DNA of 64,000 bases from positions 1 through 64,000 of the forward strand of contig JAGAAO010000071.1 of the NCBI GenBank assembly GCA_017615275.1, in the 5' to 3' direction. Source of the DNA: Butyrivibrio sp. Lineage in GTDB: Bacteria > Bacillota > Clostridia > Lachnospirales > Lachnospiraceae. The notes beneath the pieces were generated by a model. The model had not been told where the DNA came from, did not search any database, and was given only the letters and a program-made list of their open reading frames with translations. The position numbers were made by a program, and so were the translations under genes. The number at the start of each line of letters is the position of its first letter. Within the stretch, counting starts at the first letter, position 1. Below, one piece after another: positions 1 through 64,000 of the stretch.

Positions 1-34
1 CAGACAGATGGATTGAGAAATATCATAAAGAGGA

Positions 35-52
35 GTGCGGCTGATGCCGCAC
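35..52 (+). promoter_or_regulatory. Perfect hairpin over the start codon of the first gene
   Basis: A 7-bp perfect inverted repeat (GTGCGGC, loop TGAT, GCCGCAC) places the ATG at 44 at the junction of loop and 3' arm, right after the ribosome site AGAGGAG. Folded mRNA would partly hide the start codon. A regulatory role is inferred. Confidence 0.4.
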
Positions 53-571
53 AAACCTCTCATAACTGATGACAGAGAAATGAAAAGATTTGTGACAGCA
101 AGTGAGAGTAAGGCTGTGACAGCGGAAGGAATTAGCAACAATAATAGAATAAAAATGTTTGCGGCAGCAGATTATACAAACGGTTCAGAGTTGGATGAGA
201 TTGTAAAATCTATAATCAGCAGGACTGCAAGTAACGAAGTGATTGAAGATATAAGTAACAGACACAAAGAAGAAGTTATACGTTTTGGCATAGGAAGTGA
301 CAAGGAACAGGAGAGACGAGATGAATTGATTTCTTGTTTGGAGGTCAGCGGGACTTTTACTTATACGCATCAGACTATTGCAAAACTTAGAAAGTATAAA
401 GATTGGTCTTCGGGAGAAATCGAACGATTGCTAAACATAGCGTTAGAAAATGATCAAGTGCAATGGATATTAACAGATAAAGACGTAAAAGACTTTTATG
501 AAGAAATAATAGAGAATACAGATAAAGATAATCCGGTTGCCAACGAAGTTAGGGATCTTATGAATGGATAA
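44..571 (+). CDS. Hypothetical protein next to a type I restriction subunit
   Basis: I do not recognise this 175-residue protein. The ATG at 44 is preferred over a GTG at 35 because AAGAGGAG lies about 8 nt upstream of the ATG and would overlap the GTG. There is no signal peptide or membrane segment, so it is probably cytoplasmic. The N-terminal half is polar and charged. The C-terminal half (about 100-175) is a compact predicted helical region with the stretches THQTIAKLRKY and QVQWILTDKDVKDFYEEI. It lies 62 bp upstream of the HsdR-like gene, and the reading frame is closed by a TGA at 14, so it is complete. An accessory role in the restriction locus is a positional guess. Confidence 0.7.
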   Translation: MPHKPLITDDREMKRFVTASESKAVTAEGISNNNRIKMFAAADYTNGSELDEIVKSIISRTASNEVIEDISNRHKEEVIRFGIGSDKEQERRDELISCLEVSGTFTYTHQTIAKLRKYKDWSSGEIERLLNIALENDQVQWILTDKDVKDFYEEIIENTDKDNPVANEVRDLMNG

Positions 572-633
572 AGCTTATATCCTTTAGAAGAAATGGTTTA
601 TTTGCTTTACTTGTCAGGAGGGAGACGTTAATA

Positions 634-3600
634 TTGGAAACTAATTTTGACTTTTTGTTAGAGAAAAAAGAGTATTCTGATTTTGCAACTCAGGCAGTTG
701 AAGCAGAGAAGAGTATAGCAATTTCTCCGGCAACGTGTGCAATTCTTTCAAGAAGAGCGTTGGAGCTTGCAGTAAGATTTGTGTTTTCTTATGATGCAGA
801 GCTCAATCTTCCTTATCAGGATAACGTATCAAGTTTGATACATGAGGATTCTTTTAAAAACATTATAGAACCCCGATTGTTTCCTATGCTCAAATATACA
901 ATTCATCTTGGTAATGTTGCTGTTCACACTAACAGTAATATTAAGAGAGATGAGGCTGTTATCGCATTACGAGATCTTTTTGAGTTTTGTGACTGGATTG
1001 ATTACTGTTATTCTTCGGATTATGAAGAAAGAGTTTTTGATGAGACTATTTTACCTAATGGTGATGAGAAGAGAATAAGGGCAGATGAGCTTAGGGCTCT
1101 TTATAATGATCTTAGCAGTAAAGATAAAAAGCTTGCTGATATTCTCAAAGAGAATGAAGAACTGCGCAAGCAGATGGCAAAAGAGAGAAAGCAGAATATT
1201 AGGCATAGAAACTTCCAAATTGACAAGATAAGTGAAGCGGAAACCAGAAAACGCTTTATTGATGTTGAGCTTCAGGAAGCAGGGTGGTTTATTGGCAAAA
1301 ACTGTACTGTTGAAGAGCCAGTAACAGGAATGCCTAATCCTACAGGAACAGGCTTTGTTGATTATGTTTTATGGGGGAAGGATAATCTTCCGCTTGCTGT
1401 TGTTGAAGCAAAAAAAGCATCTGTTGATCCGATAGTTGGAAGTCAGCAAGCTAAATTGTACGCTGATTGCTTACAGAATAAATATAATCAAAGACCGCTT
1501 ATATTTACAACGAACGGCTTTGAGTTCTTTTATACCAATGATTACTTGAATTATCCAAAGCGTGAAGTATCGGGATTTTTTACGCAGGATGAGCTTCAAT
1601 TGGAAATAGATAGGCGGAAACAGCGTATTTCGCTTGATAAGATTGATATAAGTGATGAAATTACAAATCGCCCTTATCAAAAGGAGGCGGTTACTGCTGT
1701 ATGCGATGCTATTATGAAGAAACGTCGTAAAATGCTTATTGTTCAGGCTACAGGCTCAGGAAAGACCAGAGTTAGTATTAGCATCGTAGATGTGCTTCGT
1801 AGGCACAATTATGTTAAAAACATTCTTTTTCTTGCAGATAGAACAGCGCTTGTAAAACAGGCTAAGAACAATTATTCAAATCTTCTGCAAGATCTTTCGT
1901 GTTGCAATCTTCTTGATAATAAAGATGATCCGGAAAACTGCCGCATGATTTTTTCTACTTATCCAACAATGATGAATGCAGTAGATGAAAAGAAAAATGA
2001 GTTCGGTGAAAGACTTTTTGGACCGGGGCACTTTGACTTGATCATATGTGATGAGGTTCACAGATCAATCTATAAGAAGTATCAGGAAATTTTTGAATAC
2101 TTTGATGCTATGCTTCTTGGAATGACTGCTACTCCAAAAAACGATATTGATAAAAATACCTATGGAATCTTTGATCTTGAAAGAGGTGTGCCTACTTTTG
2201 CGTATGAGCTTGATAAAGCTGTAGAAGAAGGTTATCTCGTAAATTATTCGACTTTGGAATATAGATCCAAGATATTGGAGAACGGAATTCATTACGATGA
2301 ATTATCTGAAGATGAAAAGGAACAATTTGAAGAGACCTTTGGCGCAGATGATATGGTCTCTGAAGATATTTCAAGTGAAGAAATAAATACTTGGTTCTTT
2401 AATATTGATACGATTGATAGTGTTTTGAAAGAGTTAGTTGAAAAAGGACTTAAGGTTGAAGGCGGAGATAAACTTGGAAAGACAATTATTTTTGCCAAGA
2501 ATTCTTTGCATGCGAAGGCTATCGTTGAGAGATTTGGTATTTTATTTCCGGAGCTTGGTGGGGATTTTATAAAGCAGATTGATTATAGCATCAAGTATGT
2601 TGATACGCTTATAGATGATTTTAGTACCAAGGATAAGATGCCGCAGATTGCGGTTTCAGTAGATATGCTTGATACTGGAATAGACATACCTGAGATATTG
2701 AATCTGGTATTTTTTAAGAAGGTACGTAGCTATGCCAAGTTTTGGCAGATGATAGGTCGCGGAACAAGATTGTGTTCGGATCTTCTTGGTGAGGGAGTAG
2801 ATAAAGAAAAGTTTTTAATCTTTGATTTCTGCAATAACTTTGAATTTTTCAGGGTAAACAAAAATGGCGCTGAAAATGGCATACAGCCCAGTCTTGCTGA
2901 AAAGACATATACGACTAAAGCGATGATATGCAGGGAACTTCAAGCGGCTGCTTTTGCAGGAGATGAGGATTATTCAAATTATAGAAAAGAACTTGTCAAT
3001 GAGTGTTGCAATGCAGTTATAGAGCTTAATGATAATAGTTTTGCTGTTAAGAGACATCTTCGATATGTTGAAGCGTTTAGAAATTATTATAAATGGGACA
3101 ATTTAGAAACAGTGGAAATATCGGATATTAAGGAACACATATCTCCACTAATCAAGCCTAAGAAAGATAATGAGCTTGCAAGAAGATTTGATTATTTAAT
3201 CTATAGTATTGATCTTGGAATTCTGCAGAGTAAAAATGTGCAAACGCCAATAGAGATAGTGGTTGCGGCTGCAGAAAGTTTATCATCCAAGTATTCAATT
3301 CCACAGGTTGCTTCGCAGAAAGAGACTATTGAGAAAGTTCAGACTCAGGAATTCTGGGATAATACAACTATCATAGAGTTGAATCAAGTCCGTAATGCGA
3401 TGAGAGAATTGTTGCAGTACATAGATAAGATTAAACGCAAGGTTTATTACACGGATTTTACCGATGAGATTATTGACCCGGTTGAAGGTGAACCAATATA
3501 TACAAGCAATGATCTCAAAAATTATAGGAAGAAAGTTGAATTCTATCTAAAAGAGCACGAGGATAACCTCTCTGTACATAAGCTTCGCAATAATAAAAAG

Positions 3601-3993
3601 CTAAATGCATCAGACATGCAGGAGCTTGAAAGAATTCTTTGGAACGAGCTTGGATCGAAGGAAGATTATGAAAAAGAATATGGTGATACCCCTATCGGAA
3701 GGCTTGTACGAAAGATTGTTGGTGTTGACAGAGCAGCTGTGAATGAGGCGTTCAGTAAGTTTACTTCTGATGAGCATCTCAATGTTAATCAGATACGATT
3801 TGTAGGACTTATCATTGATTACATTGTTGCAAACGGCAATATTGAGGATAATTCCGTACTTATGGAAGAACCGTTCAGATCGCTGGGAAGTATTACTGCA
3901 TTATTTAAGGATGATATGGGAATTGCGAAAGAAATTATGAATGTGGTTGCAGATATTAAGAATAATTCCGAGATGATTGCGCAGGAAGCTTGA
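634..3993 (+). CDS. hsdR: Type I restriction enzyme R subunit with N-terminal DUF4145 domain
   Basis: This 1119-residue protein is the motor and nuclease subunit expected of a type I restriction-modification complex. Residues 1-140 look like a DUF4145 domain, followed by a short coiled coil (155-195). An HsdR-type nuclease core follows, with D243 and the E258-A-K260 triad. The SF2 helicase has ATGSGKT (372-378), DEVH (473-476), GMTATP near 500 and a motif VI QMIGRGTRL near 705. The C-terminal 350 residues are helical, as in the family. The start is TTG with AGGAGGGAG about 8 nt upstream. HsdM and HsdS are not in the window and would have to lie upstream. Family assignment is secure; that the system is complete is not shown. 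Confidence 0.9.
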   Translation: METNFDFLLEKKEYSDFATQAVEAEKSIAISPATCAILSRRALELAVRFVFSYDAELNLPYQDNVSSLIHEDSFKNIIEPRLFPMLKYTIHLGNVAVHTNSNIKRDEAVIALRDLFEFCDWIDYCYSSDYEERVFDETILPNGDEKRIRADELRALYNDLSSKDKKLADILKENEELRKQMAKERKQNIRHRNFQIDKISEAETRKRFIDVELQEAGWFIGKNCTVEEPVTGMPNPTGTGFVDYVLWGKDNLPLAVVEAKKASVDPIVGSQQAKLYADCLQNKYNQRPLIFTTNGFEFFYTNDYLNYPKREVSGFFTQDELQLEIDRRKQRISLDKIDISDEITNRPYQKEAVTAVCDAIMKKRRKMLIVQATGSGKTRVSISIVDVLRRHNYVKNILFLADRTALVKQAKNNYSNLLQDLSCCNLLDNKDDPENCRMIFSTYPTMMNAVDEKKNEFGERLFGPGHFDLIICDEVHRSIYKKYQEIFEYFDAMLLGMTATPKNDIDKNTYGIFDLERGVPTFAYELDKAVEEGYLVNYSTLEYRSKILENGIHYDELSEDEKEQFEETFGADDMVSEDISSEEINTWFFNIDTIDSVLKELVEKGLKVEGGDKLGKTIIFAKNSLHAKAIVERFGILFPELGGDFIKQIDYSIKYVDTLIDDFSTKDKMPQIAVSVDMLDTGIDIPEILNLVFFKKVRSYAKFWQMIGRGTRLCSDLLGEGVDKEKFLIFDFCNNFEFFRVNKNGAENGIQPSLAEKTYTTKAMICRELQAAAFAGDEDYSNYRKELVNECCNAVIELNDNSFAVKRHLRYVEAFRNYYKWDNLETVEISDIKEHISPLIKPKKDNELARRFDYLIYSIDLGILQSKNVQTPIEIVVAAAESLSSKYSIPQVASQKETIEKVQTQEFWDNTTIIELNQVRNAMRELLQYIDKIKRKVYYTDFTDEIIDPVEGEPIYTSNDLKNYRKKVEFYLKEHEDNLSVHKLRNNKKLNASDMQELERILWNELGSKEDYEKEYGDTPIGRLVRKIVGVDRAAVNEAFSKFTSDEHLNVNQIRFVGLIIDYIVANGNIEDNSVLMEEPFRSLGSITALFKDDMGIAKEIMNVVADIKNNSEMIAQEA

Positions 3994-4057
3994 TTGATAT
4001 TGCAGACTTAATGGTATAGTAAAGCAACATTATGTAATAGTGCGCTGGAGGTTGAAG

Positions 4058-4270
4058 ATGGGACTGTATTCTGGAAATAAAAAAGAAGGCAACATTGATT
4101 TTGACAGGCTAAGAGAAGATCTGATTGATGAGTATGGTGCTCAGATGGTGACGATTACTGGTGCAATGGGGTATTCGGACATGCGTGACGCTCAGAGTGC
4201 TTCAGAAGATGAACTTCTAAAGATGGCACAAAGAGAAGGAATTAGTCTGGACAAGTACAGAAGATTATAG
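4058..4270 (+). CDS. Small hypothetical protein (70 aa)
   Basis: A short acidic-to-neutral soluble protein beginning MGLYSGNKKEG and ending LDKYRRL. The ATG at 4058 has GGAGG at 4046-4050 with 7 nt spacing; an in-frame GTG at 4040 lies upstream of that ribosome site and is unlikely. There are no membrane segments, cysteines or recognisable motifs. It sits 64 bp downstream of the HsdR-like gene and could be the last gene of that transcript. Directly after its stop begins a tandem-repeat region. Function unknown. Confidence 0.65.
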   Translation: MGLYSGNKKEGNIDFDRLREDLIDEYGAQMVTITGAMGYSDMRDAQSASEDELLKMAQREGISLDKYRRL

Positions 4271-4296
4271 AGAGTCAAGCACCAAGGCGCGATTAG

Positions 4297-4496
4297 TTGA
4301 CTGCAGAAGAGAAAACTGCCAATATGAGTCAATCGCTGAAGCGAAAAATGTTGACTGCAGAAGCTAGAACCGCCGATGTGAGTCAATCGCTGAAGCGAAA
4401 AATGTTGACTGCAGAAGCGAGAATTGCCGATATGAGTCAATCGCCGCAGCAAAATCACTTGACTGCGGAAGCAAGAATTGCAGATATGAGTCAAAT
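4297..4496 (+). repeat. 54-bp tandem repeat array, four copies
   Basis: Units begin with TTGACTGC(A/G)GAAG at 4297, 4351, 4405 and 4459, exactly 54 bp apart; the last is partial. Each unit holds TTGACT paired with a downstream AGTCAA, and most hold the mini-palindrome TCGCTGAAGCGA. The period is a multiple of three and one frame stays open as an 18-residue repeat, but there is no ribosome site, so I treat it as non-coding. Confidence 0.8.
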
Positions 4497-4640
4497 ACGC
4501 GAGCTGTAACCACCGATGCTGAGCTTCAACCACCCACGCGAGCTGTAACCACTGATGCTGAGCTTCAACCACCCACGCGAACTGCAACGACCCGCGTCGG
4601 GCTTCGGCCACCCACGCAGATTCCAATGCTGAGCTTAGCT
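4497..4640 (+). repeat. 39-bp tandem repeat array, three copies plus a decayed fourth
   Basis: Units begin with ACGCGA at 4497, 4536 and 4575, with a decayed copy at 4614, spaced exactly 39 bp. Units 1 and 2 differ at a single base, while units 3 and 4 have diverged. The array directly abuts the 54-bp array and ends at the stop codon of the convergent Gx transporter gene. Function unknown. Confidence 0.8.
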
Positions 4641-4643
4641 CAA

Positions 4644-5159
4644 TCATGGCTCCATCATCCTTATCGGCTTCACGTGCTTGCAGACGAGACCGCCGATGAT
4701 ACCGACGATAATACCGCTGGCGGTGCCGGTGATCCAGAGGACTGCGAGGTACCAGAGGATGCTGGAAGTGCCTGTTACGAACATGGCGACTAAGATCTGA
4801 CCTACATTGTGGGTGAGGCCTCCTGCGGCGCTCACGCCGACTGAGCTGAATTTGTCGGTCTTTTTTAACAGGATCATAACTGTGGTGCTGAGGATGCCGC
4901 CGATGGCTGAGAACATGAATGCCATAAGTGTGCCGAACAGGATAGATACGATCAGGATTCTGACAAAGTTTATAAAGAGCGCGCTCTTATCACCGAGAGT
5001 GTAGAGTGCGACCACTACAACGATATTTGTAAGACCCGGCTTGATTCCCGGAATCGCGAAGAATGCCGGAAGCTGTAATTCAACATAGCCAAGTATTATT
5101 GCCAGCGCAGTGAAAACGCCGTAGATTGCAGTTCTGCGTACAGGTGTCATTTCATGCAT
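4644..5159 (-). CDS. Gx transporter family membrane protein (heptaprenyl diphosphate synthase component I-like)
   Basis: A 171-residue hydrophobic protein with about five predicted membrane helices and the conserved-looking N-terminal region LQLPAFFAIPGIKPGLTN, which matches the family annotated as Gx transporter or heptaprenyl diphosphate synthase component I. It probably acts in the cytoplasmic membrane as a small-molecule carrier; the substrate is not evident. The ATG at 5159 lies 6 bp after the stop of the NusG-II gene, and its ribosome site (CGGAG) falls at that stop, so the two genes are co-transcribed and perhaps translationally coupled. A second in-frame ATG lies at 5150. Confidence 0.8.
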   Translation of the reverse strand: MHEMTPVRRTAIYGVFTALAIILGYVELQLPAFFAIPGIKPGLTNIVVVVALYTLGDKSALFINFVRILIVSILFGTLMAFMFSAIGGILSTTVMILLKKTDKFSSVGVSAAGGLTHNVGQILVAMFVTGTSSILWYLAVLWITGTASGIIVGIIGGLVCKHVKPIRMMEP

Positions 5160-5165
5160 ATATTC

Positions 5166-5546
5166 TTACTCCGAGATCGTGTCAAAATTTTCTTTCTCTT
5201 TTGTATTTCCTTTTATTTCAATTACAACTTTATTGGGAAGACAGATGATTGATTGTCCTTCTTTGCTTATGTATCCCATATTTACGCAGAGCTTGTCGGG
5301 ACAGGACGCACCGGTCAGATGTGCTTTGCCGTCTTTTATCTCAAGGATATTCTCACTTCCGTGATATCCGCCTATATTGTAAGTGGTATCTTCGCTAAGA
5401 GGGAGTGATATCACTTCGCTGCCGTCTACGCTGACGACAACCGTTGCCCCTTTTCCTGAAAAAAGAAAGACGCCGATAAGTATGACGGCTGATGCCAATA
5501 TGAAGCTTGAAATAAGTATAAGATCGTTTCTGTCGAATTTTTTCAT
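5166..5546 (-). CDS. NusG domain II-containing membrane-anchored protein
   Basis: A 126-residue protein with one N-terminal membrane helix (about residues 9-30, after MKKFDRND) and an extracytoplasmic beta-rich domain. The domain carries the pattern TGASCPDKLC, with a further Cys in SIICLPNK, typical of the NusG_II (DUF) family in Firmicutes. The start at 5546 is chosen because the sequence from MKKFDRND onward is the conserved part; an upstream extension would add a Cys-rich non-family segment. It shares an operon with the Gx transporter gene. Such pairs are common in Clostridia; the function remains undefined. Confidence 0.8.
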   Translation of the reverse strand: MKKFDRNDLILISSFILASAVILIGVFLFSGKGATVVVSVDGSEVISLPLSEDTTYNIGGYHGSENILEIKDGKAHLTGASCPDKLCVNMGYISKEGQSIICLPNKVVIEIKGNTKEKENFDTISE

Positions 5547-5552
5547 AAGTAA

Positions 5553-5601
5553 AGTATAACAGAAAAAAATATGTTGCAATTTTATTTTTCGTATGTATAA
5601 T
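5553..5601. promoter_or_regulatory. Divergent sigma-A-like promoters sharing the self-complementary -35 TTGCAA
   Basis: TTGCAA (5574-5579) reads the same on both strands. On the + strand it is followed after 16 nt by a perfect TATAAT (5596-5601), pointing to the coiled-coil protein gene. On the - strand it is followed after 15 nt by TATACT (5558-5553), so close to the NusG-II ATG that the transcript would be almost leaderless. The - strand spacing is short, so that half is weaker. Confidence 0.4.
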
Positions 5602-5631
5602 AAATCCTTGTCGACATTCTGTTGACACAAA

Positions 5632-5649
5632 CTTAGATGTTCATCTAAG
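5632..5649. promoter_or_regulatory. Operator-like palindrome CTTAGATG-TT-CATCTAAG
   Basis: A perfect 8-bp inverted repeat with a 2-bp centre, too tight to make a good RNA hairpin, located between the predicted + promoter and the coding start at 5739. It looks like a site for a dimeric repressor. No regulator gene is adjacent. A TTGACA hexamer (5622-5627) lies just upstream but lacks a good -10. Confidence 0.4.
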
Positions 5650-5738
5650 CGATTTCACTTTATTTTTATTTATTACTGCCAGGTGCGGTAAGAGTCCCGA
5701 TGCTTTTTCTGTGCCTGCAATGTATGGAAAGGATCATT

Positions 5739-7631
5739 ATGAATTTTAAGGAAAGATGGGAAAAGCAGAACAATTCGGTGAAACTGCTTTTGAGAAGATT
5801 AAAGAGACACGATACATTTGTTGTGGCAACAGCAGTGGTTATCGCGCTTTTGATGTGCGGAGGACTTATTTATATCAGTACTCCCGTGGTTGCGGCGAAT
5901 GCCAGAGATCAGGTTGTGCAAAAAGAGAACGAGAATAATGAAAAGACCAATGAAAAACTCAATGAACTTCACGATTATCTTGATGATCTCGATGATCTGA
6001 TAGTCAAGAATCATGAGGGGCTTGTTTCATATTATGAGAATACAAAAAAAGAACTTGCAGAAGGCGACGATGATTCCGATGCGGTAAGCGAGAAAGTATC
6101 GGGGCTTGGCACCAATCTCAAGGATATACATTCTTCAGTCAGCAGCACTGAGAGCAGAATAGAGAACCTTAAGGAACTCATAGAAAAAGAAAACGGTGAC
6201 AGCAGCGAGAAGGTCAAGAAGGAATTCGATGCGATCAACAGCGAGCTTGACAATATAACCAAGGAATATGAGAACATCAAGAATCATACCAAGGAGCTTA
6301 TGGATGAGCTTAATGATGAGATAAAGAGCGGGGATAAGCAGTTATCGAGTGATTCAATCTCAAGATATGAGGATCTTCTTGCCAAGCTTTCAGAGTTTAA
6401 CAGTGATCTTGAAAAAAGAAATATTGATTCCGTCACGGAACTTCGAAATGAATTTATTACACTGAATACCGCACTCGGAGATAAGATAGATGAGAAAATT
6501 GAGATCGTAAGCACCGAGATGGGGACTGGAATGGATGGAATCAAGGCGTATATTGATGAAAAGACTACCGGAATAAACGGTAAGCTTGATCAGGTTTTTC
6601 AGCGTGTGAGTAATGGAAAAAAGATTCTGGCATCCGCATTGCTCACTAAAGGTGTCGAAATAAACGAGGATGCCACATTTACAGAGTTTGGAAGAGCTAT
6701 TGAGAGCATATCCACACAGGTTGTTCTTGATACCGGCGAAACTGCGGCAAATATCGAATATGATTATCACTATCATGTGGATGGGAAAGGACAAACTAAC
6801 GGCGCGTCTATGGTTTCTTCGGCGCTCAGAGGCGGATGTTTTACGACTCCCGTATATCACAAGCATAGCGACAGGTGCTACACCACAAGGAATGTTTATA
6901 CCATAACAACAAAGGAGGATGTGGAGCTGCGTCATCATGTTAAAGATGATTCTGACGGAACTCCCGAATTTGCGTACAGATGCCATCATTGCGGTGCGGA
7001 GTTTATCGGAAACAGTGCAAGACATCACGAGACTGTATATTCCGTAGATGAGGTCAAAAGAAGAAAAGGAAGAGTGGAAGACATTAAGACTGAGAGAATT
7101 CTCAGCTGCAATAAAAATGCAAGTACGATCGAGGGCTATGCTCCGGCTTGCGGGTATGCCCACGGACAGGTTGTTTCGGCTCACATTGTATTTGCGGGAA
7201 AGAATTCCAAATACAACACAACTGTTCCCGCAATAGATACTTCGAGGTCGCTCAGAACTCAGAGTATGGCGATGCCTTCACCGAGAAATCTTATAAATGA
7301 AGATATTCTGTTGTTTGAAGGTTTTGATTTTGGTGATGACGAGCCTGAAGATGAGAGCATCGAAGAGGCTTCTTCATCTTCATCATCTTCGGAAGCCTCG
7401 GATAATAAGGTAGCGGCTGAAAGAGAAACTTCTAACGTTACATCTGAAACAGGTGATAATGCAGAAGCTGAAAAGGCTCCGGATGAAGGTGCACCGGATG
7501 CGGAGAAAACCAATGAGGAGACGGTAGCAGACACTGATAATTCTGATAAAGATGATCAAGATGCTGCTGTTTTCGAAAGTGAGGAAACCCGCACGGAAAG
7601 CGACTTTGAAGAACATTCTGATGAGGGATGA
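5739..7631 (+). CDS. Membrane-anchored coiled-coil protein with Cys/His-rich domain
   Basis: This 630-residue protein is not a family I can name. The ATG at 5739 follows GGAAAGGA by 5-6 nt. One membrane helix lies at about 26-48, then a long charged coiled coil (about 55-280). Next come a segment ILASALLTKGVEINEDATF and a Cys/His-rich region (about 330-470) with YHYH, GGCF, YHKHSDRC, CHHCG and CGYAH, and an acidic Ser/Glu-rich tail (about 520-630). Topology suggests that everything after the helix is outside the cell. The Cys/His region could bind metal. It sits directly upstream of two CobW-type metal GTPases, though with their own promoter, so a metal-related role is only suggested by position. 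Confidence 0.75.
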   Translation: MNFKERWEKQNNSVKLLLRRLKRHDTFVVATAVVIALLMCGGLIYISTPVVAANARDQVVQKENENNEKTNEKLNELHDYLDDLDDLIVKNHEGLVSYYENTKKELAEGDDDSDAVSEKVSGLGTNLKDIHSSVSSTESRIENLKELIEKENGDSSEKVKKEFDAINSELDNITKEYENIKNHTKELMDELNDEIKSGDKQLSSDSISRYEDLLAKLSEFNSDLEKRNIDSVTELRNEFITLNTALGDKIDEKIEIVSTEMGTGMDGIKAYIDEKTTGINGKLDQVFQRVSNGKKILASALLTKGVEINEDATFTEFGRAIESISTQVVLDTGETAANIEYDYHYHVDGKGQTNGASMVSSALRGGCFTTPVYHKHSDRCYTTRNVYTITTKEDVELRHHVKDDSDGTPEFAYRCHHCGAEFIGNSARHHETVYSVDEVKRRKGRVEDIKTERILSCNKNASTIEGYAPACGYAHGQVVSAHIVFAGKNSKYNTTVPAIDTSRSLRTQSMAMPSPRNLINEDILLFEGFDFGDDEPEDESIEEASSSSSSSEASDNKVAAERETSNVTSETGDNAEAEKAPDEGAPDAEKTNEETVADTDNSDKDDQDAAVFESEETRTESDFEEHSDEG

Positions 7632-7646
7632 GATAAGCCTGATTTC

Positions 7647-7675
7647 TTGACATTTTGAGACTCTGTTAATAGAAT
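7647..7675 (+). promoter_or_regulatory. Sigma-A promoter for the CobW operon
   Basis: TTGACA (7647-7652), 17-bp spacer, TAGAAT (7670-7675). It lies after the stop of the preceding gene and about 55 nt upstream of the CobW start at 7730. The hexamers score 6/6 and 5/6. Confidence 0.7.
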
Positions 7676-7729
7676 ATATTAGTTGTAGTAGAAATAGCGC
7701 AGACTAACAATGTGCGGAATGGAGTTCAA

Positions 7730-9004
7730 ATGACAAAGATCGATATTATATCAGGTTTTTTGGGTGCAGGTAAAACTACACTTATAAAGAAGCTTCTTAA
7801 AGAAGCATTAAACGGAACCAAGGTGGTTCTTATTGAGAATGAGTTCGGAGAGATTGGTATCGACGGCGGATTCCTGAAGGAGTCCGGAATTGAGATAACA
7901 GAAATGAATTCAGGATGTATCTGCTGTTCACTTGTAGGTGACTTTGAGACGTCACTTAAAGAGGTTATGGCTACATATGCACCTGAGAGAATTCTTATTG
8001 AGCCATCGGGAGTCGGCAAGCTTTCAGATGTAATGAGAGCAATACAGAATATCGCGGATGCCGATGATAATATGGAACTTAACAGTGCGGTTACTGTTGT
8101 TGATGTATCAAAGGCAAAAGTATATATAAAGAATTTCGGTGAGTTCTTTATCAATCAGATTGAGAATGCCGGAACAATCATTCTTTCAAGAACAGATAAA
8201 GCAGATCAGAAGAAGATAGAAGAGGCTGTTGCACTTATCCGCAGCCACAATGAGAAGGCAACGATCATAACAACACCTCTTGATCAGATAACAGGAAAAG
8301 AGATTCTTGATACTTTCGAAGGAAACAGTGATCTTGAAGCGGAGCTCTTAAAGCTTGTGATGGAAGAAGCACAGGAGCATCATCACCATCATCATCACGG
8401 AAGCCACAAAGAGGTCAACGAGGATGGAACTGTAGTATACAGATCACATCACCATGATGACGATGAAGATGAAGAAGAGCATGATCATTGCTGCCATCAC
8501 CACCATCACGATGATGAAGATGAAGAAGAGCACGAGCACTGCTGCCATCATCACCATCACGATGATGAAGATGAGGAAGAGCACGAGCACTGCTGCCATC
8601 ATCACCATCACGATGATGAAGATGAGGAAGAGCACGAGCACTGCTGCCATCATCATCACGATGACGACGATGAGGAAGAGCATGATCATTGCTGCTGTCA
8701 TCACCATGATCATGACCATGCGGCTCATGATGTATTCACAAGCTGGGGAATGGAAACTCCCGTTAAATATACAGCTGAAGAGATTACCGGTATGCTTGAG
8801 AAGCTCGATGAAGACTCAGATTATGGAATCGTTCTTCGCTCTAAGGGTGTTGTTCCCGCAACAGACGGCACATGGATCGAATTTGATTATGTACCCGGCG
8901 AAGCTGATGTAAGAACAGGCGCAGCCGATGTTACCGGCAAGATCTGTGTTATCGGATCTATGCTCAACGAAGACAAGCTTGAACAGCTTTTCCGCAAGAT
9001 TTGA
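7730..9004 (+). CDS. CobW/COG0523 family GTP-binding metal chaperone with Cys/His repeat linker
   Basis: A 424-residue P-loop GTPase of the CobW family, which loads or traffics metals such as zinc. Near the N-terminus are GFLGAGKTT (Walker A), ENEFG and the family metal site GCICC. IEPSG and SRTDK follow. Residues about 216-330 form a metal-binding linker: a His run, then five units near 17 residues of the form HHHHH-DDEDEEE-HEH-CC. The last 90 residues are the CobW C-terminal domain. The start at 7730 has GGAG 5 nt upstream; a GTG at 7712 is less likely. It is the first gene of an operon with a second CobW-like protein. The metal is not shown; zinc is the usual guess for such His-rich linkers. 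Confidence 0.9.
   Translation: MTKIDIISGFLGAGKTTLIKKLLKEALNGTKVVLIENEFGEIGIDGGFLKESGIEITEMNSGCICCSLVGDFETSLKEVMATYAPERILIEPSGVGKLSDVMRAIQNIADADDNMELNSAVTVVDVSKAKVYIKNFGEFFINQIENAGTIILSRTDKADQKKIEEAVALIRSHNEKATIITTPLDQITGKEILDTFEGNSDLEAELLKLVMEEAQEHHHHHHHGSHKEVNEDGTVVYRSHHHDDDEDEEEHDHCCHHHHHDDEDEEEHEHCCHHHHHDDEDEEEHEHCCHHHHHDDEDEEEHEHCCHHHHDDDDEEEHDHCCCHHHDHDHAAHDVFTSWGMETPVKYTAEEITGMLEKLDEDSDYGIVLRSKGVVPATDGTWIEFDYVPGEADVRTGAADVTGKICVIGSMLNEDKLEQLFRKI
8447..8722 (+). repeat. In-frame 51-bp tandem repeat encoding Cys-Cys/His/Asp-Glu modules
   Basis: Codon pairs TGC-TGC occur at 8489, 8540, 8591, 8642 and about 8690, that is 51, 51, 51 and 48 bp apart. The middle units are nearly identical in DNA, indicating recent duplication within the cobW-like gene. 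Confidence 0.9.
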
Positions 9005-9016
9005 AGGAGATAGAAA

Positions 9017-9958
9017 TTGAAACCGGTATATATTATCAATGGATTTCTTGATAGCGGAAAGACTGATTTCTTTCGCTATACAATAGCTCAGCCTTATTTC
9101 CAAACAAGAGGAAAGACACTTCTTCTTGTCTGTGAAGAGGGCGAGAATGATTATGAGGATAACCTTCTTCGCTCAACCAATACTGTTATTGAGAAGATAG
9201 AAGAAGAGGAGGAGTTGAATCCCGATAATCTCATTAAGCTTGATGCCAAGCACAATCCGGAGCGTATTCTTATTGAGTACAACGGAATGTGGAATTTTAA
9301 AAACCTCAAGCTCCCTATGATGTGGAAACTTGAGCAGCAGATTACGGTCATCGATGCTTCTAATTTTGAGTTGTACTTTAACAACATGAAATCACTTCTT
9401 GCTGAACAGCTTCGCGGTTCCGACCTTATACTGTTCAACAGATGTGACGGAATAAAGGATCTTGCTACGTTTAAGAGAAACGTCAAGGCAATCAATCAGA
9501 AGGCAGACATCATCTTTGAAGATATGAACGGAGAAGTTGATGTTACTCTTGATGAGGATCTTCCTTTTGATCTTAATGCCGATCCTATAGAACTCAATAA
9601 TTACGGTTATGGCATGTTCTATCTTGATGCTCTTGAGCACGTTGACAGATACGAAGGCAAAAACGTGAAGTTTAAGGCAATGGTACTTATTCCGCCGGAA
9701 TTTCCCAAGAACAGATTTGTTCCGGGCAGAATGGCGATGACATGTTGTGCTGAGGATATGCAGTTCCTTGGATTTGCATGTGATTATGATAAGGTTGACA
9801 CACTTACAGAGAAGGAATGGGTTCTTGTAACAGCTAAGGTTACCAAGAAGTTTGTTCCCGAATATAACGGAGAGGGACCTGTTCTCGAGGCAATTTCGGT
9901 AGAGAAGACGGATCCTTGCGAATATCCTGTAATTGATTTCTCTAACCCTCAGCAATAA
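9017..9958 (+). CDS. Second CobW-like GTPase fused to a TIGR03943-like C-terminal domain
   Basis: A 313-residue protein starting at TTG (AAGGAGA 6 nt upstream), 12 bp after the first cobW gene. The N-terminal P-loop is degenerate-looking but present (GFLDSGKTDFF). IEYNG replaces the usual IEPSG, and there is no GCxCC metal motif, so this paralogue may not bind metal in the same way. The C-terminal third (about 205-300) contains GRMAMTCCAEDMQFLGF and EKEWVLVTAKV, resembling the soluble domain of TIGR03943/YcgQ-type proteins that partner with YcgR permeases. The tandem arrangement implies that the two act together in metal homeostasis. Domain fusion is inferred from motif resemblance. Confidence 0.75.
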   Translation: MKPVYIINGFLDSGKTDFFRYTIAQPYFQTRGKTLLLVCEEGENDYEDNLLRSTNTVIEKIEEEEELNPDNLIKLDAKHNPERILIEYNGMWNFKNLKLPMMWKLEQQITVIDASNFELYFNNMKSLLAEQLRGSDLILFNRCDGIKDLATFKRNVKAINQKADIIFEDMNGEVDVTLDEDLPFDLNADPIELNNYGYGMFYLDALEHVDRYEGKNVKFKAMVLIPPEFPKNRFVPGRMAMTCCAEDMQFLGFACDYDKVDTLTEKEWVLVTAKVTKKFVPEYNGEGPVLEAISVEKTDPCEYPVIDFSNPQQ

Positions 9959-9986
9959 GTTTTTTGACATAAACAGGAGATTATAA

Positions 9987-10901
9987 ATGTTCAACTATCT
10001 TCCGCTGCAATGGCTGTTTCTTTTCTATTTTTACAGCTTTTTCGGCTGGTGTTTTGAATCGACATATGTTTCTTTTTTGGAGAAAAAACCGGTGAACAGG
10101 GGCTTTATGAGAGGTCCCTTTTTACCGTTATACGGATGTGGCGGAGTCATGATGCTCGTGGTATCGAGGCCGTTTTTTCAAAATCTTATCCTCGTATATT
10201 TCGCGGGATGTTTTGGCGCTACGCTTCTTGAATATATCACTGGAGTTACCATGGAAGCGCTCTTTAAGGTAAGGTACTGGGATTACTCCGATAAGTTCCT
10301 TAATTTCAAGGGGCACATCTGCCTTGAATCCACGCTCTTTTGGGGAGTGCTGACAGTGCTGTTTACGCATTTTCTGCAGATTCCTATCGAGCATATGCTG
10401 CTGCTGATACCGTATCATGTTCTTTCTGTGGTGACGCTTGTGGTCACCTTCCTTATAGGCTGTGATTTCATGGTTGCATTTAAGACTGCTCTGGATCTTA
10501 GAGATGTTCTTATCTATATGGAAAAAGCCAAGGAAGAGATGCAGAAGATGCAAAAGAGACTCGATACGCTTATTACAAGTACGAGTGAGGGCGTTCGAGG
10601 CGGAATAGAGACGAGAGTGGATGCACTCAGTTCAACTCTTGAATCTTCATTCAGAAAGATTAAAGAGAAGATAAACGTAAATCCTTCGGGTTACGTCAAC
10701 GATGTTAAGGACGAGATAGGAGAGCTCTATGCCAAGTACCGCGTTCTTATGTCGAATCTTACCCCGAGACAGATCAAGGGCTTTTTTGCATGGTACAGGG
10801 AAAAGACTATTTTGGGAAACCCTACCATGGTATCTGAGAAGTTCAAGGTCAATCTTGAAGAAGTAAAAGAGAAAGTATCAAGCATCAGAAGAAAGAAATA
10901 A
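9987..10901 (+). CDS. CmpB-type putative ABC transporter permease-like membrane protein
   Basis: A 304-residue protein with about five membrane helices in the first 170 residues and a coiled-coil cytoplasmic tail. The N-terminal region carries the family landmarks FGWCFESTYVS, NRGFMRGPFLPLYG, LEYITGVTMEALF and WDYSDKFLNFKG, typical of the ABC_trans_CmpB family. No ATPase partner is nearby, so the transporter label is inherited from the family name. It follows the CobW pair by 28 bp with AGGAG 6 nt before the ATG and is probably the last gene of that operon, ending at the terminator at 10911. Confidence 0.85.
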   Translation: MFNYLPLQWLFLFYFYSFFGWCFESTYVSFLEKKPVNRGFMRGPFLPLYGCGGVMMLVVSRPFFQNLILVYFAGCFGATLLEYITGVTMEALFKVRYWDYSDKFLNFKGHICLESTLFWGVLTVLFTHFLQIPIEHMLLLIPYHVLSVVTLVVTFLIGCDFMVAFKTALDLRDVLIYMEKAKEEMQKMQKRLDTLITSTSEGVRGGIETRVDALSSTLESSFRKIKEKINVNPSGYVNDVKDEIGELYAKYRVLMSNLTPRQIKGFFAWYREKTILGNPTMVSEKFKVNLEEVKEKVSSIRRKK

Positions 10902-10910
10902 AGACAATAC

Positions 10911-10946
10911 CGCTTCGCGAGCTATGAATCCTCGCGGAGCGTTTTT
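10911..10946 (+). terminator. Intrinsic terminator of the CobW/CmpB operon
   Basis: An 11-bp stem with one G-U pair (10911-10921 with 10931-10941), 9-nt loop, then TTTTTT. A second 11-12 bp hairpin (10948-10973) follows directly. Confidence 0.85.
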
Positions 10947-10978
10947 TATTTGAGGTGGCGTGCCGCCTCAAATAAAAT

Positions 10979-11008
10979 AACCTCATGTCGGTGAGAAGAC
11001 ATGAGGTT
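10979..11008 (-). terminator. rpsT: Terminator of rpsT
   Basis: An 11-bp perfect stem (AACCTCATGTC with GACATGAGGTT), 8-nt loop, about 32 bp past the rpsT stop. On the - strand it runs into a T-rich tract, so it serves rpsT. Confidence 0.7.
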
Positions 11009-11039
11009 TATTATTTACATATAAATATAATAATTATTA

Positions 11040-11303
11040 TTAAGCCATTTTGTTAACAGCCTGAGCAAGACGTGAAACTTTTCTTGAAGCTGTATTCTTC
11101 TTGAATACTCCCTTTGATTCAGCCTTGTCAATAGCAGATGTAGCAGCAAGAAGAGCCTTAGCAGCCTCATCCTTATTACCTGCATCGATAGCAGTTCTAA
11201 CTTTCTTGATTTCAGTCTTAACAGCTGACTTGATCATCTGATTTCTTTCAGCCTTTTTCTTGTTGACCAAAACTCTCTTCTTGGCGGATTTGATATTTGC
11301 CAT
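11040..11303 (-). CDS. rpsT: 30S ribosomal protein S20
   Basis: An 87-residue basic helical protein beginning MANIKSAKKR, the standard length and start for S20, which binds 16S rRNA in the small subunit. The start is placed at 11303, where GGAGGTAATT precedes the ATG; an upstream ATG at 11336 would add a non-family leader. It has its own consensus promoter about 95 bp upstream and a terminator downstream, so it is a single-gene unit divergent from lepA. The rpsT/lepA neighbourhood is common in Firmicutes. Confidence 0.97.
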   Translation of the reverse strand: MANIKSAKKRVLVNKKKAERNQMIKSAVKTEIKKVRTAIDAGNKDEAAKALLAATSAIDKAESKGVFKKNTASRKVSRLAQAVNKMA

Positions 11304-11395
11304 AATTACCTCCGAAAAAATAATATGTTTTATCATACGTAAGTTCGTGTGCGCATTAAGCCGGACACGGACAGTTAATGCTACATACGGTAAAT

Positions 11396-11424
11396 ATATT
11401 AGATGAATTTCCAGAAACTGTCAA
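11396..11424 (-). promoter_or_regulatory. rpsT: Consensus sigma-A promoter for rpsT
   Basis: On the - strand: TTGACA (11424-11419), exactly 17 bp, TAATAT (11401-11396). It gives a leader of about 85 nt before the rpsT start, long enough for regulation by free S20, but no specific structure was assigned. Confidence 0.8.
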
Positions 11425-11495
11425 TAGATTTTTGGCTTTTATCATGGTATCATATGGTGATGTATGGAAATTAGATGATGAATAGAGGTAGTTTT

Positions 11496-13304
11496 GTGGA
11501 CCAGAGTAAAATAAGGAATTTTTGTATAGTTGCACATATCGATCACGGTAAATCAACTCTTGCAGACAGGATGATAGAGAAGACCGGTGTTCTTACCAGC
11601 AGAGAGATGCAGAATCAGGTTCTCGACAATATGGACATTGAGAGAGAAAGAGGAATTACCATAAAGTCGCAGGCTGTCAGAATGATCTATAAGGCTAAGG
11701 ACGGAGAGGAGTACACTTTCAATATGATAGATACTCCCGGCCATGTCGACTTTGGATACGAGGTTTCGCGTAGCCTTGCGGCGTGTGACGGAGCTATTCT
11801 TGTAGTAGACGCCACACAGGGTGTTGAGGCACAAACTCTCGCAAATGTGTATATGGCACTTGATCATGATCTCGATGTTTTTCCGGTCATCAATAAGATA
11901 GACCTCCCCAGCGCACAGCCGCAGGAAGTCAAGGATGAGATAGAGGATGTTATAGGCATAGAAGCTCAGGACGCACCTCTTATTTCCGCGAAGAACGGAA
12001 TAGGAATAGAGGATGTTCTTGAGGCGGTTGTCAATAAGATACCCGCTCCCACGGGAGATGCAGACAAACCTCTCACAGCTCTGATATTTGACAGCATCTA
12101 TGATTCTTACAGAGGAGTTATTGTATTTGTAAGAGTAAGAGACGGTGTTCTTAAAAAGGGTATGAAAGTACGCTTTATGGCTACAGGTGCAGAATCTGAA
12201 GTCGTTGAAGTCGGATATTTCGGACCAGGAAGGTTTATTCCAAATGATGAACTTACAGCGGGCGATGTTGGATATTTCACAGCGTCTATTAAGAATATTC
12301 AGGACACAAGAGTCGGCGATACAGTAACTGATTCTACAAAACCTTGCGCAGAGGCACTTCCCGGATACAAGAAGGTTATGCCTATGGTTTACTGCGGACT
12401 TTACCCCGCAGATTCAGCGCACTACTCAGACCTAAGAGACGCTCTTGAAAAATTGCAGCTTAATGATGCCTCTCTTTTCTATGAACCTGAGACATCACAG
12501 GCTCTTGGATTTGGATTCAGAGCGGGCTTCCTGGGACTTCTTCATCTTGAAGTAATTCAGGAGAGACTTGAGAGAGAGTATGACCTTAACCTTGTAACAA
12601 CAGCTCCCGGCGTTGTATATAAGGTACACAAGAATGACGGAACAGTCTTTGATCTTACCAATCCTTCCAACCTTCCCGATCCCACAGAGATCGAGTACAT
12701 GGAAGAGCCTATGGTAAACGGCGAGATCATGGTTACTACCGATTATGTCGGTGCTATCATGCAGCTTTGCCAGGAGAGAAGAGGTAAATACATAAGTACC
12801 GATTATATCGAGCAGACAAGAGCCATACTTAAGTATGAGCTTCCTCTTAATGAGATAATTTATGATTTCTTCGATGCACTTAAGTCAAGGTCCAGAGGTT
12901 ATGCTTCATTTGACTATGAACTTAAAGGCTATGAGAAGTCAGATCTTGTTAAGCTTGATATTCTTATCAACAGAGAAGAGGTCGACGCTCTTTCATTTAT
13001 CGTACACAAGGACGGTGCATATGAGCGCGGTCGCAAGATGTGCGAGAAGCTCAAGGAAGAGATCCCGAGGCACCTTTTCGAAGTGCCGATTCAGGCAGCT
13101 GTTGGAGGCAAGATAATTGCCAGGGAAACGGTTAAAGCTTACAGAAAAGACGTCCTTGCCAAGTGCTACGGCGGTGATATCACCCGTAAGAAGAAACTTC
13201 TTGAGAAGCAAAAAGAGGGTAAAAAGAAAATGCGCCAGATTGGTAACGTTGAAGTTCCGCAGGCAGCATTCCTCAGCGTACTTAAACTCGACAGCACAGA
13301 CTGA
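11496..13304 (+). CDS. lepA: Elongation factor 4 (LepA), ribosome back-translocating GTPase
   Basis: A translation GTPase of 602 residues if started at GTG 11496, matching the usual family length and the typical N-terminus [20 protein letters not shown]. The ribosome site AGAGGT lies 6 nt before this GTG; an ATG at 11475 upstream has no good site. G1 is [10 protein letters not shown]3 DTPGHVDF and G4 NKIDLP. The C-terminal domain is complete, with a Lys-rich tail. It acts on stalled ribosomes at the membrane or cytosol. hemW starts 12 bp after its stop, an arrangement frequently seen in bacteria. Confidence 0.97.
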
Positions 13305-13316
13305 TGAGGAAGTAGC

Positions 13317-14492
13317 ATGAATAAAGATTTATCTTTATACGTACATATACCTTTTTGTGTGAGAAAGTGTCTGTACTGTGACTTCTTGTCATTTAGTGCA
13401 AATGAGGAAGTTATGAAGGCATACTTTAAGGCACTTTCAAAGGAGCTTAAGGAAAGCGCAAAAGATTATAGTGACAGCATGGTAAAAACGGTGTTCTTCG
13501 GAGGAGGGACACCTTCTTTTCCAAATGCGAACTATATTTGCAGCATATTATCAGACATAAAAGATAACTACAACCTTGCCGCCGATGCGGAGATAAGTCT
13601 TGAATTAAATCCGGGAACGGCTTCTTTTGACAAGCTAAAAAAGTATAAAGAAGCAGGTTTTAACAGACTTAGCATAGGTGTGCAGTCTTTTGATGACGAT
13701 GAGCTTAAGAGAATCGGTAGGATACACGACTGTGCGACTGCACAAAGGACCTACGAAGATGCGAGAAAAGCAGGTTTTACCAATATAAACCTTGATGTTA
13801 TGAGCGCTCTTCCGGGGCAGAGTTTGGAGTCTTACTTAAATACTCTTAAGAAAGCAGTTTCACTTGATCCTGAGCATATATCGGCTTACAGCCTTATTGT
13901 GGAGGAGGGAACACCCTTTTTTGACATGGACCTTGATCTTCCCGGGGAAGAAGAGGATAGGGCTATGTACCACAAAACGGCTGAGAAGCTACAGGACTTT
14001 GGGTATCACAGGTATGAGATATCCAATTATGCCAAGGACGGATTTGAGTGTGAGCACAACAAAGTCTATTGGAAAAGAGGAAACTATCTGGGCGTTGGGC
14101 TCGGTGCAGCCTCTATGGTTGATGATGTAAGATGGACCAATACCGGAAAGATAGATGATTACATAGCTTATTTTTCTGGAGATAGTTCTTTTGCCGGAAT
14201 AAGAGAAAATGTTGAGAAGCTGACGCTTGAAGATAGAATGGAAGAGTTCATGTTTCTGGGGCTTCGCCTTATAACAGGTGTTGATCTTGCTGAATTTGAA
14301 GCTCTTTTTGGCAAAAAAATTGAAGATGTCTATGCTGAAGTTATCGGTAAGTATGTAGGAATGGGGCTCCTACGACGTTTTGTAGAAGAAAAAACATGCC
14401 GTGAACATCTTTGTCTTACGACGCAAGGACTGGATGTCAGCAATACTGTAATGGCAGATTTTATTATTCACATAGAAAATTCTATTGAATAA
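13317..14492 (+). CDS. hemW: Radical SAM heme chaperone HemW (coproporphyrinogen oxidase-like)
   Basis: A 391-residue radical SAM enzyme-like protein. C14-x3-C18-x2-C21 (CVRKCLYC) binds the 4Fe-4S cluster, and GGGTPS follows at about 62-67. The family carries the start YVHIPFC. HemN_C-like sequence occupies the C-terminal third. HemW proteins transfer heme rather than oxidise coproporphyrinogen; the lack of other heme genes here is consistent with that, but in an anaerobe its client is unclear. The start ATG is at 13317 with GAGGAAG upstream. It is translated from the lepA transcript. Confidence 0.93.
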   Translation: MNKDLSLYVHIPFCVRKCLYCDFLSFSANEEVMKAYFKALSKELKESAKDYSDSMVKTVFFGGGTPSFPNANYICSILSDIKDNYNLAADAEISLELNPGTASFDKLKKYKEAGFNRLSIGVQSFDDDELKRIGRIHDCATAQRTYEDARKAGFTNINLDVMSALPGQSLESYLNTLKKAVSLDPEHISAYSLIVEEGTPFFDMDLDLPGEEEDRAMYHKTAEKLQDFGYHRYEISNYAKDGFECEHNKVYWKRGNYLGVGLGAASMVDDVRWTNTGKIDDYIAYFSGDSSFAGIRENVEKLTLEDRMEEFMFLGLRLITGVDLAEFEALFGKKIEDVYAEVIGKYVGMGLLRRFVEEKTCREHLCLTTQGLDVSNTVMADFIIHIENSIE

Positions 14493-14585
14493 TAAAATCG
14501 CTTCGCAGGGATGCGCAGCTCGCGGAAGTGTATTTTATTGCTTCGCAATACCGCTCGCGCGCAAAAGAGTCGCAAGCGACTCTTT
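14490..14585 (+). repeat. Structured intergenic element containing CGCAGGGATGCG and a terminator-like palindrome
   Basis: After the hemW stop, AATAAAATCGCTTCGC pairs imperfectly with a segment ending TATTTTATT (14532-14540). Inside is TCGCAGGGATGCG (14503-14515), a short stem with a GGGA loop of GNRA type. At 14564-14585 AAAGAGTCGC meets its exact complement GCGACTCTTT. Both parts have counterparts at 60.57-60.66 kb. The stretch probably ends the lepA-hemW transcript. Confidence 0.6.
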
Positions 14586-14624
14586 AAAAATTATTAGTTA
14601 GTAATGTTATAAAAGGAGATTATT

Positions 14625-15365
14625 ATGAAAAGGAAAGAGTTAATTGCAGCTGTTCTTGTTGCTGCAATGTTAACGGGATGCGCATCGGGTGCATCAAATG
14701 AACCTGCAGGAAGCGAGAGCTCACAGGAGACAACGATTGAAACATCAGGTGAGGGCGCAGAGGAGTCTGTGGGCGAAGCATCGATTGAAGCTGATGAAGC
14801 TTCACAGGACGAATCGGTTGCTGAAGCGTCTGTAGAAGAGATAAAAGTAGAAAGACCGGAGAAAGCAAATTCTGAGTATCCATTTTTGTTCATTAACATA
14901 AATTGGGAGGCATCAAGTCATCCTTCTGTACAACAGCTTGGATTTACAGAGGGTGAATCCTCAAATGTAAGTAGCGTTTTAAGTTCAGGCAAAGGTGATA
15001 TGGTGCTTTATACAGATTGCAAGGGAGAAGAGGATTTCTCAAGAGTCAGTCTTATGTACTCGGATAATGGACTTACTTATGTTTCTTTGGATGATGACAA
15101 TGGAGCGGACAGACTTGATAGATACAAGGAACTTTTTGTAAATTATTACGGAGAACCTGATGTTAAGACTGATGATAATACTGCATTTATGTGGTATACA
15201 GACGAATGCATCGCAATGCTTGACGCTTTCCCGAATTTTGAGAATGATCCAAGGCTTGAAATTTCATATTTGCCGGCGGCAAAGGATGCATCTGATAAGG
15301 AAAAGGCTCAGATGATCTTTGATGCACAGCATGGAACGATCAAGATTGAGTTTACAACAGAGTAA
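14625..15365 (+). CDS. Lipoprotein of unknown function
   Basis: A 246-residue protein with a lipoprotein signal peptide: MKRKELIAAVLVAAMLTGC, with the lipobox LTGC placing the modified cysteine at about residue 19. A Ser/Glu/Ala-rich linker (about 22-80) precedes a globular domain (about 85-246) that I do not recognise. It is expected on the outer face of the membrane. AAGGAG lies 7 nt before the ATG. It is flanked by hairpins on both sides and is probably transcribed alone. Confidence 0.85.
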   Translation: MKRKELIAAVLVAAMLTGCASGASNEPAGSESSQETTIETSGEGAEESVGEASIEADEASQDESVAEASVEEIKVERPEKANSEYPFLFININWEASSHPSVQQLGFTEGESSNVSSVLSSGKGDMVLYTDCKGEEDFSRVSLMYSDNGLTYVSLDDDNGADRLDRYKELFVNYYGEPDVKTDDNTAFMWYTDECIAMLDAFPNFENDPRLEISYLPAAKDASDKEKAQMIFDAQHGTIKIEFTTE

Positions 15366-15375
15366 GATTATTATA

Positions 15376-15402
15376 GGGTGTCAAAAAGTGTTTTTGGCAC
15401 CC
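15376..15402 (+). terminator. Hairpin after the lipoprotein gene
   Basis: A 12-bp stem with one G-U pair (GGGTGTCAAAAA with TTTTTGGCACCC) and a 3-nt loop. A clear U tract is missing downstream, so it could act as a terminator or as an mRNA end-stabiliser. Confidence 0.5.
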
Positions 15403-15442
15403 AAATTATTATAAAAATATAGAAGTATTGGGGGAACGAACG

Positions 15443-16036
15443 ATGAATTACAATTTTTTTGCACTTATTTCCAGAATGAAGTACATCGACAGATGGGCAC
15501 TTATGAGAAATACCAGACAGGAGAATCTGTGTGAGCATTCCATGGAAGTAGCCATGATAGCTCATGCTCTCTGTGTTATAGGTAATGTCAGATACGGAAG
15601 GAATCTTGATGCGAACAAAGCCGCTCTTGTCGGGCTTTATCATGACGCATCCGAGATAATCACAGGCGATATGCCTACTCCCGTTAAATATTTCAATGCG
15701 GATCTGAAAACAGCATATAAGCAGGTGGAGGCAATTGCCGATGACAAGCTTCTTGAGAAGCTTCCCGATGACTTAAGACCTTCTTTTGAGCAGGTGTTTA
15801 AAGCGGATGACGATGAAAATGAGCGCTATATGAGGCGCCTTGTGAAAGCGGCTGATAAGCTTTCTGCGCTTATTAAATGTATGGCTGAGACCGGCGCCGG
15901 AAACAGCGAGTTCAGGACTGCAAAAGAGAGCACGGAGAAGGCTGTAAGGAGCCTGTACAAAGATCTTCCGGAAGTCCTTGATTTCGTAAATGAGTTTCTT
16001 TCTCCTTATGGCAATACCTTAGACGAGTTGACATAA
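15443..16036 (+). CDS. yfbR: YfbR-like 5'-deoxynucleotidase (HD domain)
   Basis: A 197-residue HD-domain phosphohydrolase matching the 5'-deoxynucleotidase family that removes phosphate from dNMPs. It begins NYNFFALISRMKYIDRWALM, close to the characteristic start of E. coli YfbR. The metal site is given by H of CEHSMEVA, the HD pair in GLYHDASEII and a downstream D in AADKLSAL. The start ATG 15443 follows GGGGGAACG; a TTG at 15428 overlaps that site. It probably tunes dNTP/dNMP pools in the cytoplasm. It seems to stand alone, with a predicted promoter for the next gene following its stop. Confidence 0.9.
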   Translation: MNYNFFALISRMKYIDRWALMRNTRQENLCEHSMEVAMIAHALCVIGNVRYGRNLDANKAALVGLYHDASEIITGDMPTPVKYFNADLKTAYKQVEAIADDKLLEKLPDDLRPSFEQVFKADDDENERYMRRLVKAADKLSALIKCMAETGAGNSEFRTAKESTEKAVRSLYKDLPEVLDFVNEFLSPYGNTLDELT

Positions 16037-16044
16037 GACTTTAC

Positions 16045-16073
16045 TTGATTTTTGTACATGATAGCGCGATAAT
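16045..16073 (+). promoter_or_regulatory. Sigma-A-like promoter upstream of the HD protein
   Basis: TTGATT (16045-16050), 17-bp spacer, GATAAT (16068-16073); 4/6 and 5/6 matches. It lies about 50 nt before the HD protein start at 16125. Confidence 0.5.
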
Positions 16074-16124
16074 TAGTGTATATAAGGGGAACTATGTCTT
16101 TTATTGCGGGAGGTTATTTGGTAC

Positions 16125-17246
16125 ATGCTTTTTATTAAGTGCGATGAATTGAAACCGGGGATGAGGCTTGCAAGGCCGATATACAGCAGAAAAGGAGCAC
16201 TTTTATACGATAGGGCACATGTTCTTGAAGATCTGCAGAGTATTGACAATATCAAGAACTTTGGGCTCATAGGAGTTTATGTCCTTGAACCTGCGGAACC
16301 TGTTCCGCCTATGACGCAAGATGACATTGAGTTTGAGCGTTTTCAGACAGTCGGCTACAACGAGATAATGGAAGAACTCGAGCATATTGTTAAGACGCAT
16401 AAACAGGAGAAATTTCCCAATATCGTCGATCAGATAATAAAGAATTACGGAAATCTCAGAAAAAAGGTAACTTTTCAGCAGGGACTGAGAAGTACCGATG
16501 ATTATATATACAAACACAGCTTGAATGTCGGAATTCTTTCGGCAATGATAACTCATTCAATGAATGTTTCTCTTGCAGACCAGCAGGAAGCGGTTATGGC
16601 AGCAGTAATACACGATATCGGCAAACTGACTCTTGCTGCGGGACTTCAGTCCAAGCTTAATTGTACCGAGGAGGAGCTCAATACCATCGATGCTCATGAG
16701 ATAGCAGGATATCCGATTATCGATGAAGCATTTTCGGCTACTCCCAATGTGAAAAGAGTTTGCAATCAGGCGAGAAAGGTACTGCTTGATTATTGGAAGG
16801 GCAATTCGATAGATACTTCCAAGATATCTGTGTCAGCCAAAGTTCTCATTGTTGCGGGAATATTTGATAAGGAAACAGCGGCGAGAGTTGACGATGCGCC
16901 CGTTTCTGAAGTGCTCGTAATAAGAAGAATGATGCAGAGAGACGATGTCTTTGATCCCAGAGTTGTAAAGGGACTTATTGATTCACTTAATATTCTTGTT
17001 CCCGGAATAAGTGTTGAGCTTAACACCGGTGAGAAGGCGCTTGTTATCAAGACAAACGATGTGGATTTCCTTCGTCCCACTGTTTTGAGTTTCAAGGATA
17101 ACAGTATTATCGACCTTTCCAACAGAGCGGCATATAACAATCTTGAGATCATTGATATTATGAAGACTATGGATAACAGATACACTATGGATCTGGCAAG
17201 AATGAAAGCTCTCGGAATCAATGTGGAAGAACCCGAGTATGTTTGA
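16125..17246 (+). CDS. HD-domain protein, degenerate HD-GYP type
   Basis: A 373-residue protein. The N-terminal 60 residues (CDELKPGMRLARPIYS) resemble the leader found in many HD-GYP proteins. The HD core has H in YKHSLNVGIL and HDIGK, plus AHEIAGYPI in place of the usual HP..G segment. The later HHE and DGxGYP signatures are absent, so cyclic-di-GMP hydrolysis is uncertain. The C-terminal 100 residues look like a PilZ-like or beta-rich extension, which is not certain. ATG 16125 follows GGGAGG by 11 nt. PilT follows 40 bp downstream, suggesting one operon linking this protein with pilus retraction or c-di-GMP control. Confidence 0.75.
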   Translation: MLFIKCDELKPGMRLARPIYSRKGALLYDRAHVLEDLQSIDNIKNFGLIGVYVLEPAEPVPPMTQDDIEFERFQTVGYNEIMEELEHIVKTHKQEKFPNIVDQIIKNYGNLRKKVTFQQGLRSTDDYIYKHSLNVGILSAMITHSMNVSLADQQEAVMAAVIHDIGKLTLAAGLQSKLNCTEEELNTIDAHEIAGYPIIDEAFSATPNVKRVCNQARKVLLDYWKGNSIDTSKISVSAKVLIVAGIFDKETAARVDDAPVSEVLVIRRMMQRDDVFDPRVVKGLIDSLNILVPGISVELNTGEKALVIKTNDVDFLRPTVLSFKDNSIIDLSNRAAYNNLEIIDIMKTMDNRYTMDLARMKALGINVEEPEYV

Positions 17247-17286
17247 CAGGGCATAACAATATTTTGAACAGGGATGGGAAAGATAT

Positions 17287-18348
17287 ATGTCAAGAATTGT
17301 AGAAATCCTGAAAGAAGCTAAATTAAGAGGCGCTTCGGACGTTCATATCACTGTAGGTCTTCCTCCTAAGATGAGACTTAACGGTAATCTTATCGCTATG
17401 GAGAACTACGATAGGATGATGCCTAATGACACTCAGGAAATCGCAGATGAAGTTACAAACGAAAGGCAGAGGGCGAAACTTGAAGAGAACGGACAGCATG
17501 ATATGTCATTCTCGATCAAGGGAGTAGGAAGATTCAGACTTAATATTTTTAAGCAGAGAGGTTCTGTGGCAATGGCATTCAGAGTTGTTGCAACAGAGAT
17601 ACCGACCGCGGAGAGTCTCGGAATACCGGAAACTGTCATAGATCTGTATAACAAAAAAAGAGGTCTCGTACTTGTTACAGGACCTACGGGAAGCGGAAAG
17701 TCTACGACACTTGCTTCCATCATAGATATGATAAACAACAACAGGGAAGCGCATGTCATTACCCTGGAGGATCCTATTGAGTTTACATATCAGCACCGAC
17801 TTTCGATTGTCAATCAAAGAGAGATCGGAACTGATTCGAATTCATATGCAAATGCGCTCAGGGCGGCGCTCAGAGAAGATCCCGATGTTATTCTCGTGGG
17901 AGAGATGAGAGACCTCGAGACCATAAGTACCGCTATAACCGCTGCAGAGACTGGACATTTGGTTCTTTCTACGGTTCATACGATCGGAGCATCCAATACC
18001 GTGGACAGACTTATCGATGTATTTCCTTCTCATCAGCAGCAACAGGTAAGAATCCAGCTTGCCAGCGTGCTTGAGGCCGTTATTTCTCAGCAGCTTTTAC
18101 CGGCAGCGGACGGATTTACCAGACAGGCGGCATTTGAAGTTCTTCACGTAAACAGTGCCGTGAGAAACCTTATTCGTGAAGGGAAATCTCATCAGCTTAT
18201 TACTTATATGCAGACTTACAGGAAACAGGGAATGATCACAATGGATGATGCGATCATGGAGCTTTACAGAGATCAGAAGATCACAAGAGAAGCGGCTCTC
18301 CAGTTTGCCCAGGATCCTGAGACCATGCAGAATAAGATGCTCAGATAA
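17287..18348 (+). CDS. pilT: Type IV pilus retraction ATPase PilT
   Basis: A 353-residue secretion ATPase. It has Walker A GPTGSGKST (132-140), the Asp box LEDPIE (160-165), the Walker B region DPDVILVGEMRD and the His box GHLVLSTVHT. Its C-terminal VRNLIREGKSHQL is the PilT-specific version of the AIRNLIRE motif, separating it from PilB. It would power pilus retraction at the cytoplasmic membrane, used in twitching or DNA uptake. No pilin, PilB or PilC gene lies in the window, so the rest of the machine must be elsewhere. ComM and DprA genes follow after a terminator. Confidence 0.93.
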   Translation: MSRIVEILKEAKLRGASDVHITVGLPPKMRLNGNLIAMENYDRMMPNDTQEIADEVTNERQRAKLEENGQHDMSFSIKGVGRFRLNIFKQRGSVAMAFRVVATEIPTAESLGIPETVIDLYNKKRGLVLVTGPTGSGKSTTLASIIDMINNNREAHVITLEDPIEFTYQHRLSIVNQREIGTDSNSYANALRAALREDPDVILVGEMRDLETISTAITAAETGHLVLSTVHTIGASNTVDRLIDVFPSHQQQQVRIQLASVLEAVISQQLLPAADGFTRQAAFEVLHVNSAVRNLIREGKSHQLITYMQTYRKQGMITMDDAIMELYRDQKITREAALQFAQDPETMQNKMLR

Positions 18349-18397
18349 ATACAAAAAATCTTAAGAAAATTCTAAGAAAGCCTTAAAGACATTAATG

Positions 18398-18431
18398 ACC
18401 GGCCTGCTGTATAATCAGCAGGTCGGTTTTT
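18398..18431 (+). terminator. Intrinsic terminator after pilT
   Basis: A 12-bp stem with one G-U pair (18398-18409 with 18416-18427), 6-nt loop, followed by TTTTT. It separates pilT from comM. Confidence 0.85.
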
Positions 18432-18475
18432 CCGTTTTTTGTTTATGCTCATAACAGAAAAGAGGAAATAAAAAT

Positions 18476-20044
18476 ATGTACAGTTCTATTACATCCGGAG
18501 CGGTCAGGGGGATTGTTTCTTACCTGATGCAGATCGAAGTGGATGTATCTTCCGGACTTCCGGGATTCAACATGGTGGGATTCATGAGCGGCGATGTCAG
18601 AGAAGCGGGCGACAGAGTAAAAGTTGCCTTGAAAAACGCCGGTGTAAAGATTCCCGCATCCAAGATAACAGTCAATCTTTCCCCTGCGGATATCAAAAAA
18701 GAGGGTGTGGTTATAGACCTGCCGCTTGCTGTTGGTATATTGGAGGCAATAGGAGAGATAGGGGGCGATGCCACGGATGAAACAATTGTCCTGGGCGAAG
18801 TCGGACTCGACGGTGAGATCAAAGAAGTCAAGGGAGTTCTTCCAATAGTAACAAAGGCGAAAGAAGCCGGATACAAAACGGTAATATTGCCAAGAGATAA
18901 TGCGCGAGAGGGCGCCGTAGTAAGCGGAATGAAGATTGTTGGAGTGTCATCCCTTCAGGAAGTCATCATGTATCTTTCTTCGTGCAAAGAGGAGAGGGAT
19001 AAGCTTATAGAGCCCACGAAGATCGATATTAACAAGATTTTTGAAGATGATGAAAAAGAAAATGCAACTGTCGATTTTGCAGATATCAACGGGCAGTCGG
19101 CAGTTAAGCGGGCGGCGACTGTGGCAGCGGCAGGCTTCCATCACATTTTGCTCGTGGGACCTCCGGGTTCGGGGAAGAGCATGGTGGCAAAGCGTATCCC
19201 GACGATACTTCCGCCGCTTTCTCTTGAAGAGAGCATAGAAGTATCGACAATTTATTCTGTTGCGGGAATGATGGGAGAAAACAAGGCTCTTATTACTAAG
19301 CGACCGTTTGTCAGCCCGCATCATCTGATAACCGAGACGTCACTTGTAGGTGGCGGCGCGATTCCAAGACCTGGTGTCATTTCTTTGGCTCACAGAGGCA
19401 TTCTCTTTCTCGATGAAATGCCGGAATTTCCCAGAGCAAAACTTGATATGTTGAGACAGCCCATTGAGGACAGAAAGGTGAATATAGTAAGAAGCAGAGG
19501 AACTTTTACGTACCCTGCGGATTTCCGGCTCGTCGGAGCGCTCAATCCATGCCCTTGCGGCTATTATCCCGACAGAAATAAGTGCAAGTGCACGGCTAAT
19601 GAGATAAGAAGATACTTGGGAAGAATTTCGGGACCTATCCTTGATAGGATCGACATCTGCATAGAGGCGCCGAAGGTTGATATTTCGGATCTTTCCGAAA
19701 GGAGCAGCAGTTGCAACGAATCAAGTGAGACTATAAGAAAAAGAGTTCTTGATGCACGAAAGAGGCAGCAGGAGAGGTTTAAAGGAACGTCGCTCAGGTT
19801 CAATTCCGAGATGACACCTGCGGATATCAGGAAGTACTGCAAGCTCGGTATGAGAGAAAGAGCTTTTTTGGAAAAGACATTTTGTTCGATGGATCTAAGC
19901 GCCAGAGCATATCACAAGGTTTTAAGGCTTGCCAGAACCATAGCGGACGTGGACGGATCGGATGAAATAAAAGAGATACATCTTATTGAAGCTGTTAGCT
20001 ATAGGATGACAGACAGTAAATATTGGAGACAGGAGGAAGAATGA
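18476..20044 (+). CDS. comM: YifB/ComM-family Mg chelatase-like AAA+ ATPase
   Basis: A 522-residue protein. The N-terminal Lon-like domain (about 20-170) has the usual MVGFMSGDVREAGDRVKVAL, then an AAA+ Mg chelatase-like domain with Walker A GPPGSGKS near 224 and Walker B ILFLDEMPEF. A C-terminal Mg_chelatase_C region follows. In transformable bacteria ComM is a helicase that extends recombination branches. The ATG at 18476 follows GAGGAAA. The dprA start overlaps its stop as ATGA, so the pair is translationally coupled. Confidence 0.92.
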   Translation: MYSSITSGAVRGIVSYLMQIEVDVSSGLPGFNMVGFMSGDVREAGDRVKVALKNAGVKIPASKITVNLSPADIKKEGVVIDLPLAVGILEAIGEIGGDATDETIVLGEVGLDGEIKEVKGVLPIVTKAKEAGYKTVILPRDNAREGAVVSGMKIVGVSSLQEVIMYLSSCKEERDKLIEPTKIDINKIFEDDEKENATVDFADINGQSAVKRAATVAAAGFHHILLVGPPGSGKSMVAKRIPTILPPLSLEESIEVSTIYSVAGMMGENKALITKRPFVSPHHLITETSLVGGGAIPRPGVISLAHRGILFLDEMPEFPRAKLDMLRQPIEDRKVNIVRSRGTFTYPADFRLVGALNPCPCGYYPDRNKCKCTANEIRRYLGRISGPILDRIDICIEAPKVDISDLSERSSSCNESSETIRKRVLDARKRQQERFKGTSLRFNSEMTPADIRKYCKLGMRERAFLEKTFCSMDLSARAYHKVLRLARTIADVDGSDEIKEIHLIEAVSYRMTDSKYWRQEEE

Positions 20045-21159
20045 TGACGGAGAATGATTACGCCCACTGGCTTTTTAATATCCCGTGGGTGGGAAATACA
20101 ACGGTAGACAGGCTTTTGTGCAGCGGAAGAACCTGCATGGAAGTTTATGAGATGGGAGAAGCGGAACTTAAGAAGATACTTAAGCCAAAGCAGGTGAAAG
20201 CTGTTCTCGAGTCACGAAATGTCTGGGATTTTGACGCGGAGAGAAAAAAGCTCGAAGAGAAGGGAATCCGGTTCATATCAAGGATAGATCCGGGATTTCC
20301 CGAAAAGCTTAAGAATATACCAAACCCGCCTTTTGCCATATATGTGAAAGGTGAACTTCCGGGAGAGGACAGACCGTCTGTTGCCATAATCGGTGCAAGG
20401 CTCTGTTCGGATTACGGAAGATATATGGCAAGACAACTGGGAAGAGGACTTGCTCTTGCGGGAGTCGGAGTTATAAGCGGGATGGCGAGAGGAGTTGACG
20501 GCATAAGTCAGAAAGCCGCACTTGCGGCGGGAGGTAAATCCTACGCTGTAGTGGGCTGCGGAGCAGACATCTGCTATCCTGACGAAAACAGAGACATATA
20601 CGAGGCACTTTCTGAGAACGGCGGAATAATATCCGAGTATCCGCCGGGAACCATGCCGAAAGCAAATTTTTTTCCTATGAGGAACAGACTGATAAGTGCA
20701 CTTGCGGATATTGTGGTGGTTGTGGAGGCGAGGCTTCACTCGGGAACGCAGATAACCGTTGATACTGCTCTTGAACAGGGCAGGGAAGTTCTTGCGGTCC
20801 CGGGAAGAGTGACGGACAGGCTGAGTGACGGCTGCAATCATCTTATATGCCAGGGGGCGGGAGCGGTCCTTGATGTCAATGACGTCATAGAGAGAATAGC
20901 TGATTGGAACTACAAAAGAGAGGGTTCGGGAATCGGTAAGGAAGACGGAATGAATTCTACCGGTTCAATGACTTTTGTGGAAAAGGAAATTATGGAAATA
21001 CTTGATGTGATTCCTGTATCTTTTTCTTATATTGCCGATAAACTCAGCGTTGCGGGTATGGATATTTCTGTTCCGGAGCTGCTTAAGATTTTGTTTGATA
21101 TGTGCGGAAGAGGTTTTATTATTCAAAAAGGTTCATATTATTCAAGAAAAATTCATTAA
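20041..21159 (+). CDS. dprA: DNA-processing protein DprA/Smf
   Basis: A 372-residue protein that loads RecA on incoming single-stranded DNA. The Rossmann core has IGARLCSDYG, GVISGMARGVDG and YAVVGCGADICYP, then a conserved ...NRLISALAD... and SGTQITVDTALEQGREV. A C-terminal winged-helix DML1-type domain (about 310-372) is present. The ATG at 20041 overlaps the comM stop and has AGGAGGA 4 nt upstream; a TTG at 20023 lies inside comM and before that site. The partner topA often seen next is missing; a GGDEF/EAL-type membrane protein follows instead. Confidence 0.95.
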   Translation: MMTENDYAHWLFNIPWVGNTTVDRLLCSGRTCMEVYEMGEAELKKILKPKQVKAVLESRNVWDFDAERKKLEEKGIRFISRIDPGFPEKLKNIPNPPFAIYVKGELPGEDRPSVAIIGARLCSDYGRYMARQLGRGLALAGVGVISGMARGVDGISQKAALAAGGKSYAVVGCGADICYPDENRDIYEALSENGGIISEYPPGTMPKANFFPMRNRLISALADIVVVVEARLHSGTQITVDTALEQGREVLAVPGRVTDRLSDGCNHLICQGAGAVLDVNDVIERIADWNYKREGSGIGKEDGMNSTGSMTFVEKEIMEILDVIPVSFSYIADKLSVAGMDISVPELLKILFDMCGRGFIIQKGSYYSRKIH

Positions 21160-21246
21160 ACTTAATTAAAAGATTATTTTATATCGTATGAAAAATGTAT
21201 GGTATGACGTATAATTAAAGCAAATATGTACACATCGGAGTGATTC

Positions 21247-23199
21247 ATGCAATATAATTCTTATTTTGACACATGTGCTCTATGTATACTGGCAACGATT
21301 GGAATTGTCTCTCTGTCGAGAAGAAAAGTTCCTTCATCCAGAGAGAAAGTTTATTCGATGCTTTTTTTGAGTGTTTTCCTGGCAACTTTGTTTGAGAGGA
21401 TAGAAACACACCTCCAGATGAATCCGGTTGAGGCTCCTTGGTATCACTATGCGGAAATGTTCAGTGGAAGCGCTTATTTTCTATGCCATTTAGGATCGGG
21501 ACTTTGTTACCTTCTTTACATAATGGCTGTTCTAGATATCTTTTTCGACGCGAAGTCTTATAAGGGATTTTTTGCGATCTTTTTCGGATATATCATCGGT
21601 TTTTTGATGGTATTCGCCAACTGGTTCACATCGATAATGTTTGGATACGGCGACGACGGAATATATTACAGAGGCAGTCATATAACTGTATTCTATGTTG
21701 TTGCGTTCTATTATGTCTTATGTGGAGTTGTGCTCACTTTCAAATACAGTAATTTTATGAGGCTAAAGACGCGGATCATCGTTCTTACGCATGTTGGGCT
21801 TACTATTTTGGGAATTTACATACAGTATAAATATCCGCTGATCCTGATCGAAAACTTCCTGATCACAATAGGCATAACTCTGGTATTTATAACACTTCAG
21901 AATCCGAACGAGATGGTGGACGGCAAGAATAATGTACTGAACAGAAGGGCGTTCTTTGAGACTGTCGGTCTTAAGATAAAAAAGAATGCGCGTCATCAGC
22001 TTGTTTTTGTGACTATAGACAACGTCAGGGCGCTTACTTCAGAGATCGGTAATTCTCAGGCAGAAGGTGTTATCAAGACGATTGCCAAGTATCTTAAAAA
22101 GGTGGGAAGAAAAGAATTAAAGGTTATCACCTATGTTTACAGGTATAGCGACAATATTTTTGCCATCGCGGTAAACACGATCGATCCCAAAGTTTCCGAA
22201 GATCTTATGTACAAGATCTCTTACAGGATAAGGGAACCGTGGAATTATGCGGATATGACCATTAAGGTTGAGGGGCACTGTTTTATGATGAGTTATCCCG
22301 AACAGTACAAAGATCTCTCAGAGCTTATGCTCAAGATTGAACTTGTGACCGATGATATAGCTCAGAAAGCGGATGTTGTCGTTGATACCAAAAACAGTAA
22401 CTTTGATGAGAAGCTTGGAACTTATGATTATGAAGTGCTGGCGAGAAAGAACATTGAAGAAAAGAAAGCGGTCGTTAAGTTCAGACCTGTTGTTTCCAAG
22501 ATCTACAAGATAAATTATACGGCTGAGGCTGTCTGCTACATTTACGACGATGCGGGCAAGGAGATAGAAGTAAGAAGGTATATCGAGGATTCGAGGGCAA
22601 CTCAGACGATCATGGATATCGATGAATATGTTCTTAAGAACACCTTAAGAGCTCTGTCTTTTTGGAACGCAGGCGATAAGAACGGTAAGTTCAGAGCGAT
22701 AATTCCTATGTCTCAGGCTGAAGTTTCAAGAAATGATTTTACCAGAAGATTAAAGGCACTTCTTAAGGAGGAAAACGTCGATGGCTCGTGGATAAGCTTA
22801 AAGCTCGCGGAGACAGCCATAACCACGATGAACAGTGTTGCGGAGCGAAATCTTAAGAAGCTCAAAGATATGAATGTCAGCGTTATAGTTGATAATTACG
22901 GAAGCGGATACGGAAATATTGAAAGAATAATCTCACTTCCCGTAATGCAGATAAATTTTGCGCAGAGTCTTCTTAGGGCTGCGCAGGGCTCCATACGAAT
23001 GATGAATGTTGTCAGCGGTCTTGTGAACATGTTCCATGACATAAGCTTTTTCGTATGTGCATCGGGAGTGGATACGCTTGAGGATAAGGATGTTGCGGAA
23101 GAGCTTGGCTGTGATTATCTTATCGGAAATTATATGGGATATCCTGTAAAAGACAGCTCTTATGTAAAAAAGATTGATGAGTACTTTGAGAGAGGGTAA
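21247..23199 (+). CDS. Membrane protein with degenerate GGDEF and EAL domains
   Basis: A 650-residue protein with about seven membrane helices (10-220), then a GGDEF-type fold (about 225-370) in which the catalytic signature is missing (YRYSDNIFAIAV in its place), and an EAL-type fold (about 400-645). In the EAL fold TAEAVCYIY stands where EALxR should be and VDNYGSGYGN replaces DDFGTGYS. Both enzyme sites look dead, suggesting a receptor or scaffold. The start ATG has CGGAGTG 7 nt upstream. A perfect TATAAT at 21210-21215 may be its -10 box. The next gene is a paralogue with an intact EAL site, 2 bp away. Confidence 0.85.
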   Translation: MQYNSYFDTCALCILATIGIVSLSRRKVPSSREKVYSMLFLSVFLATLFERIETHLQMNPVEAPWYHYAEMFSGSAYFLCHLGSGLCYLLYIMAVLDIFFDAKSYKGFFAIFFGYIIGFLMVFANWFTSIMFGYGDDGIYYRGSHITVFYVVAFYYVLCGVVLTFKYSNFMRLKTRIIVLTHVGLTILGIYIQYKYPLILIENFLITIGITLVFITLQNPNEMVDGKNNVLNRRAFFETVGLKIKKNARHQLVFVTIDNVRALTSEIGNSQAEGVIKTIAKYLKKVGRKELKVITYVYRYSDNIFAIAVNTIDPKVSEDLMYKISYRIREPWNYADMTIKVEGHCFMMSYPEQYKDLSELMLKIELVTDDIAQKADVVVDTKNSNFDEKLGTYDYEVLARKNIEEKKAVVKFRPVVSKIYKINYTAEAVCYIYDDAGKEIEVRRYIEDSRATQTIMDIDEYVLKNTLRALSFWNAGDKNGKFRAIIPMSQAEVSRNDFTRRLKALLKEENVDGSWISLKLAETAITTMNSVAERNLKKLKDMNVSVIVDNYGSGYGNIERIISLPVMQINFAQSLLRAAQGSIRMMNVVSGLVNMFHDISFFVCASGVDTLEDKDVAEELGCDYLIGNYMGYPVKDSSYVKKIDEYFERG

Positions 23200-23201
23200 C
23201 G

Positions 23202-25160
23202 ATGGAACTTTTAACCCAGCCGAAAAATTATGATGTTTGTATATCAATATCGGCGCTTGTGCTTATGGCGGTAATCGTGGTCATTTATTCCTCGGAGGAA
23301 TATTATCACGGCAAACAGAGCCGTATTTTTGGCGTGCTTATAGCTGTGGGCACACTTCTTAACGTGATGGGACTTATTCATCATCTGTGGATCAATAACG
23401 AAGAAGTCAAAAACTATATCACCTACGACATGAACTGTCTGATAGTCATCGTTGAAAAGATACTTACCTATCTCGTTGGTTTCTTTTCCATCGTATATCT
23501 GATGGCAATTTTCAGGATAACTCCGAATAAATTGTGGAAGAAACTCCTTGTAATAGTTCCGTCGGTTTACACGATTCTGGTTATTATGTCGGGAACGTTT
23601 ACGGATGCAATATGCAGGTTTGATTACAAGGGAGAGATTATTCTGGCATTTCCTTATAATCATACGGTGAATATCGGAATAATAATGTATCTGATCTTCG
23701 CATCGTATCTTATAGCTAAGTACAACAAGGTTTTGACCAGTGAAAAAATGGTCGCTATAAGCGCGTATTATATTCTAATGCTTATGGGGATCGGCATGAG
23801 GTTTTTTACCAAGACGGGAGTTGTATTTGAGTTTGGTGTTGCGATCTCTCTTTTGCTGTGCGTTTTTACATTCCAGAATCCGAGTCATTTTGTTGACAGA
23901 ATGTCTGGAGTGGGCACCAAAAATGCGCTTAACTTCGCGGTTTATACCAATCTTATTCAGAGAAGAATGTTTACTCTTATGGAGATAAGAGTCGACAAGC
24001 TCTCGGGAACCATCGGAAATGAAGCTGTTGAAGCGGCGTCGAGCCTTCTTAAACAAATGGCTGATTATTTAAAAAAACTTTGTCCGGAAGCGGGAGTATT
24101 TTTCCCGAGAGACGGATTTTTTGCCCTGCTTATTCCTGATGTGAAATCAAGTTCCGATGTCATAGACAAGCTTGCCGATACTATCAAGACGAGATTTAAA
24201 GAGCCTTTTAAATTAAAGGATCTTGACGTTACTTTTGATATAAGCACAAGTGCAATAGGTTATCCCGATGATGTTAAGACTATCGAGCGCTTTGATGAGA
24301 TTAGTAACATGATGTATAAGGCGTTGTCCAGAGAGAGTAAGTACGTCCTTCGCGTGGCGGATCTTAACCTCAGGTATGCGGAATATGACAAAAAGATCGG
24401 AAATCTGGTCAGGCACGCTGTGGATAACGGGCTTTTGGAGGTTTATTATCAGCCTATTTATTCTCCTTCGACGGGTAAGTTTTCGTCCTGCGAAGCGCTT
24501 GTGAGGCTTAAGGATACGAGAGCGGGATATATTTCTCCTGGTGTGTTTATGCCGATCGCTGAGAGAAACGGCACGGTTTTGGGAATAGATAAGTTTGTTC
24601 TGTCATCCGTTTGTGAGATGCTTGCAACTACCAAGGCGGTAAGCTACGGACTTGAGTATGTTGAAGTGAATCTCTCTGTTGTTGATTGTATTCAGACAAA
24701 TCTTGCGGAAACTATTCTCGGAATAATGAAGCGTTATAATATAGGACCTTCAAGGATCAATCTTGAGATCACAGAGACTTGGGAAAAAGATGTCACATCG
24801 GTAATTGAGCAGAATATAAGTAAGCTTATGAGTGAAGGACTGACTTTTTCCATGGATGATTTTGGTATGGGTTATTCCAATTTCTCAAGGCTTGCCGATA
24901 TGCCCGTTAAGATTTTTAAGCTCGATAAGAGCACAATTCAGGCAGCTTTTGAATCTGAGACATCATATATGATCATGTACAACATGATAAAGATAATAAA
25001 AGGTCTGGGAAAAGAAATAGTTGCGGAAGGTGTTGAGACCGGTGAACAGGCGAAGCAGATAATAAGACTTGGTTGTGACCATATCCAGGGTTTCTTCTAT
25101 GCAAGACCGATGCCGCTTAAGCAGTTTCTTGAGTTTTTGCAGGATCATAATTATTCCTAA
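23202..25160 (+). CDS. Membrane-bound cyclic-di-GMP phosphodiesterase (degenerate GGDEF, intact EAL)
   Basis: A 652-residue paralogue of the preceding protein: about seven membrane helices, a degenerate GGDEF-type domain (PRDGFF instead of GGDEF) and an EAL domain from about 400. The EAL domain keeps EALVR, EVNLS, EITET, DDFGMGYSNFSRL, KLDKS, AEGVET and QGFFYARPM, which together supply the metal-binding and catalytic residues. It is therefore expected to hydrolyse c-di-GMP at the membrane, perhaps under control of a ligand sensed by the N-terminal helices. Co-translation with the dead paralogue suggests a heteromeric complex. A c-di-GMP riboswitch in the same window (62.18 kb) indicates that this second messenger is used. 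Confidence 0.9.
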   Translation: MELLTQPKNYDVCISISALVLMAVIVVIYSSEEYYHGKQSRIFGVLIAVGTLLNVMGLIHHLWINNEEVKNYITYDMNCLIVIVEKILTYLVGFFSIVYLMAIFRITPNKLWKKLLVIVPSVYTILVIMSGTFTDAICRFDYKGEIILAFPYNHTVNIGIIMYLIFASYLIAKYNKVLTSEKMVAISAYYILMLMGIGMRFFTKTGVVFEFGVAISLLLCVFTFQNPSHFVDRMSGVGTKNALNFAVYTNLIQRRMFTLMEIRVDKLSGTIGNEAVEAASSLLKQMADYLKKLCPEAGVFFPRDGFFALLIPDVKSSSDVIDKLADTIKTRFKEPFKLKDLDVTFDISTSAIGYPDDVKTIERFDEISNMMYKALSRESKYVLRVADLNLRYAEYDKKIGNLVRHAVDNGLLEVYYQPIYSPSTGKFSSCEALVRLKDTRAGYISPGVFMPIAERNGTVLGIDKFVLSSVCEMLATTKAVSYGLEYVEVNLSVVDCIQTNLAETILGIMKRYNIGPSRINLEITETWEKDVTSVIEQNISKLMSEGLTFSMDDFGMGYSNFSRLADMPVKIFKLDKSTIQAAFESETSYMIMYNMIKIIKGLGKEIVAEGVETGEQAKQIIRLGCDHIQGFFYARPMPLKQFLEFLQDHNYS

Positions 25161-25229
25161 GCAGGCATTGCAAAGGGTGCTTTGTGAGTGTAAAATTTAT
25201 GCTTGATTATATATTAAGGATGGTAAACT

Positions 25230-26495
25230 ATGGCACTGATCAAGAAACCTGTTACCGGAATGAAGGATATTCTTCCTTCCGAGATGCAACTGAGAGACTA
25301 TTGCATAGGTATTATCAAGAAGACTTATGCTGAATTTGGCTTTACTTCAATAGAAACACCTTGTGTTGAATCCCTTGCGAACTTAAACAGCAAGCAGGGA
25401 GGAGAGAATGAGAAGCTCATTTTCAAGGTGATGAAAAGAGGAGATAAGCTTAAACTGGATGAAGCTAAGGAAGAAAACGATCTCACCGATTCGGGACTTC
25501 GTTATGACCTTACGGTTCCTCTGGTTCGTTTTTATGCAAATCACGCAAATGAGCTCCCGGCTCCTTTTAAGGCGCTTCAGATGGGAAATGTATGGAGAGC
25601 TGACAAACCCCAGAAGGGAAGATATCGTCAGTTCATGCAGTGCGATATAGATATATTGGGTGAACCTTCTAATCTTGCGGAGATAGAGCTTATCCTTGCT
25701 ACGACTACAACTCTTGGAAACCTTGGATTCAAGGACTTCAAGATTCGTATCAACGACAGAAGGATCCTCAAGGCTATGGCTTCTTACAGCGGATTCCCCG
25801 AGGAGAAGTTTGATGATGTATTCATTACCCTCGATAAGATGGATAAGATCGGACTTGAGGGTGTCAAGGACGTGCTTATCGAAGACGGTTATGCGCAGGA
25901 TTCTGTAGAGAAATACATAGAGCTCTTTAAACTTATCGAAGGAAAGAGCGGTATTGATGCTCTTAAAGCTGTTACTGACAAGATCGCAGACAGCCTTGCA
26001 CCTGAAGTAAGTGAAGGACTCAATGAGATAATTGACAGTGTTGAGAAGACAAAATCAGCACAGTTTGAGATGGTATTTGATCCTACTCTTGTAAGAGGAA
26101 TGTCATATTACACAGGAACAATCTTTGAAGTATCAATGCCTCAGTACGGCGGAAGCTGCGGCGGTGGCGGAAGATACGACAAGATGGTCGGAAAGTTCCT
26201 CGGACAGGAAACTCCTGCATGCGGATTTTCAATTGGATTTGAGAGAATCATCATGATAATGATGGATGAGGGATTCAAGATCCCCGGTGCGGGCACAAAG
26301 GTTGCTTACCTTATCGAGAAGGGTATAAAGGGCGACAGACTTGCTGAGATAATATCGGAAGCACAGAAGGAGAGAGCGGAAGGAAAGCAGGTTCTCGTTG
26401 TTCGCATGAACAAGAACAAGAAGTTCCAGAAGCAGAATCTTACAGAGCAGGGATATGAGGAGTTCAGAGATTTTTACGAGAAGCCATTGAGCTAA
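25230..26495 (+). CDS. hisS: Histidine--tRNA ligase
   Basis: A 421-residue class II synthetase that charges tRNA-His. The N-terminus KPVTGMKDILPSEM, motif 2 region QMGNVWRADKPQKGRYRQF, the histidine-binding LVRGMSYYTGTIFEV and motif 3 ACGFSIGFERI are all present. The C-terminal anticodon-binding region is short (about 345-421) and ends with NKNKKFQKQN, unlike the longer alpha/beta domain of E. coli HisRS. AAGGATGG precedes the ATG. No T-box or other leader fits in the 69 bp upstream. Confidence 0.93.
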   Translation: MALIKKPVTGMKDILPSEMQLRDYCIGIIKKTYAEFGFTSIETPCVESLANLNSKQGGENEKLIFKVMKRGDKLKLDEAKEENDLTDSGLRYDLTVPLVRFYANHANELPAPFKALQMGNVWRADKPQKGRYRQFMQCDIDILGEPSNLAEIELILATTTTLGNLGFKDFKIRINDRRILKAMASYSGFPEEKFDDVFITLDKMDKIGLEGVKDVLIEDGYAQDSVEKYIELFKLIEGKSGIDALKAVTDKIADSLAPEVSEGLNEIIDSVEKTKSAQFEMVFDPTLVRGMSYYTGTIFEVSMPQYGGSCGGGGRYDKMVGKFLGQETPACGFSIGFERIIMIMMDEGFKIPGAGTKVAYLIEKGIKGDRLAEIISEAQKERAEGKQVLVVRMNKNKKFQKQNLTEQGYEEFRDFYEKPLS

Positions 26496-26510
26496 ACGGG
26501 AGGAATGCGA

Positions 26511-27791
26511 TTGGACATTCATATAGTCAGAGTAGTCACCTTGGTAATACTGGTCTTGCTGTCTGCGTTTTTTTCATCGGCGGAGACAGCCTATATGACG
26601 GCCAACAGAGTCAGGATAAAGGCTCTTGCGGACGGAGGAAATAAAAGAGCGGCAAGAGTACTTGCCATCTGTGAAGATCCTCAGAAGATGCTTTCCGCAA
26701 TTCTTATCGGAAACAATATAGTGAATCTGAGTGCTTCGGCGCTTATGACTGTGTTTGTCACCGATTTATGGGGGAATCCGTATATCGGTCTTGGAACCGG
26801 TGTACTGACTTTGATTGTTCTGATATTCGGTGAGATAATTCCAAAGACGGCAGCCAAGGCATATGCTGAGAGCATGGCGGTAATCTATGAGCCGTTCGTG
26901 GCTTTTTTGATGGTAGTGATGGTTCCGCTTATTGTTATTATCAACGGAATCGCGACCATAATTTTAAAAATCTTCAGGATCGATCCCAACAAACAGCAGT
27001 CAATGACCGAGACTGAACTTAAGACTTATGTTGATGTAAGTCATGAGGACGGCGTCATAGAAAGCGACGAGAAGAAGATCATTTTCAATCTTTTTGATTT
27101 TAGTGATGCGCTTGCAAAAGATATCATGATCCCGAGGATCGACATGAGCTGTGTGAGCTCGGATGCTGATTACAATGAGGTTATGAGGATATTCAAAGAG
27201 GATATGTACACCAGAATTCCTGTTTATGACGGGAACGATCAGGATAATATCATAGGCCTCATAAACGTCAAGGATCTCATTCTTATCAAGGATAAAGAGA
27301 ATTTTAAGATCAAGGATCACATAAGAAAAGCTTATTATACCTATGAATATAAGAAGACAGCCGATCTTCTCATGGAAATGAGAGAGAATACCAAGAATGT
27401 GGCGTTTGTCCTTTCTGAGTACGGATCGACCGTCGGAATGATAACGCTTGAAGATCTTCTTGAGGAGATTGTCGGCGAGATAAGGGATGAATACGATTCC
27501 GACGAGGCAGAGCTTATCAAGAATGTGGGCGGCAAAAAATATCTCGTTGAAGGTAATATGAAGCTCACGGATATAAACGATGCGCTCGGAACGGATCTTT
27601 CGTCCGAAGATTATGACTCTATCGGAGGACTTATGATAGAGAATCTGGACAGACTTCCGAGATATGGTGAAACGGTTACTCTTGATAACGGAATCACGCT
27701 TACAGCGAGAGGAATTAAGAGGAACAGAATCACGAAAGTTCTTATGACGGCGAATGTTGAGCAGCCTAAGGGACAAAAAGAAACACTTTAA
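26511..27791 (+). CDS. CNNM/CorC-HlyC family membrane protein with CBS domains
   Basis: A 426-residue protein: DUF21/CNNM membrane domain (about 1-170, with FFSSAETAYMTANRVR and LIFGEIIPKT), a CBS pair (about 195-320, with DIMIPRIDM and VLSEYGSTVGMITLEDLLEEIVGEI) and a C-terminal CorC_HlyC domain. The family exports or balances magnesium or cobalt; hemolysin in its older name is misleading. The TTG at 26511 is chosen because GGGAGG ends 7 nt before it, while the ATG at 26505 is only 1-2 nt away. It is 15 bp downstream of hisS. Confidence 0.9.
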   Translation: MDIHIVRVVTLVILVLLSAFFSSAETAYMTANRVRIKALADGGNKRAARVLAICEDPQKMLSAILIGNNIVNLSASALMTVFVTDLWGNPYIGLGTGVLTLIVLIFGEIIPKTAAKAYAESMAVIYEPFVAFLMVVMVPLIVIINGIATIILKIFRIDPNKQQSMTETELKTYVDVSHEDGVIESDEKKIIFNLFDFSDALAKDIMIPRIDMSCVSSDADYNEVMRIFKEDMYTRIPVYDGNDQDNIIGLINVKDLILIKDKENFKIKDHIRKAYYTYEYKKTADLLMEMRENTKNVAFVLSEYGSTVGMITLEDLLEEIVGEIRDEYDSDEAELIKNVGGKKYLVEGNMKLTDINDALGTDLSSEDYDSIGGLMIENLDRLPRYGETVTLDNGITLTARGIKRNRITKVLMTANVEQPKGQKETL

Positions 27792-27815
27792 TAATTTACG
27801 AATATATGATATACT
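27787..27815 (+). promoter_or_regulatory. Possible promoter for the SCIFF peptide
   Basis: TTTAAT (27787-27792), 17 bp, TATACT (27810-27815). The -10 is good and the -35 is weak. It lies about 60 bp before the peptide start, at the end of the preceding gene. Confidence 0.4.
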
Positions 27816-27876
27816 ATGTCGATGTAGAAGGCTCAGAATTATCAAGTTTTTTGAGCTAATTTTAGGAGGAGAATTG

Positions 27877-28023
27877 ATGAAGCACGTTAAGACTTTGGTT
27901 ACTAGAAATCTTAAAGAGTCTATGAAGAAGGGTGGATGCGGCGAGTGCCAGACATCTTGCCAGTCTGCATGCAAGACTTCATGCACAGTTGGAAACCAGA
28001 GCTGTGAGCAGCTTAGCAAATAA
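27877..28023 (+). CDS. scfA: SCIFF ribosomally made peptide (six cysteines in forty-five)
   Basis: A 48-residue peptide with the family start MKHVKTLVTRNLK and six cysteines in the C-terminal half (KGGCGECQTSC, then SACKTSC and QSCEQ). SCIFF peptides are precursors modified by a radical SAM maturase that links Cys sulfur to a residue (thioether), and they are near universal in Clostridia with unknown final role. AGGAGGAG precedes the ATG by about 6 nt, giving a strong translation signal. The maturase gene follows at 28101. Confidence 0.95.
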   Translation: MKHVKTLVTRNLKESMKKGGCGECQTSCQSACKTSCTVGNQSCEQLSK

Positions 28024-28047
28024 TATTATTTAAAATATTTAAAATCA

Positions 28048-28077
28048 GGCGGGCAGCGGCCACGGTCGCTGCCCGCC
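28048..28077 (+). promoter_or_regulatory. Strong hairpin between peptide and maturase genes
   Basis: A perfect 11-bp GC-rich stem (GGCGGGCAGCG with CGCTGCCCGCC) and 8-nt loop, without a U tract. It probably protects the peptide mRNA or reduces read-through so that the peptide is made in excess over its enzyme. Confidence 0.6.
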
Positions 28078-28100
28078 GTATGTAGGTTACGGGAGATATT

Positions 28101-29531
28101 ATGATTCACGCATATAAGAACAATGGCTACAATATTGTTCTGGATGTTAACAGCGGATCGGTGCATGTCGTTGACGATGTTGTTTACGATCTTGTCACGA
28201 TCATCGAGGATAAGCTTAAGTGCAAATACGGCACAGCTTCCGCACCTGAGGATGAATCCGAGATAAGTACAGAAGAACTTAACGGATTGTATGAAGATGT
28301 TTTGGCAACGACCGAGCTTTCATCAAAATATTCCACAGATGACATCAGGGAAGGAATCGAAGAGATTCTTGAACTCAGAGCATCACAGGTTCTTTATACA
28401 GACGATGTGTATGAGGACTATGTAGATGATTTTCAGAACAGAGACACAGTTGTAAAGGCGCTTTGCCTCAATGTGGCTCACGATTGCAACTTGAGATGTA
28501 AATATTGTTTTGCTGATGAGGGTGAATACCATGGCAGAAGAGCTCTCATGAGTGAAGAAGTAGGAAAGGCGGCACTTGATTTCCTTGTTAAGAATTCGGG
28601 AGGAAGGAAGAACCTCGAAGTTGATTTCTTCGGCGGAGAACCCCTGATGAACTGGGAAGTAGTCAAGAAGCTTGTCGAGTACGGACGTTCTATAGAAAAA
28701 GAATACGACAAGAATTTCCGTTTTACCATTACAACAAACGGAACTCTTTTAAATGATGAGATACTTGAGTTTGTAAATAAAGAGATGGGTAACATCGTAC
28801 TTTCCATCGACGGACGAAAGGAAGTTAACGATTCCATGCGCCCCAGAAGAGGCGGACAGGGCAGTTACGATGATATTGTTCCCAAGTATCAGAAGGTTGC
28901 GGAGAGCCGTCACCAGTTAAGATACTTCGTTCGCGGAACATTTACTCATGCGAATCTTGATTTCTCGGAGGATGTTAAGCACCTTGCGGAGCTCGGATTT
29001 AAGCAGATATCTGTTGAGCCCGTTGTTGCGTCTCCTGAGGACTGGTATTCATTCAAAGATGAGGATATTCCGATCATCTGTGAGGAATACGACAAGCTTG
29101 CCAAGTATTATATTCAGAAGCACAAGGAAGGAAAAGGTTTCAATTTCTTCCACTTCAACATAGACCTTGAAGGCGGTCCTTGCGTTGCCAAGAGACTTTC
29201 CGGCTGCGGTTCGGGATGTGAGTACCTCGGTGTTACACCTTGGGGCGACCTGTATCCCTGCCATCAGTTTGTCGGAAATGAAGATTTTATTATGGGTAAT
29301 GTCTTCGAGGGAATAAAGCGGAATGACATCAGAGATATGTTCAAGAAGAGCAATGTCTATTCCAGACCCGAGTGTGAGAAGTGCTTTGCAAGGTACTATT
29401 GCAGCGGAGGCTGCGCAGCCAATGCATATAATTTTAACGGCGATATCAATTCCACATACAAGCACGGATGTGAACTTCAGAGAAAACGTATTGAATGTGC
29501 GATAATGATAAAGGCGGCGTTGGCAGAATAA
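28101..29531 (+). CDS. scfB: SCIFF radical SAM maturase (SPASM domain)
   Basis: A 476-residue enzyme. The first about 110 residues look like a precursor-recognition region. The radical SAM core has CNLRCKYC near 131-138 and FFGGEPLMN. The C-terminal SPASM-type region has clustered cysteines (GCGSGCEY, LYPCHQF, CEKCFARYYCSGGC). It forms thioether bonds in the adjacent six-Cys peptide. The ATG at 28101 has GGGAGA about 6 nt upstream. Order peptide-maturase-secDF is typical in Clostridia, so gene placement supports the call. Confidence 0.95.
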   Translation: MIHAYKNNGYNIVLDVNSGSVHVVDDVVYDLVTIIEDKLKCKYGTASAPEDESEISTEELNGLYEDVLATTELSSKYSTDDIREGIEEILELRASQVLYTDDVYEDYVDDFQNRDTVVKALCLNVAHDCNLRCKYCFADEGEYHGRRALMSEEVGKAALDFLVKNSGGRKNLEVDFFGGEPLMNWEVVKKLVEYGRSIEKEYDKNFRFTITTNGTLLNDEILEFVNKEMGNIVLSIDGRKEVNDSMRPRRGGQGSYDDIVPKYQKVAESRHQLRYFVRGTFTHANLDFSEDVKHLAELGFKQISVEPVVASPEDWYSFKDEDIPIICEEYDKLAKYYIQKHKEGKGFNFFHFNIDLEGGPCVAKRLSGCGSGCEYLGVTPWGDLYPCHQFVGNEDFIMGNVFEGIKRNDIRDMFKKSNVYSRPECEKCFARYYCSGGCAANAYNFNGDINSTYKHGCELQRKRIECAIMIKAALAE

Positions 29532-29559
29532 AATATATTTCATTGGGAGGAAATGTATA

Positions 29560-31848
29560 ATGAAAAGATTAAAGTGGATTCCCGCTTTGATTGCTACCCT
29601 GGTTGTTTTTGTTGTGCTTGGTTATTCAGCAGTATACGGCTGGGGCAACGACAAATCAGGATCTCTGTCAAGTATTGATCTTGGACTCGATCTGGCAGGT
29701 GGTGTGAGCATCACATATCAGGTTGCCGGTGAAGAGAATCCAAGCAAGGAAGATATGAGCGATACCATCTTCAAACTTCAGCAGCGTGTAGAGCAGTACA
29801 GCACAGAAGCTCAGGTTTATCAGGAAGGCTCTAACAGAATCAATATTGAGATTCCGGGTGTAACGGATGCAAACAGGATTCTTGAGGAACTCGGTAATCC
29901 CGGTAAGATGGTGTTCATCAGCCACTTGGACAAAGACGGCAATGAAAACTATACATATCACAGTGGCATAACCACTGATGCAGATGGCAACATGTCTCTT
30001 GAAGAAGGAGTAATGCCCGGCTATCAGCTCAACAAGACATTGGAAGAGCTCGAGAAGGACGGTTCCATTGTTCTTTCGGGTACAGATGTTGCATCGGCTC
30101 AGGTTGTTGGTCAGCAGAATGAGTATGGTCAGCAGGAGCCTGTAGTATCACTTGAATTTACCAAAGAAGGTGCGCAGGCATTTGGTGAAGCTACAAAGGT
30201 TGCATATAAAAACAATCAGGATACCATTGCGATTTACTATGATGGTAAATTCCTTAGCGTTCCTTCTGTTAAGGCAGAGATCCTTGACGGAAAGAGCATT
30301 ATAAGCGGTAACTTTACATTTGAATCAGCCAATGAACTTGCTACAAACATCAGAGTCGGAGCTCTTAAGCTTGAACTTAACGAACTTCGTTCAAATGTTG
30401 TCGGAGCTCAGCTTGGTTCAGACGCTATCAGAACAAGTTTGATCGCTGCAGCTGTTGGTTTTGCACTTATTGCAATCTTTATGATCGTATTCTTCAGATT
30501 GCTCGGTTTTTCAGCGACACTTGCTCTTGGATTCTATTGCGGAGCGATAGTATTCCTTCTTTCAGCATTTGAGATGACACTTACACTTCCCGGTATAGCC
30601 GGTATCATCCTCTCAATCGGTATGGCGGTTGATGCCAACGTTCTCGTATTTGCGAGAATCAGGGAAGAAATCGCAGCCGGAAAAGCTGTTGACGATGCAA
30701 GAAAGAGCGGATATAACAAAGCGCTTTCATCAATCCTCGACGGAAATATTACAACACTAATTATTGCCGTAGTTTTGAGAGTTGCAGGAACAGGAACAAT
30801 CAAGGGATTCGCCGAGACATTGATTCTTGGTATCATCCTTTCAATGTTCACAGCGCTTTTTGTTACAAGATGGCTTACTTCTATCTTCTACGGACTTGGA
30901 CTTCAGAGCCCCGTATTGTACGGAAAGGCTAAGAAAGCTACAACAAAGGCTTTTGTTGAGAAGAGAAAGATTTCATACAGTATCTCAGCTTCTATAATTG
31001 CGATCGGTATTGTGGTTATGATATTCAATGCTGCAAACGGAAGAGGCGCATTTAACTACAGCCTTGATTTCGTTGGTGGTACATCAACAACTGTAACATT
31101 TGATAAAGCGTATGAGTTTAACGTTGTTGAATCGGATATGGTTCCTACGATCAAGGAAGCTACAGGCGCTAAGGAAGTTCTTCCTCAGGCTGTAAAGGGA
31201 ACAAACCAGATCATCTTTAAGACAGGAACACTTAATGTAGAGCAGAGAGAAGCATTTGAGAAGGTTATGGCAGAGAAGTATGGTGTAAGCGGTGAGAATA
31301 TCGCTGCTGAGACAATAAGCTCTACCATAAGCAGTGAGATGAGAATAGATGCCGTTAAGGCTGTTATAGTTGCACTTATACTTATGCTTATTTACATCTG
31401 GATCAGATTTAAGGATATCAAGTTTGGTGCAGCCGCTATTATCGCACTTTTCCATGACGCACTCGTTGTTGTTGTGGCTTATGCAATCTCAAGATATGCG
31501 GTAGGAACAACATTTATTGCTGTTATCCTTACAATCATCGGATATTCGATCAACGATACTATCGTTACATTTGACCGTATCCGTGAGAACCTGCATCTTG
31601 CAAACAATAAGAAAGAGTTCAGCGAGCTCGTTGACAAGAGTGTATCTCAGACAGTTACACGAAGCTTGTTTACATCGGCAACAACATTCTTCACCGTTTT
31701 GGCTCTGTTCATTTTCGGTGTAGCTGATATTAAAGCATTTGCGCTTCCTCTCATGGTAGGTGTTATCTGCGGTACATATTCATCAATATTTATCGCATCA
31801 CCTGTTTGGTATGACCTTAAGGCGAATTTAAAAAAGTCGTCTAAATAA
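29560..31848 (+). CDS. secDF: Protein translocase SecDF fusion
   Basis: A 762-residue membrane protein uniting SecD and SecF, which use the proton motive force to help pull proteins across the membrane after SecYEG. Residues 1-450 are SecD-like (LGLDLAGGVSITYQV, then EFTKEGAQAFGEAT and VDANVLVFARIREE). Residues about 460-760 are SecF-like (YSLDFVGGTS, IKFGAAAIIALFHDALV-type region and INDTIVTFDRIREN). About twelve membrane helices are visible in two groups. The start has GGGAGGAAAT upstream. It probably sits on the same transcript as the SCIFF maturase. Confidence 0.95.
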   Translation: MKRLKWIPALIATLVVFVVLGYSAVYGWGNDKSGSLSSIDLGLDLAGGVSITYQVAGEENPSKEDMSDTIFKLQQRVEQYSTEAQVYQEGSNRINIEIPGVTDANRILEELGNPGKMVFISHLDKDGNENYTYHSGITTDADGNMSLEEGVMPGYQLNKTLEELEKDGSIVLSGTDVASAQVVGQQNEYGQQEPVVSLEFTKEGAQAFGEATKVAYKNNQDTIAIYYDGKFLSVPSVKAEILDGKSIISGNFTFESANELATNIRVGALKLELNELRSNVVGAQLGSDAIRTSLIAAAVGFALIAIFMIVFFRLLGFSATLALGFYCGAIVFLLSAFEMTLTLPGIAGIILSIGMAVDANVLVFARIREEIAAGKAVDDARKSGYNKALSSILDGNITTLIIAVVLRVAGTGTIKGFAETLILGIILSMFTALFVTRWLTSIFYGLGLQSPVLYGKAKKATTKAFVEKRKISYSISASIIAIGIVVMIFNAANGRGAFNYSLDFVGGTSTTVTFDKAYEFNVVESDMVPTIKEATGAKEVLPQAVKGTNQIIFKTGTLNVEQREAFEKVMAEKYGVSGENIAAETISSTISSEMRIDAVKAVIVALILMLIYIWIRFKDIKFGAAAIIALFHDALVVVVAYAISRYAVGTTFIAVILTIIGYSINDTIVTFDRIRENLHLANNKKEFSELVDKSVSQTVTRSLFTSATTFFTVLALFIFGVADIKAFALPLMVGVICGTYSSIFIASPVWYDLKANLKKSSK

Positions 31849-31875
31849 GTAATTGTTAATGTATAATAATTAAGG

Positions 31876-31918
31876 GTGCCGTCTTTGGTGTAGTTTTACA
31901 CCCAAGGCGGCACATTTT
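31876..31918 (+). terminator. Terminator of the SCIFF-secDF transcript
   Basis: A 17-bp near-complete stem (31876-31892 with 31897-31913; two U-G type pairs) and a GTTT loop, followed by ATTTTAA. A second A/T-rich stem (31914-31929 with 31933-31948) comes right after. Confidence 0.75.
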
Positions 31919-31951
31919 AATTCAAAGGATTTTCCTTTTAATTAAAATGTG

Positions 31952-31965
31952 TCGCAGGGATGCGA
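31952..31965 (+). repeat. Dispersed mini-hairpin TCGCAGGGATGCGA
   Basis: A 5-bp stem closed by GGGA, a GNRA-type tetraloop. The core CGCAGGGATGCG also occurs at 14504-14515 and 60574-60585, each time in an intergenic stretch downstream of a gene. Confidence 0.6.
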
Positions 31966-32020
31966 TAGCACTAAATACTAACATATAAGCCTTTTTTAAT
32001 ATTTTTTTACGGAGTTTGAT

Positions 32021-33850
32021 ATGGCAAAATGGATGATAGCAAATAAGAAAGCGGATTTTGATGGACTGGCTAGGGAATTTGGCATAAGAAATATAACCGC
32101 CAGACTTATAGCTAACAGGCTTATTACCGATAGAACAAAAGAGAATATTCAGTGCAGCGAAGAAGCTGTGAAAAACTACATAAGCGGCGATATTTCCGTT
32201 CTTCACGATCCTTTTTTAATGAAGGACATGGAGAAGGGCGCAAGGCTGATTCTTGATAAGATCAAGGAGAAAAAGAGCATAAGAGTAATAGGAGACTATG
32301 ACGTTGATGGAATATGTTCATCTTACATACTTGTCTCAGGCTTGAAACTCTTTGGAGCAGAAGTTGACTGTGTTCTTCCCGACAGAGTAAAGGACGGATA
32401 CGGACTTAGCATTAAACTTGTGGAAGAAGCGCTTGAAGCGGGAATCGACACAATAATAACCTGTGATAACGGTATTGCTGCTGCAGAGCAGATAGCTCAT
32501 GCCAGGGAAAAAGGAATGACGGTCGTGGTTACAGATCACCATGAAGTTCCTTTTGAGATGGATGAAGAGAACGATTCTGTGAAGACGGAAATTCTTCCTC
32601 CTGCCGACGCAGTTATAGATCCCAAGAGATCTGAGGGCGAATACCCGTTTAAGGAGATCTGTGGGGCTGTGGTCGCTTATAAATTCCTTCAGGCGATGTC
32701 TGAGTTAAATAAGGACGGAGAGCCTTCACAAGCTGCAAGAGAAGAGTTTTTTGACCAGAAGCTTATATTTGCAGGAATTGCTACCGTATGCGACGTTATG
32801 GAGCTTAAGGATGAGAACAGAGTAATTGTTCGTGAATCCCTTGCACGCATTCACAGAACGGACAATAAAGGGCTTAAAGCTCTTGTTGACGTAAACGGAC
32901 TGGATGCTTATCACATGACGGGATATCACTACGGATTCGTTATCGGACCGTGCCTTAATGCTACGGGAAGACTTGATCAGGCGACCAGAGCTCTTTCACT
33001 TTTCCTTGAAGAGGATGTAGCGGAGGCAGCTAAGATTGCGGGAGATCTTAAGAGTCTTAACGACAGCAGAAAGGATATGACGCAGAAAGGCGTGGATGAA
33101 GCTGTTGATTTCGTTGAACGAGAGACGGCTAAGGACAGAATGCCCAAGGTTATCGTGCTCTATCTTCCGGAAGTCCATGAGTCAATTGCGGGAATTATCG
33201 CGGGCAAGATAAAAGAGAAGTATTACAGGCCCACAATAGTTCTGACAAAGGCTGCAGACGGCGGAGCAAAAGGCTCGGGACGTTCCATCGAGAGTTATGA
33301 CATGTATGAGGAATTATCCCGTTGTAAGGAGCTCTTTTCCAAATTCGGAGGACATAAGATGGCGGCAGGGCTGTCTCTTCCGGAGGAAAATATAGATGTT
33401 CTTAGGGCAAAGCTCAACGAGAACTGCACTCTGACTGAAGAAGATTTTGTTCCGATACTTCATCTTGATATGGTCATGCCACTTAAATACATTGATATGG
33501 ATCTTATCAAGGAGTTTTCACTTTTGGAACCGTTCGGAACAGGCAATTCAAAGCCTCTTTTTGCTCAGCGCGACGTAACTTTATTGTCGGGACGTATCTT
33601 GGGAAAAAACAAGAACTGCGGCAAGTACAGAGTTACCGATGAAGGTGGTAAGCTATACGATATGATGTTCTTCGGGGACATGGAAAGATGGCACAGCTTT
33701 CTCAATGATAAATACGGTGCAAACAAAGTGGAGGATTTATACAGCGGTATGACGGACGGGACTATGAAGGTCAGCATCGCGTACCAGCCGGATATAAATT
33801 CGTATCAGGGAAGGGAAAGCGTTCAGATAATAATGAACGACTTCACATGA
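32021..33850 (+). CDS. recJ: Single-stranded-DNA-specific exonuclease RecJ
   Basis: A 609-residue DHH-family 5'-3' exonuclease used in recombination and mismatch repair. Motif I is GDYDVDG (91-97), TDHHEVP holds the DHH signature near 171, and DHHA1 ends with SGRSIESYDMYEELSRC and FGGHKMAAGLSL. The OB-fold C-terminal domain is present. Length is at the short end for the family. ATG 32021 has ACGGAG about 7 nt upstream. Confidence 0.93.
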   Translation: MAKWMIANKKADFDGLAREFGIRNITARLIANRLITDRTKENIQCSEEAVKNYISGDISVLHDPFLMKDMEKGARLILDKIKEKKSIRVIGDYDVDGICSSYILVSGLKLFGAEVDCVLPDRVKDGYGLSIKLVEEALEAGIDTIITCDNGIAAAEQIAHAREKGMTVVVTDHHEVPFEMDEENDSVKTEILPPADAVIDPKRSEGEYPFKEICGAVVAYKFLQAMSELNKDGEPSQAAREEFFDQKLIFAGIATVCDVMELKDENRVIVRESLARIHRTDNKGLKALVDVNGLDAYHMTGYHYGFVIGPCLNATGRLDQATRALSLFLEEDVAEAAKIAGDLKSLNDSRKDMTQKGVDEAVDFVERETAKDRMPKVIVLYLPEVHESIAGIIAGKIKEKYYRPTIVLTKAADGGAKGSGRSIESYDMYEELSRCKELFSKFGGHKMAAGLSLPEENIDVLRAKLNENCTLTEEDFVPILHLDMVMPLKYIDMDLIKEFSLLEPFGTGNSKPLFAQRDVTLLSGRILGKNKNCGKYRVTDEGGKLYDMMFFGDMERWHSFLNDKYGANKVEDLYSGMTDGTMKVSIAYQPDINSYQGRESVQIIMNDFT

Positions 33851-33854
33851 AAGA

Positions 33855-33936
33855 CCCCCTAAACCCACAAAAACACACGCGAAGCGTGTGTTTGCGGTTT
33901 CTTATGAGGGGGAGATAGTGAGTTTTTCAACTCACT
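33855..33936 (+). terminator. Double hairpin terminator after recJ
   Basis: An inner perfect 10-bp stem AAACACACGC-GAA-GCGTGTGTTT (33871-33893) is extended by AAACC/GGTTT and by CCCCC (33855) with GGGGG (33908-33912). A second perfect 8-bp hairpin AGTGAGTT-TTTC-AACTCACT follows (33917-33936). Confidence 0.65.
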
Positions 33937-34008
33937 TCTATGTTATTAATCATATACTAAAAATGTGAATAAAATGTGTCGAAAAAATAAAATATTTAAT
34001 TTAATCTA

Positions 34009-34048
34009 TTTTGACTAAAAACGCTGATTAAATTAACTAAAGTCAAAA
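34009..34048 (+). promoter_or_regulatory. murE: murE promoter flanked by an inverted repeat
   Basis: TTGACT (34011-34016), 17 bp, TAACTA (34034-34039). TTTTGACT (34009-34016) and its exact complement AGTCAAAA (34041-34048) bracket the promoter, as an operator might. Confidence 0.5.
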
Positions 34049-34079
34049 GTAAGTTTAAGAAAAAGAATGGAGGTTTAAT

Positions 34080-35567
34080 ATGATTTTAAGTAAATTACTT
34101 GATGGTTTCAAATTTACTGTAACAGCAGGAAACACAGATAAAACCGTAGATCCCGCAACTGTAGAGATCAAAGATGTAGTAAATGACAACAGGAAGATAG
34201 AAGAGGGTTCTTTGTTCCTTTGTATACAGGGAGCAAACTTTGACGGACACTCATGTGCAGCTGAAGCTTTTGAGAAAAAGGCAGGCGCGATCGTTGCATG
34301 TCATGACGTAGAACTTCCCGATGGCTGCGAAATGCCTGTTGTAAGGGTGGAAGATTCAAGATATGCAATGGCGTTTATTTCAGCGGCTTACTTCGGACAT
34401 CCCGCAGAGAAGCTTAAAACTATCGGAATCACAGGAACAAAGGGAAAGACTACAACCACATATCTTATAAGAGATATGCTTCAGAATGCAGGTCACAAAG
34501 TAGGTCTTATAGGAACTATTGAAGTTATTATTGGTGACGAGCATATTCATGCGGAGAATACAACACCTGAGTCATATATGCTTCAGTATTATATGTCCAA
34601 GATGGTTGAAGCAGGGTGTGACAGCGTGGTTATGGAAGTTTCTTCGCAGGGACTTATGCTTCACAGAAGTCAGGGATTCACATTTGATATAGGTATTTTT
34701 ACCAATATAGAACCAGATCACATCGGACCTAACGAACACGTTGATTTTGAAGACTATATGCACTGCAAAGGTCTTTTGTTCAAACAGTGTAAAGTGGGTA
34801 TCTGCAACGGCGACGATGTTCATGTTGATGATATCCTTGAAGGCCATACATGCAAGGTTGAGACTTACGGTTTCTCCGAGAATGTTGATCTCAGAGCGAT
34901 AAACCTTGCATATATTCATAAGCCCGGCGAACTCGGTGTGTTCTTTGATACGGACGGACTTATCAATATGCATGCCGAGATCAGAACTCCCGGTAAATTC
35001 AGCGTATACAACGCACTTTGCGCAATAGCTGTAGCAAGAAACTTTGGATGCACTCCCGAAGAGATCGCACCTGCGCTCAAGGATGCAAAGGTAAAGGGAA
35101 GAATTGAGATGGTCAAGGTTTCCGATGAGTTCACACTTATGATCGACTATGCGCACAATGCTATGGCGCTTAAGAGCCTTTTGACAACGCTCAAAGACTA
35201 TCATCCCAACAGACTTATCTGTCTCTTTGGCTGCGGTGGTAACAGAAGTAAATACAGACGTTTTGAGATGGGAGAAGTCAGCGGTAAATATGCGGATTTC
35301 ACTATCATTACTTCCGACAACCCAAGATTTGAGGAGCCTGAGGCTATCATTGATGACATCGAGACAGGAATGAAGAAGACTGACGGCAAGTATATCAAGA
35401 TAATCGACAGAAAAGAGGCTATAAGATATGCCATCGAGAACGGTGAACAGGGCGATATCATAGTTCTTGCCGGAAAAGGACACGAAGATTATCAAGAAAT
35501 TAAAGGCGTAAAATATCACATGGATGAAAGAGAATTAATTCAAGAGATATTGGACGAGATGAAGTAA
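34080..35567 (+). CDS. murE: UDP-N-acetylmuramyl tripeptide synthetase MurE
   Basis: A 495-residue cytoplasmic ligase that adds the third amino acid to UDP-MurNAc-L-Ala-D-Glu. The ATP loop GTKGKTTTT lies near 119-127, with TTPESYMLQ, VMEVSSQGL and TNIEPDHI following. The DNPR motif near 414 (ITSDNPRFEEPE) marks enzymes that use meso-diaminopimelate rather than lysine, so the wall is inferred to be DAP-type. TGGAGGT precedes the ATG. It has its own predicted promoter. priA follows 87 bp downstream. Confidence 0.95.
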   Translation: MILSKLLDGFKFTVTAGNTDKTVDPATVEIKDVVNDNRKIEEGSLFLCIQGANFDGHSCAAEAFEKKAGAIVACHDVELPDGCEMPVVRVEDSRYAMAFISAAYFGHPAEKLKTIGITGTKGKTTTTYLIRDMLQNAGHKVGLIGTIEVIIGDEHIHAENTTPESYMLQYYMSKMVEAGCDSVVMEVSSQGLMLHRSQGFTFDIGIFTNIEPDHIGPNEHVDFEDYMHCKGLLFKQCKVGICNGDDVHVDDILEGHTCKVETYGFSENVDLRAINLAYIHKPGELGVFFDTDGLINMHAEIRTPGKFSVYNALCAIAVARNFGCTPEEIAPALKDAKVKGRIEMVKVSDEFTLMIDYAHNAMALKSLLTTLKDYHPNRLICLFGCGGNRSKYRRFEMGEVSGKYADFTIITSDNPRFEEPEAIIDDIETGMKKTDGKYIKIIDRKEAIRYAIENGEQGDIIVLAGKGHEDYQEIKGVKYHMDERELIQEILDEMK

Positions 35568-35654
35568 TATTAATTAAAAAAAGTAAACTTAATTTTATTA
35601 AAAAGGGTATTTATTTTCGGTAAAAAATCTCGGAAAGGAGGGACTGTAGCCGAT

Positions 35655-37904
35655 TTGGAGTACGCTAACGTAATAGTAGACATATCGCATGAGAAGGTCG
35701 ACAGGCCCTTTCAGTACCGGATTCCCGAGAGCATGCGGGACAAGATTGATATAGGAAGTCCCGTGACTATTCCTTTCGGACGGGGCAATAACATAAGAAA
35801 AGGCTACGTCGTGGGGCTTACGGATGAAGCGCAGTGGGATAAGGACAAGATAAAAGAGATTGCATCTCTTGCAGATGACACTGTTTCAGCTGAAGATCTT
35901 TCCATGAAGCTTGCCGCCTGGATGAAAAGACATTACGGCTCTACAATGATCGCAGCGCTTCGAACGGTTCTTCCCGCGGGAAAGAAGCAGAACAGGCAGG
36001 TTCACAAATATGTTTCTCTCAGGATTTCCGAGAGAGATGCAAGAGAATATTATTATGAATGTGTCAGAAAGAAGCAGACTGCAAGAGAGAGAATCTTAAA
36101 AGAGCTTCTGGATAATCCCGGGGACAGGATTCCGTACGAACTTGTGACGGGCAAGCTCAACGTAACTTCGGCTACATTAAAGAGTCTTTCCGATAAAGGA
36201 ATAATCAAGATAGAGAGCGAAGAGTATTTCAGAAATCCCGTTGCCGCAACGACAGAGCGTTATGGCAGAAAGACGCTCAGTCCCGAGCAGCAAACGATTG
36301 TTGACAGCGTAGTCAGAGATTATGATGAGGGCAAAAGAGAGACTTATCTTATCCACGGTATAACGGGAAGCGGCAAGACTGAAGTTTATATTGCTCTTAT
36401 TGATGAGATTGTAAAAAAAGGTAAGCAGGCTATAGTTCTGATCCCTGAGATCGCGCTTACATATCAGACGCTTATGCGCTTTTACAGGCACTTCGGGGAC
36501 AGAGTTTCCGTTATGAATTCAACACTGTCTCCCGGAGAGAAATTTGATCAGATGGAGAGAGCAAGGACGGGGGATATAGATATAATCATAGGCCCCAGAT
36601 CTGCTCTTTTTACACCTTTTCCGAATACCGGGATCATCATAATAGATGAGGAACACGAGACTACATATAAGAGCGAGACGATGCCCAAATACCATGCCAG
36701 AGAGACGGCAATAGAACTTGCAAGGCTTGTTCCGGACGGAGCCTGCGTGGTACTGGGAAGTGCAACACCCTCACTTGAAGCATATTACAAAGCAAGCAGT
36801 GGGGAGTACAAGCTCTTTGAACTTACACAGAGGCTTACGGGAGGGACGCTTCCTACAGTGGAAGTGGCGGATCTCAGAGAAGAACTCAGAAAAGGTAACA
36901 GATCTATCTTTTCCATGAGGCTTCAGGAGCTTTTGGAAGACAGATTAAATAAGGGAGAGCAGTCGATGCTCTTTATAAACAGAAGAGGGCTTGCGGGATT
37001 TGTGTCTTGCAGGTCTTGTGGTCATGTATTCAAATGTCCGCACTGCGACGTATCTCTTTCTGAGCACAGGGGCGGAAGGCTTGTATGCCACTATTGTGGC
37101 TATGAGGAGCCTGTAAAAAAGATATGTCCCAAGTGCGGTTCTAAATTTGTTTCTTCATTCAGAGCGGGGACACAGCAGATTGAAGATGAGGTAAAGAAAT
37201 TCTGGCCGAATGCGAGAGTCCTCAGAATGGATGCGGATACTACCAGAACCAAAGGAAGTTATGAGAAGATTCTTTCTTCTTTTGCAAATAAGGAGGCGGA
37301 TGTTCTCGTGGGAACGCAGATGATCGTTAAGGGTCATGATTTCCCAAATGTAACACTTGTCGGAATACTTGCTGCGGATATGTCGCTCTATGCTTCCGAT
37401 TACAGGGCGAGCGAGAGAACGTTCCAGCTTCTTACCCAGGCTGCGGGAAGAGCGGGCAGAGGAGAACTTGCGGGAAATGTTGTAATACAGAGCTATCAGC
37501 CCGATCACTACAGCATTCTGACGGCAGCAAAGCAGGACTATAAGAAGTTCTATGAAGAGGAAATAGCGTACAGGGATATTCTCAGGTATCCTCCGATCTC
37601 TCACATGATGTCTGTTCAGATTCAGAGCAAAGATGAGAATGAGGGAATGGAGTTATCAAACAGATTAAGAGCCCTTATGGAGCAGCAGAAACTTCCGGGC
37701 GCCGTATTCATCGGCCCGGCACTTGCCGCTATCGGAAGGATAAATGACATCTACCGCATGGCTGTCTATGTTAAGGTTGATGACTATGACGGGCTCATAC
37801 TTCTTAAAGACGTGGTCGAGAAGTACATAGATGACCTTAGAAAAGAAGGCGGACTAAAGACAGTTTCGGTTCAATTTGATTTTGACCCTGTCCATGGCTT
37901 CTGA
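35655..37904 (+). CDS. priA: Primosomal replication restart helicase PriA
   Basis: A 749-residue SF2 helicase that reloads the replisome at stalled forks. The N-terminal DNA-binding domain begins EYANVIVDISHEK. Walker A GITGSGKTE lies near 235 and DEEH near 337. The paired zinc-binding cysteines are CRSCGHVFKCPHC and CHYCGYE, plus ICPKCGS. GRAGRG marks motif VI. TTG is the best start since the N-terminus matches the family; AGGAGG is about 12 nt upstream, a long spacing. It heads the housekeeping block priA-def-fmt. Confidence 0.95.
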   Translation: MEYANVIVDISHEKVDRPFQYRIPESMRDKIDIGSPVTIPFGRGNNIRKGYVVGLTDEAQWDKDKIKEIASLADDTVSAEDLSMKLAAWMKRHYGSTMIAALRTVLPAGKKQNRQVHKYVSLRISERDAREYYYECVRKKQTARERILKELLDNPGDRIPYELVTGKLNVTSATLKSLSDKGIIKIESEEYFRNPVAATTERYGRKTLSPEQQTIVDSVVRDYDEGKRETYLIHGITGSGKTEVYIALIDEIVKKGKQAIVLIPEIALTYQTLMRFYRHFGDRVSVMNSTLSPGEKFDQMERARTGDIDIIIGPRSALFTPFPNTGIIIIDEEHETTYKSETMPKYHARETAIELARLVPDGACVVLGSATPSLEAYYKASSGEYKLFELTQRLTGGTLPTVEVADLREELRKGNRSIFSMRLQELLEDRLNKGEQSMLFINRRGLAGFVSCRSCGHVFKCPHCDVSLSEHRGGRLVCHYCGYEEPVKKICPKCGSKFVSSFRAGTQQIEDEVKKFWPNARVLRMDADTTRTKGSYEKILSSFANKEADVLVGTQMIVKGHDFPNVTLVGILAADMSLYASDYRASERTFQLLTQAAGRAGRGELAGNVVIQSYQPDHYSILTAAKQDYKKFYEEEIAYRDILRYPPISHMMSVQIQSKDENEGMELSNRLRALMEQQKLPGAVFIGPALAAIGRINDIYRMAVYVKVDDYDGLILLKDVVEKYIDDLRKEGGLKTVSVQFDFDPVHGF

Positions 37905-37921
37905 GGAAACACGAAAATGAT

Positions 37922-37950
37922 TTGATAATAGTTATAGTGCGTTTTATAAT
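37922..37950 (+). promoter_or_regulatory. Strong sigma-A promoter for def-fmt
   Basis: TTGATA (37922-37927), 17-bp spacer, perfect TATAAT (37945-37950), about 50 bp before def. It allows def-fmt-yugP to be transcribed apart from priA. Confidence 0.8.
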
Positions 37951-38002
37951 AACATGATGGAATGAAAAAATACTTCCAATAAGTTTTAGAAGGAGATCTA
38001 TA

Positions 38003-38497
38003 ATGGCGCTTAGAACCATAAGAGAATATGGAGATGATGTACTTGCACGTCGTTGCAAAGAAATAAAGGAGATCACACCGAGGATAAAAGAGCTTGTGGA
38101 TGACATGATAGAGACCATGTATGATGCTAACGGTGTAGGACTTGCGGCACCACAGGTTGGAGTCCTTAAGAGATTGTTTGTAATTGATGTTTCGGAGGAA
38201 AGCGATTCGCCTATAGTTTTCATTAATCCGGAGATTCTTGAGACAAGCGGAGAGCAGACAGGTTATGAAGGATGCCTTTCAATCCCCGGTAAGTCCGGAA
38301 TAGTTACAAGACCCAATTATGTCAAAGTAAAAGCTACCAATCTCGAGGGTGAAGAGTTTATCATCGAAGGCGAGGAGCTTCTTGCAAGAGCTATACTTCA
38401 TGAGAACGATCACCTTGACGGACATATGTATGTTGAGAAGGTCGAGGGAGATCTTGTAGACAACGAAGAACTTATGCAACAGAACGCTGAGGAATAA
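38003..38497 (+). CDS. def: Peptide deformylase
   Basis: A 164-residue metallo-hydrolase that removes the N-formyl group from new proteins. All three motifs are present: GVGLAAPQVG, EGCLSIPG and HENDHLDG (the HExxH-type metal site). The C-terminal tail is acidic. AGAAGGAGA precedes the ATG by about 7 nt. fmt starts 9 bp after its stop; pairing with fmt reflects the formylation-deformylation cycle. Confidence 0.97.
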   Translation: MALRTIREYGDDVLARRCKEIKEITPRIKELVDDMIETMYDANGVGLAAPQVGVLKRLFVIDVSEESDSPIVFINPEILETSGEQTGYEGCLSIPGKSGIVTRPNYVKVKATNLEGEEFIIEGEELLARAILHENDHLDGHMYVEKVEGDLVDNEELMQQNAEE

Positions 38498-38506
38498 TAC
38501 GGGATT

Positions 38507-39439
38507 ATGAAGATAATTTTTATGGGAACGCCTGATTTTGCGGCGAGTGCTTTGGAAAAAATTGCAGAAGCGGGACATGAAGTTACTTTGGTAGTCACAC
38601 AGCCCGATAAACCAAAGGGAAGAAGCGGAGAATTGCAGATCTCCGATGTTAAGGCGTGTGCATTAAAGCATGGATTTCCTGTTTTTCAGCCGGCTAAGAT
38701 CAAGGAAGCCGAGAATGTTTCTTATCTGAAAAATTACGAGGCTGATATATATGTGGTTGCGGCATTCGGACAGATCCTTTCGCAAGAGATATTGGATATT
38801 CCAAGGCTTGGATGTGTAAACATTCATGCATCTCTTTTGCCCAAGTACAGAGGAGCTGCGCCTATTCAGCAGGCAATAATCGACGGAGAGAAGAAGACCG
38901 GTGTTACCATAATGCAGATGGCTGCGGGAATGGATACCGGAGATATTCTTATACAGGATGAACTTGAAATAGACGACAACGAGACAGGCGGAGGTCTTTT
39001 TGATAAACTCTCTGTTATGGGAGCGGAGCTCATAGTAAAGGCACTGCCGATGATCGAAAGAGGTGAGCTTACACCTGTTCCTCAGGATGAAGCTCTCGCT
39101 ACGAAATGCGGCAAGTTGTCCAAAAATATGGGCAAGATAGACTTTGGAAAAGATGCCGGTTCAATAAGAAACCTTGTCAGGGGACTGAATCCCTGGCCTA
39201 GCGCATTTACATATATGAGCGGTAAGATGCTCAAGGTCTGGGATGCGAGTGTTTCCGACGGCAAAAAAGAGGGCGCAGAGCCCGGGACAGTGACTGAAGT
39301 CACGAAAGATGCCATCAGTGTGGCAACAGGTAATGGAAATTTAGTATTAAAAGAAGTTCAGCTTGAAGGAAAAAAGAGAATGCAGGTAAAAGATTTTTTA
39401 CTTGGAAATAGAATCGAAGTGGGATTCAAGCTTGGATGA
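38507..39439 (+). CDS. fmt: Methionyl-tRNA formyltransferase
   Basis: A 310-residue enzyme that formylates initiator Met-tRNA using 10-formyl-THF. IIFMGTPDFAA opens the protein, then VNIHASLLPKYRGAAPIQ and a GDTG-like MAAGMDTGDIL. The C-terminal OB-type domain begins near 205 with RGLNPWP. Its ribosome site is weak, suggesting coupling to def. Followed 28 bp later by the YugP-like protease. Confidence 0.97.
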   Translation: MKIIFMGTPDFAASALEKIAEAGHEVTLVVTQPDKPKGRSGELQISDVKACALKHGFPVFQPAKIKEAENVSYLKNYEADIYVVAAFGQILSQEILDIPRLGCVNIHASLLPKYRGAAPIQQAIIDGEKKTGVTIMQMAAGMDTGDILIQDELEIDDNETGGGLFDKLSVMGAELIVKALPMIERGELTPVPQDEALATKCGKLSKNMGKIDFGKDAGSIRNLVRGLNPWPSAFTYMSGKMLKVWDASVSDGKKEGAEPGTVTEVTKDAISVATGNGNLVLKEVQLEGKKRMQVKDFLLGNRIEVGFKLG

Positions 39440-39466
39440 ATCTAACCGAAATCGGAGGTGAGCTAT

Positions 39467-40183
39467 ATGGGTTACGGTTACGCAAGCAGAGCAATGTATG
39501 GATATGGATTCGATCCAATGTATATTCTTGTGATAATAATGGGCATTTTGTGCATTATTGCAAGTCACAGAGTATCATCGGTGTACAAAAAATATGAGAG
39601 AATTCGCAGTATGTGCGGCATGACAGGCGCACAGGTGGCTTTAGAGATATTGAGAAGGAACGGTATTGAAGACGTTATGGTTGAGCATGTAAGAGGTAAT
39701 CTTACCGATCACTACGATCCAAAGAGCAAGGTGATCCGTCTTTCCGATGCTACCTACGGTTCGTGCAGTGTCGCAGCGATAGGAGTTGCGGCGCATGAGT
39801 GCGGGCATGTATGTCAGCATTATTACGGATATGTTCCGCTTAAGATCAGAACGGCGATCGTTCCTGCCGCAAACATCGGTTCCAAGGCAGGCGTTCCGCT
39901 TATCTTTATCGGAATGCTCGTGAGTTTCCCGCCGCTTATCACGATCGGTATCTGGATCTTCTCGCTGGCAGTTATTTTCCAGCTTGTGACACTTCCCGTA
40001 GAGTTCGACGCATCGCACAGAGCACTTGTAATGCTTGAAGAGTACGGTATACTAGGTTACGATGAAGTGAAAGATTCAAGAAAGGTTTTAAATGCTGCGG
40101 CAATGACATATGTTGCAAGTGCTGCGGCTGCAGTTGTTCAGCTGTTGAGACTTATTTTACTTAATGGCAGAAGAAGAGATTAA
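39467..40183 (+). CDS. YugP-like zinc metallopeptidase (membrane)
   Basis: A 238-residue membrane protein with an HECGH zinc motif (AAHECGHVCQH, near 111) and three or four hydrophobic segments, as in the YugP/DUF2227-type neutral zinc protease family of Firmicutes. The start ATG at 39467 is better than a GTG at 39458 because GGAGG lies 8 nt before the ATG. It follows fmt, which is its common position in Clostridia, and ends at a terminator. Its substrate is unknown. Confidence 0.85.
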   Translation: MGYGYASRAMYGYGFDPMYILVIIMGILCIIASHRVSSVYKKYERIRSMCGMTGAQVALEILRRNGIEDVMVEHVRGNLTDHYDPKSKVIRLSDATYGSCSVAAIGVAAHECGHVCQHYYGYVPLKIRTAIVPAANIGSKAGVPLIFIGMLVSFPPLITIGIWIFSLAVIFQLVTLPVEFDASHRALVMLEEYGILGYDEVKDSRKVLNAAAMTYVASAAAAVVQLLRLILLNGRRRD

Positions 40184-40195
40184 TATAGTATTTTA

Positions 40196-40225
40196 GAAAT
40201 CCGCATTTATTGCGGATTTCTTTAT
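40196..40225 (+). terminator. Intrinsic terminator after the YugP-like gene
   Basis: A perfect 10-bp stem GAAATCCGCA/TGCGGATTTC with a TTTAT loop, followed by TTTAT. It marks the left edge of the inserted ABC/Sfp block. Confidence 0.85.
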
Positions 40226-40274
40226 AGTATCGAGCACTGAATGACAAAATTTTAAATGCATAGGGAGGCTTGTT

Positions 40275-40976
40275 GTGGGAAAAGTATTGTTAGAAGCAAA
40301 ATCTGTAAGCAAGGATTATCAGGGGAGACTTGTTCTTAATGATGTCAACCTTACTGCCGATGCGGGGCATTTTATAGCGATTTTGGGGCACAGCGGATCG
40401 GGGAAGTCGACACTTTTAAATGTTCTTTCTACGATACTTACGCCTGCAAGCGGCAAGGTCTTTTATGACGGTGAGGATATCTCATCTTTTTCCAAAAAGA
40501 AAATCGCGGAACTCAGAAAGAATAAGATTGGTTTTGTGTTCCAGCATTATATGCTTCTGCCGAATCTTACCGTAAGAGAGAATATCTTGCTCGGTGCAAA
40601 GGACGGAACGGGGGAAGATGAGCTTAAAGAGTTGTGTGCTCTTTTGGGAATAGAAAAGCATATGGACAAATATCCATACATGATGTCGGGCGGAGAGCAG
40701 CAGAGAGTCTGCATTGCAAGGGCGGTTATCAAAAAGCCCGAGATACTTTTCTGCGACGAAGCTACGGGTGCTCTTGATAAAGACAACAGTATCAATATAG
40801 TTAAGCTCTTGCACGAGGTAAAAAACAGATTTGGTACAACCGTATTCTTTACTACTCATAACAGAGAAATTGCGAAGACGGCGGACAGGATGCTTGTGCT
40901 CGAAGATGGTCATGTTATAAGTGACTATGTGAATGAGGAGATCCTTTCACCTGACATGATGGCATGGGGGATCTGA
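40275..40976 (+). CDS. ABC transporter ATP-binding protein (MacB/LolD type)
   Basis: A 233-residue ATPase with GHSGSGKST (Walker A), MSGGEQQRVCIARA (signature), EILFCDEATGALD (Walker B) and the H-loop FFTTHN. The signature and size match the MacB/LolD/FtsE-type family that works with FtsX-like permeases. GTG start at 40275 has GGGAGG 6 nt upstream. The permease begins 3 bp after its stop. Likely exports or handles peptides, lipids or antibiotics; the substrate is not evident. Confidence 0.92.
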   Translation: MGKVLLEAKSVSKDYQGRLVLNDVNLTADAGHFIAILGHSGSGKSTLLNVLSTILTPASGKVFYDGEDISSFSKKKIAELRKNKIGFVFQHYMLLPNLTVRENILLGAKDGTGEDELKELCALLGIEKHMDKYPYMMSGGEQQRVCIARAVIKKPEILFCDEATGALDKDNSINIVKLLHEVKNRFGTTVFFTTHNREIAKTADRMLVLEDGHVISDYVNEEILSPDMMAWGI

Positions 40977-40979
40977 CAT

Positions 40980-42692
40980 ATGAAACTCTTATATAAGCAT
41001 ATCAGAAAAGATTTTTTTGCAAAAAAGACGATGGTTGTCATTTTGTCTCTGTTTGTCATGTTTACTTCGTTCTTATATTTCTTTGTTCGTTTTTCAGTGG
41101 ATAAAAATCTTGATATATACAGGAGCTTGGATAAAGCATCGCTTAAGAGTAATGAGCTTAAGTATCTGACGGCACTTGAAAGCAATGTGGTTCTGATAAG
41201 ATACATGACTTTTGGCATGGTGCTTATTTTTTCACTGATCTTGTTCCTGTACATCTCAAATACAATGAAGAAGAACAGAGCCAAGGTAGGTCATATTCAG
41301 TCACTTGGATATGAAATGGGCGACATTGCCAAAGGCTATGGCTTCGTAACTTTGATTATGGCGCTTCCTTCAGTTATAGCGGGATTTGTGGCCGGATTTT
41401 TCGGTTCGCAGATTTTGATTTCGGCTTACCATGAGACCTATTCGGTGGACGGAAGTTTAAGAGGAATACATTTTTCGACCTTTATGAAGGGCACGGTTCT
41501 GCTTGCGATTTTTGCAGCGGTTGTAGCTTATGTAGCATGCATTTCTTTTGGCAACAAAGATGTGGCACTTCTTATAAAGAACGCCGACAGTTCAGATAAA
41601 AAGCCGGGTATTGTCGAGAAGTTCATAGGTCTTTTTAAGCTGAAAAACGGATACAAATATAAGCTTACGTTTAAGAATATAAGTGAGATTCTGCTTCTGG
41701 TCACAGCTATCGTTACTTTCAGTATCATGTTTGTTTTGAGCGTGTCGCTGATCCTTAGCAGCAGTGAGATCATGAAGTCGCAGCGTGACGGAAGAGCGTA
41801 TGCCTATGAGACAACTTATGATGAGTGCATGGAAGGTGAAAGCGATACGGAGTCTGAAGTGCATTTCCTTAAGTTTGCGGCAACTATCGATGATAAGGGC
41901 AAAAAAATAGATTACAACATTGTTGGAATCGTCGGAGATAACAAGCTTCTTACCCTTTATGACAACAAGAATAAAGAGATAAATCTTTCTGCAGAGGAAG
42001 GAATTGTCTTAAATCCCGAACTTTCCGAGAATTACGGAATAAAGATCGGAGATGAGCTTGGCGTTGAGATAGCAGGAAACGTATATACTGTCAAAGCAAC
42101 GGCGGTAGCGAGAAACGCCGGAGTTAAGACCATGTACATGTCAAAAGAAAAGCTTACCGAGCTTTTGGGACTTAATGAAAACTCATATAACGGCGTCTTT
42201 TCCGATAAGCAGGTGGACGGCGGAGAAACTGTCGCATATGAAGATGTTATGGAGGCACTTTCAAGAGATCAGACTTCGAACAAGACCAGCGCAGTGATAA
42301 ATCAGAGTATCGGTGTAATCACAGGATGCCTGTTGATATTCCTTGCGATGTTTATCGGACTTTCAAGCAATACCGAGAGTATCCTGATATTTGATCTATT
42401 GGGCTATGACAGCAAGAAGATCAACCGCACGCTACTTGATCCGTACATGGTTGTTTCGAATATTATTTTTGTGATTACGCTTCCCATATGCGTGTTTGCG
42501 GCAAAGAGAATACAGATTTCAACATCCCTTGCAACGGGAGATTACATGCCGTTTCAATTATCGGTATTTACTGTTGTCTATATGTTTGTGATCTTGAACT
42601 TACTTTGCTTTTTGGTGCGGGCTGTGTTTACACTTAAGATAAAGAAGATAATGTCAGGTGAGAAACAGTCGGAATACTTGTATGAATGGTGA
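40980..42692 (+). CDS. FtsX-like ABC transporter permease
   Basis: A 570-residue permease. Helices lie near 17-37, 74-94, 118-142 and 173-190, then a second group (about 235-260, 438-460, 490-505 and 530-552). Between 260 and 435 is a large extracytoplasmic domain, in the arrangement of FtsX/MacB-type permeases. It pairs with the ATPase 3 bp upstream. The stop overlaps the next start, hinting at co-translation with the phosphopantetheinyl transferase. A role in export is inferred. Confidence 0.85.
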   Translation: MKLLYKHIRKDFFAKKTMVVILSLFVMFTSFLYFFVRFSVDKNLDIYRSLDKASLKSNELKYLTALESNVVLIRYMTFGMVLIFSLILFLYISNTMKKNRAKVGHIQSLGYEMGDIAKGYGFVTLIMALPSVIAGFVAGFFGSQILISAYHETYSVDGSLRGIHFSTFMKGTVLLAIFAAVVAYVACISFGNKDVALLIKNADSSDKKPGIVEKFIGLFKLKNGYKYKLTFKNISEILLLVTAIVTFSIMFVLSVSLILSSSEIMKSQRDGRAYAYETTYDECMEGESDTESEVHFLKFAATIDDKGKKIDYNIVGIVGDNKLLTLYDNKNKEINLSAEEGIVLNPELSENYGIKIGDELGVEIAGNVYTVKATAVARNAGVKTMYMSKEKLTELLGLNENSYNGVFSDKQVDGGETVAYEDVMEALSRDQTSNKTSAVINQSIGVITGCLLIFLAMFIGLSSNTESILIFDLLGYDSKKINRTLLDPYMVVSNIIFVITLPICVFAAKRIQISTSLATGDYMPFQLSVFTVVYMFVILNLLCFLVRAVFTLKIKKIMSGEKQSEYLYEW

Positions 42693-43381
42693 TGGCAGTG
42701 GAAGTATTTGTTGTTAATGCGCTGAGAGAACTTAGCGATAAAGAATTTGAAAACGCATTGTCTTTGGTAGATTCAGAGCAAAAAGAGAGAATAATGAGAT
42801 ATCGTTTCATGGCAGACAGAAAGCGAGGTCTCATAGGAATTCTTTTGGCTGAATACGCGATAAGCAAGGCGTTTGGCATAAATCCTGATGAGATGCGTTT
42901 TGAAAAAAATAAATACGGAAAGCCACATGTGGTCGGAAAACACGGTGTTCACTACAATATTTCTCATTCCGGAGATTATGTGGTCTGCGCTGTTGGCAGT
43001 ACGCCCGTCGGAATAGATATTCAGGAAATCAAAGGCGGAAATTTGGATATAGCGGACAGATTTTTTTCTAAGGAAGAAAAAGAGGGGCTGGCTTTGGAAA
43101 CGAGCGAGGATGCCAAGAGAAAGCTCTTTTACGACATATGGAGTCTTAAAGAGGCATATATAAAGTGCATCGGAATGGGGCTTTCAATGCCACTTGAGGA
43201 TTTTGGCGTTGTCCAAAGAGATGGAGAGTATGAGCTTATTGTTAAGGGTGAGCGGGATGATGCATATCATTTTAAGAAGTATGATATGCCCGGTTCATAC
43301 AGCTTGTGTGTCTGCTCAAAAGAAGATTCTTTTCCGACCGAATATACAGAGTTGGGATATAATGAAATTATAGAAATTTGA
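42686..43381 (+). CDS. 4'-phosphopantetheinyl transferase (Sfp type)
   Basis: A 231-residue protein resembling the Sfp/Gsp superfamily, which attaches phosphopantetheine to carrier proteins. KYGKPHVVG, HYNISHSGDYVVCAVG, VGIDIQEI (the D of GIDxE) and WSLKEAYIKCIGMGLSMPLEDF are the family signatures; the E and D positions of the second motif WxxKEA are present. The start is uncertain (ATG 42686 or 42692); no clear ribosome site is present, suggesting coupling to the permease. No carrier protein, NRPS or PKS is in the window, so its target is elsewhere. Confidence 0.9.
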   Translation: MVMAVEVFVVNALRELSDKEFENALSLVDSEQKERIMRYRFMADRKRGLIGILLAEYAISKAFGINPDEMRFEKNKYGKPHVVGKHGVHYNISHSGDYVVCAVGSTPVGIDIQEIKGGNLDIADRFFSKEEKEGLALETSEDAKRKLFYDIWSLKEAYIKCIGMGLSMPLEDFGVVQRDGEYELIVKGERDDAYHFKKYDMPGSYSLCVCSKEDSFPTEYTELGYNEIIEI

Positions 43382-43399
43382 ACTAAAAAGGAAACAGAA

Positions 43400-44182
43400 A
43401 TGAAGTTAGTATTTATAAGGCACGGAGATCCGGACTATGAAGTGGACGGACTTACAGAGAAGGGCGAAAAAGAGGCGGCTCTTCTTGCGGAGTTTATAGA
43501 AAGATACAAGATTGATGAGATTTATATGTCACCTCTTGGAAGAGCGCAAAGAACTGCAGAGTATTCGCTTAAGGCGCTCGGAAAAGAAGCGGTTACGCTG
43601 GACTGGCTTATGGAATTTCCGGCGAAGTTTGATCCGAATCTTTCGGAGAGTGCAAGACAGGCTTACAGGACGGAGCTTAAGACCGATCCTGCGACGGGAA
43701 AGTATCTTACAAGAATTTTGTGGGATATACTTCCTTCGTATTATGCGGGGCATCCGGAGCTTTTTGACAAGGACGCCTGGAGGACAGCGGAACCTGTTAT
43801 GTACAGCGACATGTGTAAGGTGTATGATTATGTGGTTTCGTCTTTTGATGAATTTCTTTGTAAATATGGGTATGAAAAAGACGGTCTGATATTTAATGTA
43901 AAAGAGAGTAATGACAAAGTAATCGCATTTTTCTGCCACTACGGCATTACTTCGGTTCTTTTGTCACACTTATGGAACGTTTCACCCTTTGTTCCTCTTC
44001 AGTTTATGGCGCTTGCGCCCACTTCCGTTACGGTGGTGGCTTCTGAAGAAAGAGAGAAGGGAATAGGGACATTCAGAACGATTGGAATGGGAGACATTTC
44101 ACATCTTAACATCGCGGGGGAGGAGCCTTCTTTTTCAGCAAGGTTCTGCGAGATATACGAAAACGAAAATGAGAGGCACTGA
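43400..44182 (+). CDS. Histidine phosphatase family protein
   Basis: A 260-residue protein with the phosphoglycerate-mutase-type motif FIRHGDPDY (residues 5-12) and a second H in AFFCHYGITS. The helical insert between 80 and 160 is longer than in the minimal phosphatase. The substrate is unknown. AAAGGAAAC precedes the ATG. It is the last gene of the ABC/Sfp block; rsmB begins 2 bp after its stop. Confidence 0.85.
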   Translation: MKLVFIRHGDPDYEVDGLTEKGEKEAALLAEFIERYKIDEIYMSPLGRAQRTAEYSLKALGKEAVTLDWLMEFPAKFDPNLSESARQAYRTELKTDPATGKYLTRILWDILPSYYAGHPELFDKDAWRTAEPVMYSDMCKVYDYVVSSFDEFLCKYGYEKDGLIFNVKESNDKVIAFFCHYGITSVLLSHLWNVSPFVPLQFMALAPTSVTVVASEEREKGIGTFRTIGMGDISHLNIAGEEPSFSARFCEIYENENERH

Positions 44183-44184
44183 CA

Positions 44185-45582
44185 ATGGTTAATATTAGGG
44201 AGATAGTACTGAGCATCCTGATGGAATATGACAAGGACGGGGGAAAAAAGACAACGCTCTTAAAGGACGCTCTTGAGAAATATGATTATCTTGAGACAAG
44301 AGACAAGGCATTTATAAAGAGAGTAGTCGAAGGATGCTTTGAGAGAAATATACAGATAGATTATGTAATAAATTCTTTTTCCAAGATTGAGACAAAAAAG
44401 ATGCAACCACTTATAAGAAATCTTATAAGAATGGGAACATATCAGATAATGTTTATGGACAGTATTCCTGACAGCGCGGCGTGCAACGAGTCGGTTAAGC
44501 TTGCGCAGAAGCACAGCTTTGCGGGACTCAAAGGCTTCGTAAACGGAGTGCTCAGGAATATTTCGAGAAACAAGAATAATATCGCATATCCCGATAAAGC
44601 GGAGGATGGCGGTGCCGAATACCTTTCGGTGCTTTATTCTGTTCCGAAGTGGCTTTGCAAGATGTGGCTTAATAACTATGGATCTGAAAGAACCGAGAAT
44701 ATACTGAAGTTCTTCCTTGAACCAAGACCAACTGTGATCCGTTGTATTGCAGCCGACCTTGTAGACGGAGACGGTGATTCCAAAGCTGTTTCGGAGCTTA
44801 AAAAAGAGCTTGAAAATGCGGGAGTGGTCGTAAAAGAAAACTCGATCCTGCCTTATGCTCTTGAGCTTGAAAAGACAGATAATATCAAATACCTTCCGGG
44901 CTTCTCCGAAGGAAAATTTGCTGTTCAGGATGTGAGTTCGATGCTTGTTACAGAGATCGCGGCTCCTTTAAAGGGACAGACCGTTATTGATGTCTGTGCC
45001 GCTCCCGGCGGAAAGAGCATGCATGCGGCTCAGATGGTAGGAAAGGACGGAAAAGTCTTTTCACGAGATGTATCAGCCGCAAAGAAAGAGCTTATCGCTG
45101 ACAATGCAGCCAGACTTGGGCTTAAGAATATCACGATCGAGATAATAGATGCCAAGATTCACGATAATAATATGAGAGAGAACGGCGATATCCTGTACCT
45201 TGACGTTCCGTGTTCGGGACTTGGCATAATTGGAAGAAAGAGCGATATCAAGCAGAATATCAGAAAAGAGAAGCTTAGCGACCTCACCAAGCTTCAGTGG
45301 GATATCGTAAAGGCATGCTGGGACTACGTCAAGGTCGGCGGAACGCTCATGTATTCGACCTGTACCGTCAACAAGGATGAGAACGAGCATATGATCACGA
45401 GAATCTGCGAGGAGTTCCCGTTTGAGCCCGTTGATATTACTAAGAGTCTTCCGAAGTACATTCTTGATAACGACAAATACAATATAAAAGATACAGCAAA
45501 AAAAGGTTATATTCAGCTCCTTCCCGGAGAATTCGGAACCGACGGATTCTTCATCGCGAAGCTTAAAAGAGTTGATTATTGA
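44185..45582 (+). CDS. rsmB: 16S rRNA (cytosine-967-C5)-methyltransferase RsmB
   Basis: A 465-residue protein combining a NusB-like N-terminal RNA-binding domain (about 1-140) with a SAM-dependent methyltransferase. VIDVCAAPGGKS binds SAM, DVPCSGLG holds one catalytic Cys and YSTCTVNKDENE the second. It methylates C967 of 16S rRNA. The start is 2 bp after the previous stop. Followed by rlmN, the usual Firmicute order. Confidence 0.95.
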   Translation: MVNIREIVLSILMEYDKDGGKKTTLLKDALEKYDYLETRDKAFIKRVVEGCFERNIQIDYVINSFSKIETKKMQPLIRNLIRMGTYQIMFMDSIPDSAACNESVKLAQKHSFAGLKGFVNGVLRNISRNKNNIAYPDKAEDGGAEYLSVLYSVPKWLCKMWLNNYGSERTENILKFFLEPRPTVIRCIAADLVDGDGDSKAVSELKKELENAGVVVKENSILPYALELEKTDNIKYLPGFSEGKFAVQDVSSMLVTEIAAPLKGQTVIDVCAAPGGKSMHAAQMVGKDGKVFSRDVSAAKKELIADNAARLGLKNITIEIIDAKIHDNNMRENGDILYLDVPCSGLGIIGRKSDIKQNIRKEKLSDLTKLQWDIVKACWDYVKVGGTLMYSTCTVNKDENEHMITRICEEFPFEPVDITKSLPKYILDNDKYNIKDTAKKGYIQLLPGEFGTDGFFIAKLKRVDY

Positions 45583-45628
45583 TGATTATAAAGAAAGTTC
45601 AATGCTTGCGCATAACAATCTATAGTCA

Positions 45629-46705
45629 ATGGAAAGAAAAATGAGCAAATATATATTAGATCAAGAAAACAAAATAGACATAAAATCTCTTAGTTTTGAA
45701 GAACTGACAGATTTCATCAAGGAAATCGGTGAACCTGCGTTCAGAGCTAAGCAGCTCTATGACTGGATGCATGTGAAGCAGGTTAGAAGCCTTGATGATA
45801 TGAAGAATATTCCGAAATCTCTTAAAGAAAAAATACTTGAAAAATGTACCTACACAGCGCATGAGATTGTACAGGTTCAGGAGTCCAAAATCGACGGAAC
45901 AAAGAAATTTCTTTTTGGCCTCTATGACGGCAATGTTATCGAGAGCGTTTTTATGAAGTATAAGTACGGCAACAGTGTCTGCGTATCGTCGCAGGTGGGG
46001 TGCAGGATGGGATGCAGATTTTGCGCATCTACAATTGATGGAGTGGTGAGAAATCTTTTGCCGTCGGAGATATTGGATCAGATCTACGCAATATCTGAGT
46101 ATACGGGAGAGAAGATATCAAGAATCGTCGTGATGGGAAGCGGAGAGCCTCTTGATAATTTCGACAATATTCTTAGGTTTATTAAATTGTTGTCCGATGA
46201 ACACGGCATGAATCTTGGGCAGAGGAATATCACGGTGTCTACTTGCGGTATCGTTCCAAGGATATTGGACCTTGCAAAGGAAAAATTATCCATAAATCTG
46301 GCACTTTCTCTTCATGCATCCAACAATGACAAGAGAAAAGAGCTCATGCCGATAGCGAATAAATACGAAATACATGAAGTTTTGGATGCCTGCAAAAAAT
46401 ATTTCGAAGCAACGGGAAGACAGCTTACTTTTGAATATTCCCTTGTTGCGGGAGTCAATGATTCGGATGAGGATGCGAATGAGTTGTCAGAACTTTTATC
46501 GGGAATTAATTGTGTTGTTAATCTTATTCCTGTTAATCCCATAAAAGAAAGACAATACAAACCCACCGATCATACACACGCTCTTAAGTTTAAGAATAAA
46601 CTTGAAAAAAATAGAATAAATGTTACTATTAGAAGAGAAATGGGCAGGGATATTGATGGCGCCTGCGGACAGCTTCGCAGGAGACATTTGGAGGAGAAAA
46701 AGTGA
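45629..46705 (+). CDS. rlmN: Dual-specificity RNA methyltransferase RlmN
   Basis: A radical SAM enzyme (358 residues from ATG 45629, 354 from ATG 45641) that methylates A2503 of 23S rRNA and A37 of some tRNAs. The cluster motif is CRMGCRFCAS. MGSGEPLDNFDN and LSLHASNNDKR follow, and the C-terminal methyl-carrying Cys lies near GACGQLR. The ATG at 45641 has GGAAAG just upstream and starts MSKYILDQ, and is a good alternative start. The prpC start follows its stop. Confidence 0.95.
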   Translation: MERKMSKYILDQENKIDIKSLSFEELTDFIKEIGEPAFRAKQLYDWMHVKQVRSLDDMKNIPKSLKEKILEKCTYTAHEIVQVQESKIDGTKKFLFGLYDGNVIESVFMKYKYGNSVCVSSQVGCRMGCRFCASTIDGVVRNLLPSEILDQIYAISEYTGEKISRIVVMGSGEPLDNFDNILRFIKLLSDEHGMNLGQRNITVSTCGIVPRILDLAKEKLSINLALSLHASNNDKRKELMPIANKYEIHEVLDACKKYFEATGRQLTFEYSLVAGVNDSDEDANELSELLSGINCVVNLIPVNPIKERQYKPTDHTHALKFKNKLEKNRINVTIRREMGRDIDGACGQLRRRHLEEKK

Positions 46706-46754
46706 TACCTGCTTATTTTGTTTTGATGAAAAAAGGTTTTGGGAGGCTTATAGT

Positions 46755-47516
46755 TTGTTGAAGACTTTTTCCGTCACGGACATTGGAAAAAAGCGAAAAC
46801 TGAATCAGGATTATGTCTTTTCATCTGATAGAAAAATCGGCAACCTATCCAATGTGTTCATCGTCGCGGATGGCATGGGAGGTCACAATGCGGGTGACTA
46901 TGCTTCCAGATATACGGTCGACACGATGGTAGAGGAGATAGAGAAATCTTTTGAACAGAGTCCGGTCAGAATTTTAGAGAATGCGATCAAGATAGCCAAC
47001 CGTAACTTGAGGGAGAAGGCGGCAGAGAATCCCTCACTTTTTGGCATGGGAACAACAGTTGTTGCATGCACGGTTATCGGTAGATATCTGCAGGTCGCTA
47101 ATGTCGGTGACAGTAGACTCTATGTCATCAATGATAAGATTACCCAAATAACCAGAGACCATTCACTGGTAGAAGAGATGGTCAGAATGGGCGGAATCGA
47201 TAGAGAAACAGCCCGAACACATCTTGATAAAAATATAATCACAAGGGCAATCGGTGCCACCGAAACAGTAGACATCGATTTTTTTACAGTGGAGTTAAAT
47301 CGAGGTGATATCGTCCTAATGTGTTCGGACGGACTTACAAATATGCTGGAAGATGAAGACATTCGAATGATTGTCAGCGGTCAGCGAGACATTATAGAGA
47401 AGGCCCAGAAGCTAGTTGTCGCGGCAAACAATAACGGAGGTAAGGATAATATAGCTGTTATCTTGATTGAACCCTTTGCCGATGAACCCACTCGCGATGG
47501 AGGACTGAATGATTAA
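46755..47516 (+). CDS. prpC: PP2C-type serine/threonine phosphatase (Stp/PrpC)
   Basis: A 253-residue metal-dependent phosphatase partnered with the PASTA kinase. NQDYVF, ADGMGGHNAGDYAS (metal-binding Asp), VGDSRLY, RDHSLVEEMV, SDGLTN and GGKDNIAV are the PP2C motifs. The start is set at TTG 46755 because GGGAGG lies 8 nt upstream; earlier in-frame codons run back into rlmN. The kinase ATG overlaps its stop by 8 bp, so the pair is translationally coupled. Confidence 0.95.
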   Translation: MLKTFSVTDIGKKRKLNQDYVFSSDRKIGNLSNVFIVADGMGGHNAGDYASRYTVDTMVEEIEKSFEQSPVRILENAIKIANRNLREKAAENPSLFGMGTTVVACTVIGRYLQVANVGDSRLYVINDKITQITRDHSLVEEMVRMGGIDRETARTHLDKNIITRAIGATETVDIDFFTVELNRGDIVLMCSDGLTNMLEDEDIRMIVSGQRDIIEKAQKLVVAANNNGGKDNIAVILIEPFADEPTRDGGLND

Positions 47517-49596
47517 AATAGGTATGGTGATAGGCGACCGTTACGAGGTACTTGAGAAGATTGGTACCGGCGGTATGTCTGATGTTTATAAAGCAAAAGA
47601 TCATAAACTTAATCGTCTTGTTGCAGTAAAAGTACTTAAACAGGAATTTTCTGAGAACGAGAACTTTGTGTCTAAGTTCCGCGTTGAAGCACAGTCTACA
47701 GCAGGGCTTATGCACCCTAATATTGTAAATGTATATGATGTCGGAGACGAAGACGGTATCAATTATATCGTCATGGAACTTGTTGATGGAATAACCCTTA
47801 AGAAGTACATTGAAAAGAAAGTCAGACTCTCGGTAAAAGAGGCTGTCAGCATTGCTATACAGGTTGCAATGGGACTTCAGGCTGCACACAACAACAATAT
47901 CATTCACAGAGATATTAAGCCGCAGAATATCATGATATCAAAAGACGGTAAGGTAAAAGTTACGGATTTTGGTATTGCGAAGGCTGCTACGAGCAACACC
48001 ATTACTTCAAATGTCATGGGTTCCGTACATTATACATCGCCTGAGCAGGCAAGAGGCGGATACAGCGATGCCAAGAGTGATATATATTCACTCGGTATCA
48101 CACTTTTTGAGATGCTTACAGGAAGAGTTCCTTTTAACGGGGATACTACTGTTGCAATAGCTATTAAGCACATACAGGAGATTCTTCCCACACCCGCTGA
48201 TTACAACGATGACGTTCCGATCAGTGTTGAGAAGATTGTTCTTAAGTGTTGTCAGAAGAGTCCCGACAGAAGATATCAGAACGCTGCGGAACTTATTCAG
48301 GATCTTAAGAAATCACTTATCACACCTGATGTTGATTTTGTTACTATTTCAGATCCCGATGAAGACGGTGCAACAAGGATTGCATCGGAAGATGACAGAG
48401 AACGTTCAAACAGACAGGCAGCTCCTTCATCAGATACCGATCAGATGAGGCTTAATCGTGACGTGGTCAGAGAGATAGAGCACGATGATTATGACGAAGA
48501 AGAGGAGTATGAGAGAAGAAGGAGAAGACCACCGAGAAGAGAATATCGTGAAGACGATGAAATAGATGAAGAGGATGAGAGAGGAGATATTCCTGACGAA
48601 CTGTATTATACAGGCGAAAGAGACAGGAGACGTCAGGGCGGACAGACTCCCGGAAACCTCGAGCGTGTTACGGTTATAATTGCCATTGCACTTGCGATAA
48701 TCATCGGACTTGTATTTGTAATGATCTTTGCAAAAGGATTGGGACTTTTCGGATCCTCCGAAGATACTTCAAGCCTTTTCGGATCGGCTGCATCATCAGC
48801 AACTAAAGAGAGCGGAATCGAAATTCCTGATGTTACGGGAAAAATGTATGCTGAAGCTAAGAGCATACTCACTTCCAAGGGATTTACCGTTGAGAAGGCA
48901 GCAGATAAGGATAACAAGGCTAAGGCTGATACAGTAGCTTCTACTTCACCCAAGGCGGGCGAGAGAGCTGAAGCCGGTGCCAAGATTACCGTATATATCA
49001 GTAACGGTTCCAATTACAAGGCTTCAAATGCATCGGCTTCCAAGAGTTCATCCGCAGAAGACGGTGATACGATATCAGTGCCGGATTGCGTCGGACTTGA
49101 TACTGAAGAAGCCATAGAACGACTTGCTGAAGCAGGATTTGAGAATCAGGTTCAGGAAGTAAAAGATCCCGATCCCAAGAAAACAGATAAAGTAATCAAG
49201 CAGAGTCCCAAAGCCGGAGAGAAGGTTAAGAAGGGAACCAAGATAACACTTGAAGTTTCAATTGGACCCGGAGTTACAACATACTCTTACAGTGCTGATA
49301 TTGAGGCTCCTAAGCCCGGTGCGGAGGCAGGCGCAGAGAACTACACGCCCGGTATTCCTGTTGATATCACGGTTGTTGCTACAGACGGCAAGGTAGTTTA
49401 TACCGCTTCGCAGGTAAAGGACTTCCCGCATCATACATTAGGAACTACAGGTATCAGTGTGCCTACGGGAACAATTACATTGAAATATTCAACAACTACA
49501 CCTATTCAGACAAATCCGGAGACCGGAGAACAGATAGGTGGAGGCGAACCTGTAACCGGCACAGTTACCAGAAGTGTTAATTTCACGCAAGGATAA
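47509..49596 (+). CDS. prkC: Membrane PASTA-domain serine/threonine kinase (PrkC)
   Basis: A 695-residue kinase: GTGGMSDVYKA (20-30), K41, HRDIKPQN with D135, and DFG 153-155. A disordered, acidic and Arg-rich juxtamembrane stretch (about 280-385) leads to one membrane helix (387-408). Two PASTA domains follow at about 436-500 and 519-585, then a beta-rich domain with Thr-rich end. PASTA domains sense peptidoglycan or its precursors outside the cell, and the kinase adjusts wall growth and dormancy. Two PASTA repeats is fewer than the three in B. subtilis. Confidence 0.97.
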   Translation: MIKIGMVIGDRYEVLEKIGTGGMSDVYKAKDHKLNRLVAVKVLKQEFSENENFVSKFRVEAQSTAGLMHPNIVNVYDVGDEDGINYIVMELVDGITLKKYIEKKVRLSVKEAVSIAIQVAMGLQAAHNNNIIHRDIKPQNIMISKDGKVKVTDFGIAKAATSNTITSNVMGSVHYTSPEQARGGYSDAKSDIYSLGITLFEMLTGRVPFNGDTTVAIAIKHIQEILPTPADYNDDVPISVEKIVLKCCQKSPDRRYQNAAELIQDLKKSLITPDVDFVTISDPDEDGATRIASEDDRERSNRQAAPSSDTDQMRLNRDVVREIEHDDYDEEEEYERRRRRPPRREYREDDEIDEEDERGDIPDELYYTGERDRRRQGGQTPGNLERVTVIIAIALAIIIGLVFVMIFAKGLGLFGSSEDTSSLFGSAASSATKESGIEIPDVTGKMYAEAKSILTSKGFTVEKAADKDNKAKADTVASTSPKAGERAEAGAKITVYISNGSNYKASNASASKSSSAEDGDTISVPDCVGLDTEEAIERLAEAGFENQVQEVKDPDPKKTDKVIKQSPKAGEKVKKGTKITLEVSIGPGVTTYSYSADIEAPKPGAEAGAENYTPGIPVDITVVATDGKVVYTASQVKDFPHHTLGTTGISVPTGTITLKYSTTTPIQTNPETGEQIGGGEPVTGTVTRSVNFTQG

Positions 49597-49620
49597 TATT
49601 TCTCAGAGGAAAAATATTTA

Positions 49621-50538
49621 ATGCAGGGAAAGATAATCAAGGGGATTGCCGGCTTCTACTACATAGAAACTCATGATGAGAAGATCTATGAATGTAAAGC
49701 AAAGGGCGTCTTCAGGAAAGATAACGTAAAACCTCTGGTCGGGGATAATGTCGAGATAGACATTATAGATGAGGAGAATAAGAAGGGAAACATAATCGAA
49801 ATTCTCCCACGTAAAAATCAACTATTAAGACCGCCTGTTGCCAATGTGGATCAGGCGGTTATTTTGTTTGCTATAGTAAAACCCGATCCCAATTACAATC
49901 TGCTCGACAGGTTTCTCATTATGATGAGACAGCAGAATCTGCCTGTCATAATCTGCTTTAACAAGCAGGATATCGCTACGCAGGAAGAGCAGCAGGAACT
50001 TTATGACGCCTATGAAAAGTGCGGATACAGAGTTCTCTTCATAAGTGTCAAAGAGGATAAGGGACTTGATGAGTTAAAAGAACTTTTGCGGGGAAAGACC
50101 ACTACTTTGGCGGGACCAAGCGGAGTAGGCAAATCTTCTCTTTTAAACAGGCTCGTACCCGATGCGCTTATGCAGATTGGTGAACTTAGCAGAAAAATCG
50201 ACAGAGGAAAAAATACAACAAGACATTCAGAGCTCTTTTACGTAAGTGAGCTCTCTGAGGGAGATGAGGAGACATATCTTTTTGATACTCCGGGATTTAC
50301 CTCACTTAACTTAAATAATGTGACTACCGACAATCTGATGCAGTTCTATCCCGAATTCGAGGAGTTTGAACCCGAGTGCAGATTCGGTGGGTGTTCGCAT
50401 ATAGCTGAGCCGGATTGCGGTGTAAAGAATGCGCTGAATGAGGGCAAGATCGCGGCAGTGCGATATGAGAATTACAAGATAATATACGAAGAATTAAAGA
50501 ACACAAGGCCTGATTACAGTAAGAAGGCAAGGCGTTAA
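49621..50538 (+). CDS. rsgA: Small ribosomal subunit biogenesis GTPase RsgA
   Basis: A 305-residue circularly permuted GTPase. An OB fold comes first, G4 is NKQD (114-117), before G1 GPSGVGKSS (166-174) and G3 DTPG. The C-terminal zinc finger is CRFGGCSHIAEPDC. It checks late assembly of the 30S subunit. It begins 24 bp after prkC with AGAGGA upstream. The gene usually following here (rpe) is replaced by a phosphatase. Confidence 0.95.
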   Translation: MQGKIIKGIAGFYYIETHDEKIYECKAKGVFRKDNVKPLVGDNVEIDIIDEENKKGNIIEILPRKNQLLRPPVANVDQAVILFAIVKPDPNYNLLDRFLIMMRQQNLPVIICFNKQDIATQEEQQELYDAYEKCGYRVLFISVKEDKGLDELKELLRGKTTTLAGPSGVGKSSLLNRLVPDALMQIGELSRKIDRGKNTTRHSELFYVSELSEGDEETYLFDTPGFTSLNLNNVTTDNLMQFYPEFEEFEPECRFGGCSHIAEPDCGVKNALNEGKIAAVRYENYKIIYEELKNTRPDYSKKARR

Positions 50539-50550
50539 CAGAGGAACAAG

Positions 50551-51126
50551 ATGAAAATATATGTTACAAGACACGGTCAGACAGATTATAATAAAAGAGA
50601 GTTGATGCAGGGAAGAACCGATATTCCCCTCAACGAAACAGGAATTAATCAGGCGCGTGCCATTAAGGAAAAAATTGGAAATGTAAAATTCGACGCTGTT
50701 TATGCAAGCCCGCTTATGAGAGCGGTTGAGACAGCATCAATAATCGGTGGTATTGATTATAACAAGATAATAAAAGATGAGCGCATTATAGAAGCTGATT
50801 TTGGCAGATATGACGGCGTTAACTATTACAGAGTCAGTCTTCCAATGACGGCATACTGGTCATTCCCGGAAGCGTTTCCTGCGCCTCCCGGAGTGGAGAC
50901 TATAAAGAGTATGGTGGAACGCACAAGATCTTTTCTTTCCGAACTTGAGAAGAAAGATTACGAAAACGTGCTCGTGGTGTGCCATGGCGGAATCATTCGC
51001 CCTATACGAGGCTACATGGAAGATGTAAAGCGCGGATACATTTGGCGCCCGCGTCCGAAGAACTGTGAAGTCTTTGTATATGAGACAGTAAACGGCAAGC
51101 ACAGGCTTGTTGCAGATATAGTATGA
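50551..51126 (+). CDS. Histidine phosphatase family protein (phosphoglycerate mutase-like)
   Basis: A 191-residue protein with VTRHGQTDYN (RHG motif, residue 5 onward), YASPLMRAVETA and VVCHGGIIRPI, which give both catalytic histidines, and LNETG. Members act on phosphoglycerate, alpha-ribazole phosphate or other small phosphate esters; the substrate cannot be told from sequence. AGAGGAAC precedes the ATG. It lies 12 bp after rsgA and closes this transcript; a fresh promoter follows. Confidence 0.85.
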   Translation: MKIYVTRHGQTDYNKRELMQGRTDIPLNETGINQARAIKEKIGNVKFDAVYASPLMRAVETASIIGGIDYNKIIKDERIIEADFGRYDGVNYYRVSLPMTAYWSFPEAFPAPPGVETIKSMVERTRSFLSELEKKDYENVLVVCHGGIIRPIRGYMEDVKRGYIWRPRPKNCEVFVYETVNGKHRLVADIV

Positions 51127-51142
51127 TAAACTTTTCTCATTT

Positions 51143-51171
51143 TTGACATCATACAGATATTGTTGTATTTT
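51143..51171 (+). promoter_or_regulatory. mgsA: Sigma-A-like promoter for mgsA
   Basis: TTGACA (51143-51148), 17-bp spacer, TATTTT (51166-51171). Perfect -35, moderate -10, about 20 bp before the mgsA ATG. Confidence 0.55.
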
Positions 51172-51192
51172 GGACGAGTAGGAGGTAATAAT

Positions 51193-51669
51193 ATGTCAGA
51201 AACTATAACACTTAAGATACCTAAACAGAAGACAATAGCCCTTATTGCTCATGATGGTAAAAAGGGAGAACTTATCAGATGGTGCAAGGAGAATGCGCAC
51301 ACACTTAAAAAGCATTTCCTTTGCGGAACAGGAACTACAGCGCGCATGATAACAGATGCGACAGATCTTCCTGTACGCGGATACAACTCAGGTCCTCTCG
51401 GAGGAGATCAACAGATAGGTGCAAAGATTGTCGAAGGTAAGATTGATTTCGTAGTGTTCTTCTCAGATCCTTTGACGGCAGCTCCTCATGATCCCGACGT
51501 AAAGGCGCTTATGAGAATAGCTCAGGTTTATGACATTCCTTTTGCCAACAACAAGGCAACTGCAGACTTCCTCATAAACTCGACGCTTATGGACGAAGAG
51601 TACGATCACGATGTTATAAACTTCAAGCAGAACATTGCGGAGAGAGCAGAGACACTCCCTACTAAGTGA
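51193..51669 (+). CDS. mgsA: Methylglyoxal synthase
   Basis: A 158-residue enzyme converting dihydroxyacetone phosphate to methylglyoxal, a bypass when phosphate is limiting. IALIAHDGKKGELI, LCGTGTTA, GPLGGDQQIG and the catalytic-Asp region FFSDPLTAAPHDPDV are the family signatures. The ATG at 51193 with GGAGGT upstream is preferred over an earlier GTG/ATG leader. The C-terminal extension (about 130-158) is somewhat longer than usual. Confidence 0.95.
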   Translation: MSETITLKIPKQKTIALIAHDGKKGELIRWCKENAHTLKKHFLCGTGTTARMITDATDLPVRGYNSGPLGGDQQIGAKIVEGKIDFVVFFSDPLTAAPHDPDVKALMRIAQVYDIPFANNKATADFLINSTLMDEEYDHDVINFKQNIAERAETLPTK

Positions 51670-51705
51670 AGCTTGTTGTGCAGTTAGACTAAAGAGTATT
51701 ACAGT

Positions 51706-52407
51706 ATGAGAAAAAGAAGAAAGAATAGAACAGGAATTTTGTTATTGGTACCTTTTGCGGTGCTTGGGGTTGTCCTTTTAGGTTGCGGATCTATCGATAA
51801 AGTGATGGATCAGAGCAAGGATTTGTACAGCGAAGGTAAAGAATTATACGGAGAGGGAAAAGAAATTTATAAGAAGGTTTCCTCTGTTGTTGACTCAGAT
51901 GGTGATGGGGAAGGAAAATCACTTAAAGATATTGATGTTTCTGACCTCAATATTCCTTCTGTAAAAAAGAACGCCGAAGAACCCGGCATTATAAAAGATA
52001 CTGCCGATCTTAACTTCCACGATGTTGATGGCGGCCGTACTAATTATGCATTTACATATGACGGTAGAGAATTTACCGCAAAATATACCACAGATAACTG
52101 GAAGGTAATAGACTCATACCTCATTCAGAATGAGGCTGATATTACAGCCATTTGCAGCGTGCTTATCGAAGAGCACCCTGTACACGGCAAGGATATGGTG
52201 TCCTACAGAACTGCCGGTGACATGGCTTATGAATGGGTTCAGCACAATCTGGCTTATGCTGTTCTTCCTGATGACAGCAGATGGAAGAAGAGCACCAAGG
52301 ACGTAGATCTTAATCCTGCAGATCAGGGATTGTCATTTGTTGAGATCTACGAGCGCCAGACAGGCAAGGAACTCACTGTGGAAGAAATCATGAAACATAT
52401 AGGGTAA
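51706..52407 (+). CDS. Lipoprotein of unknown function
   Basis: A 233-residue protein with a signal peptide ending in the lipobox LLGC (about residue 27), so anchored outside. After it come three imperfect repeats of the form LYxEGKE (SEGKELYGEGKEIYKK) and an acidic stretch DSDGDGEGK. The globular part (about 95-233) is unrecognised. The next gene, the deaminase fusion, starts 5 bp after its stop, so they may share a transcript, although one is extracellular and the other cytoplasmic. Confidence 0.8.
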   Translation: MRKRRKNRTGILLLVPFAVLGVVLLGCGSIDKVMDQSKDLYSEGKELYGEGKEIYKKVSSVVDSDGDGEGKSLKDIDVSDLNIPSVKKNAEEPGIIKDTADLNFHDVDGGRTNYAFTYDGREFTAKYTTDNWKVIDSYLIQNEADITAICSVLIEEHPVHGKDMVSYRTAGDMAYEWVQHNLAYAVLPDDSRWKKSTKDVDLNPADQGLSFVEIYERQTGKELTVEEIMKHIG

Positions 52408-52412
52408 AAGAA

Positions 52413-54848
52413 ATGACTTATTTCACATGTTTTTTTCTTGATAATGAAAAAGATATAATAGTGAGTCTTTACAAGGATCTAGATAAGCTCTTCTATGTGT
52501 TGTCGACGCCGAACCATCATTCCGGCAATCTTATCAGAAACATGGCGAGAAGCTTTAAGCTTCCTTTGTCCAAAGATGATGACGGAATGCTTGTGATAAA
52601 GGGTGAGGTGCCTTGCTTTATTGACGGCAACAACGAGGAGAGCTATATTTTTTCCCTTGGGCAAACGGAAGTTGCGAGGATTTATCCGGATGGCAGAGTG
52701 AGCCATGTTGCGACTATGCCTGCGATTGCCAAGACTTTGATGAGTCAGTCCAAGGAGTGCGGTCTTGATACAGACAAGACAATCTTTAGAACATATATCA
52801 ATAAAGAACTCAAGTTCCGAGCGGATCTTCACACACATATGAACGGAAATTTGCCGGCAGATGTGTTGATCGCGCTCGGAATTTATCATCAGATAAGATA
52901 TCCCTTATATTATATTAAAAAGCTGGATCTAAGGCTCACGGATGAACAGTGGGTTAAGATAAATGCATGGCGTGAGAAGGTTGCAAAGCAGTTCGCATAC
53001 TCAGACCTGAAGGGCAAGTACCTTGACCGAAAGATAAACGATCAGACTTATATAAATTTTGCGGACCTCATTCTCAACAATCTTGACAATGCCGAGATGA
53101 ATATCGTCAAGATAAGAGGCTCGCTCTCTGTGATAAAGGACGGTCAGGCGGTCTTTACCAACTTGGAGAAAGTCTATCTCTACAGGTACGTATTTACCAA
53201 GGGAAAAGAGATAGAACACAAGATGGATCTGGGGGACGTTACAAGAATTCCCGATGAAGATGTAGAGAATACGCTGCTTCAGATGCTTAGGGACAAAGAA
53301 AATCCCGATTACTGCAACAACACCATCTTTCAGGATAAGCTTTTGTGGATAGCCAGAGGCTATAAGAGATACGGCATAGAATATGCGGAGATAAGCGATA
53401 CGACGCTTGTTAAAAAGTACGAATCGCTTGAAATGCTGCGTCAGGTGCACGAAGTCATGCCCAAGATATACAGGGAGACAGGCGTTATGATCCGCTTCCT
53501 CGCAGCGATGAGAAGGATCCCGCTTACCATTATCAAGGATGCGATCACACCTTCGGATTACATAGCTCAGAACCTGGAAGTGTTGAAGGCTACGGCGCTC
53601 GATCCTTATGTTGCCGGCTGTGATTTTGTCGGAGAAGAGATAAACGATATAATCACGTTGAAACCAGCATTTAAAGAGATAGTAAAGATTGCGGCGAACG
53701 ATCCTAACTTTGTTATAAGGATACATGCGGGAGAGAACGACAGCCAGAAGGACAACATTGCACACAGTATTTTGTGTGTCAGAGATTCGCTGGCTCCGGG
53801 ACAGGAGATGCCTACAATAAGGCTTGGACACGGACTCTATACTTACAGTCCGAGATCGGAAAAAGGTAAGAAGGTTTTAAAGCAGCTCAAAGAAAACGGC
53901 GTAGTTCTTGAGTTCCAGCTTACAAGTAACGTAAGACTGAATAACCTTAATTCTCTTGATAAACACCCTTTGAGGCAGTATCTAAAACAGGGAATAAAGT
54001 GCGTTCAGGGAACGGACGGAGCGGCTCTCTACGGAACAAATCCCATAGACGAAGAGTTGTCGCTGCAAAAGCTCCTCAATCTGTCAGAAGAAGATATGAT
54101 GCTGATGAAATCTTCCGAAGAGGAGATATTGGTAAGGAGCAAGAAAGCTTTTTGGGACAAGGCGGATGCATACAACAAGCTTCTTGACGGACGTGATATG
54201 GATGAAGTGCTTCTTGAGAAGATGAAAGCCGTTCATATAGGAAAGAAGCTTAACGGGCCAAAGGGACTTGATGCATACGCGGAGCTCAAAGACAACATAA
54301 AAGAGATAACATGGGACCGCACGCCTGTTGTTCTTATAGGCGGAAGCTTTAATACAGAGAAGAGAGCAACAAGAGTCACAAAAGAGGGAAAAGCACAGCT
54401 TGATGCGCTCATTGAGCGCTTCAGTCCCGATGATGTTAGCTTTGTGATAGGGCACAAACTTTCGGGATATGAGAAGTATCTGATAGATCATAATCAAAAG
54501 GGCTTTAAGATTTATGCAGTGGTTCCCGCAGTGATATCTGATGCAGAGAGGGACAAGCTGATAGAAGCCGATGTGAGCATCAGAGTTTCGCCTGAGGCTC
54601 AGGGCATGGGAATATACAAGAGTTTTAACTATGAGATCTTTGAGAGGAGACCGTCTATTGTTGTTGCCTTTGACGGAAACAGCGCAGCGGCGAACCTTAT
54701 TCAGGAAGCCAAGAACGGAAAGGGCAGGTCGCTTATCCTTATCTGGGCACATTCCAAGACTCTCAGGCAAAAGGCGGAGTCACTTAAGGGATACGCCAAT
54801 CTCTTTGACGAGATAACACCGATAGATTCATATTTCAAGGATTGGTAA
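52413..54848 (+). CDS. Adenosine deaminase-like protein fused to a SLOG/Rossmann-like domain
   Basis: An 811-residue two-part protein. An N-terminal region (1-130) has no match that I recall. An adenosine deaminase fold follows (about 130-590): HTH (140-142), HAGE (438-441), LTSN (503-506), GHG (472-474) and GTDG (533-536) line up with the metal and catalytic residues of the family. The C-terminal region (about 635-811) has LIGGSF, followed by alternating strands and helices and FDGNSAAANLIQEAK, reminiscent of SLOG/DprA-type nucleotide-binding folds. It should act in the cytoplasm on a purine nucleoside or nucleotide. The start ATG follows AGGGTAAAAG. The neighbours do not reveal its role; the fused domain could feed or sense a nucleotide ligand. 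Confidence 0.75.
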   Translation: MTYFTCFFLDNEKDIIVSLYKDLDKLFYVLSTPNHHSGNLIRNMARSFKLPLSKDDDGMLVIKGEVPCFIDGNNEESYIFSLGQTEVARIYPDGRVSHVATMPAIAKTLMSQSKECGLDTDKTIFRTYINKELKFRADLHTHMNGNLPADVLIALGIYHQIRYPLYYIKKLDLRLTDEQWVKINAWREKVAKQFAYSDLKGKYLDRKINDQTYINFADLILNNLDNAEMNIVKIRGSLSVIKDGQAVFTNLEKVYLYRYVFTKGKEIEHKMDLGDVTRIPDEDVENTLLQMLRDKENPDYCNNTIFQDKLLWIARGYKRYGIEYAEISDTTLVKKYESLEMLRQVHEVMPKIYRETGVMIRFLAAMRRIPLTIIKDAITPSDYIAQNLEVLKATALDPYVAGCDFVGEEINDIITLKPAFKEIVKIAANDPNFVIRIHAGENDSQKDNIAHSILCVRDSLAPGQEMPTIRLGHGLYTYSPRSEKGKKVLKQLKENGVVLEFQLTSNVRLNNLNSLDKHPLRQYLKQGIKCVQGTDGAALYGTNPIDEELSLQKLLNLSEEDMMLMKSSEEEILVRSKKAFWDKADAYNKLLDGRDMDEVLLEKMKAVHIGKKLNGPKGLDAYAELKDNIKEITWDRTPVVLIGGSFNTEKRATRVTKEGKAQLDALIERFSPDDVSFVIGHKLSGYEKYLIDHNQKGFKIYAVVPAVISDAERDKLIEADVSIRVSPEAQGMGIYKSFNYEIFERRPSIVVAFDGNSAAANLIQEAKNGKGRSLILIWAHSKTLRQKAESLKGYANLFDEITPIDSYFKDW

Positions 54849-54879
54849 AAAAGTATTTGGGAGGAATGATCAGTCAGCT

Positions 54880-55563
54880 ATGAATGACAACCTTATATTG
54901 ATCGTGGAGGACGACATAAACATAGGCAACATGATACAGGAGGCACTTGAGATTGAGGGCTACCGTGTCACAAGAGCATATTCGGGGACAGAGGCTCTTA
55001 TGATATTGGAAAGAACAAAGCCGGATATGGTTCTTTTGGATCTAATGCTTCCCGGACTTTCGGGAAATGAGATCATAACAGGTCTTGGAGGAATCCCGAC
55101 CATCGTTATGAGCGCAAAGTCAGATCTTGACAGTAAGATAGAACTTCTTAAAAAAGGCGCCTGTGACTATGTGACAAAGCCGTTTGCGATATCCGAACTT
55201 CTTGCCAGGATAGAAGCACATCTTCGCCTTGCATCGACAGGAAAGAGTGACGAAGAGACCGAGGGAGACGATGTTATCAAAGCGGGAAATGTAAAGCTTG
55301 ATACAAGTCTTTTGCAAGTTACGATCGGTGATCAGGTTACAAATCTGACAAGGACTGAGGCGGCAATACTTGGGATTCTTATGCGAAACGCGGGAAGACC
55401 CCTTGGCAGGAATACCATTCTTGACAGAATAAGCGAGGATACTCCGGATTGCACCGAGAGATCACTTAAACAACATGTAAGCAACGTCAGAAAGAAGCTC
55501 CAGCAGCTTGATGACGTCGATCATATTGAGGCAATATATGGAATAGGTTTTCAGTTCAATTAA
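54880..55563 (+). CDS. OmpR-family response regulator
   Basis: A 227-residue regulator: receiver domain with the acidic pair D11-D12, phosphoacceptor D54 (VLLDLMLPG) and TKPF. The winged-helix DNA-binding domain (about 130-225) ends with GIGFQFN. The predicted partner kinase is at 59474, at the far end of the gene cluster. It lies 31 bp after the deaminase gene. Direct repeats TCTTGAC just downstream may be its binding site. It probably controls the ABC exporter that follows. Confidence 0.92.
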   Translation: MNDNLILIVEDDINIGNMIQEALEIEGYRVTRAYSGTEALMILERTKPDMVLLDLMLPGLSGNEIITGLGGIPTIVMSAKSDLDSKIELLKKGACDYVTKPFAISELLARIEAHLRLASTGKSDEETEGDDVIKAGNVKLDTSLLQVTIGDQVTNLTRTEAAILGILMRNAGRPLGRNTILDRISEDTPDCTERSLKQHVSNVRKKLQQLDDVDHIEAIYGIGFQFN

Positions 55564-55575
55564 AGAACTTTCAAT

Positions 55576-55615
55576 CTTGACCATATCTTGACGATTTCTA
55601 TACCACTTTCTTGAC
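55576..55615 (+). promoter_or_regulatory. Direct repeats CTTGAC upstream of the ABC operon
   Basis: ATCTTGACC and ATCTTGACG recur with 11-bp spacing (TTGAC at 55577 and 55588), and a third TTCTTGACC lies 23 bp further (TTGAC at 55611). Tandem sites one or two helical turns apart suit an OmpR-family regulator; the regulator gene ends at 55563. Confidence 0.45.
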
Positions 55616-55638
55616 CGGAGAGTGGTATCTTTATTTTT
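55600..55638 (+). terminator. Terminator after the response regulator gene
   Basis: A 12-bp stem with two U-G pairs (55600-55611 with 55617-55628), 5-nt loop, then CTTTATTTTTG. It may attenuate read-through into the ABC genes. Confidence 0.7.
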
Positions 55639-55681
55639 GTCAGGAAGATAAATAATAAAAAGTAAAGGAATGGGAGAAGTT

Positions 55682-56611
55682 ATGGAATTCGTTTTTAAGG
55701 CTAATGCAATAAGTAAACAATATGGAAAGTTCACAGCTCTTTCAGATGTGAATATGGAAATACCAAAAGGAGCGATCTACGGCTTTGTCGGAAAAAACGG
55801 AGCGGGAAAGACGACACTCATAAGAGTTATGACAGGTCTGAATCACCCTACCTCAGGTTCTTACGAACTCATGGGAAAGTCATTTGATGATAAAGACATA
55901 GCAAAGACAAGACGCAGAATGGGAGCTGTTGTTGAGGCACCTGCAATATACCTTGATATGACGGCAAGAGATAATCTGATACAGCAGTGTCTGATGCTTG
56001 GTCTTCCGGATTTTAACTGCGTTGATGAAATCCTTGAACTCATCGGACTTGCAGATACAGGCAAAAAGAAAGCAAGAAACTTTTCACTTGGTATGCGCCA
56101 GCGCCTCGGAATCGGAGTTGCGCTCTGCGGAAGTCCGGATTTCGTAGTTCTGGATGAGCCTATAAACGGTCTTGATCCTCAGGGAATTATCGAGGTGAGA
56201 GAGATGATCCTTAAACTTAACAGGGAAAAAGGAATTACATTCCTGATCTCAAGTCACATTCTTGATGAGCTTGCCAAGGTTGCAACTCACTATGGATTTA
56301 TAGATAAGGGACACATTGTAAGACAGATGACTGCGAAGGATCTTACCGATGAGTGTCGCAAGTCCGTTCGCATGAAGGTCAGCGATATCAGTCTTTTGTC
56401 CAAGGTAATGGAAGAAAAGAGTATCGATTACAAAGTTATTGATTCCAATACCGCAGACATATATGCCGAGCTTACATTCTCGGATGTGGCAAAGGATTTC
56501 GAAAACGCGGGATGCACGATCATCAATATGCAAGAGCGCGAAGAGAGCCTTGAGTCATTCTATCTTTCACTTCTTGGAGGAAATGAAGATGTTCAGAAAT
56601 CTGTATGCTGA
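55682..56611 (+). CDS. ABC transporter ATP-binding protein (BcrA-type)
   Basis: A 309-residue ATPase with GKNGAGKTT (Walker A), FSLGMRQRLGIGVAL (signature) and FVVLDEPINGLDP (Walker B). The C-terminal 90 residues are the extension seen in bacitracin and lantibiotic exporters of the BcrA/NatA group. ATG 55682 is preferred (GGGAGAAG upstream); ATG 55670 is an alternative. It overlaps the next permease, giving translational coupling. Substrate unknown; drug or peptide defence is a common role. Confidence 0.92.
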   Translation: MEFVFKANAISKQYGKFTALSDVNMEIPKGAIYGFVGKNGAGKTTLIRVMTGLNHPTSGSYELMGKSFDDKDIAKTRRRMGAVVEAPAIYLDMTARDNLIQQCLMLGLPDFNCVDEILELIGLADTGKKKARNFSLGMRQRLGIGVALCGSPDFVVLDEPINGLDPQGIIEVREMILKLNREKGITFLISSHILDELAKVATHYGFIDKGHIVRQMTAKDLTDECRKSVRMKVSDISLLSKVMEEKSIDYKVIDSNTADIYAELTFSDVAKDFENAGCTIINMQEREESLESFYLSLLGGNEDVQKSVC

Positions 56612-57353
56612 TACCAGAAGTATATTATCCAGTCGTATTTTTGGGCTTGCGATGCTTGCCGTATTTGCAGGTCAGACATTTGATTTTGTAATAACCAAAG
56701 TCATTTACCTTGTTATAGATGCAAGTATAAGCGCAGAGAGTATAGCGTATTTTTATCCTTCGGCTGCAGGCTTTATTGTAACGGCAGCAACTCTTTTTAT
56801 AACCGACAGAGAATTTTCGAACGGATGCATACGTAACAAGATCATTTCCGGAGTAAAAAGATCCGATGCCTTTTTATCCGCTGTGTGTGGAGGAATGTTG
56901 CAGGCAGTAATGTATACATTATTTGCATGTGTTGTTTCAATTTTTTTCAGCAGCTTTTTCACACTCGGTTTTATGGCGGAATCGATTTCGGAAATTGCAG
57001 ACCGCTGGCTTGTTACAACTATGGCGTGTGTAGCAATCGGAGTTTTTTCAACATCTATTGTCATGATGCTTGGCGGAAATAAGATTTCATATGTTGTGGG
57101 ATTGTTTCTCGCATTTGCTATGAAAGTTTGGGATAACCGAATACTTGGAAAGCTTTATCCCGAAAAGGGGCATTGCACTCTAACAGGTATGAATCTCGCA
57201 GTTTGCCGCTTTATTGACAGATATGTCCCGTATTCATATCTGGTTGCGAGACCACATTACGATATGGGAAGTTATATTATAGGATGTTCGGCGATGGTGA
57301 TTTTTTCCGTAGTGATCGGACTTGTTGTTTTTAATAAAAGAGAATTGAAATAA
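56589..57353 (+). CDS. ABC-2 type permease
   Basis: A 254-residue permease with about six membrane helices, beginning MFRNLYADTRSILSSRIFG. ATG 56589 has GGAGG at 56576-56580 (8 nt) while ATG 56583 is only 2 nt away. The gene lies in a different frame and overlaps the last 23 bp of the ATPase gene. It forms a transporter with the ATPase and the following permease. Confidence 0.8.
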   Translation: MFRNLYADTRSILSSRIFGLAMLAVFAGQTFDFVITKVIYLVIDASISAESIAYFYPSAAGFIVTAATLFITDREFSNGCIRNKIISGVKRSDAFLSAVCGGMLQAVMYTLFACVVSIFFSSFFTLGFMAESISEIADRWLVTTMACVAIGVFSTSIVMMLGGNKISYVVGLFLAFAMKVWDNRILGKLYPEKGHCTLTGMNLAVCRFIDRYVPYSYLVARPHYDMGSYIIGCSAMVIFSVVIGLVVFNKRELK

Positions 57354-57377
57354 AAAAAGAAACGGAGTGAAAACGAG

Positions 57378-58133
57378 ATGATTAACTTATATAAAGCTGA
57401 TATGAGGAGAATTAAAAGCAATCCCATTTTTATCATAGGATGTATCATAGCATTTCTTGTGACATTTGTTTTTACGAAAAATCTCATAGGTTTGACGGGA
57501 TCGTTTGAAATGATGGGAACCGAAGGCAGAATGTACTTTGTGAGTATTGCGATCATGGCGTTCTTTACGATATTCGTTCCGCTTTATACAAATATGGAAT
57601 TCAGATACGGTGTTATTAGAAATAAACTTGTAGCGGGTTATTCTCAGAAAGAGGTGTATCTGAGCCACCTTCTTGGACATTTTACCGCTCTTGCCATAAT
57701 GACGGCAGTATATATTGTTGCGGGAATCCTTGGCGGAGCAAGAGATTTCGGAAAGTTATTCGGCCCCTGCGTTATATATATCATTTCTATATGCGGATAT
57801 ATTGCAGTTATGATGCTTATCAGCTTTAGAATTACCAAGATGGTTATTGTAAGCATATTTGCCTTTCTTGTTTTGAATTTTAATTATTCAGCGATCATGT
57901 TCGGAAATTTTCTTATTTCCTTTGTTTTGAAGGGAATTGCAAATAAGATCGGTATTTGGATCTATAATATGTCCCCGTTTGGACAGTGGATGGTATGGTT
58001 TTATAAGATGGCAATTTCTCCGGAAGATTTTACCAATCCCGGAGTACCCGCACAGATACTCATTTCTGTAGGCACCACACTTATCATGATGTTCTTGGCA
58101 ACTGCAGGAATTAACAAAAGGAATTTAAAATAA
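57378..58133 (+). CDS. ABC-2 type permease
   Basis: A 251-residue permease with about six membrane helices, starting MINLYKADMRRIKSNPIF. It shares overall shape and the RYGVIRNKLVAGYSQKEVYLS-type cytoplasmic loop with its neighbour (compare NGCIRNKIISGVKRSDAFLS), so the two are diverged paralogues that likely pair as a heterodimer. 24 bp after the first permease, with ACGGAG upstream. Confidence 0.85.
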   Translation: MINLYKADMRRIKSNPIFIIGCIIAFLVTFVFTKNLIGLTGSFEMMGTEGRMYFVSIAIMAFFTIFVPLYTNMEFRYGVIRNKLVAGYSQKEVYLSHLLGHFTALAIMTAVYIVAGILGGARDFGKLFGPCVIYIISICGYIAVMMLISFRITKMVIVSIFAFLVLNFNYSAIMFGNFLISFVLKGIANKIGIWIYNMSPFGQWMVWFYKMAISPEDFTNPGVPAQILISVGTTLIMMFLATAGINKRNLK

Positions 58134-58153
58134 AACGAGAGAAGGATAAAAAA

Positions 58154-59431
58154 GTGAGACGATATAAGGCAGCTCTTTTGGCATGTATAATGATGACAAC
58201 TATTTTTATAGGTTCGCTTGTCTTTTTTAGAAATACAACTGCATTTTCACCAAAGAAAATTGAAGGAATCGAGGATGTCGCACAGAGTTTTGAAGATTTT
58301 AAGATTCCTACGGATGTAAAAGTAGTCGGCATAGGAGAAATAACTCACGGCAATCGCGAGTTTCAGACTGTAAAAAAAGATGTTCTTGAAAAGGTGGTAA
58401 AAGATGGCGACGGACGTTGCATATGCTTTGAGATGACTGTCGGTGAGGGTGCAATGTTTAATGATGCTATCCATGACAAGGATGCGGATCTTGTTAAGCT
58501 TGTAGGAAAGCAGTCATATCCACTTTATGATACAGAAGAGATTGTTGCGCTTCTTGAGTGGATGAGAGAATATAATGAAGGACTTCCTTATGAGGAATCA
58601 CTTATGTTCTATGGCGTTGATATGCAAGGCTCGATATTTACGTTAGATTATTTACAGAATCTTTGCAGGGAAGGATGCAACCTCATTACTGAGGAGGAAA
58701 AGGAAACAATCCTTTCAATCGATAAGGAAAACAGAGATCAGATTGTCTCTAATCGCGATTTCTTTTTGAAGATGTCTGAAAGACTTTCTGCGATAGATGA
58801 CCTTAGGTGCGAACAGCTTGCTATGGTTCCGAAAGATATAGTTCTGGGTATCGATTCTCCCGATTACGATAGGGATCAGAGCGGATATCAGGATTACAGA
58901 GATCTCAAAATGGCAGAGAATCTTATGGACTATTCTGAGATAGAAGGTAAAAGAGGTTACAGCCAGGTTGTTATTACAGCACACAGCGGTCATGAAAGAA
59001 TCGGCAGAGACAGTGAGATAACAGGCAAGGACTGGAAAAATATGGGATATCATATAAACAGGCTCACAGAGGGAAGTTATTTCTGCATCGGAACGGACTA
59101 CTATGAGGGATATGTAAATATCCATACCGCAGGAACCTATGATGATGAATATGAAAGAGCAGATCATTACTTCTGCAGCGAAGATCCGCTTGCATATCAG
59201 GCAAAATATTTTGAGAACGGAACATATTGCCTTGATTTCTCGAAAGTAACAGATGAAAATAGTATTGTATATAAGGATGTTCACGGAGCAATCTTTACAG
59301 GAGGTGTAGGTGAAGGTTATGCTCCTTCATGGGAGCTTGCTTCCGGTAAGGGTAAGACGGTTCCTGCCGAGGAGTATGATGCAATGATCTATTTCTATGA
59401 AGTTACTCCGATCCATACTATACATTATTGA
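58154..59431 (+). CDS. Membrane-anchored erythromycin esterase-like protein
   Basis: A 425-residue protein with an N-terminal membrane anchor (about 5-25), so the catalytic part is probably outside. It has GEITHGNREF with E62 and H65, FEM with E93, RDLKMAENL with R249 and AHSGHERIG with H277 and H280. These match the pattern of the erythromycin esterase (EreA/B/C) superfamily, and the catalytic residues appear retained. Such proteins hydrolyse macrolide lactones, but many members act on other substrates. GTG start with GAAGGA upstream. It lies between the permeases and the kinase of a two-component/ABC locus, suggesting a shared defence or signal role. Confidence 0.85.
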   Translation: MRRYKAALLACIMMTTIFIGSLVFFRNTTAFSPKKIEGIEDVAQSFEDFKIPTDVKVVGIGEITHGNREFQTVKKDVLEKVVKDGDGRCICFEMTVGEGAMFNDAIHDKDADLVKLVGKQSYPLYDTEEIVALLEWMREYNEGLPYEESLMFYGVDMQGSIFTLDYLQNLCREGCNLITEEEKETILSIDKENRDQIVSNRDFFLKMSERLSAIDDLRCEQLAMVPKDIVLGIDSPDYDRDQSGYQDYRDLKMAENLMDYSEIEGKRGYSQVVITAHSGHERIGRDSEITGKDWKNMGYHINRLTEGSYFCIGTDYYEGYVNIHTAGTYDDEYERADHYFCSEDPLAYQAKYFENGTYCLDFSKVTDENSIVYKDVHGAIFTGGVGEGYAPSWELASGKGKTVPAEEYDAMIYFYEVTPIHTIHY

Positions 59432-59473
59432 ATTTGAACTTCAAAAATACTTACTGCTTTTGGGGAGCAATAT

Positions 59474-60349
59474 ATGATATTTCTTTTGATCATCTGCCTG
59501 ATTATTATAGTTTTTTTGATAATGAAGATCATAGCGATGCGGATTTCTCTGAAGGAGCTGAAAGAGGACTACGTGGAGCGTACCAGGATACATACCAATA
59601 CGCTGCTTACGGTTTCGAGCCGTGACAGGCGTATTACGGAGCTTGCTTCCGCGATGAACGAAAATCTGGCTAAACTCAGGGATTCGTACAATAAGTATGA
59701 AAACGGTGATCAGGAGATAAAAAGAGCGATCACCAATATTTCACATGACCTTCGAACTCCTCTTACAGCCATCAGCGGATATCTGGAGCTTGCGCAGAGG
59801 CAGCAGATGAGTTCTGAGTTGGAGAAGTACCTCACGATAATAGAGGGCAGGACAATGCATATGAAGAAGCTCACAGAGGATCTTTTCGAGTATTCTTTAT
59901 TAACAGGCGGTGAGGTAACTGAGGATAAGCAGGAGATCTGTGTGAACAGGATGATCGAAGATTGCATCATGAACTATTATCCTTCTCTTAAGGCAAAGGG
60001 CATTGATCCAAAGATAGAGATCACTGAAGAAAAGATCGTAAGGAACCTTTATCCCACATATGTTGAGAGGATAATGAACAATCTTGTGAGCAATGCTCTA
60101 AAATACAGCGACGGCGATCTCGAGATAAAGCTTTCGGATGACGGCGTTCTCAGAGTTTCCAATTCTTCAGCAAAGCTTTCAAGTGTAGATGTCAACAAGC
60201 TCTTCGACAGATTCTTTACTGTTGAGACCGGCAGCAGGAATTCCACAGGCCTTGGCCTCTCAATCGTAAAGCTGTTCGCAGACCGCATGGACTTAAGCCT
60301 CAACGCAACCTACGAAAACGGCAAGATCGCGATAGAAGTTGGGTTCTGA
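59474..60349 (+). CDS. Sensor histidine kinase, short sensor type
   Basis: A 291-residue kinase with a single N-terminal membrane helix (2-22), an almost absent extracellular part, a coiled linker, H91 in NISHDLRTPL (HisKA) and a HATPase domain with NNLVSNALKY and GLGLSIVK. Because it lacks a large sensor, it probably reads the state of the neighbouring transporter, as BceS/intramembrane kinases do. GGGGAGC precedes the ATG. It completes the set that begins with the response regulator at 54880. Confidence 0.92.
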   Translation: MIFLLIICLIIIVFLIMKIIAMRISLKELKEDYVERTRIHTNTLLTVSSRDRRITELASAMNENLAKLRDSYNKYENGDQEIKRAITNISHDLRTPLTAISGYLELAQRQQMSSELEKYLTIIEGRTMHMKKLTEDLFEYSLLTGGEVTEDKQEICVNRMIEDCIMNYYPSLKAKGIDPKIEITEEKIVRNLYPTYVERIMNNLVSNALKYSDGDLEIKLSDDGVLRVSNSSAKLSSVDVNKLFDRFFTVETGSRNSTGLGLSIVKLFADRMDLSLNATYENGKIAIEVGF

Positions 60350-60385
60350 GAGATGGACTCCGGCAAGGTAGAGTTGCACGAACAT

Positions 60386-60664
60386 GATTTGATCGAGGAG
60401 TAATCAAATCGGAGCAAATTTGAGCAGGTGCTTGAGTTTGCTTCATTTTTTGTGTAGAGCAGTTAGCGAGGTTTTTTCGAGCTTACTGCGAACCATACAG
60501 ATTCACTTGGCGAGGTTTTGACGAGCCTAGTGAATCTGTAGTGGATAGGAAGTTCCTATCCCACAAAAAGCTCCGCAGGGATGCGACTGGTGCGCAGATG
60601 AAAATTGCAAGCTGGAAGCTTGCGCGCACCAGCGCAAAGAGTTGCTTTGCAACTCTTTGTTTTT
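60386..60664 (+). ncRNA. String of eight consecutive stem-loops (unnamed structured RNA region)
   Basis: Stem-loops at 60386-60410, 60413-60442, 60459-60489, 60498-60538, 60541-60564, 60574-60585, 60587-60632 (nested) and 60635-60659 follow each other with little linker. The second relies on three G-U pairs, so it points to RNA from the + strand. The third and fourth have different stems but nearly the same 13-nt loop (GAGGTTTT..CGA) and each a single T-T mismatch three pairs below the loop. The last, with TTTTT, ends transcription. No known family was recognised. Confidence 0.55.
60635..60664 (+). terminator. Intrinsic terminator ending the structured region
   Basis: A perfect 11-bp stem CAAAGAGTTGC-TTT-GCAACTCTTTG followed by TTTTT. 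A similar palindrome (AAAGAGTCGC/GCGACTCTTT) sits after hemW at 14564-14585. Confidence 0.9.
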
Positions 60665-60791
60665 AGAAAAGGTGAGTGAAATGCTGCGCTGTTGATAAAG
60701 GTTGAAGTATATGGTATTATGTTAATAATATGTTTAGATGTTATTAATTTATTGATAATAGAGTAAGGAGAGTTTTGTTTGGGAAGCGTTC

Positions 60792-61020
60792 TACGTGAGA
60801 CTATGCAAAGAACTAGAGAAGTTCACGTAAATATTACCGGGAATTGCGATAATTTACGTGAGACATTACCAAGAAAACAGTGCGATTCACGTAGATATTG
60901 CCAAAAATTGAGAGAATTTACGTGAGATCTTGACCAAAATAAGGGCGATTCACGTAGATTAGACGCAGAATCAAAATTTTTTACGTGAGTGGGAACAGAA
61001 ATCAAGTAGCTGCTCACGTA
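60792..61020. repeat. Array of eight alternately inverted TACGTGAR sites
   Basis: TACGTGAG occurs at 60792, 60855, 60919 and 60982; its inverse (T/C)TCACGTA at 60822, 60886, 60949 and 61013. Steps are 30, 33, 31, 33, 30, 33 and 31 bp, mean 31.6, that is three DNA turns. Spacers are 22-25 bp. The longer 63-64 bp pair unit is loosely conserved (GCGATTCACGTAGAT; AATTTACGTGAGA). A TTG-initiated 48-codon frame (60779-60925) crosses part of it but is broken by the 64-bp steps, so it is treated as non-coding. The array ends 38 bp before the next gene. Confidence 0.85.
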
Positions 61021-61058
61021 AGGGAATGTTTAATCAGTTTGTTGAGGGAGGATGAGTT

Positions 61059-61412
61059 ATGGGATTATTTGATTTTTTCAAGAAAAAGGAAATTATTTCT
61101 TTTGCAGAAATCGATTCGGTGAGTAAAGCAAAGAAAGAAGTCAGGAACGGCAATTTAGAAAAAATGTTTATTATGTCACCGATGTTTGGCGGCGCAACAG
61201 ATGAATCAAACATCCTATACGTTCCTGTCGGAGTAAATAAGATTAAGGAAAGCTATGACAATATGCTTGCTGATCTTGTTGAACAGGGAAAAGCAGTATC
61301 ATTTGATTGCACACCTGAATACAGAGGTGACAGCGTTGTTCCTTGTAAGATTACGCTTACCGCAGGGGGGGATGGAGAAGACACATTTAATCAGACAATA
61401 AATGTTTGGTAG
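61059..61412 (+). CDS. Small cytoplasmic protein of unknown function
   Basis: A 117-residue protein beginning MGLFDFFKKKEI. No signal peptide or membrane helix. The sequence alternates strand- and helix-like parts and ends with TLTAGGDGEDTFNQTINVW. GAGGGAGG precedes the ATG by about 8 nt, a strong signal. It starts 38 bp after the TACGTGAR array, which might therefore regulate it. Not recognised. Confidence 0.75.
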   Translation: MGLFDFFKKKEIISFAEIDSVSKAKKEVRNGNLEKMFIMSPMFGGATDESNILYVPVGVNKIKESYDNMLADLVEQGKAVSFDCTPEYRGDSVVPCKITLTAGGDGEDTFNQTINVW

Positions 61413-61483
61413 GATTTAAGAAGTATGGCGAGTACTTATGAAAAAAAGTGTTTGAAGTTCAAGTACAAGCCGTAGGAGAAATG

Positions 61484-61681
61484 ATGAAACTATTTCGGAT
61501 AGTGTTTTTGATTATAGCCTTAATATTGATTGTTGCGGGAGTTTTCATGATAGCAAACGGATCATTGGAAATGTATCCTACGAGTGAGCAGCAAGGAAAG
61601 GCTCATATAGCCGGAGCATTTTTGGATTTTGTCGGTGGAATAATAAGTATACTCACATATAATAAGAGTAAATATGAATAG
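61484..61681 (+). CDS. Small membrane protein
   Basis: About 65 residues with two hydrophobic segments (near residues 3-22 and 43-58), beginning MKLFRIVFLIIALIL. AGGAGA lies just before tandem ATGs at 61481/61484; a GTG at 61448 would lengthen it without a ribosome site. Its last bases overlap the next start by 8 bp. Function unknown. Confidence 0.6.
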   Translation: MKLFRIVFLIIALILIVAGVFMIANGSLEMYPTSEQQGKAHIAGAFLDFVGGIISILTYNKSKYE

Positions 61682-62159
61682 AAAAACGAGTTTTAAGAAA
61701 AAGATCATTATCAGTGTGCTGGGAGTTGCCGTTGTATTGGTAATCTTGAGCGTAAGTAAGGTTGGATATTATCTTGTTTGCAGGAAGGCTGCTATGGAAT
61801 TGGAAAAGCTCAATCTTCCACCGAATTGTGAGGTTTTTTGTCCAACAACGGCATGTGTATCGGATGTATATTGGGTACATGTTCGAGCAGAGAAAATTGT
61901 GTATTGTGATGAAGGAAAAGACTATATAGAACAGTATATGAAAGATAATAATTCCGAGTCGAGTCTTGAAGATATCAGTGTTTATGACGTGACAGGGGAA
62001 AGTGATACTGATATATTAGATTTCTATAGATTTTCGAAAGAGGATCAAGATAAGATTATGGAAGTTGGGGAAGATAAATATGCACATATAGTTTATTTTA
62101 AAGAAAAGCTTTGGTTCCCGATGTTCTGGTATAAATTTGAAAACATTGTTGTAGATTAA
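61674..62159 (+). CDS. Membrane-anchored hypothetical protein
   Basis: A 161-residue protein with one N-terminal helix (about 10-32) and an acidic, extracytoplasmic C-terminal region containing CEVFCPTTACVSD, whose cysteines could form disulfides. It overlaps the preceding gene, so the two are co-expressed. The c-di-GMP riboswitch begins 25 bp after its stop. Not recognised. Confidence 0.7.
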   Translation: MNRKTSFKKKIIISVLGVAVVLVILSVSKVGYYLVCRKAAMELEKLNLPPNCEVFCPTTACVSDVYWVHVRAEKIVYCDEGKDYIEQYMKDNNSESSLEDISVYDVTGESDTDILDFYRFSKEDQDKIMEVGEDKYAHIVYFKEKLWFPMFWYKFENIVVD

Positions 62160-62183
62160 GAACAGAAGTTGTGAATATATAGG

Positions 62184-62255
62184 ATTTGGCAAACATACAG
62201 TGATGTATGGACGCAAAGTTGTAAGTCTTTTATGTAAGATGGTTTGACTGCAAAT
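62184..62255 (+). ncRNA. Cyclic-di-GMP-I (GEMM) riboswitch
   Basis: Reading along the + strand: P1 5' strand ATTTGGCA, then the invariant GGCAAAC, then P2 CATACA-GTGA-TGTATG (six pairs with a GNRA tetraloop, 62194-62209), then GGACGCAAAG (62209-62218). P3 has an internal loop GTAAG/TGG resembling the tetraloop receptor (62217-62248). The 3' strand of P1 is TGCAAAT (62249-62255). This layout matches the GEMM-I consensus. The P1 3' strand is also the first arm of the terminator that follows, so ligand binding should favour read-through (an ON switch). Confidence 0.85.
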
Positions 62256-62289
62256 TGGTAGAGAAATCTGCTACATTTGCAGTTTTTTT
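62248..62289 (+). terminator. Riboswitch-controlled intrinsic terminator
   Basis: CTGCAAAT (62248-62255) pairs with ATTTGCAG (62275-62282), followed by TTTTTTT. The inner GTAG/CTAC pairing strengthens it. Its first arm is shared with P1 of the c-di-GMP aptamer. Confidence 0.9.
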
Positions 62290-62315
62290 ATTAAAGAGGA
62301 ATGTGGTAAGAGGTT

Positions 62316-62846
62316 ATGAAGAAAAAGTTTTTAGTATTTGTTTTTTTGATGGCTGTAGTGGCAGCTAATGTCGGTGTTATTGCAGTAAGAAGTGCAAGCG
62401 AAAATCAGAATACGGGAGTAGAAAAATCCAAGGTCGGACTTGAGCTTTTATATGAATGGCAGAATCAGGCGTTTGAGGTTAGTTCGGACTACAACCACAA
62501 TCTGAGCTATTGTGATGCGGATGAGCTGAAGCTTAATTGTGTCGCTGTAAATCTGTGTGCATATAACAACGCACAGCAGGACAATCAATTGACGGTTGAT
62601 GAAGTTGTTGATTACTTCAGTGAAGAATATGATTCCAACGGAGAACTCAAGGTTTATTCGAAACCTGAAGAAATCCATGATTACATTGATTGGTATTATC
62701 ACGGAGGAAGTGATTGTATCAAGGATTTTGGAGAGGGCTTTAATGACTATCTTCGCGAAAAAGGAAACAATGGATATAGTGATCTGAGCTACGAGGAAAC
62801 CTCTGCGGCTTTGAAAAATTACGTAAATGCTGAAATAGCAGAGTAG
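62316..62846 (+). CDS. Secreted hypothetical protein under c-di-GMP riboswitch control
   Basis: A 176-residue protein with an N-terminal signal sequence (about 4-24, KKKFLVFVFLMAVVAANVG) and no lipobox Cys, so it is probably released or anchored by the uncleaved helix. The mature part is acidic (Asp/Glu rich, several Cys). Family not recognised. GTAAGAGG precedes the ATG. It is the first gene downstream of the riboswitch terminator, so its synthesis should depend on c-di-GMP. Confidence 0.8.
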   Translation: MKKKFLVFVFLMAVVAANVGVIAVRSASENQNTGVEKSKVGLELLYEWQNQAFEVSSDYNHNLSYCDADELKLNCVAVNLCAYNNAQQDNQLTVDEVVDYFSEEYDSNGELKVYSKPEEIHDYIDWYYHGGSDCIKDFGEGFNDYLREKGNNGYSDLSYEETSAALKNYVNAEIAE

Positions 62847-62857
62847 CATTATATTAA

Positions 62858-63037
62858 GAATACATATGTGGTGGAGACGTTACTATTCAGAGCTCTCTTG
62901 CTCATTCTGGGGAAGTGGTACGAGCACCAGAAGAGCCGAAACATACTATTGATTGAGAAGAGTTTTGTGAAGGAGTAATCAGAAAAGATGGAACATTCTT
63001 TATTTTGCCTACTAAAATTATGAGGTTACAAAAATGA
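62858..63037 (+). pseudogene. Decayed protein-coding fragment with in-frame stop
   Basis: A frame from 62858 reads GGDVTIQSSLAHSGEVV and then RAPEEPKHTID, a TGA at 62954-62956, then EEFCEGVIRKDGTFFILP and ends TKIMRLQK. The protein-like composition on both sides of the TGA suggests a gene in which TGG (Trp) became TGA. There is no start codon at its upstream end, so it is also truncated. Its final stop overlaps the next ATG as ATGA, the usual sign of a former operon partner. Confidence 0.5.
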
Positions 63038-64000
63038 GTAAGATAGATTTTTTAAAAAATGAATATAAAAATGCAAGGGAGACAAATAGCGATTATAAGA
63101 TCGTGCATAAGGAACTTACAATAGAATTGTTCAATTTGGAAACCATATGGGTTGCGCTTTCAAGTAAACATTATAGTGTCGACAGCCATCTTAGTATACC
63201 GCTTATCTGCACAAAAGATTTTGATGGGATACCTGCTATCTATGTATTTTCAAAGGAGGAATATGCCATAGAATGGGCTAAATATTATAATTATTGTTCT
63301 CCCGATTCTGAGTATTACCTGGTTGGACAAGTGAATAAAGTACCATGTGATTTTTGTTCTTTATTCCAGATTGCAGCAGTATATGGTGCAAAAATGGTTT
63401 TGCTTGATGAAGGAGATATTCCTGTTCCTATTGGTCTTGGAGAAATATATGATAATAACAATATCGATCAAAGTAAAATAGATATGCCGATTTCACGTGG
63501 AGAGGTAGAAGCTGCATTTAATGAATCCGGATATCGATTTACTGTCAAGTTCACACCGCTTAAGGCTTTAAAAGTTAATGAGAACTCTAAAGATAATACG
63601 TTTGAAATCAGTCCGGACAGAGGAAGGGAGATAAAAAATCATATATTTGACGCTAGAACAGGTGCGGAACTGTATCATATGTTGATGGAAAAAGAGACAT
63701 TAAATGAAAACTGTTATCTCTTTACAGAAATAATGACCGCAATGTATCCGTTGGCAAGGCAAAGAAATGACGAGGATATGATGAGAGGTTTTGACATAAT
63801 CAAGGATGTTCTGGTCAAATGCATTTGGAAAAGATTATTTACTGACGGAAATGTTTTCATTCTTACTGATGAAGAAAATAAGCCTATAAAAGAAAAGTTT
63901 GTTTATGTAGCTTATACCGATTATTATATGTATTCAGGAAATTACAGGTATCATGCGATAAAAAGCGAAGAAGAAATATTTAAAGCTATGGAAGCAAATA
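63034..64000 (+). CDS. Hypothetical protein, possibly SseB-like, cut by the window end
   Basis: An open frame of at least 322 codons beginning SKIDFLKNEYKNARETN and still open at position 64000. GAGGT lies 7 nt before the ATG. The first 150 residues (IPAIYVFSKEEYAIEWAKYY; later MVLLDEGDIPVPIGLGE) recall the enhanced-serine-sensitivity SseB fold, but this is a weak impression only. No signal peptide or membrane helix is seen. Its start overlaps the stop of the decayed frame upstream. Confidence 0.6.
   Translation, partial: MSKIDFLKNEYKNARETNSDYKIVHKELTIELFNLETIWVALSSKHYSVDSHLSIPLICTKDFDGIPAIYVFSKEEYAIEWAKYYNYCSPDSEYYLVGQVNKVPCDFCSLFQIAAVYGAKMVLLDEGDIPVPIGLGEIYDNNNIDQSKIDMPISRGEVEAAFNESGYRFTVKFTPLKALKVNENSKDNTFEISPDRGREIKNHIFDARTGAELYHMLMEKETLNENCYLFTEIMTAMYPLARQRNDEDMMRGFDIIKDVLVKCIWKRLFTDGNVFILTDEENKPIKEKFVYVAYTDYYMYSGNYRYHAIKSEEEIFKAMEAN

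Follow-up and report, generated by a model that had tools for sequence, protein, structure and literature searches.

Alternating inverted TACGTGA arrays in Butyrivibrio and related Lachnospiraceae, and their linkage to a family of small, putatively PD-(D/E)XK-like proteins

What is the function of a row of eight short, alternately inverted sites in the genome of a Butyrivibrio species? The window that we analysed is a stretch of 64,000 nucleotides (64 kb) of this genome, and the array occupies positions 60792–61020 in it. The sites match TACGTGAR and form four inverted pairs, with a same-orientation period of 63–64 bp. On the plus strand lie sites 1 (60792–60799), 3 (60855–60862), 5 (60919–60926) and 7 (60982–60989), each TACGTGAG, and on the minus strand lie sites 2 (60822–60829), 4 (60886–60893) and 6 (60949–60956), each TACGTGAA, and site 8 (61013–61020), TACGTGAG. 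A preliminary description of this DNA had reported eight alternating sites with steps of 30–33 bp and a mean of 31.6 bp. All eight are exact and in place, the alternation is strict, and the starts of the 8-mers reproduce the spacing (30, 33, 31, 33, 30, 33 and 31 bp; mean 31.6 bp). The steps between the 7-bp cores, TACGTGA, are 31, 32, 32, 32, 31, 32 and 32 bp.

The motif is concentrated at this locus. On both strands of the 64-kb window TACGTGAR occurs nine times, compared with 2.33 expected, and eight of the nine occurrences are inside the array; in 100 shuffles of the window the maximum count was six, and none gave nine. A general detector of alternating inverted 8-mers, with one mismatch allowed and steps of 18–50 bp, was run over the window in 212 overlapping tiles of 600 bp and found a chain of at least five sites in three of them, one of which contains this array. 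The two other tiles, at 8.1–9.0 kb (8101–9000), are CAT-repeat coding sequence that gives a false alternating chain. The CAT repeats encode a histidine- and acid-rich stretch in the ORF at 7712–9004.

The array had been described as neither coding sequence nor CRISPR, and both exclusions hold. A single ORF of at least 60 aa overlaps it, a 64-aa frame on the minus strand with a GTG start, and the one-base differences in period break the frame. CRISPR arrays have direct repeats, unrelated spacers and cas genes, whereas the sites here are inverted and about 8 bp long, and the spacers are near-copies of one another in several arrays. A known RNA family was also rejected for the array, as the sole Rfam match at gathering score in the window is elsewhere. 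This match is a c-di-GMP-I riboswitch aptamer at 62178–62255 on the plus strand (47.6 bits, gathering score 35), upstream of a 176-aa ORF at 62316.

Is the array unique to this locus? In the window's own genome (G000, 84.8% complete), a two-site pattern gave 20 matches and its reversed control none, and a looser pattern gave 30 matches per strand, with the controls again at zero. The genome has a total of nine TACGTGA arrays on nine contigs. They contain 77 core sites, 71 of them exact, part of this exactness being explained by the location of arrays through exact sites, which favours intact arrays. Spacers of equal length in different arrays have a mean identity of 32–38%. Compared with mechanically called ORFs, the arrays are intergenic, except for one that extends into an ORF at its 3′ end (L033).

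When related genomes were searched for the alternating unit, arrays were found in Butyrivibrio, Pseudobutyrivibrio and other Lachnospiraceae. A three-site pattern applied to one genome per species (84,980 species) matched at least 50 stretches, where arithmetic predicts about two by chance; among the matches listed, the titles name Butyrivibrio, Pseudobutyrivibrio, other Lachnospiraceae or uncultured Clostridiales in every case except one. A Planctomycete match (L075) has three sites and no longer array, and is probably due to chance. The same pattern matched in 4 of 397 genomes of a family sample, with 0 of 397 for the control. The two-site pattern was rejected as a marker of presence in the genus sample, and single site pairs may be chance, because its reversed control matches in 10 of 61 genomes. 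Altogether, 66 distinct TACGTGA arrays were called (deduplicated only by exact or contained sequence), each with 3–12 sites. Of these, 55 begin with a plus site and end with a minus site, eight have plus sites at both ends, three have minus sites at both ends, and none begins with minus and ends with plus. The logo of 421 sites reads YTACGTGA, with A/T-rich DNA at the midpoints between sites, and the conserved site of 7–9 bp is not palindromic. At L037 (about 4200–4800) the TACGTGA array is closely preceded by another alternating array, which has ten sites, the motif CTGTGCGG and steps of 28/24 bp.

One of the arrays in G000, at C1:24313–24602, is followed after 55 bp by a gene for a protein of 266 residues (C1:24658–25455). 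This gene and a called array share 18 loci, and in 17 of them the gene, or a remnant of it, starts about 20–60 bp after the array; in the exception, L086, the array is about 1 kb beyond the gene end. The surroundings of the gene and array are not always the same: in several species they adjoin what we take, from its sequence, to be a GMP-synthase-like (guaA-like) gene, and in others they are located elsewhere. G000 has six genes of this family, which lies outside the window, and none of them is beside the other eight arrays, the window array included. In the genomes G045 and G060, TACGTGA arrays are present although no close cognate gene is (the best identity is 57% in G045 and 38% in G060), and at L036 (519–1014) an eight-site array is kept where just the C-terminal part of the linked gene is left. 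Thus, an array can survive loss of the gene or be acquired by itself.

Relatives of the linked protein were found in 53 of 61 genomes of the genus sample (E ≤ 1e-10, a count that may include partial matches), where a single genome has nine matches at most. In the family sample they were found in 89 of 299 genomes, representing 88 of 298 genera (E ≤ 1e-40). In a phylum sample of 398, full-length matches were seen only in five Lachnospiraceae genomes, and seven further genomes share the C-terminal part only. A viral origin was considered and rejected, since one viral contig (L104) has an array and nine viral relatives of the protein have upstream chains of at most three sites; eight of the nine match over the C-terminal part only. 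The array on L104 (11813–13491) adjoins an integrase-like ORF close to where the retrieved stretch ends, possibly in host DNA at the edge of a prophage.

The general detector shows that alternating arrays precede the relatives as well. A chain of at least five alternating 8-mers is present within 600 bp upstream at 45 of 74 gene loci, a set that includes near-copies. The controls gave 1 of 876 for shuffles, 2 of 70 for stretches downstream and 0 of 74 for coding sequence. Outside the genus, such chains were found at 19 of 31 loci, a set in which the gene of L186 is mis-started, and they have up to 24 sites; the controls gave 0 of 240 for shuffles and 2 of 30 downstream. For non-redundant genes (<75% mutual identity, after 4 of 89 proteins were set aside because their similarity is confined to the C-terminal part), 54 of 85 have a chain of at least five sites within 1.1 kb upstream and 45 have at least six, with a maximum of 32 sites. 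Chains of at least five were seen in 2 of 528 of the corresponding shuffles, none of which had six, and in 4 of 84 downstream stretches. The four proteins that were set aside have no chain of five or more, their upstream chains having just two or three sites. At the strict setting, 31 of the 85 genes are without a chain of at least five; a looser scan shows regular steps, by eye, in about ten of these 31, at a setting where shuffles reach six. Two loci are unlike most: L125 has a nine-site array downstream of the gene, and L184 has arrays on both sides.

The motifs are common to close relatives and mostly different otherwise, although TAC or ACG recurs. Motif similarity shows a weak correlation with identity of the N-terminal half of the protein (rho 0.11, 9 of 2000 permutations), which becomes rho 0.08 (49 of 2000) without L206, for which the domain split is faulty. 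For the C-terminal half there is no such trend (318 and 431 of 2000 permutations). The motif of L137, searched as an exact pattern, has 0 matches in G000, but this pattern misses the array of L137 itself too.

The preliminary description had placed all of the sites on one side of the helix, and the gene family bears this out. In 45 arrays of at least six sites, the same-orientation period is 51–54 bp in 27, 62–65 bp in 14 and 73–76 bp in 4, with none in between. These groups are close to five, six and seven turns of 10.6 bp, and the phase is zero at 10.6 bp, although the test is not sharp, as any turn of 10–12 bp gives R of 0.83–0.88 (Rayleigh). The window array, with its period of 63–64 bp, is in the six-turn class. 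These recurrent helical periods, the near-invariant sites in diverged spacers and the linkage to one protein family support the earlier suggestion of an array to which a protein may bind cooperatively.

Are the sites recognized in DNA or in RNA? It had been pointed out that neighbouring copies can pair as RNA, and this holds computationally: shuffled sequences fold much less well than the window strand (z = −5.9). Furthermore, the distance to the gene is short enough for many arrays to be expected in its 5′ leader. Both observations are what one would expect if the arrays worked as RNA, with a row of leader hairpins bound or cut by the protein, as in repeat-RNA systems. However, the z-score does not discriminate, because any inverted array folds. 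Among 423 sites, 61 deviate from the core, and the same change is found in the inner partner in 2 of 59 cases and in the outer partner in 2 of 46. Since deviant sites are so rarely compensated, it is the sequence, and not the pairing, that is kept. The helical-turn periods have no RNA explanation, and the spacers are near-copies in several arrays (L223, L211, L208 and L168), hence not varied guides. A multi-hairpin RNA, which the preliminary description had offered as one possibility, is thus disfavoured, and we consider it highly unlikely. The conservation of sequence together with the helical phasing argues for duplex DNA, rather than RNA hairpins, as the probable recognized form. An effect of the array on expression of the gene is plausible.

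What kind of protein accompanies the arrays? It is under purifying selection, with a median dN/dS of 0.135 for 58 pairs. Comparison with NCBIfam gave no match, comparison with Pfam none above cut-off, and comparison with PHROGs and PDB sequences nothing convincing. The last 110 residues match PDC-S68 (4.5e-27) and HEAT_CxxC_PD-DEXK (4.2e-05), and S160, K161, E163, E180, P193, D194, W208, E209 and H210, among others, are invariant in 51 diverse members. A structure model has a mean pLDDT of 82 and a pTM of 0.55. The C-terminal part thus appears PD-(D/E)XK-like, as judged from one named model, the PDC-S68 entry, which has no description, and the conserved acidic residues. The textbook PD-(D/E)XK motif includes a lysine. 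The WEHxG stretch of the linked protein does not have this lysine in its usual position, which leaves catalysis uncertain.

From the computed features, namely the array, its recurrence, the linkage to the gene family, the motif differences, the helical periods, the purifying selection and the dispersed copies, we infer a scheme for binding, for the half of the protein that reads DNA, for cleavage, for cooperativity and for the way in which copies spread. The 266-residue protein would bind its own array at the YTACGTGA sites, taken as inverted pairs, and binding would be cooperative, along one face of the double helix. The more variable N-terminal half perhaps reads the site, and cutting or nicking of DNA may be the task of the PD-(D/E)XK-like C-terminal part. 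Arrays adjacent to the gene may also control it, while gene-less arrays would be spread through the genome, the agent being either the protein or other transposases acting in trans. Several observations speak against this reading: 31 of 85 family genes have no strict chain, motif similarity correlates weakly with the N-terminal half, the arrays of G045 and G060 have no close cognate, array and gene are more than 100 bp apart in 21 of 45 cases, and the textbook lysine is displaced. We suggest, with moderate confidence, that such a cognate array was the source of the window array, a copy that has no gene, with the protein binding its own array and copies dispersing in a REP-like manner.

The most direct alternative is that the arrays are operators through which the protein regulates its own gene, the gene-less arrays being a small regulon that perhaps includes the ORF next to the window array, and the PD-(D/E)XK-like part serving binding or a second function. 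In 31 of 63 cases (near-copies included) the array ends within 60 bp of the gene start, which leaves little room for a promoter in between. A promoter score was uninformative, as the value assigned to no hit distorts its means; the score of the real stretch exceeds that of its shuffles in 37 of 58 pairs. The window array itself lies between a promoter-like site, TTGATA-17-TATTAT, at 60692–60720 on the plus strand (a consensus match only, with 4 matches in the region compared with a shuffle mean of 2.4) and a 117-aa ORF at 61059–61412 on the plus strand, which starts 39 bp past the array and is outside the array-linked family. This placement would suit an operator. However, a homologue of the 117-aa ORF in G024, 79% identical and the one homologue to bear on this point, has no TACGTGA site upstream. 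Upstream TACGTGA sites are likewise absent for two partial matches to the ORF in G035. Although the homologues are few, this comparison suggests that the array was gained at the window position and is not a conserved operator of the 117-aa ORF. The gene-less arrays of G000 have no common setting: some separate co-directional genes, others precede genes and others again lie between convergent ones. The neighbouring genes are also unrelated to one another. Moreover, arrays of up to 32 sites far exceed an ordinary operator. We regard the operator explanation, including the role that it assigns to the C-terminal part, as doubtful.

The proposed dispersal of cognate arrays is consistent with what is seen for two further motifs in other genera, for which arrays are dispersed away from the listed family genes. 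In G356, the motif of one member, TACGTACA, is present on several contigs, with 31 pairs in total including the gene-linked array, and in G295 the motif GACACGCA is found at three places besides the gene, with a total of 13 pairs per strand. In addition, ten TACGTGA arrays are inside elements of 246–307 bp with terminal inverted repeats like CAATGTCATTTAGATAA, often with GGACGG-type flanks (L047, L053, L056, L059, L063, two at L066, L069, L072 and L080). Flank duplications of 9 bp, read by eye, are present at two of these elements, L056 and L063. In the species that bear such elements, the arrays appear to move as miniature elements. A scan of all fetched loci showed no element around a gene-linked array, and a search near the window array with one known terminal repeat gave 0 matches at up to four mismatches. 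The earlier idea of a mobile non-coding repeat is supported for the array family, in view of the dispersed copies and the ten within terminal-repeat elements; the window copy is without such ends.

The same ten elements, two of them with flank duplications, raise the question of whether the window array is simply a miniature element or satellite in decay that no longer has a function, its site pattern being a legacy of the element. Such a relic would be compatible with cognate binding elsewhere. The ends of these elements are absent around the window array, however, and the exactness of 71 of the 77 sites in G000, compared with 32–38% identity in the spacers, is unlike neutral decay, even though the exact-site search contributes to this difference. 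On balance, we think a functionless relic unlikely.

If the preferred reading of the window array as a dispersed cognate copy is extended to the whole family, a larger picture can be drawn, which we put forward only tentatively. The Lachnospiraceae may have an undescribed repeat system of multi-copy, small PD-(D/E)XK-like proteins with private phased inverted arrays and gene-less arrays elsewhere. Paralogues in the same genome would have separate DNA codes, and each protein would cut or pair its arrays, either spreading them or reshaping the chromosome. If this were true, the family would be a natural library of some fifty protein–site pairs.

No reports of these arrays or of their pairing with the gene were found in the open-licence literature, and a paper on the comparative genomics of Butyrivibrio (PMC6912079) does not use the words repeat, inverted or intergenic in its main text. 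A gene–array pairing with a regularity comparable to that of CRISPR or REP/RAYT has thus apparently gone unnoticed in a large family of gut and rumen bacteria. Different sites are found beside different members, so that many natural pairs are available for direct tests of how DNA is read and what the phased array does. Cutting of the arrays by their own proteins, if it occurs, would be a new route for the spread of short repeats in genomes.

How does this arrangement compare with known systems? REP/BIME repeats are thought to be dispersed by RAYT proteins. REP repeat and RAYT protein are reported to vary together (PMC2817692, PMC3116915), and REP/BIME/REPIN elements with RAYT (TnpA-REP) resemble the present arrays in their regular alternating repeats, in a gene tied to its own repeat type and in gene-less copies. 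Whereas RAYT is a Y1 tyrosine transposase, the linked protein here appears PD-(D/E)XK-like. Y1_Tnp (PF01797) had no match in G000 (84.8% complete), while the control matched in 5 of 14 genomes, and four linked proteins compared with Pfam had no Y1/HUH transposase match. The REP repeat is a palindrome of 20–40 bp (PMC3733652), whereas the sites here are about 7–9 bp and are not hairpins by themselves. The REP/RAYT gene is flanked on both sides by inverted repeats, but the arrays here are mostly 5′ only (upstream 45 of 74, downstream 2 of 70; non-redundant downstream 4 of 84). Furthermore, there are nine arrays in G000, not over a hundred repeats, and the period follows helical turns.

TIGR arrays (PMC12045711) have two alternating repeats of 8–12 nt, spacers mostly of 9 nt and 36-nt RNAs, and the Tas protein has a Nop domain. 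TIGR-Tas is similar in having a gene beside a tandem array and repeats that vary by locus, but the sites here are inverted and the periods are 51–76 bp, and no Nop family was among the Pfam matches of four members at E ≤ 1. The PADLOC candidate defence proteins PDC-S68 and HEAT_CxxC_PD-DEXK are alike over the C-terminal 110 residues. However, the PDC-S68 models have more than 1,200 positions and match only at their end, and neither the N-terminal half nor the array is part of either PADLOC model. There is also a likeness to MITEs in the ten array copies within 246–307-bp elements with terminal inverted repeats, whereas the window array is without such ends. We regard the arrangement as nearest to REP/BIME with RAYT, which it would most resemble in its working, but the RAYT transposase was not found and the repeat unit differs; TIGR-Tas differs in domain, orientation and unit length.
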